Positions 1-64,000 of a stretch of 64,000 bases of DNA are shown in pieces. The translations under genes and the position numbers were made by a program. Origin of the DNA: Aestuariivirga litoralis (GTDB lineage Bacteria; Pseudomonadota; Alphaproteobacteria; Rhizobiales; Aestuariivirgaceae); the NCBI RefSeq assembly GCF_015714715.1, contig NZ_WAHS01000001.1, forward strand, positions 186,001-250,000, written 5' to 3'. Under the pieces are notes generated by a model. It saw nothing but the letters and a program-made list of their open reading frames with translations. It was not told where the DNA came from and ran no database searches. The first letter of the stretch is position 1. Each line of letters starts with the position of its first letter.

Positions 1-25
1 TCGGTGAGTCTGGGGAAATAGACTC

Positions 26-919
26 ATGAAACTGAAAGACCTTGTTTCCACGGTTGATCAACTGATGGGGGCGAAAGCCGTCTATGGTCCAAGCCTCGGT
101 CCGGAAGCTGTGATGTGCTTCGGTGCTGTTGGGATAGACCCAAACAAGTCATCTTACTTTTCCCACGCTGAGACGGTTGCAAAGAAGGCGCTCGAAAGGC
201 CGTACTTCGTGACAGTCGGTGGCGGCCACGACGTACAGGCGGGCTACAGAGGTCGCGCAATCGAAGTTGTCAAAGCGACGGGATGCTTCGGCAAGACTGA
301 AGCCTTTGTGAAGACACCCGCTACCTACAGGCGCTTGATGCAGTGGCCAGCCGCAATCGTGCTTACCGAAGTTTATGAGATTGTTGGCATGCCTCGACTT
401 GTCGATGACCTCGGTTTGGATGACATGAGGATATTGACCTTCGCGTTCGACGGCGTAGTTTTTCATGATGATCGAATGAAGGAGCTGTGGGACGCGTTGG
501 ATCAGTGCGAACTGCGGCGGCGTTGGGACATGGCTCCGCCTGCGTTCTTTCGAGACCCGGGAAAGCTAGATCGCTCCTACACTCTTTACCCTCAGATTTC
601 TGAGGAGGAGGGTAAGCGGAGAGCAAAAGAAACTACTGTGCTTGAAAGAAGTAGCAAAGCGGCTCTAGCGGCAAAAGCACGTAACCTCACTCAAAACGGG
701 GGCAAGTACACTTGCGAGGCTTGTGCCTATGCCGACGAAGTGAGGGGAATGTTCGATGCACACCATCTGCAACCGCTCGCCACTGGTCCACGGATAAGCA
801 CCATCGACAGCTACGCTATTCTGTGCCCACGATGTCATAGGATGGCACATCGAAAGGCTGAGAAACCGGAGGTTCCGTTGGCTATGGCGGAGCTCAAAAG
901 ACTTCTCAATGCCCAATAG
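26..919 (+). CDS. HNH endonuclease domain protein
   Basis: This 297-aa protein has a C-terminal HNH nuclease signature. It contains a zinc-binding pair C230-x2-C233, the His pair H246-H247, then C267-x2-C270-H271 and H275. HNH enzymes cut DNA with one metal ion, and such genes are common in restriction and mobile-element contexts. The first 200 residues match no family I recognise and may be a specificity or sensor domain. A hairpin with a T-run follows the stop, so it is probably transcribed separately from the next gene. It lies in the element ended by the integrase at 2988-4361, which suggests a defence or mobility role. The target is unknown. Confidence 0.75.
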   Translation: MKLKDLVSTVDQLMGAKAVYGPSLGPEAVMCFGAVGIDPNKSSYFSHAETVAKKALERPYFVTVGGGHDVQAGYRGRAIEVVKATGCFGKTEAFVKTPATYRRLMQWPAAIVLTEVYEIVGMPRLVDDLGLDDMRILTFAFDGVVFHDDRMKELWDALDQCELRRRWDMAPPAFFRDPGKLDRSYTLYPQISEEEGKRRAKETTVLERSSKAALAAKARNLTQNGGKYTCEACAYADEVRGMFDAHHLQPLATGPRISTIDSYAILCPRCHRMAHRKAEKPEVPLAMAELKRLLNAQ

Positions 920-965
920 CCCAAGCCTCAAAAGGCGGACAAACGGGGGGCGGGGCCATGGGGGG

Positions 966-1010
966 GTGAAGCGCCATGGGCAGCCTTTGATTGAGGCTTC
1001 ACATTTTTTT
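966..1010 (+). terminator. Rho-independent terminator after the HNH gene
   Basis: Inverted repeat GTGAAGC (966-972) and GCTTCAC (996-1002) is followed at once by seven T residues (1004-1010). It sits between the HNH gene and the DUF2971 gene. A longer-range match AAGCCTCAA (923-931) to TTGAGGCTT (991-999) overlaps the same arm. Confidence 0.6.
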
Positions 1011-1027
1011 GTGATTTTGGATGACGA

Positions 1028-2038
1028 ATGACCGCACCAGTAAACCTCTACGAGCTGCAGCTGAGAGCAAAGCTTCCGCAGTATCTACTGCAAAGTCTTG
1101 ATGAGTTCGAAGCGGCAACAGGAGAAGTACTTCGTCGGTTCTTAGCTGAGATCGAGGCTCGTCCACTGCCGCCGCTGCTCTATCACTACACAGGGGAGGG
1201 CGGACTTCGGGGCATACTTGGAAGTGGTACTCTCTTCTGTTCGGACGTCTTTCGCCAGAACGACAAAAAAGAAATAAGACATGGCATTAACGTAGCCTTT
1301 GACGAGTTGATCGAGCGCGGTCGCAAGGACCCGGATTTGTTCCGTGGTTACGCTGGCAATATCGCTAGGTTCCGGAGAACCCATCCGATGGAAAACGTGG
1401 GGAACTTTTACATCTGTAGCCTAACAGGCCAGGAGGAAAGTGAGAGGCAATGGCGACTGTATGGTGCCAGTTCTAGAGGCTTTGCGCTTGCGTTCGATGC
1501 TATGAGGTTAGAAGTGGCGTTCACGCAAGCAAACGGTGTGCCGATAGAGAATAACAATACGTTCCCTGTCACCTATGACCGCGCGATAGCCGCCAGACTG
1601 CAGGGCGAGATTTTGGACCTGATTGCCCCGCTGCTGGCACCTCTTCGAATGGGCGTATTGGCACAGCCGTCTCTAGATGCTTACTACAACGAACTGGCTG
1701 TGGTGCATCTGTTAGCTATTGTTCGCTTCGCGATGTTCTTCAAAGCAAGACAATGGAGCGCGGAAAGAGAATACAGGTTTCAGAACTTGTTCAGCATAGA
1801 TGCGAAACCAACTGACGTGAGGCTGCGTCCCGATCCAATGGGCGGTGCCGCTATCGAGTACAGAGCCTTTGACTGGCGTTCCGTTGATCCCGGTTGTCTG
1901 TCTCAAATCATCATAGGGCCAAAAGCAGATCAAGATGGCGGAGAGGCATTGGCACGAGAACTACTTCAACTGCACCATCCAAACCCCGAGACCGTCAAGG
2001 TCGTGCAGTCGACTGTGGGCAGGCATAGGCGCGGTTAG
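1028..2038 (+). CDS. DUF2971 domain protein
   Basis: This 336-aa soluble protein matches the DUF2971 pattern: an N-terminal LYHYTGEGGLRGIL segment near residues 51-64, a following FRQNDKKE turn, the middle motif ERQWRLYG, and a C-terminal ARQWSAEREYRF segment. DUF2971 proteins have no firmly known biochemical role but recur in genomic islands, often near phage-defence genes. The stop codon overlaps the stop of the convergent Abi_C gene. Base composition is less GC-rich than the core genes. The family call is fairly sure; the function is not known. Confidence 0.72.
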   Translation: MTAPVNLYELQLRAKLPQYLLQSLDEFEAATGEVLRRFLAEIEARPLPPLLYHYTGEGGLRGILGSGTLFCSDVFRQNDKKEIRHGINVAFDELIERGRKDPDLFRGYAGNIARFRRTHPMENVGNFYICSLTGQEESERQWRLYGASSRGFALAFDAMRLEVAFTQANGVPIENNNTFPVTYDRAIAARLQGEILDLIAPLLAPLRMGVLAQPSLDAYYNELAVVHLLAIVRFAMFFKARQWSAEREYRFQNLFSIDAKPTDVRLRPDPMGGAAIEYRAFDWRSVDPGCLSQIIIGPKADQDGGEALARELLQLHHPNPETVKVVQSTVGRHRRG

Positions 2039-2946
2039 TCTTGTGTTGGACTGTGGTGCAGCGGGAGAGAACGTTTCTGAAGCCTTTCCCATGTCTCAAT
2101 AATAAACAGTGCGGCGGTTCCAGCTGCGTTAACCGCAAATCGAGCAATAGCCGGTTCGATGCGCTGATATCCCTTCTCACGCCCGTGTGCATCGCCTGCA
2201 TGTGTGCGCAAGGCCCCGATACCAGACACCACGGTGTTCAAGCCTCCAAGTACTTGGCGCATGTCCTGCTCTATCACGGTCGGTAGACCCGAGAGTCCCG
2301 GAGAAAGCTGCAGCGGTTGTTGCACCGCTTTCCACAGACCGTCTATGTCCTTCTTCGGTGGTAGTGTTAGGTCTAGTTCAATCAAGATGGACCGAAAGAC
2401 CGCCTCCAAAAGGGAACATGCGGCTGTGACCGCGTCTTCTGGATCGCTGGTGAGGTTGACAAGAGCACGGGCGATCTCGTTTTCGACTGTGTCGAAGTTG
2501 AGTGTCGTTGCCTTTGTAACGATATTCCCAACAATCACGCCCCCAGCTTGGCGGGCGACGAGGAGGGCCTTGCCGTTAACAATCGTAACGGTGAAGCCGT
2601 CAGCCTCAAGAGCATTGTTTAAGTGCTCTCTTACCGCCGCTGCTTTTTCCGGGTCTCTGGGATAGCCCCGAGGGTCGCATACCGTCACAATGGCGTTGGT
2701 GATCAGTTCATGGCCATTGGCACCGTTGGCAGCGTCGTTAAGGGCAGCCGTTGCGGCTGGGAGTCGCGATCCAATTGCCGGAGGCATAGGAATGTTGCAA
2801 CCCAACATGAACTGCTGGATGCCTGGTAGGCTTCGGTAGTGCCCGATAGGTGGCTCATCGCTCGAACCACCATAGCCCTGTGCGCGACCGCCTGTGATGG
2901 TATCAACAAGCGCTTTCAAAACAAAGAGAGAGAACTGGCTTTGCAT
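2035..2946 (-). CDS. Abi_C (abortive infection C-terminal, HEPN-like) protein
   Basis: This 303-aa protein has a C-terminal half (about residues 168-285) resembling the Abi_C domain of abortive-infection proteins. The key motif is R247-x6-H254 in ALRTHAGDAHGRE, which fits the R-x4-6-H active site of HEPN ribonucleases. The N-terminal part carries no clear domain. The gene starts 41 nt downstream of the integrase stop on the same strand, so the two may be co-transcribed. HEPN-type Abi proteins generally cut RNA to stop growth of infected cells; that role is inferred here. The trigger is unknown. Confidence 0.65.
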   Translation of the reverse strand: MQSQFSLFVLKALVDTITGGRAQGYGGSSDEPPIGHYRSLPGIQQFMLGCNIPMPPAIGSRLPAATAALNDAANGANGHELITNAIVTVCDPRGYPRDPEKAAAVREHLNNALEADGFTVTIVNGKALLVARQAGGVIVGNIVTKATTLNFDTVENEIARALVNLTSDPEDAVTAACSLLEAVFRSILIELDLTLPPKKDIDGLWKAVQQPLQLSPGLSGLPTVIEQDMRQVLGGLNTVVSGIGALRTHAGDAHGREKGYQRIEPAIARFAVNAAGTAALFIIETWERLQKRSLPLHHSPTQD

Positions 2947-2987
2947 TGCGCAACATCATAGTTCGACGACCATGCAGTGCAACGGTG

Positions 2988-4361
2988 TTATCGTTTGGGC
3001 AGCTTTACCTTCTCTATGAACTGACGTGCTTGACGCTTTCGGTCTGCAGTCCAAGCGTAGGTTTCTCTCATGCTGCCCGATGTCCACCCGCAGATGAAGT
3101 CAACGAGGTCAGCGGGCGCTTCATGTTCCAGAAGCTCCTTAGAGAACCAGCGGCGGAAACTGTGGAAGTTCACGGGAGACCTATCTGTTCGATCTTTGCC
3201 GAAGCCCACGCCAACACTGCGTCGGAACCGTGTGAAAGCCTTAGAGATGGGTGAGGACCGCGACTTGAGGTCACTCGATTTGCGTATGGGCAACTCGTGG
3301 AAGACATAGTCTCGTTCGGTCTTACCCTTGCATCGCTCTTTGAGCATTGGAAAGAGATCAGGGTGAAGAGGGATAGTGCGGTCTGCGGCGGCTGTCTTCT
3401 CGCCGGGAAGGTGGATTGTCTTGGCAACGAAGTTCAAATCACCAACACGCAACTCACCTACCTCGTTCTGTCGCGCTCCTGTAAGAGCAGCAGTAGTCGA
3501 GTGTTCGAGGAGGTCCGGGCGCATCTGTAGATTACCACAGAACAGGCGCTTCATCTCCTGATCATTAAACGCCCGCTCCTTATCCTCGATACTCTTGCGC
3601 TGTTTCTGCAGTCGGAACTTCGACCAATAGACCGGACCTTCCATCATGTAGCCCTTGTCCATTAGCCAGTGCCAATACTGGCCTAACACTCCCAAGTCAG
3701 AGTTGACCGTCCCCGCCCTTCTGCCCGGCATGAGCTGCTTCTCGACGTAGTCTCTCATTAGCGAACGCGTATAGCCGTTTATCGAAACCTCTGGTTTCCA
3801 GTTCTTGAGGTTAGTGATGGCCATCTTCCGGCGGTAGATGGTGTGTGTCTCAGCAGGCTTTTCAGCATTGAACTTGTGTAGATACTCGTCGATAGGCACA
3901 ACGCTGCGGGTGGCTGTCGCGGTGCTGTAGAACTTCTTTGCCGCCGCGGGGCCGTATTGCTTCTCAATCTGCTCGGCGCGGTCACGGGCAATATCCTCCG
4001 CGATGTCCTGATTGGTTTGCCCCAAACCTTCCAATGTGTCCGGATCGGTGGTTTCGCCTGTCTCTGTGTTTTCGAGAGCAAAGGTGCGGATGCCGAGCGC
4101 CTCGCGGTGAAGAGGTGCCAGATCACCGCCATCTCGTGCGACCTTAGCCAGTTGCAGTTCGTAGTCATAGTCAGCGTTGAGCGTCGGCAACATAGCTCGT
4201 GCCTGCACTCTACTTTCTATTCTGAGATTAACCCTGTAGTTCGACTTGCCATGATGCGGTGGACGAACCCAAGCTCGAAGGTCTTCTCTGATGCCTCGGA
4301 TGTACCATTGCGTGTTTCCTCGACGTTCGAGATACTTATCGAGTTTAGGTTCTTTACCCAT
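2988..4361 (-). CDS. Tyrosine recombinase / site-specific integrase
   Basis: This 457-aa integrase shows the catalytic set of tyrosine recombinases: R297 in TGARQNEV, K322 in the beta-hairpin, H400 and R403 in HSFRRWF, W426 in the His/Trp position, and nucleophile Y435 in RETYA. An N-terminal segment (1-75) resembles the arm-binding region of similar integrases, and residues about 150-255 form the core-binding SAM-like domain. It would catalyse integration and excision of the element covering the left part of the window. Three phased CTTTACCCA repeats overlap its start codon, and a tRNA-like fragment lies just beyond. The gene appears intact. Confidence 0.9.
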   Translation of the reverse strand: MGKEPKLDKYLERRGNTQWYIRGIREDLRAWVRPPHHGKSNYRVNLRIESRVQARAMLPTLNADYDYELQLAKVARDGGDLAPLHREALGIRTFALENTETGETTDPDTLEGLGQTNQDIAEDIARDRAEQIEKQYGPAAAKKFYSTATATRSVVPIDEYLHKFNAEKPAETHTIYRRKMAITNLKNWKPEVSINGYTRSLMRDYVEKQLMPGRRAGTVNSDLGVLGQYWHWLMDKGYMMEGPVYWSKFRLQKQRKSIEDKERAFNDQEMKRLFCGNLQMRPDLLEHSTTAALTGARQNEVGELRVGDLNFVAKTIHLPGEKTAAADRTIPLHPDLFPMLKERCKGKTERDYVFHELPIRKSSDLKSRSSPISKAFTRFRRSVGVGFGKDRTDRSPVNFHSFRRWFSKELLEHEAPADLVDFICGWTSGSMRETYAWTADRKRQARQFIEKVKLPKR

Positions 4362-4386
4362 TCACTTTACCCAACTACTTTACCCA
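4351..4386. repeat. Three phased 10-bp direct repeats at the integrase start
   Basis: CTTTACCCA occurs three times within the units starting at 4351, 4364 and 4377, an exact 13-bp period. The first unit is inside the first codons of the integrase and the other two lie upstream. An inverted pair CTACTTT (4375-4381) and AAAGTAG (4397-4403) overlaps the last unit. Phased short repeats next to an integrase gene are typical of arm-type integrase or excisionase binding sites and could also autoregulate the gene. Confidence 0.6.
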
Positions 4387-4410
4387 AGTGTTAGGCAAAG
4401 TAGCTGGGAA

Positions 4411-4467
4411 AATCAAGGATTGTGGGACTGTGTCACGGCGTGGGTTTGAGTCCCGTAGGGAGCGCCA
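4411..4467 (+). other. tRNA 3'-end-like fragment, candidate attachment site
   Basis: The segment ending at 4467 has a T-arm-like GGG-TTTGAGT-CCC, a possible acceptor 3' strand AGGGAGC, a discriminator base and an encoded CCA. No matching 5' half (it would need GCTCCCT) is present upstream, where the integrase begins. The T loop departs from the usual TTCRANY, so this is not a working gene. The best reading is the displaced 3' end of a tRNA, perhaps a long-variable-arm Leu type, left by integration. The intact tRNA and second att site would lie left of the window. Confidence 0.45.
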
Positions 4468-4510
4468 CTTCAAAAATCTGAATGTTTGGTGTGTGGCGCG
4501 ATTTTGTCGC

Positions 4511-5206
4511 CTACACCATCACCATCGTTCTGGCCTTTTCATCCTGCAATGCCGCTCCGTCGCCGGAATGGATCACGCGGCCACGGTTGAGGATAATGAA
4601 ATTGTCCGCCAGCCTGCGGGCGAAATCGAAATATTGCTCGACCAGGATGATCGACATGGTGCCCCGGTCGCGCAGCATCGCGATGACGCGCTCAATGTCC
4701 TTGATGATTGAGGGCTGGATGCCTTCAGTGGGCTCGTCGAGCAGCAGAACTTTGGGGCGCATCACCAGCGCGCGACCAATGGCCAATTGCTGCTGCTGCC
4801 CGCCGGAGAGGTCGCCGCCGCGCCGGTGGAGCATGGATTTCAGCACGGGGAACAGCTCGTAGATTTCGTCGGGAATGTTGCGCTCCTTGCGGGCGAGGCC
4901 AGCAAATCCGGTTTTCAGGTTTTCCTCCACGGTGAGGCTGGAGAAAATCTCGCGGCCCTGCGGCACCAGAGCGATGCCGGCGCGGGCACGCTTGTCGGCG
5001 GGAAGCTTGGTGATGTCCTTGCCGTCAAACATAATGCTTCCGCCGCGTGCTGCGGCCTGGCCGGCAATGGCGCGAATGAGGCTGGTCTTGCCGGTGCCGT
5101 TGCGACCGAGGATGCAGGTGATCTTGCCGGGCGAGGCGGACACCGATACATCCTTCAGCGCCTGGCTGGCGCCGTAGAACAGGTTGACTGATTTTGCTTC
5201 CAACAT
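4511..5206 (-). CDS. urtE: Urea ABC transporter ATP-binding protein UrtE
   Basis: This 231-aa ATPase is one of two nucleotide-binding subunits that power urea import. Walker A GRNGTGKTS is at residues 34-42, the signature LSGGQ at 133-137 and Walker B LLLDEP at 154-159. The EGIQPSII motif after Walker B is characteristic of UrtE and separates it from LivF. It is the last gene of urtABCDE, 3 nt after urtD. The integrated element begins about 45 bp past its stop codon. Confidence 0.93.
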   Translation of the reverse strand: MLEAKSVNLFYGASQALKDVSVSASPGKITCILGRNGTGKTSLIRAIAGQAAARGGSIMFDGKDITKLPADKRARAGIALVPQGREIFSSLTVEENLKTGFAGLARKERNIPDEIYELFPVLKSMLHRRGGDLSGGQQQQLAIGRALVMRPKVLLLDEPTEGIQPSIIKDIERVIAMLRDRGTMSIILVEQYFDFARRLADNFIILNRGRVIHSGDGAALQDEKARTMVMV

Positions 5207-5209
5207 CTC

Positions 5210-5971
5210 TCAGCGCCCCAGATAGACTTCAACCACGCGTTCGTTTTTCTGCACGTTTTCGAGCGAGCCTTCGGCCAGAACCGAGCCTTCATGCAACACA
5301 GTGACACGTACGCCGAGCGCGTTGATGAAATCCATGTCGTGCTCTACCACCACTACGGATTTTTCGCCTGCGATGCGTTTCAACAGCTCAGCCGTCTTGG
5401 CGGTTTCAGCGTCGGTCATGCCGGCCACCGGCTCATCGACGAGCAAAAGCTCCGGCTCCTGCATCAGAAGCATGCCGATTTCCAGCCATTGCTTCTGGCC
5501 GTGGCTCAGACCTCCGGCGCGGATGTTCTGCTGTTCTTCCAGATTGATGAGCGCGAGGTTTTCTTCGATCTTCTTTTTATCAGCCGCAGCAGCTTTCCAG
5601 TTCAAGGCCGCGAAGGGCGAGCGGTTGGCTTTCAGCGCCAGTTCCAGATTGCGCCACACCGTGTGGTTTTCAAACACGGTGGGTTTCTGGAATTTGCGGC
5701 CGATGCCGAGATTGGCGATGGCGGCTTCATCATGCTTGGTGAGGTCGATATTGCCGAACATCACGCGGCCTTCGTCTGGCCTCGTCTTGCCGGTGATCAC
5801 ATCCATCATGGTGGATTTGCCCGCACCATTGGGGCCGATGATGGCGCGCATTTCGCCGCGCTTCACATCGAGCGCCAATTTGTTCAGCGCCTTGAATCCA
5901 TCGAAGGAGACGCTTACGTCTTCGAGATAGAGCAGGGTCTCGCCCAGGGTTTTGGTTTCGGCAGGGATCAT
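5210..5971 (-). CDS. urtD: Urea ABC transporter ATP-binding protein UrtD
   Basis: This 253-aa protein is the second ATPase subunit of the urea importer. Walker A GPNGAGKST lies at about residues 46-54, with signature LSHGQKQWLEIG and Walker B LLLVDEPVAGM further on. The LSHGQ signature (H in place of the first G of LSGGQ) and the long insertion before it match UrtD rather than LivG. Its start overlaps the urtC stop by 4 nt, which suggests coupled translation. Confidence 0.93.
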   Translation of the reverse strand: MIPAETKTLGETLLYLEDVSVSFDGFKALNKLALDVKRGEMRAIIGPNGAGKSTMMDVITGKTRPDEGRVMFGNIDLTKHDEAAIANLGIGRKFQKPTVFENHTVWRNLELALKANRSPFAALNWKAAAADKKKIEENLALINLEEQQNIRAGGLSHGQKQWLEIGMLLMQEPELLLVDEPVAGMTDAETAKTAELLKRIAGEKSVVVVEHDMDFINALGVRVTVLHEGSVLAEGSLENVQKNERVVEVYLGR

Positions 5972-7104
5972 TCCGCAGGCTCCGGCTTGAGTTCAGCAGC
6001 AGCTGCGGCGCGCTTCTTCAGTTTGGACCATCCCGCGAAGGTTCCGGCCAGGCCCTTGGGCATGAACAGGGTGACGGCGATGAATAGCGCGCCCAAAACA
6101 TAGAGCCAGGCTTCCGGCAGCACGCCGGTGAACCAGCTCTTGGCAGCATTGACGACGACGGCACCCAAAGCCGCACCCCACAATGTGCCGCGCCCGCCGA
6201 GGGCCACCCAGATCACTGCTTCAATCGAATTGGTCGGCGCGAATTCGCCGGGATTGATGATGCCGACTTGTGGCACATAAAGTGCCCCGGCAATTCCGGC
6301 CATCACCGCGGAAACCACGAAGACGAAGAGTTTGTAGTTCTCGGCCCGGTAACCAAGGAAGCGTACGCGCGCTTCGGCATCGCGGATGCCGGCCAGCACC
6401 CAGCCCAGTTTCGACAGCACGATCACGCGGGCGATGATGAAGCAGCCTGCGAGTGCTAGCGCAGAGAGTGCAAACAGCACAGCGCGGGTGGTCGCGGCTT
6501 GAACCGGGAAGCCCAGAATGTCCTTGAAATCGGTGAGGCCGTTATTGCCGCCAAAGCCCATGTCGTTGCGGAAGAAGGCCAGCAGCAAGGCGTATGTCAT
6601 CGCCTGGGTGATGATCGAAAGATAAACACCGGTGACGCGCGAGCGGAAGGCGAACCAACCGAAGACCAGTGCCAGCAAGCCGGGTGCCAGCATCACCATG
6701 AAGGCGGCGAACGGGAACCAGTTGAAGCCGTACCAGTACCAGGGCAGTTCCTTCCAGTTCAGGAAGACCATGAAGTCCGGCAGGTCGGCATTGCCGTACA
6801 CACCGCGCGCGCCGATCTGGCGCATCATGTACATGCCGAGCGCGTAGCCGCCGAGCGCGAAGAACGCGCCATGGCCCAGGCTCAAGATGCCGCAATAGCC
6901 CCAGACCAGATCGACGGAGAGGGCGAGCAGCGCGTAGCAGAGATATTTTCCCACCAGCGTGACGCCATAATCGGGGAAGTGAAAGCCGCTGGTTTCCGGA
7001 ATGACGAGGTTGAGCACAGGCACCAGCACCGCCAGCACCAGAAGAAGGCCAGTGAAAATGATGGCAGGCCGATCCAGCAATTTATCGGCAGCGGGTGCGC
7101 TCAT
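5968..7104 (-). CDS. urtC: Urea ABC transporter permease UrtC
   Basis: This 378-aa inner-membrane permease has about ten hydrophobic segments and the branched-chain permease (LivM-like) core, including the WGYCGILSLGHGAFFALGGY region and the IRDAEARVRFLGY cytoplasmic loop that contacts the ATPases. With UrtB it forms the urea channel. The N-terminal extension and size fit UrtC rather than LivM. It overlaps urtB by 4 nt upstream and urtD by 4 nt downstream. Confidence 0.93.
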   Translation of the reverse strand: MSAPAADKLLDRPAIIFTGLLLVLAVLVPVLNLVIPETSGFHFPDYGVTLVGKYLCYALLALSVDLVWGYCGILSLGHGAFFALGGYALGMYMMRQIGARGVYGNADLPDFMVFLNWKELPWYWYGFNWFPFAAFMVMLAPGLLALVFGWFAFRSRVTGVYLSIITQAMTYALLLAFFRNDMGFGGNNGLTDFKDILGFPVQAATTRAVLFALSALALAGCFIIARVIVLSKLGWVLAGIRDAEARVRFLGYRAENYKLFVFVVSAVMAGIAGALYVPQVGIINPGEFAPTNSIEAVIWVALGGRGTLWGAALGAVVVNAAKSWFTGVLPEAWLYVLGALFIAVTLFMPKGLAGTFAGWSKLKKRAAAAAELKPEPAE

Positions 7105-8708
7105 GATTCCACCCAGCGTCCCTTGATCGCAAACAGGCCGCGTGGCCGCTTCTGGATAAAGAGGATCACGCAGATCAGGATGATGATCTTGCCCAGCACC
7201 GCACCGGCAAAGGGCTCAAGAAATTTATTGGCAATCCCCAGGGCCATGGCACCAGCCAAAGTGCCCCAGAGATTGCCCACACCACCGAATACAACGACCA
7301 AGAAGCTGTCGATGATGTAATTCTGTCCGAGATTAGGGCTCACATTATCAATTTGCGTGAGCGCGACACCGGCCAATCCCGCGATGCCGGAGCCGAGGCC
7401 GAAGGTGAGCGTATCAACCCAGGCGGCCTTGATGCCCATGGCGCGCGCCATCGGGCGGTTCTGGGTCACGGCGCGCATTTGCAAGCCAATGGGTGAGCGC
7501 TTCATCAGCAGCATCAGCCCGAAGAAGATCACGGCGGTGAAAGCCACGATCACGATGCGGTTCATGGTGAGCGACAGGCCGTTGGTGATGTCGATGGAAC
7601 CCGCCATCCAGCTAGGGGCTGAAACATCCTTGTTAGTGGGGCCGAACAGCGAGCGTACCGCTTGTTGGAGAACCAGCGAGAGACCAAAAGTCGCGAGCAA
7701 GGTTTCCAGCGGGCGGCCATAGAGGAAGCGGATGATGGTGCGTTCAATCGCCATGCCCAGAAGGCCAGTGACGATGAAGGCCGATGGCACGGAAATGAGC
7801 AGTGCGTAATCCGCTGCGCCGGGAATGTAGGCGGTGACCACTTGTTGCGTGACGTAAGCGGTGTAGGCGCCGACCATGACCAGCTCGCCATGCGCCATAT
7901 TGATGATACCCATCACGCCAAAGGTGATGGCAAGGCCGATAGCGGCGAGCAGAAGAACTGAACCGAGTGAGATGCCGTACCAGAAATTCTGCACCAGTGT
8001 CCACGACGCGAGGCCACTCTGAATAGAAGCGGCAGCCGCTGCAGCGGCGGACTTAACAGGTTCTTCGGCAGAATTGGCCACTTGTGCGAGGAGAGCGGCA
8101 GTGTCGCGGTCTCCAACCTCTTTCAAGGTTTCAATAGCCGCCAGCTTGTCGGCATCGGGGCGTGAAGAATTCAGCACGGCCGCAGCGAAGGCCTGCTTCA
8201 TCAAGGCGAGTGCGGATGGATCTTTCTCGGCAGCGATGGCCTTTTCCAGCGTATCTACGGCAGAAGCATCACCGGCTTTCAGGATATTCGCGGCAGCGGC
8301 TTTACGCGTAGCCACATCAGGACTGAACAATGTGAGGCCACCCTTGGCCGAACTGATCACACCGCGCAGCGCGTTGTTGACCTTTACCTTTTCGAGCGTG
8401 GCCTTGGGTGCCGTGCCTGCATCCTGCCCGGTGGCGGGATCAATCAGTGTGGCGGGATCGGCGTCATCCTTGATGATGAAAACCACCTTGTCGGCCTTGC
8501 GCATGTAAAGCTTGCCGGCATCGAGGGCATCGAGCACCGGCACGGCGGCAGGATCACCCGATGCGGCCAATGCCGCAATCGCCTGTTCGCGCGCCTTGAA
8601 ATCACCTGGTCCCAGCGCATTCACCAGATCGGTGGTGCCAGCCCAGGCAGAAGCAGCCCCGCAGAGCAGGGCAAAAACCATCAGTATACTGATTAAAATC
8701 TTCTGCAT
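7101..8708 (-). CDS. urtB: Urea ABC transporter permease UrtB
   Basis: This 535-aa permease starts at the ATG at 8708, because the residues from there form a clear signal peptide (MQKILISILMVFALLCGAASAWA); an upstream in-frame extension is unlikely. Residues about 24-230 form an Ala-rich helical-repeat extracytoplasmic domain usual in proteobacterial UrtB. The remainder is a LivH-like multi-pass permease with the GIINMAHGELVMVGAYTAY motif. It pairs with UrtC to import urea. A hairpin-rich 144-bp gap separates it from urtA. Confidence 0.92.
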   Translation of the reverse strand: MQKILISILMVFALLCGAASAWAGTTDLVNALGPGDFKAREQAIAALAASGDPAAVPVLDALDAGKLYMRKADKVVFIIKDDADPATLIDPATGQDAGTAPKATLEKVKVNNALRGVISSAKGGLTLFSPDVATRKAAAANILKAGDASAVDTLEKAIAAEKDPSALALMKQAFAAAVLNSSRPDADKLAAIETLKEVGDRDTAALLAQVANSAEEPVKSAAAAAAASIQSGLASWTLVQNFWYGISLGSVLLLAAIGLAITFGVMGIINMAHGELVMVGAYTAYVTQQVVTAYIPGAADYALLISVPSAFIVTGLLGMAIERTIIRFLYGRPLETLLATFGLSLVLQQAVRSLFGPTNKDVSAPSWMAGSIDITNGLSLTMNRIVIVAFTAVIFFGLMLLMKRSPIGLQMRAVTQNRPMARAMGIKAAWVDTLTFGLGSGIAGLAGVALTQIDNVSPNLGQNYIIDSFLVVVFGGVGNLWGTLAGAMALGIANKFLEPFAGAVLGKIIILICVILFIQKRPRGLFAIKGRWVES

Positions 8709-8733
8709 CTTGGTCCACTGAGAAGAATTGGGC

Positions 8734-8847
8734 GGGGCCCATCCACGGGAGGAGGTGTGAACGGGCCCCGGAAGTCTGACGGCCTTGAGGAAACCGCCAG
8801 ATGGAAGATCAGCCCGGCTCCGGGAGGAAACCAAAGTCCGGGCTGAT
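8734..8847 (-). promoter_or_regulatory. Hairpins in the urtA-urtB gap
   Basis: Two inverted repeats fill the gap: GGGGCCC (8734-8740) with GGGCCCC (8763-8769), and a 10-bp pair ATCAGCCCGG (8808-8817) with CCGGGCTGAT (8838-8847). The second begins 5 nt past the urtA stop. Such stem-loops after a binding-protein gene commonly stabilise its mRNA or partly terminate, which raises the solute-binding protein relative to the permease subunits. The role here is inferred. Confidence 0.55.
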
Positions 8848-8852
8848 GTCGA

Positions 8853-10151
8853 CTAGGTAGCGCCACCGCACTTGCCGGACTTCACGTTGAAGTTTCCGCA
8901 AGACATGGGTTTGCGCCAATCCGAGATCAGGTCTTTCGAACCGGGAAGGAAGTCAGACCATTCGTCACCGGCCACGAGACCAGGCGTCTGCCAGACGATA
9001 TCGAACTGGCCGCTTTCCTGGATTTCGCCGATATACACCGGCTTGGTGATGTGGTGGTTCGGCAGCATGGCCGAGTAACCGCCGGTGAGGTTTGGAACCG
9101 TCACGCCGATGATGGCATCCAGCACCGGATCGGTGTCGGTGGTACCGGCCTTGGTGACAGCCTCAACCCACATGTTGAAGCCGATGAAGTGGGCTTCCAT
9201 CGGGTCATTGCTGACGCGCTTCGGGTTCTTGGTATAGGTCTGCCAATCCTTGATGAAGGCGGCATTGATCGGCGTATCCACCGACATGAAGTAGTTCCAG
9301 GCGGCCAGATGGCCGACGAGAGGCTTCTTGTCGATGCCGGCGAGTTCTTCTTCGCCAACCGAGAAGGCGCAAACCGGAATGTCGGTGGCCTTGACGCCTT
9401 GCGAGCCGAGTTCCTTGTAGAAGGGCACGTTGGCATCGCCGTTGATGGTTGAAACCACAGCGGCCTTCTTGCCGGCCGAGCCGAACTTCTTGATGTCCGA
9501 CACGATCGACTGCCAATCGGAATGACCGAATGGCGTGTAGTTGATCATGATGTCTTCCGGAGCAACCTTCAGGATGTCCTTGAGATAGGTTTCAAGGATC
9601 TTGTTGGTGGTGCGCGGATAGACATAGTCGGTGCCGGCCAGAACCCAGCGCTTCACGCCTTGTGCGGCGAGGTAATCAACCGCCGGAATGGCTTGCTGGT
9701 TCGGCGCAGCGCCAGTGTAGAACACGTTCTTCTGGCTTTCTTCGCCCTCATATTGCACCGGGTAGAAGAGCAGGCTGTTCAGCTCTTCAAATACCGGCAG
9801 CACCGACTTGCGGGACACTGAGGTCCAGCAGCCGAAGGTGGCGACGCAACCGTCCTTGGAAATCAGCTCGCGAGCCTTTTCGGCAAACAGCGGCCAGTTC
9901 GAAGCCGGGTCAACGACCACGCCTTCCAGTTTCTTGCCCAGCAGGCCGCCCTTGGCGTTCTGTTGGTCGATCAGCATGAGCATGACGTCCTTCAGCGTGG
10001 TTTCGCTGATGGCCATGGTGCCCGAGAGTGAGTGAAGAATGCCGACCTTGATGGTTTCGCCAGCTGCGAATGCGAATTGCGGCATGCCCATGGTGGCCGC
10101 AACGGCGCCAAAAGCAACCGCTGATCTGAGTAGTCCCCTGCGTGTGGTCAT
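8853..10151 (-). CDS. urtA: Urea ABC transporter substrate-binding protein UrtA
   Basis: This 432-aa periplasmic protein is the urea receptor of the UrtABCDE importer. The N-terminus has a Tat-type signal (R4-R5 followed by a hydrophobic stretch ending near FAFA). The body has the type I periplasmic fold seen in amide-binding proteins (AmiC/FmdD-like), with IKVGILHSLSGTMAISE at the start of the mature part and DPMEAHFIGFNMW near residue 310. It is first in the operon, behind a sigma-54 promoter, with an AGAGGG ribosome site before the ATG. No urease gene is visible in the window. Confidence 0.94.
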   Translation of the reverse strand: MTTRRGLLRSAVAFGAVAATMGMPQFAFAAGETIKVGILHSLSGTMAISETTLKDVMLMLIDQQNAKGGLLGKKLEGVVVDPASNWPLFAEKARELISKDGCVATFGCWTSVSRKSVLPVFEELNSLLFYPVQYEGEESQKNVFYTGAAPNQQAIPAVDYLAAQGVKRWVLAGTDYVYPRTTNKILETYLKDILKVAPEDIMINYTPFGHSDWQSIVSDIKKFGSAGKKAAVVSTINGDANVPFYKELGSQGVKATDIPVCAFSVGEEELAGIDKKPLVGHLAAWNYFMSVDTPINAAFIKDWQTYTKNPKRVSNDPMEAHFIGFNMWVEAVTKAGTTDTDPVLDAIIGVTVPNLTGGYSAMLPNHHITKPVYIGEIQESGQFDIVWQTPGLVAGDEWSDFLPGSKDLISDWRKPMSCGNFNVKSGKCGGAT

Positions 10152-10184
10152 TTGTTATCCCTCTGTTAACGCATTGATCCCTAC

Positions 10185-10199
10185 GCAAGGGGCGTGCCA
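10185..10199 (-). promoter_or_regulatory. Sigma-54 (-24/-12) promoter of urtABCDE
   Basis: On the minus strand the sequence reads TGGCACG-CCCC-TTGC, a full match to the RpoN consensus (TGGCAC-N5-TTGC). Transcription would begin near 10173, giving a leader of about 22 nt before the urtA ATG at 10151. It implies nitrogen-limitation control of urea uptake. Confidence 0.85.
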
Positions 10200-10292
10200 G
10201 TTGGTGAATTTCTATCATATTGAAATTGTTATATAAAAATACGACTAAATATTAGGCAATTTAAAATATGCCGAAATTTTGGGCTAAAAGCC

Positions 10293-10322
10293 TGCTGCAA
10301 TGCGGTGCAATTGTGCGGCGCA
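10293..10322. promoter_or_regulatory. Two overlapping NtrC-like binding sites
   Basis: Two 17-bp matches to TGCACC-N5-GGTGCA lie 13 bp apart: TGCTGC-AATGC-GGTGCA (10293-10309) and TGCAAT-TGTGC-GGCGCA (10306-10322). They sit about 120-150 bp upstream of the predicted urtA transcription start, the usual enhancer position for NtrC. The rest of 10201-10503 is AT-rich (10205-10280) and holds no other gene; it probably also carries the promoter of the stress-protein gene at 10504. Confidence 0.55.
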
Positions 10323-10503
10323 AAATCTAGAGTGGCGGTGGGGCGGCTTTGCATCAAACGCCGGGCGGAACTTGCATCAGTGCAGATCGTTGACGCAATA
10401 GCGCTCGATCGGCGGCAAAATTCAGTTCGTTTGAGGTGGATCAAGGCTTCAGCAGAATGGCACCTCCAAACTGGTCGCGAGCTTTTCCAGAAGGAGAGAC
10501 ACC

Positions 10504-11334
10504 ATGGGCTACAAAACCATCATGCTTTGCCTCAACGAAATTGCAGCACTGCCACGCCTGCTGGATGCGGCAGTGAGTGTAGGTTCAAAGTTCGGCGCAC
10601 ACGTTCGGGGGCTCTATGTCATCCCAGCCGCCACGGTTTACGGGGCGGAATCTTACACCATTTCTCCGGTAGTGTTCGACGGCAACCAGACCTTCTTCAA
10701 GGACCGCCAAGCCAAAGTGCGTGCGCAATTCGAGCAGGCGATGAAGAGCAATGGGCTCACCTATGATTTCATCGAGCTTGAATCGGAAGTGCCCGACATC
10801 ACCGACACTGTGGTGGCCACCGCGCGCGATTGCGATTTGATCATCATGGCGGCGTTGCGTGATGATTCAGATGAACCAGTTGAAACTGACATGCTGGAAC
10901 GCGTGGCCATTGCCGCTGGCCGCCCGGTGTTGGCGCTGCCGGCAAAGGGTACACTAAACCTGAACTTCGACGATGTGGTGGTGGGCTGGAACGGCAGCCG
11001 GGAGTCTTCGCGTGCTGTATTTGATGCCTTGCCGCTGTTGATCAAGGCCAAACGGGTAAGCATCTGCACGGTAGGTGCTGGCCCCGATGGTGAAATCCCC
11101 GGTTCTGGACTTGCCGAGAACCTTTCACGCCACGGCATCAATCCCGAAATCCAGCGGTTGGGGGCAGAGTCACGCAATACCGGCGAGACGCTACTGCGGT
11201 GCGCGCGTGACTATGGTGCCGGATTGATCGTCATTGGATGCTACGGCCACAGCCGCTTTTCCGAGATGATCTTCGGCGGTACCACGCGCCATGTGATGCA
11301 GAATATTGATCGAGCCGTGTTGCTGTCGCATTAA
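10504..11334 (+). CDS. Universal stress protein, two UspA domains
   Basis: This 276-aa cytoplasmic protein has two tandem Usp domains (about 1-140 and 150-276). The second ends in the ATP-binding loop pattern G-x2-G-x9-G-T (GCYGHSRFSEMIFGGTTR), so it probably binds ATP. Usp proteins help survival under starvation and stress; the exact partner is unknown. A strong AGAAGGAGA ribosome site precedes the ATG. It is a single-gene unit closed by the hairpin at 11345-11370. Confidence 0.85.
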   Translation: MGYKTIMLCLNEIAALPRLLDAAVSVGSKFGAHVRGLYVIPAATVYGAESYTISPVVFDGNQTFFKDRQAKVRAQFEQAMKSNGLTYDFIELESEVPDITDTVVATARDCDLIIMAALRDDSDEPVETDMLERVAIAAGRPVLALPAKGTLNLNFDDVVVGWNGSRESSRAVFDALPLLIKAKRVSICTVGAGPDGEIPGSGLAENLSRHGINPEIQRLGAESRNTGETLLRCARDYGAGLIVIGCYGHSRFSEMIFGGTTRHVMQNIDRAVLLSH

Positions 11335-11344
11335 ATTGAAAACT

Positions 11345-11370
11345 CTCTCCCGCCGCGAAAGGCGGGAGAG
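11345..11370. terminator. Perfect 10-bp hairpin between convergent genes
   Basis: CTCTCCCGCC (11345-11354), a 6-nt GCGAAA loop, and GGCGGGAGAG (11361-11370) form a perfect stem between the stress-protein gene and the convergent secreted-protein gene. There is no strong T-run, so it may be a bidirectional terminator or part of a dispersed palindromic repeat. Confidence 0.5.
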
Positions 11371-11378
11371 GGTGATTG

Positions 11379-11846
11379 CTACTTCGCAGTGCAGGTTGCA
11401 GCGCTTACTCTTTTATAAGTCGCATCGTAAGTCGGCATTGAACCTTCGCGGCTGCCGAAATCGTGGCCATCGCCCACATCGACCGTGAGCTCGCCTTCCT
11501 TGGTGTCGGGGTTCACGTAGCTAGAAATTTCGATGTTCTTCTTCACATTGCCCCACAGGCCGTGGCCTTTGAGCATTTCCTCATGGTCATGCGCGGTGAG
11601 GAAGCGGAACAGGGTTGGGCCACAAGTGCCATCTTCACCCACGCTCACGCCGCAGAAATCATTGGTGCAGGGGGCCACGTCGAAGGTCTTGTACATCAGG
11701 CCTTTCGAAGAAAACTTTTCGTTCTTGTCCGGCACGGTCCAGCGGCCGAAGAACGGGCTTTCATCGGCATTGGCGAATTTGGCTGCACTGGTTGCAGCAA
11801 CTAAAAGGCTAACGCCCAGAATGGCGTGGCGCAGAATATTTCTCAT
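11379..11846 (-). CDS. Secreted cysteine-rich protein, paralogue B
   Basis: This protein of about 155 aa has a signal peptide and a mature part opening with FFGRWTV. It shares APC-x4-FCGVSV, a CGPTLFRF segment, GHGxWG-x2-KK and a C-terminal CTAK with its neighbour at 11862. Four conserved cysteines suggest disulfides in the periplasm. It may be distantly related to DUF2147, but that is weak. The ATG at 11846 is preferred over the TTG 3 nt upstream because GGGAGAG lies at good spacing. Function unknown. Confidence 0.65.
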   Translation of the reverse strand: MRNILRHAILGVSLLVAATSAAKFANADESPFFGRWTVPDKNEKFSSKGLMYKTFDVAPCTNDFCGVSVGEDGTCGPTLFRFLTAHDHEEMLKGHGLWGNVKKNIEISSYVNPDTKEGELTVDVGDGHDFGSREGSMPTYDATYKRVSAATCTAK

Positions 11847-11861
11847 CAAACTCTCCCTTGA

Positions 11862-12332
11862 TTATTTTGCCGTGCAGCTGGCGCTGCCGGTGGTTTTGTA
11901 ATTGGCCTGGAACGACGCCATGGATCCGTCGCGCGCTTCGAAATTGAAATCGTCCGCACCCACGCCCAGCAGCATTTGCGGCTTGTCGTCAACAGTAGAC
12001 ATATAAATCATCAGCTTCTTCTTCGCGCTGCCCCACATGCCATGGCCGGTCAATTCTTCGTCCTTGGCATGCGCCGTGAAGAAGCGGAACAGCGTGGGCC
12101 CGCACGCGCCCTTGTCGCTCACGCTCACGCCGCAGAAGTCGGCGCTGCAGGGGGCCACATCAATCGTCTTGTAGAGTTTGCCCTTGGCGGAGAAGGCGGG
12201 CTTCTCGTCACTCACCGTCCAGCGGCCGAAAATGGACGGGCCTTCGGCGCGTGCCATGGTGGCGCCACTGAGTGCGGCTAGGCCCAGAACCGAAAGCAGG
12301 ATAGAGTGACGGCGAGACAGGTGAAACATCAT
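11862..12332 (-). CDS. Secreted cysteine-rich protein, paralogue A
   Basis: This 156-aa protein has a signal peptide ending near ATMARA and a mature part starting IFGRWTV. It shares with the next gene APC-x4-FCGVSV, CGPTLFRF, GHGxWG-x2-KK and the terminal CTAK. The two genes are 15 nt apart on one strand, so they form a tandem duplication in one operon. A GGGAGG ribosome site precedes the ATG. Function unknown; periplasmic location is inferred. Confidence 0.65.
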   Translation of the reverse strand: MMFHLSRRHSILLSVLGLAALSGATMARAEGPSIFGRWTVSDEKPAFSAKGKLYKTIDVAPCSADFCGVSVSDKGACGPTLFRFFTAHAKDEELTGHGMWGSAKKKLMIYMSTVDDKPQMLLGVGADDFNFEARDGSMASFQANYKTTGSASCTAK

Positions 12333-12344
12333 GGTAACCTCCCG

Positions 12345-13001
12345 ATGAGCCGAATTTTGCCAGTGAATATGGCAATTTGGCGAGTGCCCCTTATCCTGAT
12401 CCTAGCAGGGATCGGCCTGTTTGTCATTTCCACCGCGCTGAAGGCCATGGCGGTGGCTTTTGATGGCAATGATTTCCCCGAGGCGCTCGCCATCAAGCTG
12501 GAAGCTCTGCCGGTGATTTTCCCGGTGCACATGCTGACCGGCGGCCTGTCGCTGCTCTTGGTGCCGCTGGCGATTTTCATGCGGCGCACGCGCTGGCACA
12601 AGATTGCCGGGCGCGTTGCTGCTGCCGATGTCTTGATTGCGGGAGTGACGGCAATCCCGGTAGCACTGACTTATCCGGTCACGCCGATGGCAGGCGCAGG
12701 TTTTGCCATGCAGGGTGTGGTGTGGCTGGCGCTGCTGGCCATCGGCATCTGGAACATCAGGCGGGGCAGGGTGGCGCAGCACCGGGCGGCCATGTTGATG
12801 ATGGCAGCCGTTACGTCGGGTGCGGTATTCTTCCGCATCTACCTCGCGCTCTGGGCCCTCTACGGGAGCCGGCGCCATTTCGACACGTTCTATGCCTGCG
12901 ATGCGTGGATGGGCTGGGTCTTGCCGCTGGGCGCAGTTGCGGCCTGGCTGTGGCTGGGACGCAGGCGGCCCGTTGTGAAATCCCGGCTTGCGCCGGGATA
13001 A
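12345..13001 (+). CDS. DUF2306 multi-pass membrane protein
   Basis: This protein of about 218 aa has several hydrophobic helices and the DUF2306 hallmark in the second and third segments: FPVHMLTGGLSLLLVPLAIF followed by WHKIAGRVA. The histidines in HMLTGG and WHK and a later QHRAAM are typical of the family, which has no assigned function. The ATG at 12345 is chosen over a GTG at 12306 that would overlap the divergent gene. It appears monocistronic. Confidence 0.65.
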   Translation: MSRILPVNMAIWRVPLILILAGIGLFVISTALKAMAVAFDGNDFPEALAIKLEALPVIFPVHMLTGGLSLLLVPLAIFMRRTRWHKIAGRVAAADVLIAGVTAIPVALTYPVTPMAGAGFAMQGVVWLALLAIGIWNIRRGRVAQHRAAMLMMAAVTSGAVFFRIYLALWALYGSRRHFDTFYACDAWMGWVLPLGAVAAWLWLGRRRPVVKSRLAPG

Positions 13002-13012
13002 CGACTATCAAA

Positions 13013-13969
13013 TTACTCGTCGAAGCCCTTTTGCAAGGCGCGGATGCGCTGGGCCAGCGAGATGACATTGGCCACTGCGCCGACGCGCTTGGCTTGCGGC
13101 TGCGGATCATGTGGCACGCTCTGGCCGATCAGCTGGTCGATTTCGCGCAGCTCGCGCTGCAGATCGTCATTCATCGAAGCGGTTTGGTCCATCTTCTCCT
13201 GAAGACGGTTGGTCACGGTTTCAGCCAGCGGGGCCACCTTGGTGGGCTCCGGCATGAAAATGCCGGTCATCAAGCTTTCGCTGGAGCGGTTCATGTCAGC
13301 GGATATCGAGGTAATCTCGGCGGTACGCTGTCGCACGCGGCTGGAAGCCGCTTCAGGTTCCGGCATCGGCGTGACAACCGTCGGGGCCGCAGGCGAGACA
13401 ATGTCGTTGATCGATACATTGTCCAATGCAGCGCGGATTTCCAAATTCAGATCGCCCACCGCCTGCTGGCGGTCACGCAATTTGCCATTCAGCTTGCGAA
13501 ATGCGTCCTGCAGGCGCGAGAGATCAGCGTCATGGCGGCGTGCATCGGCGTTCAGGGTTTCAATGGTGCGGTGGGCCGCATCAATTTCGGCACGCGAGGT
13601 TTCAAGCTGTGACTGGAGATTTTCATTCTCCTGGCTCTTCATCTTCAGCGCATTGTCTTTCTGCTGGATGTCCTGCAGCAGCGACTGCACGCGGTTGCGG
13701 TTGCGCGAAACTTCGGCCATCTGCTCCGCCATGCGGATCTTGATGTCATCAAGGCGCAGATCAAGCTTGCGCGCCATGATGGCGTGCTCGGCGCGCAGGC
13801 GGTCACGGTCGGCCTGCATCTCCAGCATTTCAATGGGAACCTGCTTGGCGTTGCGCCTGGTGGAAGCGGCAACCGCCCAGCTCCACAGCACACGTCCGAA
13901 CAAAAGTACGAGAACAAGGGTAACGGCTGCGCCCAGCCCCAGAACCATCAGCGTCTCTGTTTGAGACAT
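13013..13969 (-). CDS. Membrane-anchored coiled-coil protein
   Basis: This 318-aa protein has one N-terminal transmembrane helix (about residues 7-32) and then a long charged coiled coil (about 45-185) rich in heptad-like Leu, Gln and Arg. A Pro-rich linker (about 195-215) and a second short helical part (260-318) follow. The layout suggests a scaffold or cell-envelope tether with a cytoplasmic coiled coil. I do not recognise a named family. Confidence 0.6.
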   Translation of the reverse strand: MSQTETLMVLGLGAAVTLVLVLLFGRVLWSWAVAASTRRNAKQVPIEMLEMQADRDRLRAEHAIMARKLDLRLDDIKIRMAEQMAEVSRNRNRVQSLLQDIQQKDNALKMKSQENENLQSQLETSRAEIDAAHRTIETLNADARRHDADLSRLQDAFRKLNGKLRDRQQAVGDLNLEIRAALDNVSINDIVSPAAPTVVTPMPEPEAASSRVRQRTAEITSISADMNRSSESLMTGIFMPEPTKVAPLAETVTNRLQEKMDQTASMNDDLQRELREIDQLIGQSVPHDPQPQAKRVGAVANVISLAQRIRALQKGFDE

Positions 13970-14124
13970 TTCACACCACCCGACACATTACGCGAACAAT
14001 AATGCCAACTTCTGCAAGCCTTGTTCCAGCCAGCACTCGTTAACAGTTTATGAACGCAAAAGCGACGGTTTTGCGAAGGTCGCGGTTAATGGAAGGGTGG
14101 GGAGAGCTGGAATAGACTAGGCGA

Positions 14125-14151
14125 GAATGACTTTTCGAAGAAAAGTCATTC
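14125..14151 (-). terminator. Terminator after eipA
   Basis: A perfect 12-bp stem, GAATGACTTTTC (14125-14136) and GAAAAGTCATTC (14140-14151), with a 3-nt loop lies just past the stop of the DUF1134 gene. Confidence 0.6.
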
Positions 14152-14155
14152 CGCT

Positions 14156-14749
14156 TCAGAAGGGGTTCCAGGTGGCTTTCGGCGAGTATTTTGTATAGCC
14201 GATATTGGCACCCAGGCGTGCGCCCACGCCGGTGCGGATCGGGGCCAGGGTGATCTGATCCTTGCGGGCGAAGTTCACGCCCAGGCCGCCGATCAGATAG
14301 GCTGCACCTTCAACGCCGCCGAAGCGGGTGTAAAGATCCTCAGGCGATTGCGAGCCATAGACCAGCGTCATGGTGCGCGAGCCGTTGCCACCGAAATCCC
14401 AGCCAATTGAAGGGCCTTGCCAGAAAATGTGCTTCTTGGCGCCGTTCTTGTAATAGATGGTGCCTTCGCCGTAGCGGAGCCCGCCGACAATGGCGCCGGC
14501 ACCTTCTTCGCCCACAATGTAAGCTGAGGGCTGGCCCTGTTCGCGGAAGACAAATTCAATTGCCTCGGCCAGGCCGCGGGAGGTCTTGCCGAAGAACTGG
14601 TGGCCCTGGGCCGCGATTTCCTCAGCGGAATAAGTGCTGGAAGATTCTGATTTTGACACGCTGCCAGTGGTGAGCTGGCCAGCGTGGGCTGCTACCGCCG
14701 AAAGACCGATCACCGAAGCCAGCGCCAAGCTGGAAATGAACTTCTTCAT
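14156..14749 (-). CDS. eipA: EipA/DUF1134 periplasmic envelope protein
   Basis: This 197-aa protein has a signal peptide ending AAHA and a DUF1134 domain over most of the rest. Diagnostic parts are YSAEEIAAQGHQFFGKTSRGLAEAIE, IGWDFGGNGSRTMTLVYG and the C-terminal GVGARLGANIGYTKYSP. DUF1134 proteins of Hyphomicrobiales include EipA, a periplasmic protein needed for cell-envelope integrity in Brucella. A GAGGG ribosome site precedes the ATG and a strong hairpin follows the stop. The family is secure; the symbol is taken from Brucella. Confidence 0.85.
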   Translation of the reverse strand: MKKFISSLALASVIGLSAVAAHAGQLTTGSVSKSESSSTYSAEEIAAQGHQFFGKTSRGLAEAIEFVFREQGQPSAYIVGEEGAGAIVGGLRYGEGTIYYKNGAKKHIFWQGPSIGWDFGGNGSRTMTLVYGSQSPEDLYTRFGGVEGAAYLIGGLGVNFARKDQITLAPIRTGVGARLGANIGYTKYSPKATWNPF

Positions 14750-14895
14750 GGAACCCTCACATCAACTGAGCCCTGCAGGTAAAGGCCAGTCGCGGCCAAA
14801 GCAGGGCAAAAATCCGTCCGAGATGAGGTTTTGGCACCAAGCGATTTCAACTTGGTTAATGAAGAGGAAATTTAATGCGGGCGGGGAGCAGGCCT

Positions 14896-15009
14896 CCTCA
14901 TCCGCCCTTCGGGCACCTTCTCCCGCGAGGGGAGAAGGGGATCTATTTGAAACCTCGCAGCGGGCCGCCTTCTCCCCTTGTGGGAGAAGGTGCCGACAGG
15001 CGGATGAGG
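14896..15009. repeat. RIME-like intergenic palindromic repeat
   Basis: The 265-bp gap between eipA and cysQ holds an imperfect inverted repeat of about 114 bp. CCTCATCCGCC at 14896-14906 pairs with GGCGGATGAGG at 14999-15009, and inside it are two smaller palindromes built on CTTCTCCC/GGGAGAAG. Size and motifs resemble the rhizobial intergenic mosaic elements (RIME). It may terminate or stabilise flanking transcripts. Confidence 0.6.
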
Positions 15010-15014
15010 GGTTC

Positions 15015-15794
15015 TCAGCGCCCCCGCGCCACGAAGGGTGGATTGGCAAAGCCCTGCTTGCCATAGAGGAACGGCGTGCCGTCAGCCTTTGCCATCTGGC
15101 CGCCAGCGGCCAGCAGCACGGCGTGGCCGGCGGCGGTGTCCCATTCCATGGTGCGGCCAAAACGCGGGTAAAGATCAGCAGCACCTTCCGCCAGGCGGCA
15201 GAATTTCAGCGATGACCCGGCATTGTTGATGGCGGAGGGCTTTTGCGCCGCGATGAAGCTTTCGGTTTCCGGGTCGCGGTGCGAGCGGCTGGCCAGGATC
15301 ACCGGGCCTTCCGCCGGGCAGGCGCGGGTGGCGATGGCTTCCATCATTCCGGGGAAGCTTTCGCCCACATTGATCTTGCCGCGGAAGGCGCCATGGCCGG
15401 TGGCGCCCATATAAAGTTCATCAAGCGCAGGGGCATAGACCACGCCCATGATTGGGACGCCATTTTCGATGAGTCCGATATTGACGGTGAATTCGCCGTT
15501 GCGGGAAATGAATTCGCGCGTGCCATCGACAGGATCGACAAGGAAGAAGCGCGATCCGATGGCGGGGATTTTCCCGGCGGCCGCCTCTTCCTCGGCAATC
15601 ACCGGGATGTCGGGGAAGTGCTGTGCCAGTCCCTTGAGGATGATGGCCTCCGCAGCCGTGTCAGCGGCGGTGACGGGCGAGGCATCGGCCTTGGTTTCCG
15701 TGGTGAAATCAGAGTTGTAGATTTCCATCACTTTTTTGGCGGCTTCATGGGCGATCAAACCAAGCGATTGAAGGTCTTGCGTGAAACTTGTCAT
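15015..15794 (-). CDS. cysQ: 3'(2'),5'-bisphosphate nucleotidase CysQ
   Basis: This 259-aa enzyme belongs to the inositol-monophosphatase superfamily and should hydrolyse PAP to AMP, which recycles the by-product of sulfate assimilation. Motifs: the metal ligands in VIAEEE, the DPVDGTREF signature typical of CysQ, and the late EWDTAAGHAVL motif. Length is normal. It is divergent from chpT and appears to be its own unit, with the palindromic repeat next to its stop codon. Confidence 0.9.
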   Translation of the reverse strand: MTSFTQDLQSLGLIAHEAAKKVMEIYNSDFTTETKADASPVTAADTAAEAIILKGLAQHFPDIPVIAEEEAAAGKIPAIGSRFFLVDPVDGTREFISRNGEFTVNIGLIENGVPIMGVVYAPALDELYMGATGHGAFRGKINVGESFPGMMEAIATRACPAEGPVILASRSHRDPETESFIAAQKPSAINNAGSSLKFCRLAEGAADLYPRFGRTMEWDTAAGHAVLLAAGGQMAKADGTPFLYGKQGFANPPFVARGR

Positions 15795-15893
15795 GTGCCA
15801 CTGATCGCAATCTTAGGCCGCCTCGTCAATGCGGCGCATGCAAAAGAACTCTGTTATAGATAGGCGAATCAGCAACCATCCGATGGTGAAACC

Positions 15894-16550
15894 ATGACCA
15901 GTTCCAAGCGCATTTCCGACCTCGACCTTGCGGCCCTTCTGTGCTCGCGCGTGTGCCATGACGTGATCTCACCAGTGGGTGCGATCGCCAACGGGCTTGA
16001 GCTGATGGAAGATCCCGAGACCGATGCGGAAATGAAGCAGACCGCCTTTGAAATGGTGAAGTCTTCGGCGCGCACGGCGACCGCCAAATTGAAATTCTGC
16101 CGTATCGCGTTTGGCGCTTCAGGCTCTGCCGGTTCGTTCATCGACATGGGCGAGGCTGGCGACGTGGCGCAGGCTTTCGTCGGCACCGACAAGGTGAAAC
16201 TGGAATGGAGCGTGGCGCGTGAAAACCGCCCGAAGCAGGAAGTGAAGCTGCTGCTCAACATGCTGCTGATGGCGATTGCCGGCATTCCGCGCGGTGGCGT
16301 GGTGACTGTTGCTGCCGAAGGCCGGTCGTTTACGATCAAGGCAAAGGGCGAGCGCGCCAAGATCAATGAAGGCCTGGCTTCAGCACTTGATGGCACGGCT
16401 GATCTGGTGAATCTCGATGCGCGCCTGGTGCAGCCTTATTACTCCGCTTTGCTGGCCGAGGCTTCGAGCCTCAAGCTGACCATGGCAATGGAAGGCGATG
16501 ACACAGTGGCGGTGATTGCTATTCCGGTGGAAGCCGCCGCAGCGGCTTAA
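15894..16550 (+). CDS. chpT: Histidine phosphotransferase ChpT
   Basis: This 218-aa protein matches ChpT, which carries phosphate from the hybrid kinase CckA to CtrA and CpdR in the alphaproteobacterial cell-cycle relay. The phosphorylated histidine is H22 in SRVCHDVISPVGAIANGLEL, within the N-terminal helical dimerisation domain. Residues about 95-215 form a degenerate kinase-like ATPase fold. A strong terminator follows. Its target gene ctrA is about 8.4 kb away in this window. Confidence 0.92.
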   Translation: MTSSKRISDLDLAALLCSRVCHDVISPVGAIANGLELMEDPETDAEMKQTAFEMVKSSARTATAKLKFCRIAFGASGSAGSFIDMGEAGDVAQAFVGTDKVKLEWSVARENRPKQEVKLLLNMLLMAIAGIPRGGVVTVAAEGRSFTIKAKGERAKINEGLASALDGTADLVNLDARLVQPYYSALLAEASSLKLTMAMEGDDTVAVIAIPVEAAAAA

Positions 16551-16566
16551 AGAACTCTTCAATTGA

Positions 16567-16592
16567 AAAAGCCCGCATTGCTGCGGGCTTTT
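16567..16592 (+). terminator. Rho-independent terminator of chpT
   Basis: AAAAGCCCGCA (16567-16577) pairs with TGCGGGCTTTT (16582-16592) and continues into a T-run, 17 nt past the chpT stop. Confidence 0.9.
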
Positions 16593-16616
16593 TTGTTTGC
16601 ACGAACAACTCCGCGC

Positions 16617-18353
16617 TCAGGCGCTGCGCAACGCGCGTTCCAATTTGTCCTGTTGGCCGTGCACTGCATTGCTGGTGTCAGGAGAATTGCTAAATTTGAA
16701 AGCACCCACAAGATCGGCCAGTCGCCGTGACTGGCCATTCAGCCTGCTGATGGCTGCAGTTGTTTCTTCCACCATGGCGGCGTTGCGCTGGGTTGTTTGG
16801 CCGATCTCGTTGATCGCTGTGGCGACTTCGCCTAGCGATGAACTCTGCATCTGCGACTTTGAAAAGATTTCGGCAACAAGTGCGTCAATGTTGGTCACCT
16901 TGGTGGAAATGTCGGTGAGTGCGTCACCCGTCTTGTTCACGAGGGATACACCATGACTGACCTGTGACGTGCTTTCGGAAATCAGCTTCTTGATTTCACG
17001 CGCTGCTTCAGCAGAACGCTGCGCCAGCGAGCGGACTTCCTGTGCTACAACAGCAAAGCCACGCCCGGCATCTCCGGCACGCGCAGCTTCAACCCCCGCA
17101 TTCAGCGCAAGCAGATTGGTCTGGAAAGCGATCTCGTCAATCACGCCAATGATCTGGGTGATCTTGGTGGAGCTTTGGGCAATGTTGTCCATTGCACCAA
17201 CAGCCTGCTTCATCACATTGCTGGAATGCTCAACCGCCTGCTTGGCATTGGCTGCCTCACCGTGGGCCACGCTGGCGCGTTCCGAACTGATCCTCACGGC
17301 CTGAACCACTTCACTCAGGGCTGCGGTGGTTTCCTCCACGGCGGCAGCCTGGTGTTCCGTGCGCCTGGCCAGATCTTCGGAAGCCGAGGATACCTCGATC
17401 AGTGCGTCCTTGATATGGGTGGCAGTGTTCTTGACCGTCAACATTGAGGCTTCGTGCTTTTCAGCCGAGTCATTGATTGGATCACGCAAGGCCTCAAGCG
17501 ACCCTGTCAGCGTCTCAGTGATGCGGTGGGTGAGATTGTTGCTGGCCAGCGCCATCAATGCGCCGCTGATGGCGTTCATCGAATTCACATTCGCGGTGAT
17601 GTCGGATGCGATCTTGACCACTTTATAAGTGCGGCCCGTTTCATCCTTCACCGGATTGTAGCTGGCTTGAATCCAGACTTCACGACGGCCCTTGGCAAGG
17701 CGCATATATTGATTGGCATCGAACTGGCCAGCACCCAGTTTCTGCCAGAAGGCCACATAGTCCGCGCTTTCGGCATAATTAGGCGGGCAGAACAAGCGGT
17801 GATGCTGGCCACGCAATTCGGAAAGCTGATAGCCCATGGCATTGCAGAAATTGTCATTGGCCCAGATGATGTTTCCGCTTGGATCAAATTCAATGACCGC
17901 GGTGGAATGGCCCAGTGCAGAGAGCACGTTTTGCATGTCCTGCCGGTTCCCGCCAGGCTCAAAGGCGGAGCGGGCAGGGTTGGCTTCGGTTACGAGCTTC
18001 ACCACCTTGGTGACCCGGCCTGTCTTATCCTTGATGGGATTATAGGTGGCCTTGACCCAAATGGAGCGGCCACTTTTGCTGACGCGTAGATATTCCCCCG
18101 CATCAGCCTCGCCGCTTCCCAGCTTTTGCCAGAAGGCAGAATAGGCAGGGCTTGCGACATAAACAGGATCGCAGAGCATGCGGTGGTGCTTACCTTGCAA
18201 CTCTGAAAGTGGATATCCGATAGCGCGACAGAACGGGTCATTGGCCCATGCGATGTTTCCGGTTGCATCGAATTCAATGATGGCCACCGTATCGGCCAAT
18301 CTTTTGAGCGCCTGTTCGGCGTCTTTGTGAGCGTGTTGCGAAAATCCCAGCAT
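16617..18353 (-). CDS. Soluble PAS-PAS methyl-accepting chemotaxis protein 1
   Basis: This 578-aa receptor has no membrane segment. Two PAS domains (about 18-128 and 140-255) each carry a GYPLSEL/GYQLSEL-type helix and a KHHR/QHHR motif seen in BdlA-like sensors. A linker (260-330) leads into a signalling domain with the conserved [19 protein letters not shown] hairpin tip near residue 405. It should sense an internal cue, perhaps redox or a ligand, and signal to CheA/CheW. It is a close paralogue of the gene at 18553. The 199-bp gap upstream holds a CtrA-like box. Confidence 0.88.
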
Positions 18354-18421
18354 CTGACATCCCCTTCAGTAACTCGCGTGAGGCGAGCACTTTGAATGTC
18401 AACGAAACTATTTCCGGTTGT

Positions 18422-18436
18422 TTAACGAATGGTAAA
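18422..18436. promoter_or_regulatory. CtrA-like box upstream of chemoreceptor 1
   Basis: TTAA-CGAATGG-TAAA matches TTAA-N7-TTAA at seven of eight positions and lies about 70-85 bp upstream of the ATG at 18353. Single-mismatch sites occur by chance, so this is tentative. Confidence 0.4.
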
Positions 18437-18552
18437 CGTCAATCTGGTTGCAAAATCAACATGTTCGACTGGTGTTCGACGGGCCAGCTAGCGAAATTCC
18501 GACCAAATGGCCGATTTGAGCTACAACTCAAGTCTGTAGCATCGCGTTCCAA

Positions 18553-20292
18553 TCACGCGCTTTTCAAACTACGGGCGAGGTAGTCCAGCTGTTGCCCCAC
18601 AGGGTCAGGCCGGTTTGTCTGATGGCGATCGGAAAGTTTGAATTGGCCGACGAGTTCGGCCAGGTTCCGGGTTTCATTTTTCACGTTGGCCACCGCCGAT
18701 GCCGATTGCTCGACCATCGCGGCGTTGCGCTGGGTCATCGAATCCATTTGGTTGACGGCGGTCACCACCTCGGAAAGGCTGTGCGCCTGCTGCTTTGATG
18801 TACTGGCGATTTCGGCAATGTGCGTGCTGATCTCAGCGACCTTGACCACGATTTCGGCCAGCGCCTTGCCAGATTTATCCACGAGCGCCACGCCCTCGCG
18901 CACTTGTTCCGAGCTTCCGGAAATCAATGTCTTGATTTCCTTTGCGGCATGCGCGGAGCGCTGTGCCAGTGATCGCACTTCCTGTGCCACCACCGCAAAA
19001 CCGCGGCCGGCATCACCTGCACGCGCGGCTTCAACACCGGCATTGAGCGCCAGCAGATTTGTCTGAAAAGCAATCTCGTCGATCACCCCGATGATCTGGC
19101 TGATTTCGGTTGAGCTTTTTGCGATTTTGTTGATGGCCTTCACGGCCTCGGCCATCACCACGCCCGACTGCGTTGCCACTGCACCGGCCTTGTTGGCTTC
19201 GTCATTGGCAATATGCGCGCGTTGCGATGAATCCTTCACCGTGTTCAGAACTTCAGTGAGCGCAGCGTTGGTTTGTTCAACTGCAGCCGCCTGCTGTTCG
19301 GTGCGCTTTGAGAGATCGTCGGAGGCGTTGGCGATTTCATGGATCAGGCCATCAATTGAATTTGCCGCAATGGTCACATTCAGCATGGTGGTGCAATGGT
19401 GTTCGATGGAGTGGTTGAAGTTTTCGCGCAGCACATCGAAAGCACTGTCTTTCATTTCGTCAACGCGGAAATCGAGATTGTTCTGCGACAGCTGGCGCAG
19501 GCCTTCGCCGATCATGTTAACGGAAGCGACACGGCCGGTGATGTCGGTTGCAACTTTCACCACCTTGTAAACTTTGCCGGCGGGATCGCGGACCGGGTTG
19601 TAGGTGGCCTGAATCCAGATTTCGCGGCCGCCCTTGCCCAGGCGCATATATTGCTGCGAATGGAATGCGCCGCTGGCCAGGTCCTTCCAGAATGTGCGGT
19701 ATTCTCCGCTGGCCGCATAATCAGCAGGGCAAAACAGGCTGTGGTGCTGGCCCTGAATTTCCGCAAGCTCATAGCCCATGGCCGCGCAGAAATTGGAGTT
19801 GGCCCACAGGATTTTGCCACTCGGTTCAAATTCAATGACGGCCTGGGAGTGGTCAAGCGCCTTCAGCACGTTGCCCATGTCGAGGCCCGTTGCGCCGGCA
19901 CTGAAGGCCGAAAGGCTGGCCGAGGCTTCGGTCACAACCTTGACCACCTTATAGACCTTGCCGGATTTGCTGGTCACCGGATTGTAGGAGGCGGTGATCC
20001 AGAGTTTTTTGCCGCCCTTGCCATAGCGAAGGTATTCGTTGGTGTCGGCCTCACCGCGGGCCAGCTTTTGCCAGAAGGCAGCATAGTCTGCGCTTTTCGC
20101 ATAGTCCTGGTCACAGAACATGCGGTGGTGCTTTCCCTCGATCTCGGGGAGGGTGTAACCCATCGCGGCGCAGAATTTTTCATTGGCGCCCAGGATGGTG
20201 CCATCGGGCGTGAATTCGACCAGTGCCAGGCATCGGTCGAAAGCTCTGAGGACATTGGCATTGTCGCGCTGTAGATTGCTGAAACCAAACAT
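18553..20292 (-). CDS. Soluble PAS-PAS methyl-accepting chemotaxis protein 2
   Basis: This 579-aa paralogue of the previous gene has the same order: two PAS domains (about 10-120 and 132-245), a linker, and a chemoreceptor signalling domain with the identical hairpin tip [19 protein letters not shown]. There are no transmembrane segments, so it signals from the cytoplasm. The ATG at 20292 is chosen because the protein then begins MFGFSN, parallel to MLGFSQ in the paralogue; the longer form would need a TTG. Both proteins end LKSA or LRSA. BdlA, a biofilm-dispersal sensor, has this layout. Confidence 0.88.
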
Positions 20293-20334
20293 GTCTCTTT
20301 TCCCCGATAGCCTTTCGGGGTTAGGCAATCATGG

Positions 20335-20349
20335 TTAAGAAGGCATAAA
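20335..20349. promoter_or_regulatory. CtrA-like box upstream of chemoreceptor 2
   Basis: TTAA-GAAGGCA-TAAA matches TTAA-N7-TTAA at seven of eight positions, 43-57 bp upstream of the ATG at 20292. It mirrors the site before chemoreceptor 1. Confidence 0.4.
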
Positions 20350-20389
20350 GCCGTAAAAACCGAATTATCTCAATGAGATAAATTCAACC

Positions 20390-21043
20390 TCAGTTTGCCT
20401 TGGTCGAAACCACAACCTGCGGCGCGGCTTTTTGCAGTGAAACCCATTCATTGGCAGCAGGTTGCGACTGGCGCTTGAGGAAAATATAGCCGGTTTCGTC
20501 CCAGCGCAGGATTTCCGTACGGCGGTTGTCGAGAATGAAATCACCATGGTTGGTCGGGATGGTGAGGACGGCATGGCCTTCACGGTTTTCGTCGAGCACA
20601 ACCGTGATCAAAAGAAGTTCGGGGTTGAAGCCGAGGCCCACGAGCAAACGCTTCTTGAGCAGCACATAGTCTTCACAATCGCCGGCCGACACCGGGTAGG
20701 TCCAGAAATCCGGCGAGCCGTAGAGTTCAACATCAGTGGCCGGGCGGATCTTGGTATTCACATGCTTGTTAATCTGGAAAATCGCGTCCCAGTTCTCGCT
20801 GGTCAGCATCAGCGGCTCAACCTTGCCGGATTTGAATTGGCACTCGTTTTCGCCGCGGCCGCAGAAATCAACATAGCCAACTGGGGGCAGGGCCTTGCCA
20901 TAAATCCTGGCGGCCGGTGCATTGCGGTCAGGGAAATCAAAATTGCCACGCACCGGATGGGCGGCAGGATTGCCAGCCTGGACAAGGCCTGCACAGCCCA
21001 TCCACATCCCCAGAACAACCACCAAACGCAACGCCCACACCAT
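20390..21043 (-). CDS. BTLCP transglutaminase-like cysteine proteinase
   Basis: This 217-aa protein has a signal peptide and a bacterial transglutaminase-like cysteine proteinase domain (BTLCP, formerly DUF920). The catalytic triad is visible: Cys in SAGDCEDYVLLKKRLL, His in GHAVLTI and Asp in LDNRRTEI. The family includes the periplasmic adhesin protease LapG and many uncharacterised alphaproteobacterial members. A perfect CtrA box sits right before its start codon, so cell-cycle control is likely. No LapD-like partner is nearby. Confidence 0.85.
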   Translation of the reverse strand: MVWALRLVVVLGMWMGCAGLVQAGNPAAHPVRGNFDFPDRNAPAARIYGKALPPVGYVDFCGRGENECQFKSGKVEPLMLTSENWDAIFQINKHVNTKIRPATDVELYGSPDFWTYPVSAGDCEDYVLLKKRLLVGLGFNPELLLITVVLDENREGHAVLTIPTNHGDFILDNRRTEILRWDETGYIFLKRQSQPAANEWVSLQKAAPQVVVSTKAN

Positions 21044-21047
21044 GGCG

Positions 21048-21062
21048 TTAATGTATTATTAA
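21048..21062. promoter_or_regulatory. Perfect CtrA box upstream of the BTLCP gene
   Basis: TTAA-TGTATTA-TTAA is an exact TTAA-N7-TTAA match, 5 nt upstream of the annotated ATG at 21043. A second site, TTAC-CAAATGG-TTAA (21087-21101), has one mismatch. The very close position suggests either repression or a true start further downstream. Confidence 0.6.
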
Positions 21063-21127
21063 CCGCTGGTTTTGGGAATCCAATCGTTACCAAATGGTTA
21101 ACGCCGCCATCTCGCGGTAAGGTTATG

Positions 21128-21166
21128 GCCGCCAAAGCGCCACAATCAATTCACCCCGCCGCCGGA
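21128..21166 (+). repeat. 39-bp direct repeat, left copy
   Basis: This 39-bp unit recurs with a single mismatch at 22755-22793. The two copies flank the AT-richer membrane-protein gene at 21315-22736. Confidence 0.85.
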
Positions 21167-21314
21167 TTCAAGCCCGCGCAATCGAGCTGAGCAACCGAGA
21201 ATTCGAAGACCTGGTTTGACTGGCTCGTGCCTCGTAAATTTGCAAACCAGTTCCACGAAGACCAAAATCTGAGTAGGATTGCTGAAAATGAAGCTGCGGG
21301 GGCAGGCCTAACAA

Positions 21315-22736
21315 GTGATCTCACAAATTGAAAATCCAAACAGTTTGAAGCCGAAGGCGCTTCACACTGCGCTGTTCCTGCTGGTTGTTGCTGTTGTGGG
21401 TTATTGTTGTTATCGCGAATCCAGCGTGCGGCATTTTTTTTGGGCAGATGATTGGGATTGGATCTACAATGCGGAATTCAGAAGTTACTCTGAAATTTTT
21501 TCGTTAGTACCGCGGTCCGCTTATAACGACAGGCCCGTAGGCGCAGTCATAATCAAAGCTGCTTATTATTTCTTTGGCTTGAACCACCAATATTTTCTGC
21601 TGCTTCAGATCGCCATTCATTGGATCAATTGCGTTCTGCTTTATCTCATTTCAAAGAGACATATCGGAAATACCGTAGCCCTGATAGCTGCCGGTCTGGC
21701 TGGGTCGTGGATGGCATCTGATATTGCTGTCTATTGGACCGCTGCCATGTTCGATCTGGCTGGGGCGACACTGTGCCTTGTCTCAATATATGTATGGCAA
21801 TTGCGGGAAAACAAATATCGGTTTGTCTATATCCTTGCCAGTGCCGCGGCATATTTCTTGGCGGTGCGAACCAAAGAGTTCTCAGTTGGATTGCCTATTT
21901 TGATCTTTGCTATTGGCTTTTTGCTCGAAAAGAAGCCGATTGCTCAATTGGCAAAGGATATTGTTCCATATGCTGCTGTGATGATTTTGCTGGCTCTCAG
22001 ATACGCATTTCTGATCATGCACAGCGACTTGCTAACTAGTTCAAGCAACGTCTACCGTTTGGATTTCACTTCGTTAGTGAGTAATCTCTGGTTCTATTTC
22101 TCTTACGCCTTTTACGTCGAAGCCTTTGGGCCTTACCCAGCGGTGGCGGCAGCTTTTGCGTTTGTCATCGCCGGCGTCATATCTGCCGAGTATCGGCACC
22201 TTCTTGGTGTGGGTCTTTTGGGCTTTGTTACACTTCTCGGACCTACCTTGTTGCTAACCAGTCATCGCGATCCGCTCTATCTCTATGCACCACATTTTTT
22301 CATGGCCTTTGTGATTGCTGCTGGTGCCTCCCTTGGCATGTACTGGAAAGCGTTCTCGGTCATATTTTCAATTCTGCTGGTTGTGTTCCCGCTCAGCAGT
22401 GCATGGTTTATGAACGTTCTGAACTATCACGACACCAAATCCATCGCCATTCTTAGCCAATATCAATCATTCTTCAATACCATTGGCCGTCCTGAGCGTA
22501 GTTCCAGTATTTTCATTTCCGGTCTGGAGACTTATTTCAATCCATTTTCAGCGGGGCCTGGAGACTCGTTGAAAATTGTGACCAAAGATCAGACTTTGAA
22601 GGTTGTGGTCGAGAAGCCGGACGATGAATTGAGAGCAGGATTTTGTGCTGCCGCAGCTCCAAAATACTTTGTTGTTTATGATGGTAACGTGGCAAAAAAT
22701 GAGACTGAAGGAACTCTAGCTTTCTGTCCGCACTAA
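21315..22736 (+). CDS. Multi-pass membrane protein, possibly a GT-C glycosyltransferase
   Basis: This 473-aa protein has about ten hydrophobic helices. The first loop after helix 1 contains FFWADDWDW, and acidic pairs at this place are typical of GT-C glycosyltransferases that use polyprenyl-phosphate sugars. A C-terminal soluble part (about 385-473) has two late cysteines. It starts with GTG. Base composition is clearly AT-richer than its neighbours, and 39-bp direct repeats flank it, so it looks acquired. The glycosyltransferase call is an inference from topology and the acidic motif only. Confidence 0.5.
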   Translation: MISQIENPNSLKPKALHTALFLLVVAVVGYCCYRESSVRHFFWADDWDWIYNAEFRSYSEIFSLVPRSAYNDRPVGAVIIKAAYYFFGLNHQYFLLLQIAIHWINCVLLYLISKRHIGNTVALIAAGLAGSWMASDIAVYWTAAMFDLAGATLCLVSIYVWQLRENKYRFVYILASAAAYFLAVRTKEFSVGLPILIFAIGFLLEKKPIAQLAKDIVPYAAVMILLALRYAFLIMHSDLLTSSSNVYRLDFTSLVSNLWFYFSYAFYVEAFGPYPAVAAAFAFVIAGVISAEYRHLLGVGLLGFVTLLGPTLLLTSHRDPLYLYAPHFFMAFVIAAGASLGMYWKAFSVIFSILLVVFPLSSAWFMNVLNYHDTKSIAILSQYQSFFNTIGRPERSSSIFISGLETYFNPFSAGPGDSLKIVTKDQTLKVVVEKPDDELRAGFCAAAAPKYFVVYDGNVAKNETEGTLAFCPH

Positions 22737-22754
22737 ACCAGCCAGGTTCGAAAA

Positions 22755-22793
22755 GCCGCCAAAGCGCCACAATCAATTCACGCCGCCGCCGGA
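22755..22793 (+). repeat. 39-bp direct repeat, right copy
   Basis: This is the second copy of the unit at 21128-21166, with one mismatch. It begins 18 nt after the stop of the membrane-protein gene and lies upstream of the VWA gene. Confidence 0.85.
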
Positions 22794-22864
22794 AATCCGG
22801 CTCCAGCGCAACATGAACATTCCGCAAGACTTCTTCCCAGGGTGGCACCGAACGGAGGAAATCA

Positions 22865-23971
22865 ATGAAGACCATGTTGAAACTGAAGATGTGCGCCTTG
22901 CCCGCGCTGGCACTTGGAATGTTGGCCACACAGGCGCAAGCCAGTGCCGGCTATAAACGCGTGGAGGTGGCCTTCGTGCTCGACAGCACCGGCTCGATGG
23001 GGGATCTGATCGAGGGCGCCAAGCGCAAGATCTGGTCGATCGCCGGCAGCATCGTGGATGCCAACCCGCAGGCCGATATTTCGATGGCGCTGGTCACCTA
23101 CCGCGACCGCGATGACGAATATGTGGTGAAGACCACGCCGCTGTCCGAAGACGTGCAGGGGCTTTACGGCAAGCTCCTGAAGGTGGAAGCCGATGGCGGG
23201 GGTGACACACCAGAGTCTGTCAATGAAGCGCTGGATAAGGCTATCAACAGCCTGCAATGGACATCCGGGCCTGATACCCGCCGCATCGTCTTCCTGGTGG
23301 GCGATGCGCCGCCGCATATGGATTACAACGAGACAAAATATCCGGCCATCCTGAAGGAAGCCGCACAGAAAAAGATCATCGTCAATGCGGTCGAGGCCGG
23401 TGATGCCGAGGATACGATGCAGGTGTGGAAGGACATCGCCCAGCTGGGTGGCGGGCGCTACATCCCCATCCCGCAGGATGGTGGCGCCGTGGTGATCATC
23501 GAGACGCCCTATGATGCCGAGATCCTGCATCTACAGCGTGAGCTGGATGGTTCGGTGGTGCCTTACGGCAGCCAGGCCCAGAAGGCCGAGATCACCGGCA
23601 AAATGGGTGAAAAGGCCGCTGCGGCCCCCAGCGTGGCGCTGGATTCCTCCAGCTTCTATGCCAAGCGCAGCAAGAAGGAAGTGGTGACCGGGGCTGGCGA
23701 TTACGTGGCCGATGCGATGAGCGGCGGCCTTGCGACCTCCACCATGGCGGACAAGGATTTGCCGGATGAGTTGAAAGGCAAGAGCGTTGCCGAGCGCGAG
23801 GCGTGGACCAAAGCGAAAGTGGCTGAACGCGGCGCGCTTCAGGACAAGATCGCCGGTCTCGTCGCCAAGCGTGATGCCTTTGTAACTGGTGAAAAGAGCA
23901 AGCAGCCCAAAGCCGCCCGCGACAGTTTTGACGCGGTGGTAGAGGACACCCTCAAAACCCAGTTGAACTGA
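22865..23971 (+). CDS. Secreted von Willebrand factor A domain protein
   Basis: This 368-aa protein has a signal peptide (to about residue 27) followed by a VWA domain (about 32-225). The metal-ion site reads DSTGSMG, a Thr variant of DxSxS, with GGGDTPES and VGDAPPH supplying the other ligands. Residues 240-368 are charged and helical with no known domain. It should be periplasmic or secreted and bind a protein partner through Mg2+. GGAGG precedes the ATG. It appears to be a single-gene unit; the partner is unknown. Confidence 0.75.
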   Translation: MKTMLKLKMCALPALALGMLATQAQASAGYKRVEVAFVLDSTGSMGDLIEGAKRKIWSIAGSIVDANPQADISMALVTYRDRDDEYVVKTTPLSEDVQGLYGKLLKVEADGGGDTPESVNEALDKAINSLQWTSGPDTRRIVFLVGDAPPHMDYNETKYPAILKEAAQKKIIVNAVEAGDAEDTMQVWKDIAQLGGGRYIPIPQDGGAVVIIETPYDAEILHLQRELDGSVVPYGSQAQKAEITGKMGEKAAAAPSVALDSSSFYAKRSKKEVVTGAGDYVADAMSGGLATSTMADKDLPDELKGKSVAEREAWTKAKVAERGALQDKIAGLVAKRDAFVTGEKSKQPKAARDSFDAVVEDTLKTQLN

Positions 23972-23972
23972 G

Positions 23973-24737
23973 TTACTTGCGCCGGAAGAATTTGCTCAGA
24001 TAGACCCGCACGGATTCCCTGACAATCAGGCTGCGGCTTTGTCCTACGGTCTCAGCAAACGGCTTCCGGCGTTTCCCGTCCTCAAGGCCATTTTCGCGCA
24101 GCCCGGGATAGACCTGAAGATTGCCCAGGCGACGGCGGTTATAATGCTGCACCGTCCAGCCATCCGTGATGGGGCTGAAGGTGGGGGCATCTGTGCGCCG
24201 AAACACGGCCGTGGTGGCCACCACTTCGACGAGTTCAAACATCGCGTCTTCAGCGATGAAATCGGCGAGTTGGCCTACCGTTGGAATGTGAATGTCATCG
24301 ATGATGAGGATGCCGCCGGTCTTGAGGCGCGGATAGAAATAATAATATTCGAGCTCTGGAAAAGGGAAACCATGCGGCCCGTCGATCAGCACCGCGTCGA
24401 GCTTTACATCCTTGCCCGGCCCAGCCGCCCATTGGGGCAGGGTGACCTGGCTGGGGCCAAATATAATATCCAGCGCCTTGGGCTTGGTGTGCTTTGAGCT
24501 TTCAAACAGCTCCACGCTGGAACCCTCGTCCTTGCGGTCATCGAGGCAGAACACCGTGTGGCGCTTTGACAAGTTGGAAAACAGGATGGTGGATTTGCCG
24601 CAACCGGTTTCGGCCGTGTGCTCCATAGATGCAGGCAGAAGCTTTTCGACACGCTGCAATGTCCAACTGGGGAATGACTGTTTGAAACGGATATTCTTGT
24701 CGATGCCGCCATCAATCATCTTCTGGACTATGGACAT
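23973..24737 (-). CDS. Class I SAM-dependent methyltransferase-like protein
   Basis: This 254-aa protein has a Rossmann methyltransferase core. The AETGCGKSTILFSNL segment is motif I, VFCLDDRKDEG the acidic strand 2, and LDAVLIDGPHGFPFPELEYYYFYPRLKTGG plus ILIIDDIHIP the strand 4-5 region seen in the Methyltransf_24 group. The substrate is unknown. The ATG at 24737 is chosen because GGGGAG lies at good spacing, over an upstream start at 24788. It stops 2 nt from the convergent VWA gene. Confidence 0.68.
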   Translation of the reverse strand: MSIVQKMIDGGIDKNIRFKQSFPSWTLQRVEKLLPASMEHTAETGCGKSTILFSNLSKRHTVFCLDDRKDEGSSVELFESSKHTKPKALDIIFGPSQVTLPQWAAGPGKDVKLDAVLIDGPHGFPFPELEYYYFYPRLKTGGILIIDDIHIPTVGQLADFIAEDAMFELVEVVATTAVFRRTDAPTFSPITDGWTVQHYNRRRLGNLQVYPGLRENGLEDGKRRKPFAETVGQSRSLIVRESVRVYLSKFFRRK

Positions 24738-24916
24738 TTCATTCTCCCCAAGTGCCGTTGCATAGGGGATTTGCAAGGCTTTCCGCAAACGAAAAACCCG
24801 GTTCGCGTCATGCGTTCCGGGTCTTCAATTTTCGGGCAGGCCATCGGGAATTTCATGTTCCCTAGGACCTTGCCTTATCCCGCAATTCTATCGGGCGATC
24901 TCTTTTGACGAAGGAC

Positions 24917-24960
24917 GCGCCGCTGGTTCCAAAAAGTCTCTCAACTTTTTGGCGCGGCGC
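24917..24960 (-). terminator. Two-tier hairpin after ctrA
   Basis: GCGCCGC (24917-24923) with GCGGCGC (24954-24960) encloses a perfect 9-bp stem CCAAAAAGT (24929-24937) and ACTTTTTGG (24944-24952). It lies 14 nt past the ctrA stop. It is probably the ctrA terminator, although no long T-run follows. Confidence 0.55.
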
Positions 24961-24973
24961 TTTATGGGTCTCG

Positions 24974-25693
24974 TTAGGCGACTGCTGCCATGTCTTCGTC
25001 GGCGCCGTGCATGGGTGGTGCACCTTCGCGCAGCACGTAACCCCGGCCCCAGACTGTTTCGATGAAATTTTTGCCCTGTGCGGCATTGGCAAGCTTCTTG
25101 CGCAACTTGCAGATAAACACGTCAATGATCTTGAGTTCCGGCTCGTCCATGCCACCGTAAAGGTGATTGAGGAACATTTCCTTGGTGAGCGTGGTGCCCT
25201 TGCGGAGCGAGAGCAGCTCCAGCATCTGGTATTCCTTGCCGGTGAGGTGCACGCGCTGGCCGCCGACTTCAACCGTCTTGGTGTCGAGATTGACCTGCAA
25301 TTCGCCGGTGAGGATGACCGACTGGGCGTGGCCCTTGGAGCGGCGCACCACAGCGTGGATGCGGGCGACCAGTTCGTCCTTGTGGAACGGCTTGGTCATA
25401 TAGTCGTCGGCGCCGAAGCCCAGACCCTTGACCTTGTCTTCGATGCCGGCGAGGCCCGAGAGAATGAGGATTGGCGTTCCCACTTTGGAGACGCGCAGCG
25501 ACTTCAGAACTTCATAACCGGACATATCCGGGAGGTTCAAGTCGAGAAGGATGATATCGTAATCGTACAACTTGCCGAGATCGACGCCTTCTTCGCCCAG
25601 GTCCGTCGTATAGACGTTGAGACCCTCCGATTTGAGCATCAGCTCAATCGACTGAGCGGTGGCTGTATCGTCCTCGATCAACAAAACCCGCAT
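24974..25693 (-). CDS. ctrA: Cell-cycle response regulator CtrA
   Basis: This 239-aa OmpR-type regulator is the master cell-cycle and polarity regulator of alphaproteobacteria. The receiver domain (1-115) has the acidic pair D8-D9, phosphoacceptor D51, and the switch and Lys positions in MTKPF. The DNA-binding winged helix (about 130-225) includes the recognition part [15 protein letters not shown] and the [10 protein letters not shown] wing. Its C-terminus ends AAVA, resembling a ClpXP degron. Phosphate comes from CckA through ChpT; SciP inhibits it. Both chpT and sciP are in this window. Confidence 0.97.
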
Positions 25694-25780
25694 GTGGTTC
25701 CCCTTATCCTAACCCCGGCGCACCGGAATCCCAAACCGATCTTCGGGAGCTGCCTGCTCACGAATGCTTAACTCTGTTCC

Positions 25781-25795
25781 TTAAGATAGGCTTAG
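25781..25795. promoter_or_regulatory. CtrA-like box upstream of ctrA
   Basis: TTAA-GATAGGC-TTAG matches TTAA-N7-TTAA at seven of eight positions, 88-102 bp upstream of the ATG. Further TTAA words lie at 25768-25771 and 25801-25804. Autoregulation by CtrA is known in Caulobacter. Confidence 0.5.
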
Positions 25796-25944
25796 AAAGG
25801 TTAACAAAACCTAATCCGAAACCACGTCTTGGTTTACGATGTAACCTCAATAGGTTGTGGCAAGCTTGCGAAAGCACACCAATAGAGGGAAAACCGTGGA
25901 CGCGGACTGACTTACTGTTTTGTTCACTGCGAGGATTTTTCAGG

Positions 25945-26035
25945 TTTACCCGCTTTTAAACCTGTTCATTTATCATCTCTGATCGATGAACGACTCTCCA
26001 TTAGGTAGTTGATTCGGAGAATCGTGAATAGAGTC
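25945..26035. promoter_or_regulatory. ctrA-fliJ intergenic region: CtrA-like box and GANTC cluster
   Basis: The 467-bp gap between ctrA and the fliJ-like gene (25694-26160) holds a CtrA-like box TTTA-CCCGCTT-TTAA (25945-25959). It also holds four CcrM methylation sites within 44 bp: GACTC (25992-25996), GATTC (26011-26015), GAATC (26019-26023) and GAGTC (26031-26035). CcrM methylation state tunes the ctrA P1 promoter in Caulobacter, so this cluster probably couples transcription to replication. No gene is seen in the gap. Confidence 0.55.
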
Positions 26036-26160
26036 CATAATGAGATTTTGAAAAAATCGCGTTTGGAGAAGGGCCATTCAAGGCGGGGCGGCGTGCTTAC
26101 GTGCTGAAAGTGGTTTTTTGAGTTTGTGTTTTGTGTGTTGCGTAAGTGAGTGAGGGTACC

Positions 26161-26553
26161 ATGCGTTCAAGAGACAGCCTTTTGCGGCTGAACCGTTTCC
26201 GCGTTGAAGATTGCCGGAGGCAGGTTGCAGATATGGACATGATGATCGGGGACCTGATGCGCAAGCATGACGATCTCGACAATCATGTGAAGTTTGAAGA
26301 AACCCGCACTGGTGTTTCCGATCCCAACAATGTGAATTATTCGATGGCCGCGAAAGCTGTACGCAGCCGGCGCGACAACATGCTCAAATCAGTGGCCGAA
26401 TTGCGCGACCAGCGCGAAGCCTCGTTCGAGCGCCTGAAGGAAGCCGAAGGGGATCTCAGGAAGATCGAACTGCTGGTGGAAAAAGACGCCGCCGCGGGGC
26501 GCGGTGCGCCGGTGATTGCCGCCGCCGAGCTGGCCGCCAGCGCACATCGCTAA
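26161..26553 (+). CDS. FliJ-like flagellar export protein
   Basis: This 130-aa protein is almost entirely coiled coil and begins MRSRDSLLRLNRFRVEDCRRQV, the N-terminal pattern of the FliJ-like proteins found beside ctrA in Hyphomicrobiales. FliJ is a stalk-like component that links the FliI ATPase to the flagellar export gate. No fliI is nearby. The ATG at 26161 follows a GAGGGTACC stretch. The family fit rests on N-terminal similarity and coiled-coil content, so I rate it moderate. Confidence 0.65.
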   Translation: MRSRDSLLRLNRFRVEDCRRQVADMDMMIGDLMRKHDDLDNHVKFEETRTGVSDPNNVNYSMAAKAVRSRRDNMLKSVAELRDQREASFERLKEAEGDLRKIELLVEKDAAAGRGAPVIAAAELAASAHR

Positions 26554-26589
26554 ACCACCGCCCCGTGGGGCAAGGTGAAGTTTCGAGGC

Positions 26590-27309
26590 TCACGCGAAAG
26601 CGTGGGCCTTTAGTTTGTCGTAGTAGGGCCGTGCCTGGTCGGCGATTTTCTTGAGATGATCAGGCAACTCAACCGCCTTCGCTTCAGGTGCTGAGAAACC
26701 CGTGCTCGCCCAGGCGGCATTGTACCAGTGCGAGGCCCAGACCCCGTCGCAGGATTTGGGGCCGGCTTCCCAGTGCAGCATGGCGGGATCAAATGCGATG
26801 CCAACAGCTGCACACAGCTTCTCCAAGCTCGCTTGCGGATTCTTTAGATGCTCATCCGCATCGACCACTGGCGGTGCCTTGCCCGTGGCATCGGCCACCT
26901 GTTCGAAAATCTCCGCCTGCTCGACAAAGCCGATGGCGTGCAGCGTCACCTCGTCATGCTTCTTGGCATAAGAGGCCAGCACCTTCTCCGGGCTGCGGAT
27001 CAGAAACGCATTCGTCAGCCCACGGATGAATGTCCGGTCGAATGCCGGCACCATGTGATGCGTCATGTGCTTCTGGTAGAAAACCGGCTTCGCGGCAGGG
27101 CCGGCACAGCGCATTGCCACCCTGCCTGCATCATTCTCATCCGCCGCCAGGATCTCTTTGGTCATCGGATGCTGCAAGCCGGTCTGCGCCAGATAGGCGG
27201 CGTAGAAGGGTTCATCCCAGGCCATGCCATCAGGCCGCGCCGCGAAGGCATACATCATGGCGGTCGAGATGTTGCGTGGCCCGGACCACATGGCGATATT
27301 GACGCTCAT
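26590..27309 (-). CDS. Sulfotransferase-like family protein
   Basis: This 239-aa protein has the sulfotransferase-like P-loop region at its N-terminus (IAMWSGPRNISTAMMYAF) and a later FLIRSPEKVLASYAKKH segment matching the 3'-phosphate-binding motif. Proteins of this type sit next to branched-chain aminotransferases in many proteobacteria, but no substrate is established. It is third in an operon after the aminotransferase (27904) and LysE (27306) genes, overlapping lysE by 4 nt. Confidence 0.68.
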   Translation of the reverse strand: MSVNIAMWSGPRNISTAMMYAFAARPDGMAWDEPFYAAYLAQTGLQHPMTKEILAADENDAGRVAMRCAGPAAKPVFYQKHMTHHMVPAFDRTFIRGLTNAFLIRSPEKVLASYAKKHDEVTLHAIGFVEQAEIFEQVADATGKAPPVVDADEHLKNPQASLEKLCAAVGIAFDPAMLHWEAGPKSCDGVWASHWYNAAWASTGFSAPEAKAVELPDHLKKIADQARPYYDKLKAHAFA

Positions 27310-27902
27310 TTCAGATTTCCTGTCGAGATGAAGAACCAGATGGCGGCGAGGCCGATCAGCGCGGCCAGAACACGGCGCAGGATCACGGCTTGCGGTGAAT
27401 GTTTGAGCCAGCCTGCCAGGCTGCCGGAGGCCAGTGCGATTGCAGTATGCACGCCGGTCGCCACGGCCACATAGAGCGCGGTGAGCCAGGCGATCTGCGG
27501 CCAGCCCGCGTCTGGACTCAAGAACTGCGGCAGGATCGCCGCGTAGAACAGATAGGCCTTGGGGTTGAGAGCGTTGGACACGAAGCCCTGGCTGAAATAC
27601 GTGCGATATGAAGCGGCCGCCACGTCCTCGTCATCGGCGTCGATCCACGCGTCATAGGCGAGATAGAGCAGATAGAGCGTGCCAGCCACGCGCAAAGCAG
27701 TGAGCAGACTAGGGAAGGTGTTGAACAACACCGTGAGGCCGAAGCCCGCGACAAGCCCTGCGAGACCCAGGCCCAGGCACACACCCGCTACGGCGGCCAA
27801 TGCGGCGCGGCGGCCATGGCGTGCGCCCACCACGGCCAGCCAGGTCATGTTGGGGCCGGGCGTCAGCTCGATCAGCAGGCTGGCGAGAAGAAAGCCCCAC
27901 AT
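27306..27902 (-). CDS. LysE family amino-acid exporter
   Basis: This protein of about 198 aa has six hydrophobic segments and the LysE/RhtB pattern: an N-terminal LTPGPNMTWLAVVGARHGRRAAL motif and the VSNALNPKAYLFYAAILPQFL motif in the middle. It should export an amino acid by proton exchange. The ATG at 27902 is preferred to an upstream start that would add 42 non-conserved residues overlapping the aminotransferase gene. It starts 1 nt before the upstream gene ends its stop codon, so translation is probably coupled. Confidence 0.82.
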   Translation of the reverse strand: MWGFLLASLLIELTPGPNMTWLAVVGARHGRRAALAAVAGVCLGLGLAGLVAGFGLTVLFNTFPSLLTALRVAGTLYLLYLAYDAWIDADDEDVAAASYRTYFSQGFVSNALNPKAYLFYAAILPQFLSPDAGWPQIAWLTALYVAVATGVHTAIALASGSLAGWLKHSPQAVILRRVLAALIGLAAIWFFISTGNLK

Positions 27903-27903
27903 G

Positions 27904-28863
27904 TCAGAGTGCGCGCAGCGCTTCTTTTTTGGCCAGCGCCTTGTAGCCTTCCGACAGCTTGCGCGAAATCGGCCCGGCGCCACTCCACTCCTCGGTGGAC
28001 AGTGGATGGCGCACCGGCCGCCCGTCAATCACCCGCACAGGTGTCACGCCCGCAAAGGTGCCAGTGACGAAAGCCTCGTCGGCGCCATAGACGTCATACA
28101 GCGAGAACTGCTTTTCAAAAGCCGGAATGCCCAGGTCATGCGCCACGCGCAGCAGTGCGCGCCTCGTAATGCCGGGGATGCAATATTGCCCTGTAGAAGT
28201 CCATAGCTCGCCCCGGCGCACGATGAAGAAATGCGTGGAATTGCAGGTGGCCACAAAGCCCAGCGGATCGAGCATCAGCGCCTCGTCGGCGCCGGCATTG
28301 GCGGCCTGCACGCAGGCCAGGATGCAATTCAGCTTGGAATGCGAATTCAGCTTCTGGTCCTGCACATCGGGCGCACCCCGGCGGATATTCACCGTATGCA
28401 GCGACAGGCCGTGCTCCATCGCACCGGGCCGCGGCTCTTTATATTCGGGGATGATCACGATGGTGGCCGAGCCGATGGTCACGCGCGGGTCTTGATAGGG
28501 CGTGGCCTTCACGCCACGCGTCACCATCAGGCGGATATGCACGCCGTCGCTCATCTTGTTGGCGGCGATGCAGGCGAACAGCCGTGCTACGAGCTCATCG
28601 GGCGAGAGCCCGATGTCCATGAAGATCGCCTTGGCGCCTTCATACAGCCGCTCAATATGCTCGCGCAGAAATGGCACGCCGCCGCCCACCAGGCGCAAGC
28701 CCTCCCACACGCCATCGCCCAGGATGAAACCTGAGTCAAAAACCGAAACCATGGCTTTCTCGCGCGGGAACAACTCGCCATTGACCGAGATCAAAATGTT
28801 GAGATTGCGTGGATCGATGGCAGCGTCGTGGAGGTTGGAGGCGGGGGCGATGGGAGCGTTCAT
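27904..28863 (-). CDS. Class IV aminotransferase (branched-chain or D-amino-acid type)
   Basis: This 319-aa PLP enzyme is of fold type IV. It has FDSGFILGDGVWEGLR near the start, the PLP lysine in QDQKLNSHSKLNCILA, and the late EAFVTGTFAGVTPVRVIDGR. The family includes branched-chain aminotransferase (IlvE), D-amino-acid aminotransferase and aminodeoxychorismate lyase; sequence alone does not settle the substrate. The ATG at 28863 is chosen because upstream residues are non-conserved. It heads a three-gene operon with lysE and a sulfotransferase-like gene. Confidence 0.83.
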   Translation of the reverse strand: MNAPIAPASNLHDAAIDPRNLNILISVNGELFPREKAMVSVFDSGFILGDGVWEGLRLVGGGVPFLREHIERLYEGAKAIFMDIGLSPDELVARLFACIAANKMSDGVHIRLMVTRGVKATPYQDPRVTIGSATIVIIPEYKEPRPGAMEHGLSLHTVNIRRGAPDVQDQKLNSHSKLNCILACVQAANAGADEALMLDPLGFVATCNSTHFFIVRRGELWTSTGQYCIPGITRRALLRVAHDLGIPAFEKQFSLYDVYGADEAFVTGTFAGVTPVRVIDGRPVRHPLSTEEWSGAGPISRKLSEGYKALAKKEALRAL

Positions 28864-28984
28864 GCGGTGATTATGGCGGCGCGGGCGCGGGGAGGGAAGC
28901 CTTGGGCAAAGAATTTTTTCACTCTCTGGCGCGCACACCCTATATGAAGGGCGCAGAACCAAGTTCACAGAGTGACACGGCCAC

Positions 28985-29512
28985 ATGGCAAACGACTATT
29001 TCGAACCCGACAATCTCCTCAAAAGCATGCTGGCTCTGGAAGCGTTTGACATTCTCGATACGCCGCCGGAGGAGGGCTATGACGCCGTCGTCCAGCAGGC
29101 CAAGGAGATTTGCAACACGCCGGTGGCGCTGGTCACTTTCGTGGTGCCCGAGCGGCAATGGTTCAAGGCGGCGGCGGGTTTTGACGGCTGCGAAACCACG
29201 CTGGATAAATCGGTATGCAAATTCGCCATGTGGTCGGACGACATTTTTGTGATCACCGACCTGAGCAAGGATGAGCGCACCAAGATGAACCCGCTGGTGA
29301 CCAGCGATCCTTCCATCAGGTTCTATGCCGGCGCGCCCTTACGCACCACCGACGGCGTTCCGCTGGGCTCGCTCTGCGTGATCGACCTTGTGCCGCGCCC
29401 GGAAGGATTGACGGACGCGCAGAAGGACGCGCTCAGGGCACTGGCCGGGCAGGTGATGGAGCAGCTCGAGGCGCGGAAGGCTATGCGGGAGCAGGTGGAG
29501 CTGGCGGAGTAA
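28985..29512 (+). CDS. GAF domain protein
   Basis: This 175-aa soluble protein is a single GAF domain. Typical parts are LEAFDILDTPPEEGYDAV, VALVTFVVPERQWFKAA, SIRFYAGAPLRTTDGVPLGSLCVID and a C-terminal helix ending EQLEARKAM. GAF domains bind small ligands or cyclic nucleotides and usually regulate an attached enzyme, but none is fused here. It may act as a free-standing sensor. The conserved Cys in KSVCKFAMWSDD resembles redox-sensing GAF proteins. It is the last core gene before the AT-richer cassette. Confidence 0.8.
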   Translation: MANDYFEPDNLLKSMLALEAFDILDTPPEEGYDAVVQQAKEICNTPVALVTFVVPERQWFKAAAGFDGCETTLDKSVCKFAMWSDDIFVITDLSKDERTKMNPLVTSDPSIRFYAGAPLRTTDGVPLGSLCVIDLVPRPEGLTDAQKDALRALAGQVMEQLEARKAMREQVELAE

Positions 29513-29593
29513 CGCGGCATTTAACGAGATCAAATGGACAGGTTGCACCGACCAATATTGTAATTGTGGAAGTTCGCGGCCAGTGCAGTGAGT

Positions 29594-30406
29594 CTAAGCG
29601 GCCACACCGTTCGCAAATTTGTCGAGTGTCCAGATATCAAAATCAACTTCGAGCAAAGCGCGCGCTTCCGCGAACAAAACTGGATGGGGCTTACCTTCTC
29701 TGCACCAATCCAATTTCGCATCGTTTGTTATCAAAATGAGCCGGTCAAAATTGCGACGGTTTGCTTTCAATTTAAGTAGGCCAAATAAAAGATCTGCCCA
29801 AACATAAAAATCGCCGTCACCCGGATCTTTGAAACCTGGTGGTGTCTTCGCTTTCTTCCGGTGTTCAGCACTCTGATGTAGTGCTTGGCGAGGGGCAAAT
29901 GGCACTTCTGCCGTCGACTTTAGCCCTTCAAGAAATTGCTCAGTACGTCTGATCATATCGGGATGAAAGAGTGCCCCGTTTCTATCTTTGAAATCATCCA
30001 GCCCTGCTTTTAAAGATATTAGAGCTGGATCTGTCTCGCTTCCCGCTCGCTCAACATCCTTCATGAAAGCCTCAAAGTTTTTTTGCAGACTCTTAGAAAT
30101 GGTGTCGATCACATTTAGCTGATTATTCCAAAATTCCTGAACGACCTGCCCCGGGAGTATGATTGGTCCTTGATGTTGGGCATTCAGATAGTCAATTATC
30201 CCCACGCTTTTTTTATGACCGGGAATGCGAAGCACGGCACTGGCATCAAGAGCAATTGCTGCATTTGCAAATGGTCGATTGGTTTGCGCAGTACTCAATG
30301 CGGATATGAGCGCGGGAAGTGCTGGCAATTCTAGTTGTCTGTCGAAGACTTCAATCATCTTCGCTAACAAGGCTTCCGGTCTAACCCTCGCTCTTGCTCT
30401 AAGCAT
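29594..30406 (-). CDS. PIN_8-like nuclease domain protein
   Basis: This 270-aa protein has a PIN-like domain of the PIN_8 type. Candidate metal ligands are D54 in ALDASAVLR, E91 in VVQEFWNN, D205 in VWADLLFG, and D229 and D233 in ITNDAKLDW; the PPGFKDPGDGDF stretch before D205 is typical of the family. PIN domains are Mg2+-dependent RNases or DNases. Its start overlaps the end of the DUF262 gene by 8 nt, so the two form one unit. It is AT-richer than the core. A toxin or defence effector role is inferred. Confidence 0.7.
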   Translation of the reverse strand: MLRARARVRPEALLAKMIEVFDRQLELPALPALISALSTAQTNRPFANAAIALDASAVLRIPGHKKSVGIIDYLNAQHQGPIILPGQVVQEFWNNQLNVIDTISKSLQKNFEAFMKDVERAGSETDPALISLKAGLDDFKDRNGALFHPDMIRRTEQFLEGLKSTAEVPFAPRQALHQSAEHRKKAKTPPGFKDPGDGDFYVWADLLFGLLKLKANRRNFDRLILITNDAKLDWCREGKPHPVLFAEARALLEVDFDIWTLDKFANGVAA

Positions 30407-32018
30407 ACCAAATATCAGCTGCCGCTTTTGCTAGGCGCGCTGCCATCAACTTAACTGCGGTTGCATCCCAAACTTCAATTTCTTCTAGCTCGCGCACCCA
30501 CTCCCCATGCCATGCAGTTGGAAGCACGTGCACCTTGAACCCAGGCCATGTGATCGCGTCGCCCGGTCGCCTGACTTCGGATGACAAAAACGTGTTGCCG
30601 ATTGTGGTGAGCCAATAGGCCCGCTCATCATCATCAAACCCAGGCCAGGCGATAGCGGTTTTCGGCATAACGAAATGCAAGACTCCGTAGGTCTCTGGAA
30701 CGATTGACCGAGACACAATGGAGTTTCGAATGAATGATAGCGTTCCTTTGTTGAACGATCTTTTGCTCAACTGGCTTTCAAAGAAATCTTTTGTTGGATT
30801 GAGGTCGCGCAGGTCGCTTTCAAGGAACCCCCATGACGAAGTGTCTTTTACTTTTTTGGCCGCATCCGAAAATCTGCGTTCAATATTGCCGGTTCCAAGT
30901 GTTCCTACGATAATGCGCCTGACAACTAGTTTCAGTACATATTCGAGCCCCTGCTGCGGATTAGGTAAATCTGAAATAGCTAACATGAGAGGTCGAACGG
31001 TGATGACGTTTAACTTGTTCAGTGCGATAAACGCCTTCAGTGCAAACGGTTCAGCTGGGCCCTCTAGAGTTGGGTCAATCATTTGAGAATATATTGGCAA
31101 GCGTTGGCCCAAGAGGTTTAAGACCTCTAAGGCTGAAGGTGCTCTTTTACTGTTGGACGGATCGCGATTTGCCAAAAACGCAAACAAGTCCCTAGGCAAT
31201 ACATAACCGCTCTCGACGGTGATGACATGACGAATATATTGAACGAGACTAGTTGTCCCTTCAGCAGAAAACGTGCTCGCGATCCGCTTCCAGTTTTCAT
31301 ATATCGACTCTCTTTTAATCTCTGGCGTTTGGCTTAAAATGAAATTTTTTAGGAGGTCGGCGGTGGTGAGATCGCGTCCTCTTGTATTGATAACCTCAAA
31401 AACACCGTAGGCTGTCGCAGGGTTCGGATGTACGAAAACTGCAAAGTAGAGCTTGTGTGTTATAAACTCGGTCCACTTACCCAGCCGTCTGAACGGATCT
31501 GGCGCTAAGTCCGTAGCAAGAGATTTTGCAATAAAATCGAACGACGCACGCATTTGCCCCGAGGTGCTATCTTGGTTTTTGACCTTTTTGGCCTTGGTGC
31601 CGTTGGCAATGATATCTTGAAATGTGACGTTATCTTCGCTGTCAGTGAGCCACACACGAGGCTTGGTTTCATCAGTTGCATAATCAATTGAGCTTAGGAA
31701 ATCTGCCTGAAGTCTATCAGCTAGCGCCTTACGACCGCTGCGTGTTGCTTCGTGAAATAGCGCAGCCGCAAGCAAACTTAGAGTGACAATTCGCTGTTGC
31801 CCATCGACAATCTGTTTTCGCTGGCCTTGCTCAGTTAAGATCACTAGGCCAAGGAAATAACTTTCGCCCTCAAGGGCGCCTTGTATGTCGGAATAGAACT
31901 CCTTCACTTCCTCGTCTTGCCAAGCATACTCACGCTGGTATGGAGGAACTTCGAACATCGAGCTTGAAAACAACGCGCCTGCTGTACTGGCATTTGCGTT
32001 TAATTCCGTTTGGGCCAT
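30399..32018 (-). CDS. DUF262-DUF1524 protein (GmrSD/SspE-like)
   Basis: This 539-aa protein starts with a DUF262 domain carrying VPPYQREYAW (24-33) and the nucleotide-binding DGQQR motif (72-76). The C-terminal 100 residues resemble DUF1524, the HNH-type nuclease half of GmrSD and SspE: H448-x3-P452, then G474-N475, a Lys at 495 and the final W-x9-R-x2 run. The loop usually holding a second Asn reads RRPGD, so nuclease activity is uncertain. GmrSD-type proteins restrict modified phage DNA. Here the protein pairs with a PIN_8 gene rather than known partners. Confidence 0.72.
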   Translation of the reverse strand: MAQTELNANASTAGALFSSSMFEVPPYQREYAWQDEEVKEFYSDIQGALEGESYFLGLVILTEQGQRKQIVDGQQRIVTLSLLAAALFHEATRSGRKALADRLQADFLSSIDYATDETKPRVWLTDSEDNVTFQDIIANGTKAKKVKNQDSTSGQMRASFDFIAKSLATDLAPDPFRRLGKWTEFITHKLYFAVFVHPNPATAYGVFEVINTRGRDLTTADLLKNFILSQTPEIKRESIYENWKRIASTFSAEGTTSLVQYIRHVITVESGYVLPRDLFAFLANRDPSNSKRAPSALEVLNLLGQRLPIYSQMIDPTLEGPAEPFALKAFIALNKLNVITVRPLMLAISDLPNPQQGLEYVLKLVVRRIIVGTLGTGNIERRFSDAAKKVKDTSSWGFLESDLRDLNPTKDFFESQLSKRSFNKGTLSFIRNSIVSRSIVPETYGVLHFVMPKTAIAWPGFDDDERAYWLTTIGNTFLSSEVRRPGDAITWPGFKVHVLPTAWHGEWVRELEEIEVWDATAVKLMAARLAKAAADIWYA

Positions 32019-32665
32019 TGCTTCAACCTCGACGTATAAATATTCGCAGTGACCTGACCTTATTCAAGAACTGCAGGTGGCGCAATGAAGGTTGCTTCGT
32101 ATATCAACGAGATAATGGCGAATTTCTCAATACAGAAAATATTCCTTTACAAGGAAATAAAAGTTCGCTATCCGTTCCCGCAGTCTTTTTCACAGTAGGG
32201 GACGATGATGATCACAGAGTTCCATGATCGCGGAAAAGATGGCAGCGCCTGCAGGGTGGAGACTAACTCACTCCATGCTTCCGGGAGCTCCGGTACTGGA
32301 CCGCGGGCACTAAGACCCACGCGCCTTCAATGGCTAACCAATATTAGTGCCGGATTTAAAATCGCTGCGTTCTGCCCACGGGCTTTGAGCCTCACGGCCA
32401 CTAAATTCCACAATCATGCATATGCGGGCTTGAAGCCAGTGGCGGGGCATCCCCTCCACTTTTTTGGTTTGCGCGGTGACTGCATGACTTGAGCGGCCCC
32501 TCACAATCCCACTCGTTTCACTCGCGGGCCCCAACCCTCTCCCCGTTTCACGGGGCGAGGGAGTAGGTGCGTGTACATGGCCTCGCCCCGCTTGCCAGGC
32601 ATTTTCTTCGAAAATGCTTTGGGGAGGAGGGGGACCCATGCGGAGCATGGGGGAGGTGAGGGGGC
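32019..32665. other. 647-bp gap: AT-rich promoter side and GC-rich hairpin side
   Basis: The left part (32019-32200) is AT-rich and probably holds the promoter of the DUF262 gene. The right part contains hairpins GCATTTTC-TTC-GAAAATGC (32599-32617) and CCCATGC-GGA-GCATGGG (32635-32651), plus CCCTCTCCCCG-type palindromes at about 32530-32560 that recall the repeat at 14896. These hairpins lie just past the antiporter stop and may end its transcription. No supported gene is seen; a 95-codon frame at 32205-32492 has no recognisable features. Confidence 0.5.
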
Positions 32666-34516
32666 TCAGGTTTCGTGGCGGATGCTGCGTTGTTCTTCCT
32701 GCTTTTGCAGTTCCTGGTCGGCGGCGAAGACTCTCGCGATTTCGCTGCGTGACTGTCTGGCCAGATCGATCAGTTTCTGTTCGTCGTCATCCTGCACGGC
32801 GGCAGATTTTCTCAGGAACTTCTCGTCCAGTTCGCGGAACAGTTTCACCATGCGGCCGGCTTCGGGCTTGGTGTGGCCGAGGGCGAGCAGGATGTCGTGG
32901 CTCATGAACAGCGACGAGCCGAACACCTCGCGGTACACATTGGTGACACCGTTTTTCATCAGCTCCATCGCGTGGCTGCGGTCAAAGGCGCGCACGAAGA
33001 TTTCCAGATTGGGGAAATTGCCGCGTACGATCTGGACCAGCTCATTCACCTTATCCGGCTGGTCAATGGCGATGACCAGCAATCTCGCATGGCGCGCGCC
33101 GGCAGCCTCCAGCAGATCAAGGCGCAGCGCATCGCCATAGAAAACATTGAAGCCGAATTTGCGCATCACATCGACCTGGCTCGAGTCATTCTCCAGCACC
33201 ACGGTCTTGTAGCCTTGCGCGTTCAGCACGCGGCCCACCGTCATGCCGAAACGGCCATGGCCGGCGATGATGGCATCCGCACCATCATGGATGATCTCAT
33301 CAGCCTCGCGCGCGTCGAGGGCGCGGGTGAAGCTGGGCTGGATCACCTTGCGGTCCAGCATCATCAGCAGCGGTGCAGCGGCCATCGACAGTGCCACAAC
33401 AGCGGTGAGCATGGCCGCAGTCTCTGCCGTCAGAAGGCCAAGCCCCACGCAGAAGGCGATCAGCACGAAGCCGAATTCCGAGGCTTGCGTCAGCGCCGCG
33501 GTGAAGAACCACTGGTCCGGCTTGGTCAGTTTGAAAATCCGCGCGATCACATATTGGGTGGCGAATTTCAGCGCGATGAAGCCGACGAGGCTGGCGATCA
33601 CGGTGACGGCTGCCGTCTTGAACAGGCTGAAATCAATCTCGGCACCCACCGCGATGAAGAAGATGGCCAGCAGCAAGCCTTTGAAGGGCTGCAAGTCCAT
33701 ATCGATTTCGTGGCGGTATTCACTGTCGGCCAGAACCACGCCGGCGAGGAAGGCGCCGAGCGAGGGCGACAAGCCCACACAAGCCATCAGCAGCGAAATC
33801 GCCATCACCAGCAGCAGCGAGAAGCCGACGAAGATTTCGCGCTGGCCGGTGCCGGCGATGATGCGGAACAGCGGGCGCAGGATGTAACGCCCGGCCACCA
33901 GCACGGCAGCAACGGCGAGAATAATCGCGCCGACATGGAGATAGACTGGCGTATGCGCGAACAGGTTCAGGCTGTGCTCATCAGGCTCGGGCCGCGTGCC
34001 GGCAATCAGCGGCAAGAGGGCGAGGATCGGGATCAGCGAAATGTCCTGGAACAAGAGAATGGCGAAGACCGATTGGCCAGCCGGGGTCTTCAGCTTGCCT
34101 GTTTCCTGCAGCGATTGCAGCACGATGGCGGTAGAGGAGAGTGCGAGAATAAGCCCGATGCAAACCGCCTCGCGCCAATCGCCACGGAAAGCGAAGGCGG
34201 CAAGGCCCAGCACGCCGGCTACGCCGAGAAGTTGCGCCACGCCAAGGCCCATCATCTTGGTGCGCAGCTCTTTCAGCTTGTCGATTTCGAGTTCAAGGCC
34301 GGCGAGGAACAGCATCATGGTGATGCCGAATTCGGCGAAGTTTTTAACCGCCTCGTCGCCAGCGCGCACGAAGCCCAGCACCGAAGGCCCGATGATCACA
34401 CCGGCAGCGAGAAATCCCAGCACCGAACCGAGGCCCAGGCGCTTGGCAATGGGTGCCGAGATCACCACGGCTGCGAGATAGAGGAGAGACCAGAGAAGAA
34501 ATTGATTGAGTTCCAT
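32666..34516 (-). CDS. Kef-type cation:proton antiporter (CPA2) with RCK domain
   Basis: This 616-aa inner-membrane protein has about twelve helices of a CPA2 sodium/potassium-proton antiporter (residues 1-385), then an RCK/TrkA-N nucleotide-binding domain starting AIIAGHGRFGMTVGRVLNAQGY with the GxGxxG loop. A charged C-terminal tail (about 560-616) may be regulatory. It resembles KefB/KefC glutathione-gated K+ efflux systems or YbaL; which one is not certain. The ATG at 34516 is used instead of a TTG 9 nt upstream. Confidence 0.85.
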   Translation of the reverse strand: MELNQFLLWSLLYLAAVVISAPIAKRLGLGSVLGFLAAGVIIGPSVLGFVRAGDEAVKNFAEFGITMMLFLAGLELEIDKLKELRTKMMGLGVAQLLGVAGVLGLAAFAFRGDWREAVCIGLILALSSTAIVLQSLQETGKLKTPAGQSVFAILLFQDISLIPILALLPLIAGTRPEPDEHSLNLFAHTPVYLHVGAIILAVAAVLVAGRYILRPLFRIIAGTGQREIFVGFSLLLVMAISLLMACVGLSPSLGAFLAGVVLADSEYRHEIDMDLQPFKGLLLAIFFIAVGAEIDFSLFKTAAVTVIASLVGFIALKFATQYVIARIFKLTKPDQWFFTAALTQASEFGFVLIAFCVGLGLLTAETAAMLTAVVALSMAAAPLLMMLDRKVIQPSFTRALDAREADEIIHDGADAIIAGHGRFGMTVGRVLNAQGYKTVVLENDSSQVDVMRKFGFNVFYGDALRLDLLEAAGARHARLLVIAIDQPDKVNELVQIVRGNFPNLEIFVRAFDRSHAMELMKNGVTNVYREVFGSSLFMSHDILLALGHTKPEAGRMVKLFRELDEKFLRKSAAVQDDDEQKLIDLARQSRSEIARVFAADQELQKQEEQRSIRHET

Positions 34517-34564
34517 GCGCGCCAATATGGCGGCGGTCGGCCAAATTGGGAAGCCTCAAACGCC

Positions 34565-34588
34565 AAAAGCCGGGCTGCCCCGGCTTTT
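34565..34588 (-). terminator. Rho-independent terminator of sciP
   Basis: AAAAGCCGGG and CCCGGCTTTT (within 34565-34588) form a tight stem with a short loop, beginning 20 nt past the sciP stop. Confidence 0.85.
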
Positions 34589-34607
34589 GCAAAAACTCTA
34601 CGCCGTT

Positions 34608-34883
34608 TTACTGGCGGTAATGCTGGATGCGCGTGGTGCGCAAACCGGCAAGGCCGTGCTTGTCGATCGACCGCTGCCAGCCCAGATATTCCTCAACAGT
34701 GAGGGTATACCGGCTGCAGGCTTCTTCCAGGGAAAGGAGACCACCGCGAACGGCAGCCACCACTTCCGCCTTGCGGCGGATCACCCAGCGGTGATTGCCG
34801 GGAGGAGGAAGATCGGCGATCGTCAAGGGACTGCCATCGGGCCCGATGACGTAATTGACGCGTGGACGCAACTGACCATTCAT
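34608..34883 (-). CDS. sciP: SciP (DUF1153), CtrA inhibitor
   Basis: This 91-aa protein is a full-length DUF1153 domain: VNYVIGPDGSPLTIADLPPP, the RWVIRRKAEVVAAVRGGLLS helix-turn-helix entry, and the C-terminal EEYLGWQRSIDKHGLAGLRTTRIQ. In Caulobacter SciP binds CtrA and blocks its activation of transcription, timed to late in the cell cycle. It is a single-gene unit with a strong terminator. A CtrA-like box 80-93 bp upstream fits the known feedback from CtrA. Confidence 0.93.
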   Translation of the reverse strand: MNGQLRPRVNYVIGPDGSPLTIADLPPPGNHRWVIRRKAEVVAAVRGGLLSLEEACSRYTLTVEEYLGWQRSIDKHGLAGLRTTRIQHYRQ

Positions 34884-34961
34884 TTACGCATACTCACAAA
34901 CTGACCTTGCGAAGGAGACGAAATGTATCATCCGCACAGTTACAAATCTGCCACGCTGGCC

Positions 34962-34976
34962 TTAACAACGACCTAA
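34962..34976. promoter_or_regulatory. CtrA-like box upstream of sciP
   Basis: TTAA-CAACGAC-CTAA matches TTAA-N7-TTAA at seven of eight positions, 80-93 bp upstream of the sciP ATG. In Caulobacter, sciP is activated by CtrA. Confidence 0.45.
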
Positions 34977-35112
34977 GTGCTTCTAAACAAATTCCAAAGA
35001 CCGGCCTCAGGCTGGTTCAATTCGGCACAGAAAAGCCCCTTCCGCCGTTCCCTTGCGGAATAATTTGAAAAAGGGTGTAAGAAAGCCGCAATCGTACCCA
35101 CTTGAAGAATTC

Positions 35113-36309
35113 ATGAATATCGACAGACGCATCATTGATCTCGTGCATGACGCCATGGCTCTGCCAGGTGATCCGTCATCGCATAGAGTCGTGTGCGCCA
35201 TGTCAGGCGGGGTGGATTCTTCCGTGGCCGCCGCGCTGCTGAAGTTGGCCGGCTATGATGTGGTCGGTATCACGCTGCAGCTTTATGATCATGGCGAAGC
35301 CATCCGCAAGAAGGGCGCCTGCTGTGCGGGCCAGGATATTCACGATGCGCGCCGCGTGGCCGCTGCGCTGGATATTCCGCATTACGTGCTGGATTTTGAA
35401 ACGCGCTTCAAGGAAAGCGTGATCGACGAATTCGTCGAAGCCTATGTGCAGGGGGCCACCCCCATTCCCTGCGTGCGCTGTAACCAGACGGTGAAATTCG
35501 CCGATCTGCTCGCCCGCGCCCATGATCTGGACGCTTCCGCTTTGGTGACGGGCCATTATGTAGAAAGCCGCGTGCTGGCCAACGGCCACCGCGGCCTGTT
35601 CACGCCCGCCGATATTGCGCGTGACCAAAGCTATTTCCTTTTTGCCACCACGCAGAAGCAGCTGGATTTCTTGCGCTTCCCGCTGGGCCTGCTGAGCAAG
35701 CCGGAAGCGCGCGCTGTGGCGGAGGAACTGGGCCTGATGGTGGCGCAGAAGCCAGACAGTCAGGACATCTGCTTCGTGCCGGATGGCAATTACGCCGATG
35801 TGATTCTGAAGCTGCGGCCTGATGCGGCAACGCCAGGCAATATTGTGGATATGGATGGCAGTGTGCTGGGCCAGCACAATGGCATCATCCATTACACGAT
35901 CGGCCAACGCAAAGGTTTAGGCATCGGCGGTGGAGCGCCCTTGTTTGTTGTGCGGCTGGAGGCTGATACCGCGCAAGTGGTGGTCGGCCCACGTGAAGCC
36001 TTGAAGCAGCATGATATCAGCGTAAGCGATGTGAATTGGCTGGGTGCCTTGGCACTGTCGGATCAGCCTCAGGAAGTTTTTGCCCGCATCCGCTCGACGC
36101 GTGCCCCCGTTCCCGCTTTGCTGAAGCGCGATGGGGCAGGGGCCGTGCTCACGGTGGCGGAAGGCGAATTCGGCGTATCGCCCGGCCAGGCCGCTGTGTT
36201 TTATGACGGGCAGGGCGCTGGCCAGCGTGTGTTGGGCGGCGGGTTTATCGCGCTGCCGAAAACCCGTGTCGCCTTCACTCGTTCGCAAGCGTTGCCGGCC
36301 CATGCCTAA
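35113..36309 (+). CDS. mnmA: tRNA 2-thiouridylase MnmA
   Basis: This 398-aa enzyme adds sulfur to U34 of tRNA for Lys, Glu and Gln. It has the PP-loop [10 protein letters not shown], the first catalytic Cys in [15 protein letters not shown], and the second in [12 protein letters not shown], followed by the C-terminal beta-barrel. The ATG at 35113 is chosen because residues upstream are non-conserved. The next gene starts inside its last codons. Alphaproteobacterial length and motifs are normal. Confidence 0.93.
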
Positions 36310-36907
36310 TCCCAACCGCATTGTGGAAACATGCCGCAAGGCGGTCCAGCCGCTGGTTTTCCTGCGGCAGTTTGTTGAGTCACCACGTGCGGTCGGCTCC
36401 TTTGTGCCCAGTGGCGAGCATCTGGCTGCGGCCATGGTCAAGGGCTTGGCGCCCTGTTCCGGGCTGGTGGTGGAGCTGGGGCCGGGCACGGGTGTGTTCA
36501 CCCGCCGGTTATTGGCCATGGGCATTGAACCTGCGCATTTGATGTTGGTCGAATTCAATCCGGTCTTTGCGCGCCGGCTGCGGAAAGAATTTTTGGGCGT
36601 TGATGTCGCTGAAGGTGATGCGGCAGATCTCGATATGATGCTGGCGGAACGCGGCTTGGACAAAGCAGCGCTGATCCTGTCGAGCTTGCCGTTCCGCAAT
36701 TTGCCGGCAGAGAGTGCCAGCCGCATCGTGATGGCGATGGGCCGCGCGCTGGCGCCGGGCGGCACTGTCGTTCAGTTCACTTATCGTCTCTTGCCGCCCA
36801 TCGCACCTGATGACGCGTTGCGCGCCGGGCTGGCGGGGCGGCGGCAGGAACTGGTTCTTGCCAATTTTCCGCCAGCCTTCGTCTGGCATTATGACAAGCG
36901 GGAGTGA
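36302..36907 (+). CDS. PmtA-like phospholipid N-methyltransferase
   Basis: This 201-aa protein is a class I SAM methyltransferase with motif [17 protein letters not shown]. The [18 protein letters not shown] entry and LPFRNLP middle motif match the rhizobial/Rhodobacter phospholipid N-methyltransferases (PmtA) that convert phosphatidylethanolamine to phosphatidylcholine. The KsgA/rRNA methyltransferase family is a distant alternative. The ATG at 36302 overlaps mnmA by 8 nt. The next gene is phosphatidylcholine synthase, which strongly supports a lipid role. Confidence 0.72.
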
Positions 36908-36958
36908 TTGCGCAGGTCCACTCTCCTCTCTATAGTTTCATAAAAATGGGGAGATGCG

Positions 36959-37741
36959 GTGCCGAAGCTTCAAATCAAGCCTAGTCTCGAACATGAGATC
37001 AAGAAGGGCGTGGCCTGGTCGGTTCATGCCTTTACAGCCAGCGGCATCGTGCTGGGTTTTCTCGCGCTCGTATCGGTTCTGAAAAATGATGCCGTTGCCG
37101 CCTTCATGTGGCTGGGCCTCGCACTTTTCGTGGACGGAGTAGATGGCACGCTGGCACGGCGGGCCCGCGTGAAAGAATACACACCGAATTTTGATGGTGG
37201 CTCGCTCGATCTGGTGATCGATTTCTTCACTTACGTGGCAGTGCCGGCATTGATGATCTATTGGTTTGACATGGTGCCCGCGCCCTTCTGGTTCGGCACC
37301 CAGACCTGGAGCCTGATCATGGCGGCGCTGATCATGGCCGTTTCGCTCTATACATTCGCCAATGTGAACATGAAGAGCTTCGATTATTATTTCGTGGGCT
37401 TTCCAGCCATCTGGAATGTGGTGGTGCTGTATTTCTACCTGTTCAATACCGGCTGGGTGGTCAATTTCATCACTATCATTGGGCTTTCCATCCTCACTTT
37501 TATTCCGGTGAAGTTCGTGCATCCACTGCGCGTCACGCTGTGGCGCAATGTGACGGTGCCGATGACGGTGCTGTGGGCGGCATTGACACTCAGCCTGGTG
37601 ATTTCAGGCCGCAACCCGGACTATTCCGATTGGTCCTACAAGATTCAATTGTTCCTGTTCGGCTTCGCGTCGCTCTATTTTGCCGGCATCTCGCTGTGGC
37701 GCACCTTTGTGGTGGGCGACAAGGAAGAGGAACACGAGTGA
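36959..37741 (+). CDS. pcs: Phosphatidylcholine synthase Pcs
   Basis: This 260-aa integral membrane enzyme joins CDP-diacylglycerol with choline to make phosphatidylcholine. It has the CDP-alcohol phosphotransferase signature DGVDGTLARRARVKEYTPNFDGGSLDLVIDF within the first third and about eight hydrophobic segments. It starts with GTG behind GGGGAGA. Its neighbour at 36302 encodes the methylation-route enzyme, so both bacterial routes to phosphatidylcholine are side by side. Confidence 0.9.
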   Translation: MPKLQIKPSLEHEIKKGVAWSVHAFTASGIVLGFLALVSVLKNDAVAAFMWLGLALFVDGVDGTLARRARVKEYTPNFDGGSLDLVIDFFTYVAVPALMIYWFDMVPAPFWFGTQTWSLIMAALIMAVSLYTFANVNMKSFDYYFVGFPAIWNVVVLYFYLFNTGWVVNFITIIGLSILTFIPVKFVHPLRVTLWRNVTVPMTVLWAALTLSLVISGRNPDYSDWSYKIQLFLFGFASLYFAGISLWRTFVVGDKEEEHE

Positions 37742-37792
37742 CACAGGTGCCTTGACTTGGCGCATGGGTTTTACATATACGGACGCAATCTC

Positions 37793-37869
37793 GGCGAGGT
37801 AGCTCAGTTGGTTAGAGCACGGGAATCATAATCCTGGGGTCGGGGGTTCAACTCCCTCTCTCGCTACCA
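37793..37869 (+). tRNA. tRNA-Met (CAT, elongator)
   Basis: This 77-nt cloverleaf has acceptor GGCGAGG with its partner TCTCGCT, D arm GCTC/GAGC, anticodon stem CGGGA/TCCTG with loop ATCATAA (anticodon CAT at 37827-37829), T arm with loop TTCAACT, discriminator A and encoded CCA. The body resembles the alphaproteobacterial elongator Met tRNA rather than the initiator or tRNA-Ile(CAT). A strong terminator follows. Confidence 0.92.
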
Positions 37870-37876
37870 CCATCAT

Positions 37877-37905
37877 AAGGCCCGGTTTTTACCGGGCCTT
37901 TTTGT
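37877..37905 (+). terminator. Terminator after tRNA-Met
   Basis: AAGGCCCGGT and ACCGGGCCTT form a 10-bp stem with a TTTT loop, followed by a T-run from 37899. Confidence 0.9.
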
Positions 37906-37907
37906 TT

Positions 37908-38486
37908 TCACTTGGGCGGCGAAATGGTAATCGCGGGGTCGTAGGTGATGTGCTGCACTGTCTTTGATTTCTTGCCCATGGCTTCACCGTCGATGATCAT
38001 GATGGCAGGCCGGCCTTGGGCATCTTTGTAGGCAGTGATGTGACTGATTACTTTGGTGCCCATTACATTGGCGTTTGAATCAAAAATAAATGCGTCAAGG
38101 TTTTGGCCTTCGATGGATTGACTGCCCAGACATTGCGCATTCTTGACGTTTTTCATGCCGTCTTCGATCTCCATTTTCATGGCACCACTCATGGCGCCCG
38201 TCATGGCCGCAGGCATCTGGCGCCAGGCGCCACCCATTTTCATCCAGGTGCCTTGCTTCAGCATCACGGCTTCCATTTCTGGGGATTTCATGTGGAAGCT
38301 TGAGGGCAGGATCACATCCGCCTCGATCTTGCGAGTGGTGCCACCCATGCTTTGATCCATGGAGACGTGATAGGGTCCGGACGCCAGATGCGCCTGCATC
38401 ATGGCCTTGATTTCATCCAGGCATTCGGCACGTGACGGTGTGGCTACGCAAAGCACGGCGAACGCGGCAAGCAAATGATATTTCAT
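37908..38486 (-). CDS. Secreted protein of unknown function
   Basis: This protein of about 192 aa has a signal peptide ending TPSRA and a mature part rich in Met. A Cys follows closely (AECLDEI) and a second lies in NAQCLGSQ, which could form a disulfide. The late part (HITAYKDAQGRPAIMIIDGEAMGKKS) recalls small beta-sheet lipid-binding periplasmic proteins such as the LolA fold, but this is only an impression. The ATG at 38486 gives a clean signal peptide. Function unknown. Confidence 0.6.
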   Translation of the reverse strand: MKYHLLAAFAVLCVATPSRAECLDEIKAMMQAHLASGPYHVSMDQSMGGTTRKIEADVILPSSFHMKSPEMEAVMLKQGTWMKMGGAWRQMPAAMTGAMSGAMKMEIEDGMKNVKNAQCLGSQSIEGQNLDAFIFDSNANVMGTKVISHITAYKDAQGRPAIMIIDGEAMGKKSKTVQHITYDPAITISPPK

Positions 38487-38644
38487 CTTCGGCCTCTTCA
38501 ACAGAAAGCCCCTCGTGGCCTTCATAGCAGTCGCGGCAGAGCAGGGAAAGCTGTGCAGTTAACTTGACTGGCACGGGGCCTGCTGTGTTCCTGTTGAAAA
38601 TGCCGGTCCCACACCCGGTCTGCCTTAATTTGATACAGTTTGTG

Positions 38645-39181
38645 ATGAAAGCGCGTTTGATGACCGAGCCCGATACTTTAACCAAGGCCCTTAAGGATGC
38701 GCGCCTCGCCGAGGCTGTGCAGCTTGATGCCATTCTGAATGCCCGCGACGCGCGGATTCTGCGTCTCGGCGCACTGCGCGATGCCGTCTTGCCGGAACTG
38801 GCCGGACACGATGCTGCCAAGACGCTGTTTGATCTCAATGTGGTGGAAGGCGAAAAGCCCAAATTGTGGATTGATCTGATCTCCTGGGTGGAGATGGAGC
38901 CCGATCCCAAGACCTACCGGCTGGTGCAATCGCGCGAGAGCGCCGAAGGCATTTTGTTCGAAACCAGTGATGCAGCAGAAATGCAGCGTTTCATCATCCG
39001 CTACATGGCACACCGCCTGGTGGAGCGCGAACGCCGCACGGTCAACACGGGTTTTGTCGGCCAAACCGTGCAGCGCCGCTATAGCTTTGGCGAGCTGCTC
39101 TATGTCTGGGCCACCGGGCTCCTGTTCGGGGTTCTGGGACTCACCGCTGTGGCACTGATCCAGGGCTGGCTGAAATTCTGA
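38645..39181 (+). CDS. Conserved hypothetical protein with a C-terminal membrane anchor
   Basis: This protein of about 178 aa is mainly helical and charged, with a conserved-looking core KLWIDLISWVEMEPDPKTYRLVQ and a single C-terminal transmembrane helix (about the last 25 residues). The anchor type suggests tail insertion with the body in the cytoplasm. I have seen similar sequences in Hyphomicrobiales but know no function. The start is uncertain among ATG codons at 38645 and 38660. Confidence 0.6.
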   Translation: MKARLMTEPDTLTKALKDARLAEAVQLDAILNARDARILRLGALRDAVLPELAGHDAAKTLFDLNVVEGEKPKLWIDLISWVEMEPDPKTYRLVQSRESAEGILFETSDAAEMQRFIIRYMAHRLVERERRTVNTGFVGQTVQRRYSFGELLYVWATGLLFGVLGLTAVALIQGWLKF

Positions 39182-39190
39182 GCCAGTGGA

Positions 39191-39210
39191 GAAATATCGT
39201 CTTATATTTC
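39191..39210. promoter_or_regulatory. Inverted repeat before the sphingolipid operon
   Basis: GAAATA and TATTTC arms form a 20-bp palindrome-like site in an AT-rich 133-bp gap (39182-39314). It may be an operator for the downstream operon or a terminator for the upstream gene. Confidence 0.35.
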
Positions 39211-39314
39211 AGTATCTTATCCGCGTTACAAAATGAAACACCAAGTGATTTCCGGGCTTGTATAACCGGTTGGTAAGCCTGTTCCTGAGGCATCACTTGT
39301 GGGAAGGCATCAAC

Positions 39315-41090
39315 GTGAACGTAACCCTTGCGGTTAATGAAAAAGCGGCAGTTCCGGTTTTGATCAAAACGCCGACCGTGAACCAGAACCTTCCGCAGTG
39401 CCAGGCCGATTTTTCCACCTTGGCCGCAGGTCTCGATTACGCCGCCCAAGGTGTGACCGGCATGAATTTCTACAGTGGCCGCGGCGCGCTTGAGCATGTG
39501 ATGCCCTATGCCGATCTGCGCCGCCGTGCCCTGGTTGTGGCGCGCAAGCTTTTGTCCACCGGCCTGAAGCGCCTCGAGCGCGTGGCCATCGTGGCGGAAA
39601 CCGGCCCGGAATTCATCATCACTTTCTTCGCCTGCCAATACGCCGGTCTTGTGCCGTGCCCAGTGCCCTACAGTATGTATATCGGTGGCCGCGAAGCCTA
39701 TGAACAGCGCATTGCCGGCATGCTCAAGGCTGCTGATGCCCATGCCGTCGTGGCGCCGAGCGATCAGGTTGAGAGCCTGCGTGCCGCTGCTGCCATGGCT
39801 GGCGTGACTCAGGTGTTTACCCACGAAGACATCGCAGCCCAGCCAGAAGCCATGTCCAAGCTTCAGGGCTTCGGCGCTGAAGACGTGGCCTATATCCAAT
39901 ATTCATCGGGTTCGACATCGGCCCCCAAGGGTGTTCTGATTTCGCAGCGTGCGATCACCACCAATGCCCGCGGCATGGTGGTTTTCGGCCTGAAGACCAA
40001 GCCTACTGATCGTGGCTTTTCCTGGCTTCCGCTTTATCACGACATGGGACTGGTGGGCTTCTGCCTTGGTCCGATGCTGTCACAATGCAGCATTGACTAT
40101 CTGGCCACCACGGCCTTTGCGCGCCGTCCCAGCCTGTGGCTGAAGTTGATGTCGGAAAACCGTTCGACGATCTCGTTTGCGCCCACTTTTGGTTACGACC
40201 TTGCTGCCAAGCGCATCGGTTCGGAAGTCTCGAAGCTTGACCTTTCGGCCTGGCGTGCTGCCGGCATTGGTGGCGACATGGTGCGCGCCGATGTGCTGGC
40301 AGAATTTGCGCGTGCGCTTGAACCTGCGAAATTCAACGGCAATGTTTTCCTGCCCAGCTATGGCATGGCGGAATCCACATTGGCTCTTTCTTTCCCGCCT
40401 ACAGGGCGCGCCATCCGCGTAGACTATATCGACAAGAATATCCTGCGCCACGAAAGCCGCGCTGTTCCGGCGGAGCAGGGTGCTGCTGATACGCGTGGCT
40501 ATGTGGCTTGCGGGCGTATTCTCCCCGGCCACCAGATGGAAGTGCGTGATGCTGCAGGCCAGGTTCTCGCTGAGCGCCTGGTGGGCCGCATCTTCGTCAA
40601 GGGGCCCAGCCTGATGAGCGGCTATTTCCACAATGTTGAAGCCACTGCCGAAGTGATCGATGATCAGGGTTTCCTGAACACCGGTGACATGGGCTATCTC
40701 ATCGATGGCGAAATCGTCATCACCGGCCGCGCCAAGGATTTGATCCTGCACAATGGCCGCAATATCTGGCCGCAGGACATTGAGTGGGCTGCCGAGCGTT
40801 ATGCCGAATTGAATTCCGGTGACGTGGCCGCCTTCGCGGTTGAAGGCGATGACGGCGACGATGAAGTTGTCGTACTGGTCGAATGCCGCAACAGCGATAC
40901 GGCCGAGCAGGAAAAGCTGCGCCATGAAGTAGCCAAGTTGGTGCATCAGGGCTCGGGCGTTGATTGCAAGATCGAGCTTGTGGCCCCGCGCAGCCTGCCT
41001 TTCACCTCGTCGGGCAAATTGTCCCGCGCCGGCGCACGGGCCAAATATCTGGCTGGTGAGATCACCATCGTTGCCCCGCACATCGCCTGA
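39315..41090 (+). CDS. Acyl-ACP/AMP ligase (FAAL family) of sphingolipid synthesis
   Basis: This protein of about 591 aa is an ANL-superfamily adenylating enzyme with the A3 motif YIQYSSGSTSAPKGVLISQ, the LPLYHDMGLVG motif, and a C-terminal GRAKDLILHNGRNIWPQDIE. The pattern fits fatty acyl-AMP ligases that load acyl carrier proteins. It heads an operon with a CerR-like reductase, an ACP and serine palmitoyltransferase in the same order as the Caulobacter ceramide genes, so it probably charges that ACP with a fatty acid. The GTG at 39315 follows GAAGG. Confidence 0.85.
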   Translation: MNVTLAVNEKAAVPVLIKTPTVNQNLPQCQADFSTLAAGLDYAAQGVTGMNFYSGRGALEHVMPYADLRRRALVVARKLLSTGLKRLERVAIVAETGPEFIITFFACQYAGLVPCPVPYSMYIGGREAYEQRIAGMLKAADAHAVVAPSDQVESLRAAAAMAGVTQVFTHEDIAAQPEAMSKLQGFGAEDVAYIQYSSGSTSAPKGVLISQRAITTNARGMVVFGLKTKPTDRGFSWLPLYHDMGLVGFCLGPMLSQCSIDYLATTAFARRPSLWLKLMSENRSTISFAPTFGYDLAAKRIGSEVSKLDLSAWRAAGIGGDMVRADVLAEFARALEPAKFNGNVFLPSYGMAESTLALSFPPTGRAIRVDYIDKNILRHESRAVPAEQGAADTRGYVACGRILPGHQMEVRDAAGQVLAERLVGRIFVKGPSLMSGYFHNVEATAEVIDDQGFLNTGDMGYLIDGEIVITGRAKDLILHNGRNIWPQDIEWAAERYAELNSGDVAAFAVEGDDGDDEVVVLVECRNSDTAEQEKLRHEVAKLVHQGSGVDCKIELVAPRSLPFTSSGKLSRAGARAKYLAGEITIVAPHIA

Positions 41091-41103
41091 GAAGCCGAAG
41101 CCC

Positions 41104-42048
41104 TTGCGTGTTGCCCTGACGGGTGGCACCGGGTTCTCCGGAGCTTTCATCCTGCCGCAGCTTCTAGCCGCCGGTTATGATGTGACCGCTTTGGCGCGCC
41201 GTCCCGAAGCGCTTGCTGGAAAATGTTCCAAGGTAATTGCTGGCGATTTTTCTCGCGATGATGTGCTGGCTAGGCTGGTTGCCGGCGCTGATGTAGTGCT
41301 GCATGTGGGCGGTGCCACCCACGCACCGAGCCGGCAGGGATTTTTCGATGTCAATCTGGCCGGTACGCAGCGGCTTTATGATGCCGCGCGCAAGGCTGGG
41401 GTGACGCGGTTTGTCTATGTGTCGTCATTGGCGGCGCGCGAACCGCAGCTTTCGGCTTATGGCGCCAGCAAGAATGCGGCGGAGCAGTTTCTGCTGCCGC
41501 TGGATTCGAAAGAGTGCAGCGTTTTGATTTTGCGTCCTCCAGCAATCTATGGTCCCGGTGACAAGGCTACTTTGCCGCTGTTCAAGTTGCTGCAATCGCC
41601 TGTGGCATTCATGCCGGGCAAGAAGGGTTCGCGCTTTTCATTGCTCTATGTCACCGACTTTGCACGCATCATATGTGATGCGGTCGAAAGCAAAGCGCAC
41701 GGCCTTTATGAGCTTGATGACCAGGCTCAGGGCTATGACTGGCAACAACTGGCGGATGCCAATCGTGCTTTGACGGGCAGGCCTTCGCGGCTGGTGCATC
41801 TGCCGCATGGCGTGGTGCATATGGCGGCGGGGCTGGCAGAAACTGCTGCACGTTTTTCTGGCAAGACCAGCACGATGAACCGCCAGAAGATCCGTGAAAT
41901 CTATCACGATGATTGGGTGGCGCGTTCCAACATCTGGCCGCTGTCCAAGCCCACACGCCTTACCGATGGCATGGCGCAAACTTTGGATTGGTACCGGGCC
42001 GAAGGCTGGTTGCCGCAGAAAAACAATAAGGCTAGAAGCGCCGCATGA
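41104..42048 (+). CDS. NAD(P)-dependent reductase, CerR-like
   Basis: This protein of about 314 aa is an extended short-chain dehydrogenase with the Rossmann start VALTGGTGFSGAFILPQLL and a later YGASKNAAEQFLL that carries the catalytic Tyr and Lys. In Caulobacter the matching gene in this order encodes the ceramide reductase CerR. The start is unsettled: a TTG at 41104 gives the conserved N-terminus, while a GTG inside the previous gene is also in frame. It overlaps the next gene by 4 nt. Confidence 0.78.
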   Translation: MRVALTGGTGFSGAFILPQLLAAGYDVTALARRPEALAGKCSKVIAGDFSRDDVLARLVAGADVVLHVGGATHAPSRQGFFDVNLAGTQRLYDAARKAGVTRFVYVSSLAAREPQLSAYGASKNAAEQFLLPLDSKECSVLILRPPAIYGPGDKATLPLFKLLQSPVAFMPGKKGSRFSLLYVTDFARIICDAVESKAHGLYELDDQAQGYDWQQLADANRALTGRPSRLVHLPHGVVHMAAGLAETAARFSGKTSTMNRQKIREIYHDDWVARSNIWPLSKPTRLTDGMAQTLDWYRAEGWLPQKNNKARSAA

Positions 42049-42293
42049 CTGAGATTACTGACATTGTTCCCGTGCTTGTGGATCTCCTCAAGCCCTTCAA
42101 TTCCGAAAATATCCCGCTGAGCGAAGCCACCGATATTCCGGCTGAGCTTAACATCGACAGCGTGGGCGTTCTAGACTTCATCATGGAAGTCGAAGATCAT
42201 TTCGATGTCGAAATTCCGATGAATGCGGTGGCCAGCATACGCACCGTGGGCGAACTCGCCGCCTATGTGCAAACCCGTTTGAACAAGGCGTGA
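42045..42293 (+). CDS. Acyl carrier protein of the sphingolipid operon
   Basis: This 82-aa ACP has the phosphopantetheine attachment Ser at S39 in NIDSVGVLDFIMEVED. It starts inside the stop of the reductase gene (ATGA). It differs from housekeeping AcpP and probably delivers the acyl chain made active by the FAAL protein to serine palmitoyltransferase, as its Caulobacter counterpart does. Confidence 0.88.
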   Translation: MTEITDIVPVLVDLLKPFNSENIPLSEATDIPAELNIDSVGVLDFIMEVEDHFDVEIPMNAVASIRTVGELAAYVQTRLNKA

Positions 42294-42296
42294 TCG

Positions 42297-43481
42297 ATGG
42301 TTGATCTTCTCGACAAGCACCGCGGCGTGATGGAGCGTTTCCAGCGCATGACGGATATGGGCATCAATGGCCTTGGCGTCACCAATGACAAGATGCTGTC
42401 GCCGACACGCGCCGTGGTGGATGGCCGTGAGATCATCCTGGCCGGCACCAACAATTATATGGGCGTGACCTTTGATCCGCGCTGCATTGCCGCCGGGCAG
42501 AAGGCTCTCGAGGAATTTGGCACCGGCACCACCGGTTCGCGCATCGCCAATGGCAGCTTCGCGCTCCACAAGGAGCTGGAGGCAGCGCTAGCCGATTTCC
42601 TGGGCCTGGAACACTGCATCATTTTCACTACCGGCTATCAGGCCAATCTCGGCATGCTGTCTGGCCTCGCCGGCCCCAAGGACACGATCTATCTGGACGC
42701 GGATTCGCATTCCTCGATCTATGATGGCTGCACGCTTTCCGGCGCCAAGCTTGTGCGCTTCCGCCACAATGACGCGGCCGACCTCGACAAGCGCTTGGCG
42801 CGCGCTGAGAATGATGGCGGTGGCCGCCTTGTGGTTCTCGAAGGCATCTATTCGATGCTGGGTGACCGCGCCCCGTTGGCTGATTTCGTGGCCCTGAAAA
42901 AGAAACATGATTTCCAGCTCTGCGTGGATGATGCGCATTCTTTCGGCGTGCTTGGTCCCAATGGCCGCGGGCTTGGTGATGAAGCGGGTCTCTCTGAGCA
43001 TGTGGATTTCGTGATCGGCACGTTCTCGAAGAGCGTCGGCGCCATTGGCGGATTCGGAGCTTCGAACCATCCGCTGTTTGAAACGCTGCGCTATGCGATG
43101 CGGCCCTACATGTTCACGGCCTCTGCCTCTCCGGCTTCGATTGCAACATCGATTGAAGCCCTGAAAGTATTGAAGGCTGAACCGGAACGCCGCGCCAAGA
43201 TCTGGGCCAATTCCGAGCGCCTCTATAACGGCCTCAAAGGCCTGGGCTTCGAGATGGGCTGCGATGTGGTGAGCCCGGTTGTTGCCGTGAAGATGCCGGA
43301 CGAGTTGACTACGATTGCCAAGTGGAACGCGCTGTTCCAGGGCGGTGTTTACGTCAACATGGCTGTTCCTCCTGGCACGCCAAACCGTCTGTGCCTGTTG
43401 CGCTGCTCGGTTTCTGCCGCGCATACCACGCAGGAGATTGACGACATTATCAGCGTGTTCAAGCAGGCGTTTGCGAACTAA
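42297..43481 (+). CDS. spt: Serine palmitoyltransferase (AOS family)
   Basis: This 394-aa PLP enzyme belongs to the alpha-oxoamine synthases. It has the GTGTTGSRIANGS motif, FTTGYQANLGML, the DDAHSFGVLGPNGRG strand, and the PLP lysine K245 in GTFSKSVGAIGGFG. KBL and BioF share this fold; the ACP/FAAL/CerR operon argues for serine palmitoyltransferase, which condenses serine with an acyl thioester to make 3-ketosphinganine, the first step of ceramide synthesis. Its stop overlaps that of the convergent lipid kinase. Confidence 0.87.
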   Translation: MVDLLDKHRGVMERFQRMTDMGINGLGVTNDKMLSPTRAVVDGREIILAGTNNYMGVTFDPRCIAAGQKALEEFGTGTTGSRIANGSFALHKELEAALADFLGLEHCIIFTTGYQANLGMLSGLAGPKDTIYLDADSHSSIYDGCTLSGAKLVRFRHNDAADLDKRLARAENDGGGRLVVLEGIYSMLGDRAPLADFVALKKKHDFQLCVDDAHSFGVLGPNGRGLGDEAGLSEHVDFVIGTFSKSVGAIGGFGASNHPLFETLRYAMRPYMFTASASPASIATSIEALKVLKAEPERRAKIWANSERLYNGLKGLGFEMGCDVVSPVVAVKMPDELTTIAKWNALFQGGVYVNMAVPPGTPNRLCLLRCSVSAAHTTQEIDDIISVFKQAFAN

Positions 43482-44443
43482 GCCGCACCAAGAATAAATT
43501 TGAATTCCGGCCCGGCCTGCACGCGCAGTGCGCCTTGTGCCGGGCCGTCGAAAAACTCGCCGTCCATCACATAAGGTTCGGGGCAGCTGATCTCGAAGGC
43601 ATCGCTCGTAAAGCTCACGCAACCCGGCGGGATATTCTTGCCGATGCGGCCATACATCAGCGGCAGGGCCCAGCGCAGAATATTCGGCGGCGGATAGGCC
43701 ACAGTGAGCGTGCGCAATGCGCCGTTGCGCGCGCCCCAGAAGGGCTGTGTGCGGAAGAAAAGGTGGTTCAGCGTGGTGGCGACGAACATCAACTGGTTGC
43801 CTTGCGCCGTAATCTTGCCATCGCAAGTCACAGTCATCGGACTGGCGCGGTCGAGGCGCGTGAGATCACCCGGTTTCGGTTTGGAGAAGGCGGCTTTGGC
43901 GAGGCCCACGGCAATCGTGGCGAAGCTGGCCATGCTGCCTTTCACGCCCTTGTCATTGTAATCGACCTGCGCGCTGCGGGTAGCGCGGGCGGCGGCACCG
44001 GCACCCAGCGTGAAGCCAAGGCGCGGCGGTGCTCCGACTGGATTGAGCACATGGATCGTATGCCGCGTGGCGACCTTGCAATCGGGCAGGGTTTTGATAA
44101 AGCGCGCTTGCGCGGCAATGCTGCCGATATGGAGGCCAATATCACCTGCCGTCAGATTGGTGGTGCCGTGCGGCAGCAGACCGATCTGGGGCAGGGTTTT
44201 GAAATTGGCCTTGCCGGCCACATGGGTGAGGATAGCTTGAATGGTGCCATCGCCCGACGAAATGAAGAGATCGGTCACGCCGTCTTTGGCGCATTGGTCA
44301 ATGGCGGGTTCGAGTTCGGCGAAGTCGGCGAACCGGTGCAGTGACAGTCCGGGCTGGTCTTTCAGTACTTGATAGAGCGCTTCTCCCTTGCCGTTGTTGC
44401 GGCCGGAAAACGGATTGATCAGAACGCCCGCGCGTCTGGTCAT
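43478..44443 (-). CDS. Diacylglycerol-kinase-family lipid kinase (ceramide-kinase-like)
   Basis: This 321-aa protein is a DAGK-catalytic-fold kinase with the opening VLINPFSGRN, the nucleotide loop FISSGDGTIQAIL (usual GGDGT is SGDGT here), the LLPHGTTNLTAGD motif, and a late YVMDGEFF acid. DAGK-family kinases phosphorylate diacylglycerol, sphingosine or ceramide. Its place next to serine palmitoyltransferase suggests a ceramide kinase like the one in the Caulobacter ceramide-phosphoglycerate pathway. The ATG at 44443 overlaps the LptG-like gene stop. Confidence 0.75.
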   Translation of the reverse strand: MTRRAGVLINPFSGRNNGKGEALYQVLKDQPGLSLHRFADFAELEPAIDQCAKDGVTDLFISSGDGTIQAILTHVAGKANFKTLPQIGLLPHGTTNLTAGDIGLHIGSIAAQARFIKTLPDCKVATRHTIHVLNPVGAPPRLGFTLGAGAAARATRSAQVDYNDKGVKGSMASFATIAVGLAKAAFSKPKPGDLTRLDRASPMTVTCDGKITAQGNQLMFVATTLNHLFFRTQPFWGARNGALRTLTVAYPPPNILRWALPLMYGRIGKNIPPGCVSFTSDAFEISCPEPYVMDGEFFDGPAQGALRVQAGPEFKFILGAA

Positions 44444-45510
44444 ACGTGATCGGTGCGCGCCAGCATGGCGAAGGCAATCGCCGCCATCACCAGCAGCGGC
44501 CCCCATGCGGCAATCCAGGGGGCCACCGCGCCGGTTTCACCCAACGTCATGGCCAGGCCGTCAGAGACGAAATAGGCAAAGCCCAGCGCCACGCCGGCCA
44601 CGAAAATCTTGCCAAGCCCACCACCGCGACGGAACGCTGTGCCGAGCGGCACACAGAGGATCACCATGACGATGGAGATGATCACCGGGGTGAGGCGCTT
44701 CTGTTCCCAGGTTTGATAGACATGCTTGGCGCGCACGCCGTACCCATCATTGGCGGCGAAGTCGCGGATTTCCGAGAAAGTCATTTCCTCGGGCGAGCCG
44801 ACGCGCTTGTTGTCGGCCAGTCGCAGCGAGCCCTCATAAGTGGCCTGGGCAACGCGGGTAGGCTTCTTGCCATCGGCATCATAGCTGGTGACATTGTTGA
44901 GCAGCCAATGGCTGTCTTTCTGGGTGGCCGTGTCAGCGAAGATTTCCGAGGTCAGCTGGCCCTGTGGTGCGCGCTTGAAGATGGTGACGTTATACAGCGT
45001 CTTGTTGTCAGCAGACATGCGGTCAGCACGCATGATGTCATTGTCGGAGCGGATCCATACAGGGTCATTCGGATTAGTGCTCAGCTTGCGGGTGGCATAG
45101 TCAGCAATGCCCCAGCTGCGCAGCGACGGGGCTGCGGCGGGCACGGCTTGGTCCATCAGCAGAAAATGCGCAACCCCGACCAGGATCGCCATGGGTAGCA
45201 ACTTGATGATGAGGCGCGAGGGTGAAATGCCGGTGGCCCAGATCGCTGTGAGCTCATTGCGGTAGGACAATTCGGTCATCGACAGGAGCAGCGCTAGCAG
45301 CAGGCTGGTCGGCAGGAACAGCGCCAGAATGCCGGGCGTGCGGGTGAGCACATAGGTGCCAACCGCCACAAAGGGATTGTTGGCAATGCGCAGCACGTCG
45401 GTGAGGAAGCCCACAACCTCAAGCGTCAGCACGAAGAAGGATAGACCCAGCAGGATCACCGCAAAGCGGATCAGGATCATGCGGGTGAGCATGCGGGCAA
45501 GGATGGACAT
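44440..45510 (-). CDS. LptF/LptG (YjgP/YjgQ)-family permease
   Basis: This protein of about 356 aa has the LptF/LptG layout: an N-terminal helix pair, LALLLSMTELSYRNELTAIWATGIS, a periplasmic beta-jellyroll part (about 120-260), and three to four C-terminal helices. In E. coli LptF and LptG form the LptB2FG ABC transporter that lifts LPS from the inner membrane. Only one such gene is here, in an operon with a ceramide kinase and a ceramide-synthase-like gene, so it may export a sphingolipid. The ATG at 45510 is used. Confidence 0.8.
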   Translation of the reverse strand: MSILARMLTRMILIRFAVILLGLSFFVLTLEVVGFLTDVLRIANNPFVAVGTYVLTRTPGILALFLPTSLLLALLLSMTELSYRNELTAIWATGISPSRLIIKLLPMAILVGVAHFLLMDQAVPAAAPSLRSWGIADYATRKLSTNPNDPVWIRSDNDIMRADRMSADNKTLYNVTIFKRAPQGQLTSEIFADTATQKDSHWLLNNVTSYDADGKKPTRVAQATYEGSLRLADNKRVGSPEEMTFSEIRDFAANDGYGVRAKHVYQTWEQKRLTPVIISIVMVILCVPLGTAFRRGGGLGKIFVAGVALGFAYFVSDGLAMTLGETGAVAPWIAAWGPLLVMAAIAFAMLARTDHV

Positions 45511-45512
45511 TA

Positions 45513-46406
45513 TCAGTTTTCCAGGTTGAAGGCCGGCTGGGCCACGAAGCCCTCGTCCTTTCCCTTCCATTGGTTGATCGTCACTCGGGTCATCCATTTG
45601 CCCGATTGGCGCGCAATTTCATAGAGGTTCCATTCGGCGGGCTGATGCGCGTGAAGCGCCATGCTGCCGGAGGGCACACCAATGGCGGGCACCCGGATGC
45701 CTGCTTCCTCCAGCCAATGCAGCTCGCGGCGATGGTTGTGGCCGTGGATCACCAGTTCCACTTCCTGTTCGCACAGGATGGTTTTGAGTTCCGCCGCATC
45801 CTGCAAGGCGCGCAACTTGGTGGCAAGGCCAGGGCCTGGCGGATGGTGGATCATCACCACGCGGCAGAAGCCCTTGGCCTTCAAATCAATGAGAAGCTGG
45901 CGCAACGAGCTGCGCTGCTTTTCACCCAACCGCCCTTCGGCACTCTGGAAGGGGCGAGGCAAAGCCGAGTTCAACCCGATCAAAGCCACGTTGCGGCGCA
46001 GGCGCACATAGGGGAAGGCTTCGGGAACGCGCATGTCTCCGGCCATGAAAGGCTCGAACAGCTTGAGACTCTTGTCATAAGCCACTTTGGCATAGAGATC
46101 ATGATTGCCGGGCACGAAGGACAGCCAATCGGGTGGGCCCAACCTGTCCATCCAGGCCCGCAGCGGTGGAAATTCCAGTGGACTGGCAATGTTCACCGCA
46201 TCGCCGGTGAAGGCTACATGATCGGGCTTTGCCGCTTGAACCGACTGCATCAGGGCATCCGCCACCTCATTGAGGTGCAGATATTTGCGGCGGAAATGCC
46301 ATGACACGGCACCAATCACCCGTTTGGGGCGAAAGGCATGGAGGGCTGCACCCCGTGGCAGCGGCCCCATATGAAGATCAGAAAAATGAGCGAGCGTGAA
46401 ATTCAC
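45513..46406 (-). CDS. Metallophosphoesterase
   Basis: This 297-aa calcineurin-like phosphoesterase shows the metal-binding set: FSDLHMG, FTGDAVN, VPGNHDLYAK, MIHHPP and IHGHNH. It is cytoplasmic by sequence, without a signal peptide, and starts with GTG. It lies between the GNAT protein and the LptG-like permease with gaps of 9 and 2 nt, so it belongs to the lipid operon. It may dephosphorylate a lipid intermediate or head group. Confidence 0.82.
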   Translation of the reverse strand: MNFTLAHFSDLHMGPLPRGAALHAFRPKRVIGAVSWHFRRKYLHLNEVADALMQSVQAAKPDHVAFTGDAVNIASPLEFPPLRAWMDRLGPPDWLSFVPGNHDLYAKVAYDKSLKLFEPFMAGDMRVPEAFPYVRLRRNVALIGLNSALPRPFQSAEGRLGEKQRSSLRQLLIDLKAKGFCRVVMIHHPPGPGLATKLRALQDAAELKTILCEQEVELVIHGHNHRRELHWLEEAGIRVPAIGVPSGSMALHAHQPAEWNLYEIARQSGKWMTRVTINQWKGKDEGFVAQPAFNLEN

Positions 46407-46415
46407 AGCGCCAGT

Positions 46416-47600
46416 TCACAGGCGCTTTTCATAGACGCGGTAAGTCTTGTAGATTCGGCTGCCCATGCTTTCGAGGATGTGGCGCACGCGCGCATTGTCT
46501 TCGAGAATCCAGGAGAATTCGCCATGCGTCACGCCGCGGCTGATCACATGATCAGATGACGCCTGGATGACTGCCAGTGCGAGGCCTGCGCCCACCGGGC
46601 CATCCTGATACTTCTTCAGCACGCCCATCAAAGGCACGCGCACTGATTTGGAGCGGCCGCGTAGCAGATGGTAGGCCAGCGTGGCCCAGCCGAAGGGCAG
46701 CAGGCGGCCATTCAGGCCCTGGAACCATTCATTGATATTGGGTGCCGCTACGCAGAAGGCGGCAGGCTCACCCTTCACATAGGCGAAGTTCACGGCTTTT
46801 TCGTCGAGCAGCATTTTGAAATTGTTGCCCATCGCCTTCACTTCAGCTGCGGTGAAGGGCACGAAATTCCAATTGTCGGTCCAGGCGTCGTTGAAGATCG
46901 ACATCATGGTGGAAATGTCTTCATCCATTTTCTTCTTGTTCAGCGGCCGCACGGTGATGCCGCCCGAAGCCATCATGCGCTTTACCATCTTGCGCAGTGG
47001 GGGGCTCAGGCCCTGGCGGTTGTCGAACTCATAGGCGTAGAGGTCCTTCACCTTCTTGTAACCCAGCGCCTCCACACGACTGCCATAATAAGGCGTGCCA
47101 TGACCCATCATCAGATTGGGGATGGTGTCAAAGCCGTCAATCAGCAGGCCGGATTCATCATTGATGGAAAAGGAGAAGGGACCGCGCACTGTTTTCATGC
47201 CGCGTTCGCGGAGCCAGCCTTCCGCCGCCTTGAACAGCGCTGCAAAAACCTCCGGATCGTCAACCGATTCCAGAAAGCCAAACTGGCCCGATGCATCATT
47301 GTAGCGCGCCAGATGCAGGTCATCGATCTGGGCGGAGATGCGGCCCACTTGCTTGCCGTCTTTTTCAGCGATGAAAAGCTGCGCCTTGGCGTGCTGGAAA
47401 TAGGGGTTCTTCTTTTCGCTCAAATGTTCCATGCGCTCAAAGAACAGCGGCGCCACCCAGTTCTTGTCACCAGCATAAAGCGCGAAGGGCACCTTCAGGA
47501 AGGTAACCTTGTCCTTATTGCCCTGAACGGGACGCACTGTAATCTGTGCCACGGTTTCCACTTCTTTGACTGCGCGATTTGCCCACTCTAAATGAAGCAT
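46416..47600 (-). CDS. GNAT-like acyltransferase, candidate bacterial ceramide synthase
   Basis: This 394-aa protein begins with the pattern FLKVPFALYAGDKNWVAPLFFE and has a GNAT-like core with AKAQLFIAEKDGKQVGRISAQID and VRGPFSFSINDESGLLIDGFD. In Caulobacter the bacterial ceramide synthase bCerS is a GNAT-like protein from the sphingolipid locus, and this gene lies in the matching place as first gene of the convergent operon. Similar rhizobial sequences are sometimes mislabelled dATP pyrophosphohydrolase. The role is inferred from family resemblance and locus. Confidence 0.65.
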   Translation of the reverse strand: MLHLEWANRAVKEVETVAQITVRPVQGNKDKVTFLKVPFALYAGDKNWVAPLFFERMEHLSEKKNPYFQHAKAQLFIAEKDGKQVGRISAQIDDLHLARYNDASGQFGFLESVDDPEVFAALFKAAEGWLRERGMKTVRGPFSFSINDESGLLIDGFDTIPNLMMGHGTPYYGSRVEALGYKKVKDLYAYEFDNRQGLSPPLRKMVKRMMASGGITVRPLNKKKMDEDISTMMSIFNDAWTDNWNFVPFTAAEVKAMGNNFKMLLDEKAVNFAYVKGEPAAFCVAAPNINEWFQGLNGRLLPFGWATLAYHLLRGRSKSVRVPLMGVLKKYQDGPVGAGLALAVIQASSDHVISRGVTHGEFSWILEDNARVRHILESMGSRIYKTYRVYEKRL

Positions 47601-47653
47601 GGCTGTGGCCTTGGCAAGGCCTGCGGCGCGTAACTGGAAAGCTTGTAATCTTG

Positions 47654-48106
47654 ATGTTTCCCAACCGGCTGTTTCAACTTTATTGCCGCCTGACGCGCGG
47701 CAAAACGCTGGGCGCGCGGGTTGTGGTGATTGATGCGCAGGGCCGCGTGTTGCTGGTGAAACCGGGTTATACCGATGGCTGGACCTTGCCAGGCGGCGGC
47801 GTTGATCCGGGCGAAACGTTACGGCAAGCCGCCATTCGCGAATTGCACGAAGAGGCTGCGATTCAACCTCTGGAGGAATTGCTGTTCCACGGCTTCTTCT
47901 CCAATGACCGGCTGTTTCCCGGCGATCATGTCGGATGTTTCATCTTGCGGAAATTCGCGCAGGGAGATTTCAGGCCCAACATGGAAATCCGCGAGGTGAA
48001 GTTCTTCGCCGTGGAGAACCTGCCGCCCGACACCAAGGCTGGATCACGCGCGCGCATTGCGGAAGTGTTAGGTGGGGCGGCGATCTCGGATCATTGGGCA
48101 CCTTGA
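47654..48106 (+). CDS. NUDIX hydrolase
   Basis: This 150-aa protein has a NUDIX box GGVDPGETLRQAAIRELHEEAAI, where the usual G in the last EExG position is A. It is divergent from the GNAT-like gene. NUDIX enzymes cleave nucleoside diphosphate derivatives; the substrate is unknown. The start at ATG 47654 (MFPNRL) is preferred over an upstream ORF extension because conserved residues begin there. Confidence 0.78.
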   Translation: MFPNRLFQLYCRLTRGKTLGARVVVIDAQGRVLLVKPGYTDGWTLPGGGVDPGETLRQAAIRELHEEAAIQPLEELLFHGFFSNDRLFPGDHVGCFILRKFAQGDFRPNMEIREVKFFAVENLPPDTKAGSRARIAEVLGGAAISDHWAP

Positions 48107-48238
48107 CGGCGCGCCCGCGCATCTGTATCGGGCGCGGGATGTTGAAACTGTCAGCCATCCTCTCGCGACGAATCTTGCTCACCGCCTGAGCGCCCCGGCA
48201 TCTCTGGGGCATTTGCAACGCATGACAAGTTGGCCCCG

Positions 48239-48781
48239 ATGACATTCACCCAATCTCCTGTTGACCAGACTGAACAAGACGCTCCCGCCATTGAGCATTT
48301 GCTGGACCTGGCCTTTGGCCTGAACCGCATTGCCAAGACTTCCTATCAATTGCGCTTGGGCAACACACCGGTGCCCGGCCTGTCGTTGGTGATGCGTGAC
48401 CGGCAATTGGGTCTGATGGGCGCCATCAGTTTCTGGCCGGTAGCCATCGGGGCGGAAATGACACCCGCGCTGCTGCTGGGGCCCTTGGCGGTGCATCCGG
48501 AACGGCAGAATATGGGCATTGGCCGGGCACTGATCACCGAAGGATTGGCACGCGCCAGGCCCAAGGGGCATGAGCTGGTGCTGCTGGTCGGCGATCCGCC
48601 CTATTACGCGCGGTTTGATTTCCGGCAGGTGCCAGAGGGCCAAATCACATTGCCGGGCCCACTGGACCCGAAGCGGCTGATGTTCATGGAACTGGCGGAT
48701 GGTGCGCTGGCCAAGGCCAGTGGCATGATGCTGCCACCCTGGCGATGGAACGAAATCAACGCCCCTCGCGCCACCACATAA
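48239..48781 (+). CDS. GNAT N-acetyltransferase (YhbS-like)
   Basis: This 180-aa GNAT protein has LLGPLAVHPERQNMGIGRALITEGLARA, the acetyl-CoA loop (Q/R-x2-G-x-G/A variant), followed by LVLLVGDPPYYARFDF. The pattern resembles YhbS-type acetyltransferases. It is 132 nt after the NUDIX gene. It overlaps the convergent gene at 48756 by 26 nt. Substrate unknown. Confidence 0.8.
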   Translation: MTFTQSPVDQTEQDAPAIEHLLDLAFGLNRIAKTSYQLRLGNTPVPGLSLVMRDRQLGLMGAISFWPVAIGAEMTPALLLGPLAVHPERQNMGIGRALITEGLARARPKGHELVLLVGDPPYYARFDFRQVPEGQITLPGPLDPKRLMFMELADGALAKASGMMLPPWRWNEINAPRATT

Positions 48782-50816
48782 GGCTAGCGGCTAGCAGCAT
48801 GATCGCCAGGCTGAAGAGGCTGGTCGACAGGGCCCATTCACGCACCGCGATGGTGCGGGTGAGGCCATTGGCTTTGAGGTTCATCCAGCCTGCACCTGCA
48901 TAGCTTGATCCGGGGGACTGCTTGGAAAGCCTTGGCAGGCCATCGGCCAGCCACGACACGCCGCCGCCGGTTGCCGCAGCGACAGGTTCCAGCTTCTTGG
49001 TGGTGGCCAGCAGGTCAGACTGTTCCTTGGCATCGCCATTGCCTGCACCGGCCACCGCTTCCAGCTTGCCATCGCGCAGCAGATAGAGGCCGGGCTCATC
49101 CGGCGTGAAGCGGCCCTGGAAATGGCCGGGGCCAACTTTGATCAATGGCACATCATGAATCTTGGCGGACGGTGAGTTGGCCTCGACCTTTTTGTAGTCA
49201 TCGCCCAGGCCATAGCGGTCAATGATGATGTCATTGTCTTGCGCGTGCGCGGCCAGGCGCTCCTCTTCCAGCTCCGGTTCCTTCATCAGCCAATGGGCGA
49301 TGCGCTTGAGCATTTCAGCCTCCGGCCCACCGCCATCATAGCCGCGCGCCCAGAGCCAACCCTGATCCGACAGAATTTGTGCCACGCGGCCTTCCTCGAC
49401 ATGGCGTAGCACCAGCAGCGGCTTGTTGTCCGGGCCCTGCATCAAGGCTTGCGTGCTGCCGTCATCGGTGGCCGGGGTGGCATCAATGATGCGGAACCAC
49501 TTGCCCCATTTGGGATCGGTGCGGCTGGCACCCTTCAACGTTTGAGTTACGGGATGGCGTTCGCCCAATTCGGTGAGCAGCGGCTTGAAGGGTACTTCCG
49601 TCACGCTACCGACAGGCTGCGCCGCCAGCACATCGCCCAGCGGTGTTGAGGCCAAGCCATCCGGCTCGGCAAAATCAGGACCGGAGGCCACCAGCAAGGC
49701 GCCACCCTTTTTCACATAGTCGGCAATGTTGGCGATGTAGTCATCTGGCAGGATCACTTCACGCTGATAACGGTCGAAAATCACCAGATCGAACTTGTCG
49801 AGTTTATCGATGAACAATTCCTTGGTCGGGAAGGGGATCAGCGAAAGCTCGCTCACTGGCGTGCCATCCTGCTTTTCGGGCGGGCGCAGAATGGTGAAGT
49901 GAACAAGATCAACAGCAGAATCGGCCTTCAACAAGTTGCGCCACGTGCGTTCGCCGGGATTGGGCTGGCCGGACACGAGCAGCACACGTAAGCGGTCGCG
50001 GATGCCGTTGATGGTGGTGAGATCAGTATTGTTGGCGGAGGAAATTTCTCCGGGCCGCAGCTCGGCGGAGAGCGAGATGAAATTCTTGCCGGCGTGGCTG
50101 ATATCGACATCCACTTCGGCCGCAGCGCTGGGGCTGACGATGAGTTTCTTGGGTTCGACACCGCTCTGTGTGAGGGTAATGGGAACGCCCGCACCAGTGC
50201 CGCCCTGGTCTTCGACATGGAAGGAAATCTTGGCGGATTGGCCGACCAGCGTGAATTCCGGCGCGTGGTCGATTACCAGCTTGCGGTCGCTCTCGGTCTT
50301 GGCGCCGCTGATCAGGCCATGGATAGGGCTGGGCAATTGTGCCAGCGCTTTGCCTTCCGGCACGTCATGGATTTCGCCATCGGTGAGGAAGATCGCGCCG
50401 GCAAAACGGCTCTGTGGAACATCGCCTAGAGCGCGGTTCAGCGCCGCGAAGCCCCGCGTGCCGCCGCCCTGTGCGGTGCCTGAGGTGACGGTGGCAATGC
50501 GCAATTCGGTGTTGCCGATTTCCTCGATGCGTTTCTTTAGTGCCTCGACGGCATTGTCGGTTTCGGCGAGGCGTGTGCCGAGTTTCTGGCTGTCGGAATG
50601 ATCGACGACGAGCAGGGCAATGTCCTTCACCGGCTCGCGTTCATCGAGATGGATGACCGGATTGAGCAGCGCCAGAACCAGCAAGACACCACTGGCCGCG
50701 CGCAGCAGCATGCCGCGTGCGCGCACGAAGAATCCGAAGCCCACCAGCGCCAAAGCCGCCGCTGCAAAAACAGCGATCCAGGGCCAGGCGAGCAGCGGCA
50801 GGAAATTCACATTCAT
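48756..50816 (-). CDS. Membrane protein with class I glutamine-amidotransferase-like domain
   Basis: This 686-aa protein starts with two transmembrane helices, continues with a VWA-like part carrying VVDHSDSQKL and FLTDGEIHD, and then a DJ-1/GATase-like part with FDLVIFDRYQ and VKKGGALLVASGPDF. It ends in another helix. It is the last gene of the MoxR-DUF58-DUF4159 operon and overlaps DUF4159 by 4 nt. Such genes are conserved together in alphaproteobacteria and are linked by analogy to BatA/BatB aerotolerance proteins. The function is not established. Confidence 0.72.
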   Translation of the reverse strand: MNVNFLPLLAWPWIAVFAAAALALVGFGFFVRARGMLLRAASGVLLVLALLNPVIHLDEREPVKDIALLVVDHSDSQKLGTRLAETDNAVEALKKRIEEIGNTELRIATVTSGTAQGGGTRGFAALNRALGDVPQSRFAGAIFLTDGEIHDVPEGKALAQLPSPIHGLISGAKTESDRKLVIDHAPEFTLVGQSAKISFHVEDQGGTGAGVPITLTQSGVEPKKLIVSPSAAAEVDVDISHAGKNFISLSAELRPGEISSANNTDLTTINGIRDRLRVLLVSGQPNPGERTWRNLLKADSAVDLVHFTILRPPEKQDGTPVSELSLIPFPTKELFIDKLDKFDLVIFDRYQREVILPDDYIANIADYVKKGGALLVASGPDFAEPDGLASTPLGDVLAAQPVGSVTEVPFKPLLTELGERHPVTQTLKGASRTDPKWGKWFRIIDATPATDDGSTQALMQGPDNKPLLVLRHVEEGRVAQILSDQGWLWARGYDGGGPEAEMLKRIAHWLMKEPELEEERLAAHAQDNDIIIDRYGLGDDYKKVEANSPSAKIHDVPLIKVGPGHFQGRFTPDEPGLYLLRDGKLEAVAGAGNGDAKEQSDLLATTKKLEPVAAATGGGVSWLADGLPRLSKQSPGSSYAGAGWMNLKANGLTRTIAVREWALSTSLFSLAIMLLAASLMWWREGR

Positions 50817-53536
50817 TGCCGGCCCAGCCTTTCGAGGATGGCAGGCACATGCACCTGGTCGGTTTTATAATTGCCGGTCAGCACGTACATGACCACGTTG
50901 ACGCCCACGCGCAGCGCGAATTCCTGCTGGCGCGGCGCATCGGGGATCATGGCGTAGTGCGGCTCGCCGTTTTCATCCGTGGCCCAGGCGGCAGCATAAT
51001 CATTGGAGCCGATGAGCAGGCCGGAGACATTGTCAAAGCCCGATGTTGTCGGGTCATCCTGGGTTTCCACCCACAGATTGCCACCTTCATAGCGGCCGGG
51101 GAATTCCTTCAGCAGGTAGAAGCTCTTGGTCAGCGCGTGGCCTTCCGGCACCGGCTGCAGCGGCGGCACATCTATGCCCGCCAGGATTTTGCGCAAAGCT
51201 TCCGATGCGCCACCATTGGAGAAATCCGATGTGGGTTCGCGCAGGTCAAAGAAAATCGTGCCGCCGTTTTTCATGTAGGCAGCAATGCGCTCAAGCGCCT
51301 TGGCGCTGGGGGGCGAAGCAGCGGCACTCACCGGCCAATAGAGCAGGGGATAGAAGACCAACTCATCCGTTTCGATATCAACAGAGACAGGATCGGCAAG
51401 CACGGCAGAAGTGCGCAGGTTGACTACAGCAGTGAGGCCCTTCAGCCCGGCATCGGATTCCTGATCGACATCGGCCTCGCCGGTTTTCACATAGGCCAGC
51501 CGGGTTTGCAGGGCAGCGGCCTGCATCGCCACTTCGTCGCCTGCAGCGCGTGCCGTGTCGGGTGAAGTTGGCAGGAAGAGGAGCGCCAAGGGCAGCAGCA
51601 ACATCGCTGATTTGCGCGCCAGATGCCCGCCGAGGAAAAGTGCTGCCAAACCATCCAGCAGATAGAGCAGGGCGGCAGCGGCCCAGATCAAGGTGGCATA
51701 GCTGGTGATGTCGCCGGTTTGCAAAACCTTCACATCCAGCGTGGCGGGCATCGGAGCTACATCGTTTGGAGCAATCTTCAAGTTCACGGCGCGGGTTTGC
51801 AGGGCACGGGCATAGAGACCTGCTGGTGTTTGGGATGAGGCCACTGCGGCCCCGATATCTTTCTGCGCGATGCTTTTCACATCGGCGGTGGGGCTGGCCA
51901 AATCGCCTGTGCCGGTGAGCAGCAGATGCGGCGCGAAATCGCCCTCGGTTGTGCCTGCGCCTGCGGAACCAGATTTCGGATCGCCAGCGGCAGGCGCCAA
52001 TTCGCCCAGGCGCTGCATGATTTTCTCGAAGCTGCCGGAGAGTGGCAGGTTGGACCAATCGGCATTGGCGGTCACATGAAACAGCACGATGCGGCCTTGG
52101 CCGCGTTTGGCGGAAGTGATCAGCGGTGTGCCATCGGCCAGGCTGGCCCAGGTCTTGGCGGTCAAATCCACATCAGGCTCCGCCAGCAGCTGGCGCGAAA
52201 TGGTGGCCTTGTCATCCACCTCGATGCCAGCCAGCGGGCTGATCTCGGCAAAGGGCTTGATGGTTTGCGGCGTTTCCCAGGAGAGGGACGAACCCAGATT
52301 GCGGTCACCCTCGCGCAGCTTCACCGGCAGAAGATCATCGGCATTGGCGGCGAGCCTGGGGCCAGCGAAGCGCACCAGAAGTCCGCCCTTGTCGAGCCAG
52401 GCAGCTACTGCATCATGATCGGCCTGCGGCAAAGCGCCGATGTCATCGAGTATGAGCATGGAGAGGCCTTGATCCAGCGCCGCCGTCAGATCGGCGCTGG
52501 TTTGCAAAGGCTGCAATTCCGCCGTCGCAGCAAGGGCTGTTTCCAGATAGTGGCTGGAGGAGAGCAAGGGCTGGTCGCCATCGGTGGAGGCACCGGACAT
52601 GATGGCCACCGTCTTGCGGCGCCAGCTGTCATCGAGCAGCGCATGCGCACCGGCGTGGTATTGATCCTTGATGACGAGGCTTTGCACAGCGTTGCGCAGC
52701 TCCACCGGCAGCACGATATGGGCCTGCTTCTGTAGGGCCCGATCAAAGGTCAGCTTGTCTTCCGCCAGCACGCGGCCATCACCGGAAAGAGCTTGCACGG
52801 TCGCGGTGTTTTCCGCACCGTCGCCGCGCAGCACATCAATCTGGATTTCACCGCGCGCCGCCTTCGGCTGACCCAATGCCAAAGGCGGCGGGCTGAGTGG
52901 CAGCTTCACAGTTTGCGTCGTGGCAATCGCGTTCAATCCAGCGGAAAATGCCGAGGCACTGCCTTCATCTAGTCCGTCGGTGAGCCAGACAATTTCAGAG
53001 GGAGCCGGGTTCAGGCCCTTGAACAGATCGAGCGCCTTTGGCCTATCGCCATTCAGCGCTTTGGGCATCCAGGCTCTTATCCGTTTGGCTGCATCATCCG
53101 CATTGATGCCGGTCGGCGCTTCCGGATTGCTGCTGCCGATCAGGTAGATTACGCGTGAGGGCGCTTCTCCTAGAATGCTCAGCGCCGCGTCCTGGCGCTG
53201 CGGCCAGTCCTTGGCGGCGGCCCAGCTATCATCGATCACCAGCGCCAAGGGACCGGTGCCGGAGGAGAGGACGTGGCTCTTCCTTGTAAACGGATGTGCT
53301 ATCGCGAGGATGATCAGCGCCGCGATCAGCAGGCGCAGCAGAAGCAGCCACCAGGGCATGGTGTCAGACGTTTGCTCTTTTTCGCGCAACCCGAGCAGAA
53401 TGCGCAAAGGCGGAAAAGCGAGTTGCTTCGGGCGCGGCGGAATGGTGCGCAGCAGCCACCAGATCGCCGGCAGCGCAAGAAGTGCCCAAAGGGCAAGCGG
53501 TTGTTCAAACAACAGCGTCTGGAAAAACCCGCTCAT
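50813..53536 (-). CDS. DUF4159 / BatA-type membrane protein
   Basis: This 907-aa protein has an N-terminal aerotolerance-regulator-type pair of helices (FQTLLFEQPLALWALLALP and MPWWLLLLRLLIAALIILAIAHPF), a degenerate VWA-like region (LVIDDSWAA) and a DJ-1/GATase-like middle part (ILDDIGALPQADHDAVAAWL). Two helices near 620-665 precede a C-terminal DUF4159 domain (about 690-907). It overlaps the DUF58 gene by 4 nt. With MoxR and DUF58 it probably forms an envelope quality-control or chaperone complex. Confidence 0.78.
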   Translation of the reverse strand: MSGFFQTLLFEQPLALWALLALPAIWWLLRTIPPRPKQLAFPPLRILLGLREKEQTSDTMPWWLLLLRLLIAALIILAIAHPFTRKSHVLSSGTGPLALVIDDSWAAAKDWPQRQDAALSILGEAPSRVIYLIGSSNPEAPTGINADDAAKRIRAWMPKALNGDRPKALDLFKGLNPAPSEIVWLTDGLDEGSASAFSAGLNAIATTQTVKLPLSPPPLALGQPKAARGEIQIDVLRGDGAENTATVQALSGDGRVLAEDKLTFDRALQKQAHIVLPVELRNAVQSLVIKDQYHAGAHALLDDSWRRKTVAIMSGASTDGDQPLLSSSHYLETALAATAELQPLQTSADLTAALDQGLSMLILDDIGALPQADHDAVAAWLDKGGLLVRFAGPRLAANADDLLPVKLREGDRNLGSSLSWETPQTIKPFAEISPLAGIEVDDKATISRQLLAEPDVDLTAKTWASLADGTPLITSAKRGQGRIVLFHVTANADWSNLPLSGSFEKIMQRLGELAPAAGDPKSGSAGAGTTEGDFAPHLLLTGTGDLASPTADVKSIAQKDIGAAVASSQTPAGLYARALQTRAVNLKIAPNDVAPMPATLDVKVLQTGDITSYATLIWAAAALLYLLDGLAALFLGGHLARKSAMLLLPLALLFLPTSPDTARAAGDEVAMQAAALQTRLAYVKTGEADVDQESDAGLKGLTAVVNLRTSAVLADPVSVDIETDELVFYPLLYWPVSAAASPPSAKALERIAAYMKNGGTIFFDLREPTSDFSNGGASEALRKILAGIDVPPLQPVPEGHALTKSFYLLKEFPGRYEGGNLWVETQDDPTTSGFDNVSGLLIGSNDYAAAWATDENGEPHYAMIPDAPRQQEFALRVGVNVVMYVLTGNYKTDQVHVPAILERLGRQ

Positions 53537-54399
53537 GACGGGCCTAGGCGCTGATAGAGGGCGAGCACGGTTTGCGCCAAGGGTTGATCCGTCCGGTGGA
53601 GTAGGAAGGAGAAGCCGAGCCGCGTGGCGGCAGCCTTCACCGCGTTGCGTTGATCCAGAAATGCTTTGGCATAATCTTCGCGCAGCGATTGCACCTTGTT
53701 GGCCTTGTAGCGCAGTGGCGCATCCAGCCCGATGAAATCGGCGCGGCCTTCCCAGGGTAATGTCTCCTCGGCAGGATCGGTGACTTGCACCAACAATCCG
53801 CGCGTGCCGGTGGCAGCGATCTGGCTCAATGATTTGGCGATGGCGTCCGGCTCATCGAGGAAATCGGAAATGAGAAGTGCTGTGGACGCACGCTGCAAAG
53901 TGCCCGGCAAAGGCAGTGCATCTTCATTTGCACGCTCCAGACCAGAGGCAAGTTTCTCCAGCATGTGGCGGCCGCTGGAGGCGCGTTCGGGCGAACCCAG
54001 CAGGCCCACCCGCTCATGCGCACGCAAAGCCAGCACGGCCATCGCCAGGCCCAGCAACTTGGCCTGATGGGCCTTGGTGTCGCGCGCCAGATGCGATTTG
54101 AAATTCATCCTCGGGCCGCGGTTCACCCAGAGCCACAGCGTGTTGGCCACCTCCCATTCGCGCTCGCGGATCAGAGTGTCCTGGCTCTTGGCACTTTGCC
54201 GCCAGTCGATGCGCTGGGCGCTGTCTCCGGCACTATAGGGGCGAAAGGCCCAGAAGGTTTCGCCGGGGCCGGCGCGGCGCAGGCCGTGATTGCCCATCAT
54301 CACGTTGGCGGCGATGCGCTCAGCCTCGACCACCAGCGGCGGCAATGCATTGCCGAGACGGCGGGCCTTCAGTTCGATCTGTTGTTTGTCTGCACTCAC
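53533..54399 (-). CDS. DUF58 domain protein
   Basis: This 288-aa protein has the DUF58 hallmark FWAFRPYSAGDSAQRIDWRQSAKSQDTLIRERE and a VWA-like region with LLISDFLD. It starts with GTG inside the moxR stop. MoxR-DUF58 pairs act together with VWA proteins; here the VWA-like parts sit in the two downstream membrane proteins. Cytoplasmic, about the usual length. Confidence 0.85.
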   Translation of the reverse strand: MSADKQQIELKARRLGNALPPLVVEAERIAANVMMGNHGLRRAGPGETFWAFRPYSAGDSAQRIDWRQSAKSQDTLIREREWEVANTLWLWVNRGPRMNFKSHLARDTKAHQAKLLGLAMAVLALRAHERVGLLGSPERASSGRHMLEKLASGLERANEDALPLPGTLQRASTALLISDFLDEPDAIAKSLSQIAATGTRGLLVQVTDPAEETLPWEGRADFIGLDAPLRYKANKVQSLREDYAKAFLDQRNAVKAAATRLGFSFLLHRTDQPLAQTVLALYQRLGPS

Positions 54400-55376
54400 G
54401 TCAGGCTTTGGGCCAGCTTGGAAATGACGCTCGGGAGTGTGACGCCATCGGCACGCGCTGCAAAGTTCAGCGCCATGCGGTGCTTCAGTACGGGTTGTGC
54501 CAGAGCCAGCACATCTTCCACCGAAGGTGACAGGCGACCCTGCAGAAGCGCACGCGCCTTGGCACAGAGCATCAGGCTCTGGGCGGCGCGGGGCGAGGGC
54601 CCCCAGGCCACGGCTTCATTGATGAAAGCGGCAGAGCCAACACCCGGGCGCGCGGCGCGCACCACATTGAGGATGGCTGCTGTGACCTGCTCACCTACCG
54701 GGACATCGCGGACCAGGCGTTGGATGGCGGCCAGTTCATCGGAGGTCATCACCTGCTGCGCCACGTTCTCGGCATTGCCGGTGGTGGCGAACAGCATCTG
54801 GCGTTCGGCTTCCAGCAATGGATAACTAATGTCGATCTGCAGCAGGAAACGGTCAAGCTGGGCTTCCGGCAGCGGATAAGTGCCTTCCTGCTCAATCGGG
54901 TTCTGGGTGGCCAGAACATGGAACGGTTCAGGCAGAACATGGCGCACGCCCGCCACGGTGACAGCATGTTCCTGCATGGCCTGCAGCAAGGCCGACTGCG
55001 TGCGGGGCGAGGCGCGGTTGATTTCATCCGCCATCACCAGTTGCGAGAAAACCGGGCCGGGCACAAAGCGGAAGGCACGCTTGCCCTTGTCGTCCTGGTC
55101 GAGGATTTCGGAACCGATAATATCAGCGGGCATCAGATCAGGGGTGAACTGGATGCGTTTTTCGGAAAGGCCCAGCACGGTGCCGAGCGCGGCGGCCAGT
55201 TTGGTTTTGGCGAGGCCGGGTGCGCCGACGATCAAGCCGTGCCCACCCGCCAGTATGGCGATCAGCGCCTCCTCGATCACACTGTCCTGGCCGAAAACAA
55301 TGGCGCCAAGCGCCTTTTTTGCTGCCGTCAGCTTGTCGGATGCTAAATCGAGGTCGCCTGCTTTGGTTTTTGCCAT
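54396..55376 (-). CDS. MoxR-family AAA+ ATPase
   Basis: This 326-aa ATPase has Walker A GAPGLAKTKLA, Walker B VMADEINRA, the sensor 1 segment LATQNPIEQEGTYPLPEAQLDRF, and the C-terminal lid. MoxR proteins act as chaperone-like ATPases for maturation of protein complexes. It starts an operon of four overlapping genes. The ATG at 55376 is chosen over a TTG at 55379. Confidence 0.92.
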   Translation of the reverse strand: MAKTKAGDLDLASDKLTAAKKALGAIVFGQDSVIEEALIAILAGGHGLIVGAPGLAKTKLAAALGTVLGLSEKRIQFTPDLMPADIIGSEILDQDDKGKRAFRFVPGPVFSQLVMADEINRASPRTQSALLQAMQEHAVTVAGVRHVLPEPFHVLATQNPIEQEGTYPLPEAQLDRFLLQIDISYPLLEAERQMLFATTGNAENVAQQVMTSDELAAIQRLVRDVPVGEQVTAAILNVVRAARPGVGSAAFINEAVAWGPSPRAAQSLMLCAKARALLQGRLSPSVEDVLALAQPVLKHRMALNFAARADGVTLPSVISKLAQSLT

Positions 55377-55435
55377 CAAATTTTCCGTGCGTTTGCCTTA
55401 GTTTCCGACTCAGAAATTAGTTATAGAGAATTCAC

Positions 55436-55999
55436 ATGTCTTCCGCGAGTGAACCGATCAAGGGTCTGAACGAGCTGGCCAAGGCCAAGGGGCCGCCGCC
55501 AGTGCATCTCTGGAACCCGCCTTTTTGTGGCGATATTCCGATGCGGATCGGGGCCGATGGGCTGTGGCATTACATGAATTCTCCGATTGGCAGATTGCCA
55601 TTGGTGAAGCTTTTTTCTTCGATATTGCGGCTGGATGATGACGGGAAATATTATCTTGTCACCCCCGTCGAGAAATGCGGAATCGTGGTCGATGACGCGC
55701 CGTTTACGGCGGTGCGCATGAGGGTTACGGGCGAGGGGCGTGAGCAGATCATTCTCCTCGAGACGCAGGTGGAAGAAGAGGTGGCCGTTTCAGCGGAGCA
55801 TCCCTTGCGCTTTGCCGATGAAGCACAAACGGGTGGCTTGAAACCTTACGTTATGGTCCGGCGTAATCTCGAAGCCTTGGTCTCGCGGGCGCTGTTTTAT
55901 GATCTGGTGGCGCTGGGTGCAGAAGAGGATGAATGGTTCGGCGTCTGGTCTTCCGGGCAGTTTTTTCCGATGAAGAAAATCGCTGATGTTCAGTTTTGA
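55436..55999 (+). CDS. DUF1285 protein
   Basis: This 187-aa protein is a DUF1285 member: GDIPMRIGADGLWHYMNSPIGRLPLVKLFSSILR followed by YYLVTPVEKCGIVVDDAPFTAV. It is divergent from moxR, and its end overlaps the CoA pyrophosphatase gene by 14 nt. Structures of the family are known but its function is not. Confidence 0.85.
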   Translation: MSSASEPIKGLNELAKAKGPPPVHLWNPPFCGDIPMRIGADGLWHYMNSPIGRLPLVKLFSSILRLDDDGKYYLVTPVEKCGIVVDDAPFTAVRMRVTGEGREQIILLETQVEEEVAVSAEHPLRFADEAQTGGLKPYVMVRRNLEALVSRALFYDLVALGAEEDEWFGVWSSGQFFPMKKIADVQF

Positions 56000-56606
56000 G
56001 GATTTTCTCGCCCGCGCCAAGACGCATTTGCTGGCGCAAGCACCGCAGGGTTGGAAAAGCAGCGATGATGATCTCAATGCCTCCCTGCCAATGATCCCCG
56101 AAGGTGTGGAACCCACGCCCGCCGCTGTGCTGGTGGCCGTCGTCACGCGCGATGAACCTACAGTATTGCTCACCCAACGGCACAGCGGATTAGCCAAGCA
56201 TCCAGGCCAGATCGCCTTTCCAGGCGGGCGCGTGGATGCGGGCGAAACAGCGGTGCAGGCCGCACTGCGTGAGGCGCAGGAAGAGATTGGGCTTGAACCG
56301 GATTTCAGCGCGGTGCTGGGCTTTCTGCCGCCGTATCTCACGGTGACGAATTATGTTGTGACGCCGGTTGTGGCGCTGGTGCAGCCCGGCTTCACGCTCA
56401 GCTTGCAGCAGGATGAGGTGGACGAGGCATTTGAAGTGCCGTTGTCATTCCTGATGGACCCGGCCAATTGCAAACGTGATGGCCGCGAATGGAAGGGCCT
56501 GAAGCGCCATTATTATGTGTATCAGTTTCATCAGCGCTTCATTTGGGGGGCGACTGCGGGCATGATAAGAAACCTGCATGACCAGCTCTACCCGCAAGCT
56601 GCCTGA
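55986..56606 (+). CDS. NUDIX CoA pyrophosphatase
   Basis: This 206-aa enzyme has the CoA-NUDIX motif LLTQRHSGLAKHPGQIAFPGG and the NUDIX box GGRVDAGETAVQAALREAQEEIGL. Such enzymes cleave CoA to 4'-phosphopantetheine and 3',5'-ADP. It overlaps DUF1285 by 14 nt and the cca gene by 29 nt. Confidence 0.87.
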   Translation: MFSFEDFLARAKTHLLAQAPQGWKSSDDDLNASLPMIPEGVEPTPAAVLVAVVTRDEPTVLLTQRHSGLAKHPGQIAFPGGRVDAGETAVQAALREAQEEIGLEPDFSAVLGFLPPYLTVTNYVVTPVVALVQPGFTLSLQQDEVDEAFEVPLSFLMDPANCKRDGREWKGLKRHYYVYQFHQRFIWGATAGMIRNLHDQLYPQAA

Positions 56607-57780
56607 TCTTTCCAAAGCCAAATGGCTGAATGAGCCAAGGCTGCAATCGCTGCTGGCCATTCTCAACCGTGGTGGTGAAACGAGAATCGCCGGCGGTGCC
56701 GTGCGCAACGCGCTGCTGGGAATGCCGATTGCCGATGTTGACCTTGCCACTACGTTTGTACCGCAGGACGTAACACAGATGGCCAAGGGTGCAGGCTTTG
56801 GTGTGCATCCGACTGGGATTGATCACGGCACGGTCACTGTGGTGGCGCGTGGGGCGACGTTCGAGGTGACGACTTTGCGCCGCGATGTGGAGACGGATGG
56901 CCGCCATGCGCATGTGGCTTTCACCAACAACTTTGCCGAAGATGCCAGCCGCCGTGACTTCACCATCAATGCGCTGTATCTGGATCGCAAGGGTAAAATC
57001 TATGATTTTACTGATGGTTATACTGATATCCTGAAGCGCCGCGTGAGGTTCGTGGGTGAGGCCACGCAGCGGATCACCGAGGATTATTTGCGCATCCTGC
57101 GCTTCTTCCGCTTCTTTGCCGCCTACGCAAAAGGCGCGCCTGACCGCGCCGGTTTGGCCGCCTGCAAGAAGCACAAGGCGGGGCTGGATGGGCTTTCGGC
57201 TGAACGCATCAGGCAGGAATTATTCAAGCTGCTGGCTGCGCCGCGCGCGGCGGAAGCGCTGGAGATCATGGCCAAGGCCGGCATCCTCAAGCATATTGTT
57301 CCGTATACTGATCAATGGCGTGTGATAAAGCGCTTAAGCCCTGATCCGGTGTTGCGGCTGTTCGCCATCGCATCGGCACCTTCAACGCTGAAAGAGAAAT
57401 TGCGACTCTCGAATGATGAAGCGCAGCGCATTGAAGGCCTGATGGCTTCGCCTGAACTCAAATCCGATTTCACGGCGAAAGAGGCGCGTGCCAAGCTTTA
57501 TGAGATGGGCGTGCAGGCTTGGCGGGATGCGGTGCAATTGTCCTGGGCCAAGGGCCGTGCTGGCAAGGCCGACAAAGCCTGGAGCAAATTGTTGAAGTTG
57601 CCCGACGATTGGCCCGTGCCAAGCCTGCCCATTTCAGGCAAGGACCTGCTGGCCAAGGGCTTTGGGCCGGGGCCTGATCTGGGGCAAGTGCTAAAACAGG
57701 CCGAAGCGCATTGGGTCGCCAGCGACTTCAAGGCCACGCGCGATGAATTGTTGAATTTTGTGGAAAGCCAAAAAGTATGA
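56578..57780 (+). CDS. cca: CCA tRNA nucleotidyltransferase
   Basis: This 400-aa enzyme adds or repairs the CCA end of tRNA. It has IAGGAVRNALLG, the catalytic DxD in ADVDLATTF, RRDFTINALYLD and ITEDYLRILRFFRFFAAY. Its size fits alphaproteobacterial CCA enzymes without an HD domain. It overlaps the upstream NUDIX gene and the downstream cupin gene (ATGA). Confidence 0.93.
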   Translation: MTSSTRKLPDLSKAKWLNEPRLQSLLAILNRGGETRIAGGAVRNALLGMPIADVDLATTFVPQDVTQMAKGAGFGVHPTGIDHGTVTVVARGATFEVTTLRRDVETDGRHAHVAFTNNFAEDASRRDFTINALYLDRKGKIYDFTDGYTDILKRRVRFVGEATQRITEDYLRILRFFRFFAAYAKGAPDRAGLAACKKHKAGLDGLSAERIRQELFKLLAAPRAAEALEIMAKAGILKHIVPYTDQWRVIKRLSPDPVLRLFAIASAPSTLKEKLRLSNDEAQRIEGLMASPELKSDFTAKEARAKLYEMGVQAWRDAVQLSWAKGRAGKADKAWSKLLKLPDDWPVPSLPISGKDLLAKGFGPGPDLGQVLKQAEAHWVASDFKATRDELLNFVESQKV

Positions 57781-58157
57781 GTGTTGATCTGATCATCATG
57801 AAAACCAGTGGCGAAGGTGCGCCCAAGGTAGAGGTTGCCAAGCCTACGCCTGAGAAACTGGTGAGCGGCAATGCCGTGACCCAGACTTGGAACCATTTCA
57901 CCGGCGAGGATGACAGGCTCTATTGCGGCATCTGGGAAAGCGCCAAGGGCATTGTGAATGTCGATTACACCGAATGGGAATTCTGCCATTTCATCCAAGG
58001 CGAAGCGATCCTCACGCGCGAAGACGGCAAGAGCTGGACACTGGGCAAGGGTGACGCCTTCATCATTCCGGCAGGTTTCAAGGGAACCTGGGAAACGGTG
58101 CGTAAGGTGAAGAAACACTACGTTATTCTGTTGCCGCCGAAAGACGTTGAAGAATGA
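57777..58157 (+). CDS. Cupin domain protein (Cupin_3 type)
   Basis: This 126-aa single-domain cupin has the pattern WEFCHFIQGEAILTREDGKSWTLGKGDAFIIPAGFKGTW of Cupin_3/DUF861. It starts in the cca stop and ends in the next start (ATGA at both ends), so its translation is coupled. Function unknown; metal-binding residues are partly kept. Confidence 0.8.
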   Translation: MSVDLIIMKTSGEGAPKVEVAKPTPEKLVSGNAVTQTWNHFTGEDDRLYCGIWESAKGIVNVDYTEWEFCHFIQGEAILTREDGKSWTLGKGDAFIIPAGFKGTWETVRKVKKHYVILLPPKDVEE

Positions 58158-58906
58158 GCGGCATTCTCATCACCGGTGCGGGAAAACGCATCGGGCGGCA
58201 ATTGGCCTTGGATTTGGCCGAAGCAGGCCACGACATTGCGGTTCACTACGGCACGTCGAAATCAGACGCGTCGGAGGTGGCCGGGCTGATCAAGGCGATG
58301 GGCCGCAGGGTGGCCTTGGTGAAGGGTGATCTGGCCGATGAAGATATTGCGGAACGTTTGATCAATGCTGCGACAGCTGAACTCGGGCCGCTGGAAGGGC
58401 TGATCAACAGCGCTTCGATTTTTGAGGGTGACGAGGTCGGCAAGATCTCGACGACCAGCTGGCAACGCCACATGGATATCAACCTGCGTGCGCCCGTCAT
58501 GCTGGCGCAGGAATTTGCGCGCCAATTGCCGGCCGACATGAAGGGCAATATTATCAACATCACCGACCAGCGGGTGTGGAAGCTCAATCCGCGGTTTTTC
58601 TCTTACACACTTTCGAAGGCGGGCTTGTGGACCGCGACCCAAACGCTGGCTCAGGCGTTGGCACCGCGCATTCGCGTCAATGCCATCGGCCCCGGTCCGG
58701 CATTGCCTTCCGCGCGCATGGATCAGGCTGAATTTGCCAAGCAGGAAAGCCTGACGCTTCTGGGGCGCGGCACGTCGCCCAAGGAAATATCGGAGGCGGC
58801 GAAATTCATATTGTCGCAACCGGCGCTGACCGGGCAGATGATTGCTCTCGATGGCGGCCAGCATCTGGTCTGGCAAACGCGTGATGTGGTTGAGGTGAGT
58901 GAATGA
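58154..58906 (+). CDS. FolM/pteridine-reductase-like short-chain dehydrogenase
   Basis: This 250-aa SDR has ILITGAGKRIGRQLALDL, whose RIG motif marks pteridine reductases and FolM, the active Tyr in FSYTLSKAGLW (Y-x3-K), and a C-terminal TGQMIALDGGQHL. The next gene, folB, makes dihydroneopterin products in the folate pathway, so this is probably a dihydrofolate or dihydromonapterin reductase. No folA was seen nearby. It overlaps folB by 4 nt. Confidence 0.82.
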   Translation: MSGILITGAGKRIGRQLALDLAEAGHDIAVHYGTSKSDASEVAGLIKAMGRRVALVKGDLADEDIAERLINAATAELGPLEGLINSASIFEGDEVGKISTTSWQRHMDINLRAPVMLAQEFARQLPADMKGNIINITDQRVWKLNPRFFSYTLSKAGLWTATQTLAQALAPRIRVNAIGPGPALPSARMDQAEFAKQESLTLLGRGTSPKEISEAAKFILSQPALTGQMIALDGGQHLVWQTRDVVEVSE

Positions 58907-59274
58907 GAGAGTCCCAGGGCATCCGCCATGTGTTTGTGAAAGATCTCACGCTTGATGCCCTGATCGGCATCTATGACATCGAAAAACAGAAGCCGCAGCG
59001 CATCATCGTCAATATCGACCTCTCTGTGCAGGAACAGCCGGGCCCGCTGCCGGACGACATCAGCCATGTTGTGTCTTATGAAATCGTGGCCAAGAAGGTC
59101 GAAGCCATCGTGGCCAGGGGGCATATCAACCTGGTTGAGACGATGGCCGAAAAGGTCGCCGAAGCCTGCCTCACCGACAGGCGTGTGCTCTCCGTGCGGG
59201 TCAGGGTCGAAAAGCCAGACATCATCCCGAATGCCAGAAGCGTCGGGGTAGAGATCGAGCGGATTCAGAGATAA
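58903..59274 (+). CDS. folB: Dihydroneopterin aldolase FolB
   Basis: This 123-aa enzyme converts dihydroneopterin to hydroxymethyl-dihydropterin and glycolaldehyde. The pattern LTLDALIGIYDIEKQKPQRIIVNIDL at the start and HINLVETMAEKVAEACL with the catalytic Glu in the middle are typical. It is co-transcribed with the FolM-like gene. Confidence 0.92.
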   Translation: MRESQGIRHVFVKDLTLDALIGIYDIEKQKPQRIIVNIDLSVQEQPGPLPDDISHVVSYEIVAKKVEAIVARGHINLVETMAEKVAEACLTDRRVLSVRVRVEKPDIIPNARSVGVEIERIQR

Positions 59275-59322
59275 TCCAGCGTCATATTGCAGCTGTCACC
59301 AGCCGCCACCACATAGGCTAGA

Positions 59323-61200
59323 ATGCCCGCCATGTCCGATTCACCGCCCCTCATTGGGGCCGATCTCATTCGTGATTTTGTCACCCGGCTTCCCACGAAG
59401 CCCGGGGTTTACCGCATGTTCGATGACAAGGGCGATGCGATCTATGTGGGCAAGGCGCGTAACCTGAAGGCTCGCGTTTCAAATTATGCGCGCGGCATTG
59501 GCCATAACAATCGCATCGGGCTGATGATTTCGCTAACGCGGAACATGGAATTCGTGGTCACAGCTTCTGAGGCGGAAGCGCTGCTGCTTGAAGCAAATCT
59601 GATCAAGAAGCTGAAGCCGAAATTCAACGTCATCCTGCGCGACGACAAAAGCTTTCCCTATATCCTGATCGCCAAGGATCATGAGATTGCCCAGCTGGCC
59701 AAGCATCGTGGCGCACGCAACCGCAAGGGCAGTTATTACGGCCCATTTGCTTCGGCGGGTGCTGTGAACAATGCGATCAACACGATGCAGAAGGCGTTTC
59801 TGCTGCGCAGTTGCAATGACAGTGTTTATGCCAATCGCACGCGGCCTTGCCTTCTTTACCAAATCAAGCGCTGCTCGGCACCTTGCGTGGGCTACATCCA
59901 GAAGCCGGCCTATGATGAGCTGGTGAAAGAGGCCGAGGGCTTTCTCACGGGTAAGAGCACGGAAGTGAAGGCGCAGCTGGGCCGCGAGATGGAAGCGGCG
60001 GCGGAAGCGATGGAATTCGAGGATGCCGCGCGGCTGCGCGACCGCATTCACGCGCTGAGCTTCGTCACCCAAACGCAAGGCATCAACCCGCAGGGCATTG
60101 ATGAGGCGGATGTGTTCGGGCTTGCGCATGAGGGCGGGCAATATTGCATCCAGGTGTTCTTCATTCGCGCCGGGCAGAACTGGGGCACGCGCGCTTACTT
60201 TCCGAAGGCCGACAAGTCGGTGGAGGAGATGGAAGTCATGTCCAGTTTCCTTACGCAGTTTTACGATGACAAGCCGCTGCCAGAGCAGATCCTGCTGTCT
60301 CATCCGGTGGAGGAGCAGGCCCTTGTCGAGGAGGCGTTCACCCAGCATGCCGGATACAAAGTTGAAATCCTTGTGCCACAGCGGGGCGAGAAAAAGGCGC
60401 TGATTGATTATGCGGTGATTAATGCGCGTGAGGCCAATGGCCGGCGCATGGCGGAGACGTCAACGCAAGGCAAACTGCTGGAAGGGGTGGCCAAGGTCTT
60501 TGACCTGCCCGCAACGCCGCGCCGCATCGAGGTTTATGATAACAGCCATATCCAGGGTGCCCATGCCGTGGGTGCGATGATCGTGGCGGGGCCGGAGGGC
60601 TTCATCAAGGCGCAATACCGCAAGTTCAACATGGATGCAGAATCCGTGAAAGGTGACGATTTCGGCATGATGCGCGAAATGCTGACACGGCGGTTTACGC
60701 GGCTGTTGAAGGAACATGGTGATGAGCAGGAAGATGAAGATTCGAGCCACTGGCCCGATCTGTTGCTGATCGATGGCGGGCAGGGGCAGCTCTCGGCGGT
60801 GAAGGCCGTGCTGCAGGATTTGGGGCTGCACACATTGCCGGTGGCTGGCGTGGCCAAGGGGCCGGACAGGGATGCGGGGCGTGAGCATTTCTATATGGAA
60901 GGCCGCGGCTCCTTCATGCTCGAGGGACGCGATCCGGTGCTTTATTATATCCAGCGGCTGCGTGACGAGGCGCATCGTTTCGTCATCGGGTCGCACCGGG
61001 CAAGGCGTTCGCGGGCCATTGGCATTAACCCTCTGGATGAGATTCAGGGCATAGGTCCCACGCGCAAGAAAGCCTTGCTCATGAGCTTCGGTTCGGCCAA
61101 AGCTGTGGCACGGGCCAATGTGTCAGATTTGGCGGCGGTGGAAGGTGTGAGCGAGACTTTGGCGCAAGCCATTTTCGATCATTTTCACCCAGGAAACTAA
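59323..61200 (+). CDS. uvrC: Excinuclease ABC subunit C
   Basis: This 625-aa protein is the dual-incision nuclease of nucleotide excision repair. It has a GIY-YIG domain ([25 protein letters not shown], about 27-52), a Cys-rich zone [17 protein letters not shown], a UVR motif near 220, an RNase H-like endonuclease domain ([20 protein letters not shown]) and C-terminal helix-hairpin-helix motifs. An ATG at 59332 is also possible. pgsA follows 3 nt later. Confidence 0.95.
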
Positions 61201-61203
61201 TAA

Positions 61204-61806
61204 ATGGCTGAGCAAGTGATTAGGCAAAACACCAAGGGCGGAAAAGTTTGGTATCTGCCGAATATGCTGACCTATGCGCGCATCCTGGCCGTGCCGATCA
61301 TCGCGGGTCTGCTGATGTATGGCGGCGAGGCGGCACGCTGGGTGGCGCTGGTCGTTTACATCATTGCGGCCATTACTGATTTTTTTGACGGTTATCTGGC
61401 GCGCATCTGGCAGCAGCAATCGGCTTTGGGCCGCATGCTGGACCCGATTGCCGACAAGGTGTTGGTGTCAGTGGTGCTGATCGTGCTGGCGGCGGATGGG
61501 GTTCTTTCCGGCGGGCATTTGTGGGCGGCCTTCATCATCACGGCGCGCGAGGTTCTGGTATCGGGCCTGCGCGAATTTTTGGGCGAGCTGCGGGTATCAG
61601 TTCCCGTCACAAAGATTGCCAAGTGGAAAACCACAGTGCAGCTCATTGCGATTGGCATGCTGATTGCGGGTCCGGCGGGCGATGTGCTGATCCCGGGCTT
61701 CACCAAAGCCGGTATTGTGATGCTGTGGATTGCCGCGGCGCTGACGCTCTATACGGGCTACGATTATTTCCGCGCCGGCTTGCGCCATGTGGTGGATGGG
61801 GAATGA
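61204..61806 (+). CDS. pgsA: CDP-diacylglycerol--glycerol-3-phosphate phosphatidyltransferase PgsA
   Basis: This 200-aa membrane enzyme makes phosphatidylglycerol phosphate, the precursor of phosphatidylglycerol and cardiolipin. The CDP-alcohol motif ITDFFDGYLARIWQQQSALGRMLDPIADK is complete and four to six hydrophobic segments are present. It starts 3 nt after uvrC and overlaps moaD by 4 nt. Confidence 0.93.
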   Translation: MAEQVIRQNTKGGKVWYLPNMLTYARILAVPIIAGLLMYGGEAARWVALVVYIIAAITDFFDGYLARIWQQQSALGRMLDPIADKVLVSVVLIVLAADGVLSGGHLWAAFIITAREVLVSGLREFLGELRVSVPVTKIAKWKTTVQLIAIGMLIAGPAGDVLIPGFTKAGIVMLWIAAALTLYTGYDYFRAGLRHVVDGE

Positions 61807-62054
61807 AGATTCTCTATTTCGCCCGCTTCCGGCAATTGATCGGGCGCGGCGAGGACCAGCTTGAACTGCCAGGCGATGTGACGCATGTGCCGCAGCTGAT
61901 TGATTTCCTTAAAGCCCGCGATGAGCGGATCGCCGAGGCGTTTGCTGATCAACGCCGCTTGAAAGTGGCGATCAACCAGAAACATGTCGCACTTGATGCC
62001 TCGCTTGCGGGCGCGCATGAAGTGGCGTTCTTCCCGCCCGTGACAGGCGGCTGA
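61803..62054 (+). CDS. moaD: Molybdopterin synthase sulfur carrier MoaD
   Basis: This 83-aa ubiquitin-like protein ends in FPPVTGG, whose terminal Gly-Gly is thiocarboxylated to supply sulfur for molybdopterin. The opening MKILYFARFRQLIGRGED is typical. It starts in the pgsA stop (ATGA) and ends at the first base of the next ATG (TGATG). No moaE is visible in the window. Confidence 0.88.
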   Translation: MKILYFARFRQLIGRGEDQLELPGDVTHVPQLIDFLKARDERIAEAFADQRRLKVAINQKHVALDASLAGAHEVAFFPPVTGG

Positions 62055-62806
62055 TGCGGCTCAACGTTTTTCTCCAGCAGGCCGGTGTAGGGTCGCGGCG
62101 CGAGGCTGAAAGGCTGGTGGAGCAGGGCCGCATTAAGGTGAATGGCGCGCTAGCTGTGGCGACCACGCCCGTGGAAGAGGGCGACCAAGTCACTTTCGAC
62201 GGTGCAGCCATTTCGCCGGCCAAGCGTGATTTGCCGCGCGTCTTCCTGCTGAACAAGCCGCTGGATGTTCTGGTCACCACGCGCGACCACAAGGGGCGCG
62301 CCATGGTGTTTGATTTGCCCGCATTCCAGAAACCGGGCCTGCCACGGTTGATGACAGTCGGCCGTCTCGATGTGAATTCCGAAGGCCTGCTGGTGTTGTC
62401 TGATGATGGCGGCTTGGCGCAGGCCATGATGTCGCCGGCCAATGCGCTGGAGCGTCACTACCGGGTGCGTATTCGTGGGCGGTTTGATGCAAGGCAATTG
62501 GCCGAACTGGCGCGCGGCGTGACAATCGATGGCCTTCGCTATCGTGGCGCGCAGTTCGAGGAAGAGGAAGACAAGGGCGGGCGATCCAACAGCTGGTACC
62601 GCGTGGTCCTGACCGAGGGCAAGAACCGCGAAATCCGCCGGCTGGTCCAGCATTTTGGAGGCGTGGTGAACCGGCTGATCCGCACAAAATACGGCCCGTT
62701 CGATCTGGGCGATCTTGAGTCTGGCGAGATGCGCGAAGTGCCGCCGCGTGCGGTGACGCGGCTGATCGAGACGCTCGCCTCAAAATCCGGAGCAGAAACG
62801 CCTTAG
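62054..62806 (+). CDS. rRNA pseudouridine synthase (RluB/RsuA family)
   Basis: This 250-aa enzyme has an N-terminal S4 RNA-binding domain (LNVFLQQAGVGSRREAERLVEQGRIKVNG) and the RsuA/RluB catalytic motif VGRLDVNSEGLLVLSDDG with the catalytic Asp. It also has YRVVLTEGKNREIRRL. RluB modifies 23S rRNA helix 89 and RsuA modifies 16S rRNA; the length fits either, and RluB is more likely. It starts at the moaD stop. Confidence 0.87.
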   Translation: MRLNVFLQQAGVGSRREAERLVEQGRIKVNGALAVATTPVEEGDQVTFDGAAISPAKRDLPRVFLLNKPLDVLVTTRDHKGRAMVFDLPAFQKPGLPRLMTVGRLDVNSEGLLVLSDDGGLAQAMMSPANALERHYRVRIRGRFDARQLAELARGVTIDGLRYRGAQFEEEEDKGGRSNSWYRVVLTEGKNREIRRLVQHFGGVVNRLIRTKYGPFDLGDLESGEMREVPPRAVTRLIETLASKSGAETP

Positions 62807-62807
62807 A

Positions 62808-63821
62808 CTAACCGCGCCAGCCCCAGCTGTCGGCCTGCGTCAGGCATTCTTTCCACGGTACGACGGAAGCTGTGGTGTTGGGTGAGCGCAGGGACATGGC
62901 CGCCGAAGCATGGGCCAGTTTCAGGCTTTGCTGGATCGGCCAATTCTCGTGATGGCCAAACAGCATGCCTGCAGCAAAGCAATCGCCCGCGCCATTGCTG
63001 CCCAATATCTGATCCTGCGGCACCTTGACGGAAGCATGTTCCGCCGTGTCGCCATTGCGCATCAGCACAATCCCGCCCATTGGAAAATGGATGACCAGCA
63101 TCTCAAGATTGGTGAACGCCGCCATGATCTTTTGTGCGGCGGCGCGGCAGCCTTCGATGTTCGTCACTCCATCTGCCACAGTATCCATTTGCGCAATGGC
63201 ACCCGCCTCTTCGTCATTGATGATGATCGTATCGAGGAAGGGCAGGAAGGATGTGGCCACGGCGTGGACTTTTTTACGCTCCACGCTGACCAGTTCCATA
63301 TTGGTCTTGAGGCCCGCGGCCTTCGCTTTTTTCAGCACTGTCACCCAGCCGGATGCGTCGCCTTTCCACGGCCCGTCAAGAACGGGCTGCAGACCGGGGA
63401 GGCCCAGATGCGCAATGCGGCAGGTGGTCTTGGTGAAGTCAAAATCATCCGGGCTTTGCACTTTGAAGGCGCCCGGTTCATGAAAGTGGGTGCGTTTGCC
63501 GGTGCGCTGGTCAGTCATCGCGTAAGTTACCGAGGTTGCGATGCCGTCCCGCATCTCCAAAGCTTCCCGTGCAATGCCCAACTCGTCGCAGATGCGCCAG
63601 AGCAAATGGCCGAACTCGTCATTGCCTACCAAGCCCTGAGCCTCAACCTGGAAAGGTGCTCCCAGCCGCTTCAATGCGGTGGACATGTTATGACCGGGGC
63701 AGCCGCCAAAATCGGAACTGCCAAGAATAGTCGCCACAGTTTCCTGCGACGGCCAATGATCAACGGTGACGTTGCGGTCTCCGCACCACGCGCCACCGCA
63801 GAGAATACCGCTGCGCTGCAT
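62808..63821 (-). CDS. PfkB-family carbohydrate kinase
   Basis: This 337-aa ribokinase-like protein has the N-terminal GGCPGHNMSTALKRLG motif and the C-terminal active site GSNGAGDCFAAGML (anion hole and catalytic Asp). The substrate is a sugar or nucleoside, not fixed by sequence. Its stop lies 2 nt from the pseudouridine synthase stop. The gene upstream in its operon is cut by the window end. Confidence 0.83.
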   Translation of the reverse strand: MQRSGILCGGAWCGDRNVTVDHWPSQETVATILGSSDFGGCPGHNMSTALKRLGAPFQVEAQGLVGNDEFGHLLWRICDELGIAREALEMRDGIATSVTYAMTDQRTGKRTHFHEPGAFKVQSPDDFDFTKTTCRIAHLGLPGLQPVLDGPWKGDASGWVTVLKKAKAAGLKTNMELVSVERKKVHAVATSFLPFLDTIIINDEEAGAIAQMDTVADGVTNIEGCRAAAQKIMAAFTNLEMLVIHFPMGGIVLMRNGDTAEHASVKVPQDQILGSNGAGDCFAAGMLFGHHENWPIQQSLKLAHASAAMSLRSPNTTASVVPWKECLTQADSWGWRG

Positions 63822-63824
63822 GGA

Positions 63825-64000
63825 TCAGACCTTCAAGACCGGATCGGTGATCTCGATATCGGCGGCCAAAGGCCTGTCCGGCGTCAGGCGATTCTTGGAG
63901 AGGTGGTCGTGATAGGCCTTCACGGCTTCAGCCGTGGTCAGGTCATTTTCCACCACAGCGCGCATCAGTTCGACCAACTTCACCGGGCTTTCGGCGAAGT
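63825..64000 (-). CDS. Partial gene upstream of the PfkB kinase (C-terminal part)
   Basis: An open frame enters from the right end of the window and ends at a TGA at 63825-63827, 3 nt before the ATG of the PfkB gene. Its last part reads LVELMRAVVENDLTTAEAVK and ends PLAADIEITDPVLKV. I do not recognise the family from these 57 residues. It is probably in one operon with the kinase and may act on the same sugar. Confidence 0.6.
   Translation of the reverse strand, partial: FAESPVKLVELMRAVVENDLTTAEAVKAYHDHLSKNRLTPDRPLAADIEITDPVLKV

Follow-up and report, generated by a model that had tools for sequence, protein, structure and literature searches.

The window, by which we mean the whole 64,000-nucleotide stretch of DNA analysed, contains eight ORFs that make up a sphingolipid locus (Table 1). 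The genes aasR, cerR, acpR and spt lie on the plus strand, the kinase, LptG, phosphoesterase and CerS genes lie on the minus strand, and the two runs meet tail to tail with overlapping stop codons (spt TAA, 43479–43481, plus; kinase TAG, 43480–43478, minus). The first-pass annotation had described eight convergently placed genes with the plus-strand set in Caulobacter order, and we found that ORFs, strands, coordinates and order all hold. A purine-rich stretch lies directly 5' of the aasR start (GTG, 39315), and cerR would start at TTG 41104, as read from the sequence. A promoter scan returned 2 hits against 3.5 expected by chance, which is below chance level, and a terminator scan returned 16 against 10.1 expected (sd 3.7), which is moderately above it.

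Table 1. Genes of the sphingolipid locus and its upstream neighbour, in window coordinates
Feature	Coordinates	Strand	Evidence
Uncharacterised protein directly 5' of aasR	38654..39181	+	homologous ORFs in relatives
aasR, acyl-ACP synthetase (fatty acyl-AMP ligase)	39315..41090	+	PRK09192, BL21 identity
cerR, ceramide/3-ketosphinganine reductase, SDR/epimerase fold	41104..42048	+	Epimerase PF01370, BL21 identity, sequence
acpR, dedicated acyl carrier protein, DSVG phosphopantetheine site	42045..42293	+	PP-binding, sequence
spt, serine palmitoyltransferase	42297..43481	+	NF047599
DAGK-type lipid kinase	43478..44443	-	DAGK_cat, SGDGT motif
LptG-type permease, spt-locus lineage	44440..45510	-	PF03739, tree
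Calcineurin-like phosphoesterase, metal-site motifs intact	45513..46406	-	PF00149, motifs, model, fold matches
CerS-like N-acyltransferase (YghO / CC_1154 family)	46416..47600	-	identity to cluster homologues

Seven of the locus proteins have Pfam matches, all above curated cut-offs. For the plus-strand products these are AMP-binding in AasR (189.6 bits), Epimerase in CerR (95.5), PP-binding in AcpR (37.6) and Aminotran_1_2 in Spt (162.1). Among NCBIfam models, AasR matches PRK09192 with 757 bits (cut-off 600) and Spt matches NF047599 with 575 bits (cut-off 500), while the 482 bits of Spt to NF047603 fall below that model's cut-off of 670. Identity to the E. coli BL21(DE3) cluster is 44% for AasR, 38% for CerR, 48% for Spt and, over 43 residues, 35% for AcpR. 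Neither Pfam nor NCBIfam gives a match to the CerS-like protein at E ≤ 0.001, so its GNAT label in the first-pass annotation stays a putative one; it aligns with 44% identity across 376 residues to E. coli BL21(DE3) YghO, given as the 'aca' N-acyltransferase gene (PMC9386255), and is 49% and 47% identical to the cluster genes of A. vinelandii and P. luteola. The proposed ceramide synthesis set is thereby borne out, in that homologues are present for all five ceramide genes named for C. crescentus in PMC11324152.

The uncharacterised protein upstream of aasR has 29 homologous ORFs in the loci of relatives. Pfam gives no match, and a fold search of the PDB was empty at E ≤ 0.001; in its predicted model a long helix and a C-terminal helix accompany a small strand region. 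We considered an assignment as LptC2 and tentatively set it aside, given the shape of this model and the lack of a PDB match at that threshold. Its membership of the sphingolipid system is uncertain.

Conservation and the reduced gene set

We surveyed the 32 genus-like loci in which 9 kb or more of sequence follows spt. LptG, phosphoesterase and CerS are kept in 31 of them, so the minus-strand operon is conserved with spt, against the refuting condition named in the first-pass annotation, and the association of an Lpt-type permease with ceramide genes stands as first proposed. The gene order of the locus recurs in relatives and is therefore not a chance arrangement. In A. litoralis KCTC 52945 (L065) the locus has the same convergent arrangement and its eight proteins are 44–73% identical to those of the window; it differs in retaining LptF, which adjoins LptG. 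Five genes carried by some relatives are absent from the window locus: LptF, a CDP-alcohol transferase, a HIT protein, a nucleotidyltransferase and a protein at the CC_1161 position. The locus had been called complete, which is incorrect: the window has a pared-down version of a bigger cluster that some relatives keep.

The kinase (DAGK_cat, 46.5 bits) occupies the place of the ceramide kinase CC_1160/CpgB in the C. crescentus order, and is 25% identical over 317 residues to the kinase adjoining spt in Kordiimonas (L079). Lipid phosphorylation had been predicted from this gene; the gene is indeed present in the window, but phosphorylation is not a constant step, as the kinase occurs in 25 of the 31 operon-keeping loci and is missing from the operon in the other 6.

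The phosphoesterase (Metallophos PF00149, 40.2 bits) shows the metal-site motif pattern in all 39 homologous ORFs. Its predicted model (pLDDT 92.5) matches the folds of GpdQ (Z 24.5) and Rv0805 (Z 24.1), which, together with the metal-site motifs, places it by fold and motif with enzymes of the GpdQ/Rv0805 type. We rejected a role as mere reverse enzyme of the kinase, since loci that have lost the kinase still carry the phosphoesterase, whose role thus goes beyond reversing that step. It may be an editing or headgroup-releasing phosphodiesterase. The fold matches also include acid sphingomyelinase-family structures (Z 20–23), but sharing a fold proves no function.

Genes of the CC_1161, CC_1159 and CpgD/CC_1153 types are absent in 9/9 loci (the window and 8 near relatives). 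In this check the nucleotidyltransferase was sought across the whole genome of the window, where none was found, and the other two were sought at the loci only. We therefore do not regard the locus as a full CPG2 cluster and, because these genes are missing from it, ceramide phosphoglycerate (CPG/CPG2) is an unlikely product, judging from gene content.

Lipid A genes and Lpt machinery

We probed the lipid A pathway through LpxC and LpxB. LpxC was found in 0/37 genus genomes and, by the same search, in 22/24 other members of the order; for LpxB the figures are 0/37 and 19/24, and three LpxC-positive order members (G042, G045 and G052) gave no LpxB match either. The LpxC search was positive in its controls, E. 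coli and C. vibrioides, the latter setting Caulobacter apart from the genus. With LpxC plus LpxB as the mark of an LPS producer, the genus does not qualify as one, at 0/37 for each gene. Judging from these searches, lipid A was apparently lost in the genus, in which case LPS would no longer be cargo of the Lpt bridge. For transport this is the most informative result, and one that lay out of view of the first-pass annotation.

These counts bear on a conservative reading, in which the locus is an ordinary Caulobacter-like phosphosphingolipid locus and LPS is still made by enzymes diverged past detection. The gene order resembles that of C. crescentus in PMC11324152, and the kinase is present. 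However, both enzymes would have to be missed in 37/37 genomes by searches that find them in most order mates, and the CPG2-type genes are absent from the locus, the genome search for the nucleotidyltransferase being negative as well. We consider this reading very improbable.

Among 385 Alphaproteobacteria, LpxC is missing from 29/49 spt-positive and 28/336 spt-negative genomes, and LptD is present in 26/29 LpxC-negative genomes with spt and in 13/28 without; all of these are raw counts ignoring kinship. The 29 spt-positive, LpxC-negative genomes are spread over 13 family codes, and LptD is unmatched in three of them (G126, G340 and G418). Of the 13 genomes that have LptD and neither LpxC nor spt, 7 are less than 90% complete. 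All 20 spt-positive genomes with LpxC also have LptD; therefore spt does not imply LPS loss.

The Lpt parts themselves are retained. LptD was found in 37/37 genus genomes, and LptB scored above cut-off in 24/25, the source genome among them. The source genome keeps LptA, LptB, LptC and LptD; its LptC, LptA and LptB genes adjoin each other and rpoN, and after LptD come a weak SurA-like match, PdxA and KsgA. LptF/G-family genes lie beside lptD in 12/14 LpxC-positive order members (a single one in G043), whereas an lptF–lptG pair beside lptD was seen in none of 25 genus genomes. Many of the genomes are fragmentary, and contig ends can break gene neighbourhoods. We looked for this canonical pair beside lptD in the source genome and found none there; its LptG is the copy in the sphingolipid operon. 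An LptF is encoded at C2:962766-963857, on a contig other than the window's, and is the likely partner of the locus LptG. This revises the earlier statement that export would be encoded from one site.

The locus LptG matches PF03739 (LptF_LptG) over its full length with 218.0 bits (gathering cut-off 27.9). It shares this family with the LPS exporter LptB2FGCAD, and differs from the canonical LptG in failing the TIGR04408 equivalog cut-off (205.8 against 240 bits), in lying away from lptD and in its lineage: in our tree it clusters with other spt-locus copies, away from copies beside lptD. Both kinds of LptG occur in the LpxC-positive G042, and G050, which has spt and no LpxC or LpxB match, carries a canonical-type LptG plus an spt-type pair. 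In two AU tests on the origin of the spt-type permeases, a grouping of canonical LptF and the relocated copy was not rejected (p 0.147), and neither was, with LptG rows alone, a single clade of canonical and order spt-type LptG (p 0.24).

The low TIGR04408 score would also suit an LptG that, with LptF, acts as a flippase or short-range ceramide exporter bypassing the LptB–C–A–D bridge, LptD being retained for other reasons; G126, G340 and G418, which have spt and no LpxC or LptD match, would fit as well. Such a bypass leaves a full set of LptB, LptC, LptA and LptD in the source genome, and LptD throughout a genus with no LpxC match, to be explained otherwise, and we hold it to be quite unlikely.

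A candidate route for sphingolipid export

We favour, as moderately probable on the genomic evidence, a reading in which the bacterium no longer has lipid A and uses its Lpt bridge for sphingolipid export instead. The plus-strand operon would join serine and an acyl chain carried on the dedicated ACP into 3-ketosphinganine, which CerS and CerR would convert to (dihydro)ceramide; the protein families are observed here and the reactions are taken from C. crescentus biochemistry. The kinase would turn ceramide into ceramide-1-phosphate. The minus-strand operon would form the export side of the pathway: the locus LptG and the relocated LptF would together make up the membrane portion of an LptB2FG extractor, which would hand the sphingolipid to LptC–LptA–LptD for passage to the outer membrane. 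We infer the substrate, direction, complex and lipid product of this export, and the exported lipid is probably ceramide or ceramide-1-phosphate.

We give about an even chance to a wider proposal for this whole Hyphomicrobiales genus: that lipid A was given up, the complete Lpt bridge with the spt-locus LptG/LptF became a dedicated sphingolipid exporter, the sphingolipid replaced surface LPS, and the headgroup pathway shrank stepwise, to kinase and phosphoesterase here and phosphoesterase alone in sister species.

The bridge could instead carry another surface glycolipid or a lipid-linked polysaccharide, with LptG placed in the sphingolipid operon for shared regulation only. A third LptF/G-family protein of the source genome, at C1:83495, has in its vicinity a CDP-alcohol transferase, an FGGY kinase and, as read from the sequence, apparent glycosyltransferases, and the 13 LptD-positive genomes with neither LpxC nor spt would accord with a different cargo. 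Yet this third paralogue has no close orthologue among the stretches compared, whereas LptG recurs in 31/32 genus-like spt loci and the locus copy belongs to an spt-locus lineage, and we regard the alternative cargo as unlikely.

PMC11324152 and PMC11087976 call the bacterial sphingolipid route to the outer membrane unknown. Among the titles and abstract openings listed in literature searches, which covered few subscription journals, none deals with Lpt-borne sphingolipids in LPS-less Hyphomicrobiales. A genus with Lpt parts, an LptG in its sphingolipid operon and no LpxC or LpxB match is a natural experiment, in which sphingolipid export can be addressed without LPS as a competing cargo, and which also touches the question of how a Gram-negative cell can do without LPS.

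The new element is this genomic setting, in which LpxC and LpxB are unmatched, Lpt parts are kept and LptG lies among the sphingolipid genes; the parts list is not new, since similar clusters are known in Caulobacter and a convergent one in E. coli BL21(DE3). PMC11324152 gives C. crescentus CC_1168–CC_1152 the same five ceramide genes, a ceramide kinase, LptF2/LptG2-type permeases and, in CC_1158, a phosphoesterase domain, and already proposes Lpt-like transport; the window locus differs in having one permease, not two, besides lacking the CPG2-type genes. The E. coli BL21(DE3) cluster (yghO-aasR-cerR-acpR-spt / lptG-lptF, NC_012971) likewise has spt convergent to lptG-lptF and a CerS-type YghO adjacent. 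It differs in that the kinase and phosphoesterase are unmatched among the 11 cluster proteins compared, its host is LpxC-positive, and its LptG is just 24% identical to that of the window.

Lipid A genes and the Lpt bridge in the genus

The interest of the sphingolipid locus lies in the missing lipid A genes. LpxC was found in none of the 37 genomes of the genus versus 22 of the 24 other members of the order, and LpxB in none of the 37 versus 19 of the 24. The two order members without an LpxC match (G040 and G050) both carry spt; LpxB was missed in these two and also in the LpxC-positive G042, G045, and G052. LptD is present in all 37 genus genomes and in 23 of the 24 others, and LptB in 24 of the 25 genus genomes searched. 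In the genome of the window, LptC (44.5 bits), LptA (61.0 bits), and LptB (368 bits, cut-off 240) adjoin rpoN. Downstream of lptD come a weak SurA-like match, PdxA, and KsgA; upstream of it we found an opposite-strand ORF and no lptF–lptG. Within the limits of contig ends, none of 25 genus genomes has an lptF–lptG pair beside lptD. LptF/G-family genes lie beside lptD in 12 of 14 LpxC-positive order members (a single one in G043), and are on separate contigs from lptD in G041 and G045.

Three LptF/G-family proteins are encoded in the genome of the window: the locus copy, one on contig C1, and one on contig C2. The C2 protein is likely the partner LptF of the locus LptG, because its relatives (69–70% in G013, G020, and G023; 44% in G003, G016, and G021) occur in genus genomes whose spt loci lack LptF, the spt contig of G023 being too short to tell. 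The family count is two in 18 of 25 genus genomes and three in the other seven, one of them via a fragment below the cut-off. Separately, G006 (6% contamination) has a second LptD copy, with an LptF/G-family gene roughly 1.2 kb away.

Coordinates of the features discussed
Feature	Location	Coordinates	Strand
Window	G000:C1	186001-250000	+
Sphingolipid locus	window	39315-47600	+ and -
Methyltransferase-domain and membrane proteins	window	36308-37741	+
Protein directly upstream of aasR	window	38654-39181	+
LptF/G-family protein, contig C1	G000:C1	83495-84547	
LptF/G-family protein, contig C2	G000:C2	962766-963857	
Stretch L123	G000:C1	75000-94500	
Permeases beside spt, E. coli BL21(DE3)	L147	19921-22067	
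Site of the second LptD copy of G006	G006:C783	832-4167	

Permease lineages and association across Alphaproteobacteria

A tree of 90 LptF/G proteins, computed by quick search, places the alphaproteobacterial LptG copies beside lptD and those of spt loci in separate sets. The LptG of the window falls in an 18-member set (SH-aLRT 100) that holds the spt-locus copy of G042 and excludes its copy beside lptD. The spt-locus copies of E. coli, A. vinelandii, P. luteola, and L102 lie on the canonical side, apart from the alphaproteobacterial spt-locus set (support 80). The relocated LptF groups with spt-type LptF (98); its grouping with canonical LptF was not rejected by the AU test (p = 0.147), nor was the alternative for the deeper origin of LptG (p = 0.24). 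In this tree, spt-type and canonical permeases are distinct present-day lineages, and the AU tests are compatible with more than one origin. In E. coli BL21(DE3), RefSeq names the permeases beside spt "LPS export ABC transporter permease LptG/LptF", yet they are convergent to the sphingolipid operon.

In a sample of 385 Alphaproteobacteria, Spt (E<=1e-75) was found in 49 genomes and LpxC in 328. When the two lists were matched by eye, genome by genome, LpxC was missing from 29 of the 49 genomes with spt versus 28 of the 336 without it (Fisher p = 2e-15, uncorrected for kinship). The 29 carry 13 family codes, as do the 20 spt-positive LpxC-positive genomes. LptD, sought in 77 genomes (the 57 LpxC-negative ones and these 20), was found in 26 of the 29, in 13 of the 28 lacking both spt and LpxC, and in 20 of the 20. 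The three spt-positive failures (G126, G340, and G418) make up all but one of the four members of family f93, and the remaining one has LptD; with spt and no LpxC or LptD match, they possibly use another sphingolipid export route.

Conservation and reduction of the locus

Open reading frames together with Pfam and NCBIfam scans bore out the eight genes listed by the first-pass annotation, the CerS-like protein giving no match in either scan. The window lies in a 3.33 Mb genome of four contigs, and the relatives of its Spt come from Aestuariivirga and other Hyphomicrobiales assemblies. On the plus strand, aasR, cerR, acpR, and spt are closely spaced, with a 4-base overlap of cerR and acpR; on the minus strand no gap or overlap between CerS, phosphoesterase, LptG, and kinase exceeds 9 bases. 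The convergent spt and kinase overlap at their stop codons. The two sets are likely two transcription units; a promoter scan gave nothing above chance level. Spt passed NF047599 (575 bits, cut-off 500) and failed NF047603 (482 bits, cut-off 670). PMC9386255 gives the E. coli genes as aasR, epi, acpR, spt, and aca (yghO); identities to the E. coli BL21(DE3) cluster are 44% for AasR, 38% for CerR, 48% for Spt, 44% for CerS to YghO, and 35% over 43 residues for AcpR.

From 140 Spt-relative loci 80 were retained, 40 of them genus-like (Spt score above 550 bits, which may take in a few neighbouring genera). The initial reading hinged on conservation of the minus-strand operon with spt, and this is what we found: LptG, phosphoesterase, and CerS are each on the minus strand in 31 of the 32 genus-like loci that continue for 9 kb or more past the end of spt, and L051 lacks all three. 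The kinase is present in 25 of the 31, the others being L041, L043, L044, L045, L046, and L070; L042 and L072, with shorter flanks, likewise have the operon without it. In these relatives (L041–L046, L070, and L072) no kinase lies between spt and LptG, while LptG, phosphoesterase, and CerS are retained. A stricter set of 28 loci assigned to genomes of the genus, 25 with the same 9 kb, gave the three genes in 24 and the kinase in 19 of the 25. In all 29 loci whose upstream flank reaches 4 kb or more, aasR, cerR, and acpR are present.

We read the phosphoesterase as a core part of the system because it is kept where the kinase is lost. All 39 homologous ORFs that were scored share its metal-site motif pattern, and its predicted model (pLDDT 92.5) matches Lmo2642 (Z 27.5), GpdQ (24.5), and Rv0805 (24.1), with sphingomyelinase-like SMPDL3A at Z 22.8. 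It resembles a phosphodiesterase of the cyclic-nucleotide/glycerophosphodiester class.

The gene content first proposed stands, but the claim of a complete locus does not: the locus is reduced relative to clusters such as L104, from a relative. The minus-strand operon of L104 encodes a CC_1161-position protein, kinase, CDP-alcohol transferase (PF01066), LptG, LptF (PF03739), HIT protein, phosphoesterase, nucleotidyltransferase (PF12804), and CerS. It resembles the C. crescentus sphingolipid region as set out in PMC11324152: CDP-DAG-synthase-like CC_1161, ceramide kinase CC_1160, CC_1159 with a CDP-alcohol transferase domain, CC_1158 with a phosphoesterase domain, LptF2, LptG2, cerS, and two nucleotidyltransferases, gene-to-gene matches being drawn from domains and order. 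None of the five extra genes occurs in the locus of the window or in eight near-relative loci that hold the operon, so they are missing from 9 of 9, although contig ends truncate some of these loci; the A. litoralis KCTC 52945 locus has LptF only. The L104 nucleotidyltransferase had a match in 18 of 61 genomes, the genome of the window not among them. According to PMC10331486 and PMC12275187, CC_1160 (CpgB) functions as a ceramide kinase and CpgD makes CDP-glycerate. Because CPG in C. crescentus required both CC_1160 and CC_1161, the organism should end with ceramide-1-phosphate or ceramide, barring substitution by other genes.

Proposed export route and neighbouring genes

According to PMC11087976, Spt and CerS are cytoplasmic and CerR periplasmic in C. 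crescentus, and neither a flippase nor a transporter had been identified. In the most likely route here, ceramide is made at the inner membrane, from which it would be extracted by LptB2FG containing the locus LptG and handed on via LptC–LptA to LptD; we infer every step after ceramide synthesis from gene content. PMC11324152 had already proposed that LptC2/F2/G2 of C. crescentus act in Lpt-like transport, and it mentions sphingolipid makers that lack LPS, such as Sphingomonas koreensis, so neither idea is new here. We add a genus with two lipid A genes missing yet the Lpt bridge retained, in which a family search turned up no LptG-type permease other than the one in the sphingolipid operon.

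Further lipid genes may adjoin the locus on its upstream side. A methyltransferase-domain protein (Methyltransf_25) and a membrane protein are encoded 2–3 kb upstream; the latter presumably resembles a CDP-alcohol transferase, Pcs-like. The protein directly upstream of aasR, which gave no Pfam match, has 29 homologous ORFs in relatives, a likely C-terminal membrane helix, and no PDB match at E<=0.001. Elsewhere on C1, stretch L123 holds the third LptF/G-family protein, which has no close orthologue in the stretches compared. Its neighbours are an inositol-phosphate-synthase-like CDP-alcohol transferase, an FGGY kinase, apparent glycosyltransferases, an ABC exporter, and a 1364-aa protein resembling an adenylation-domain enzyme.
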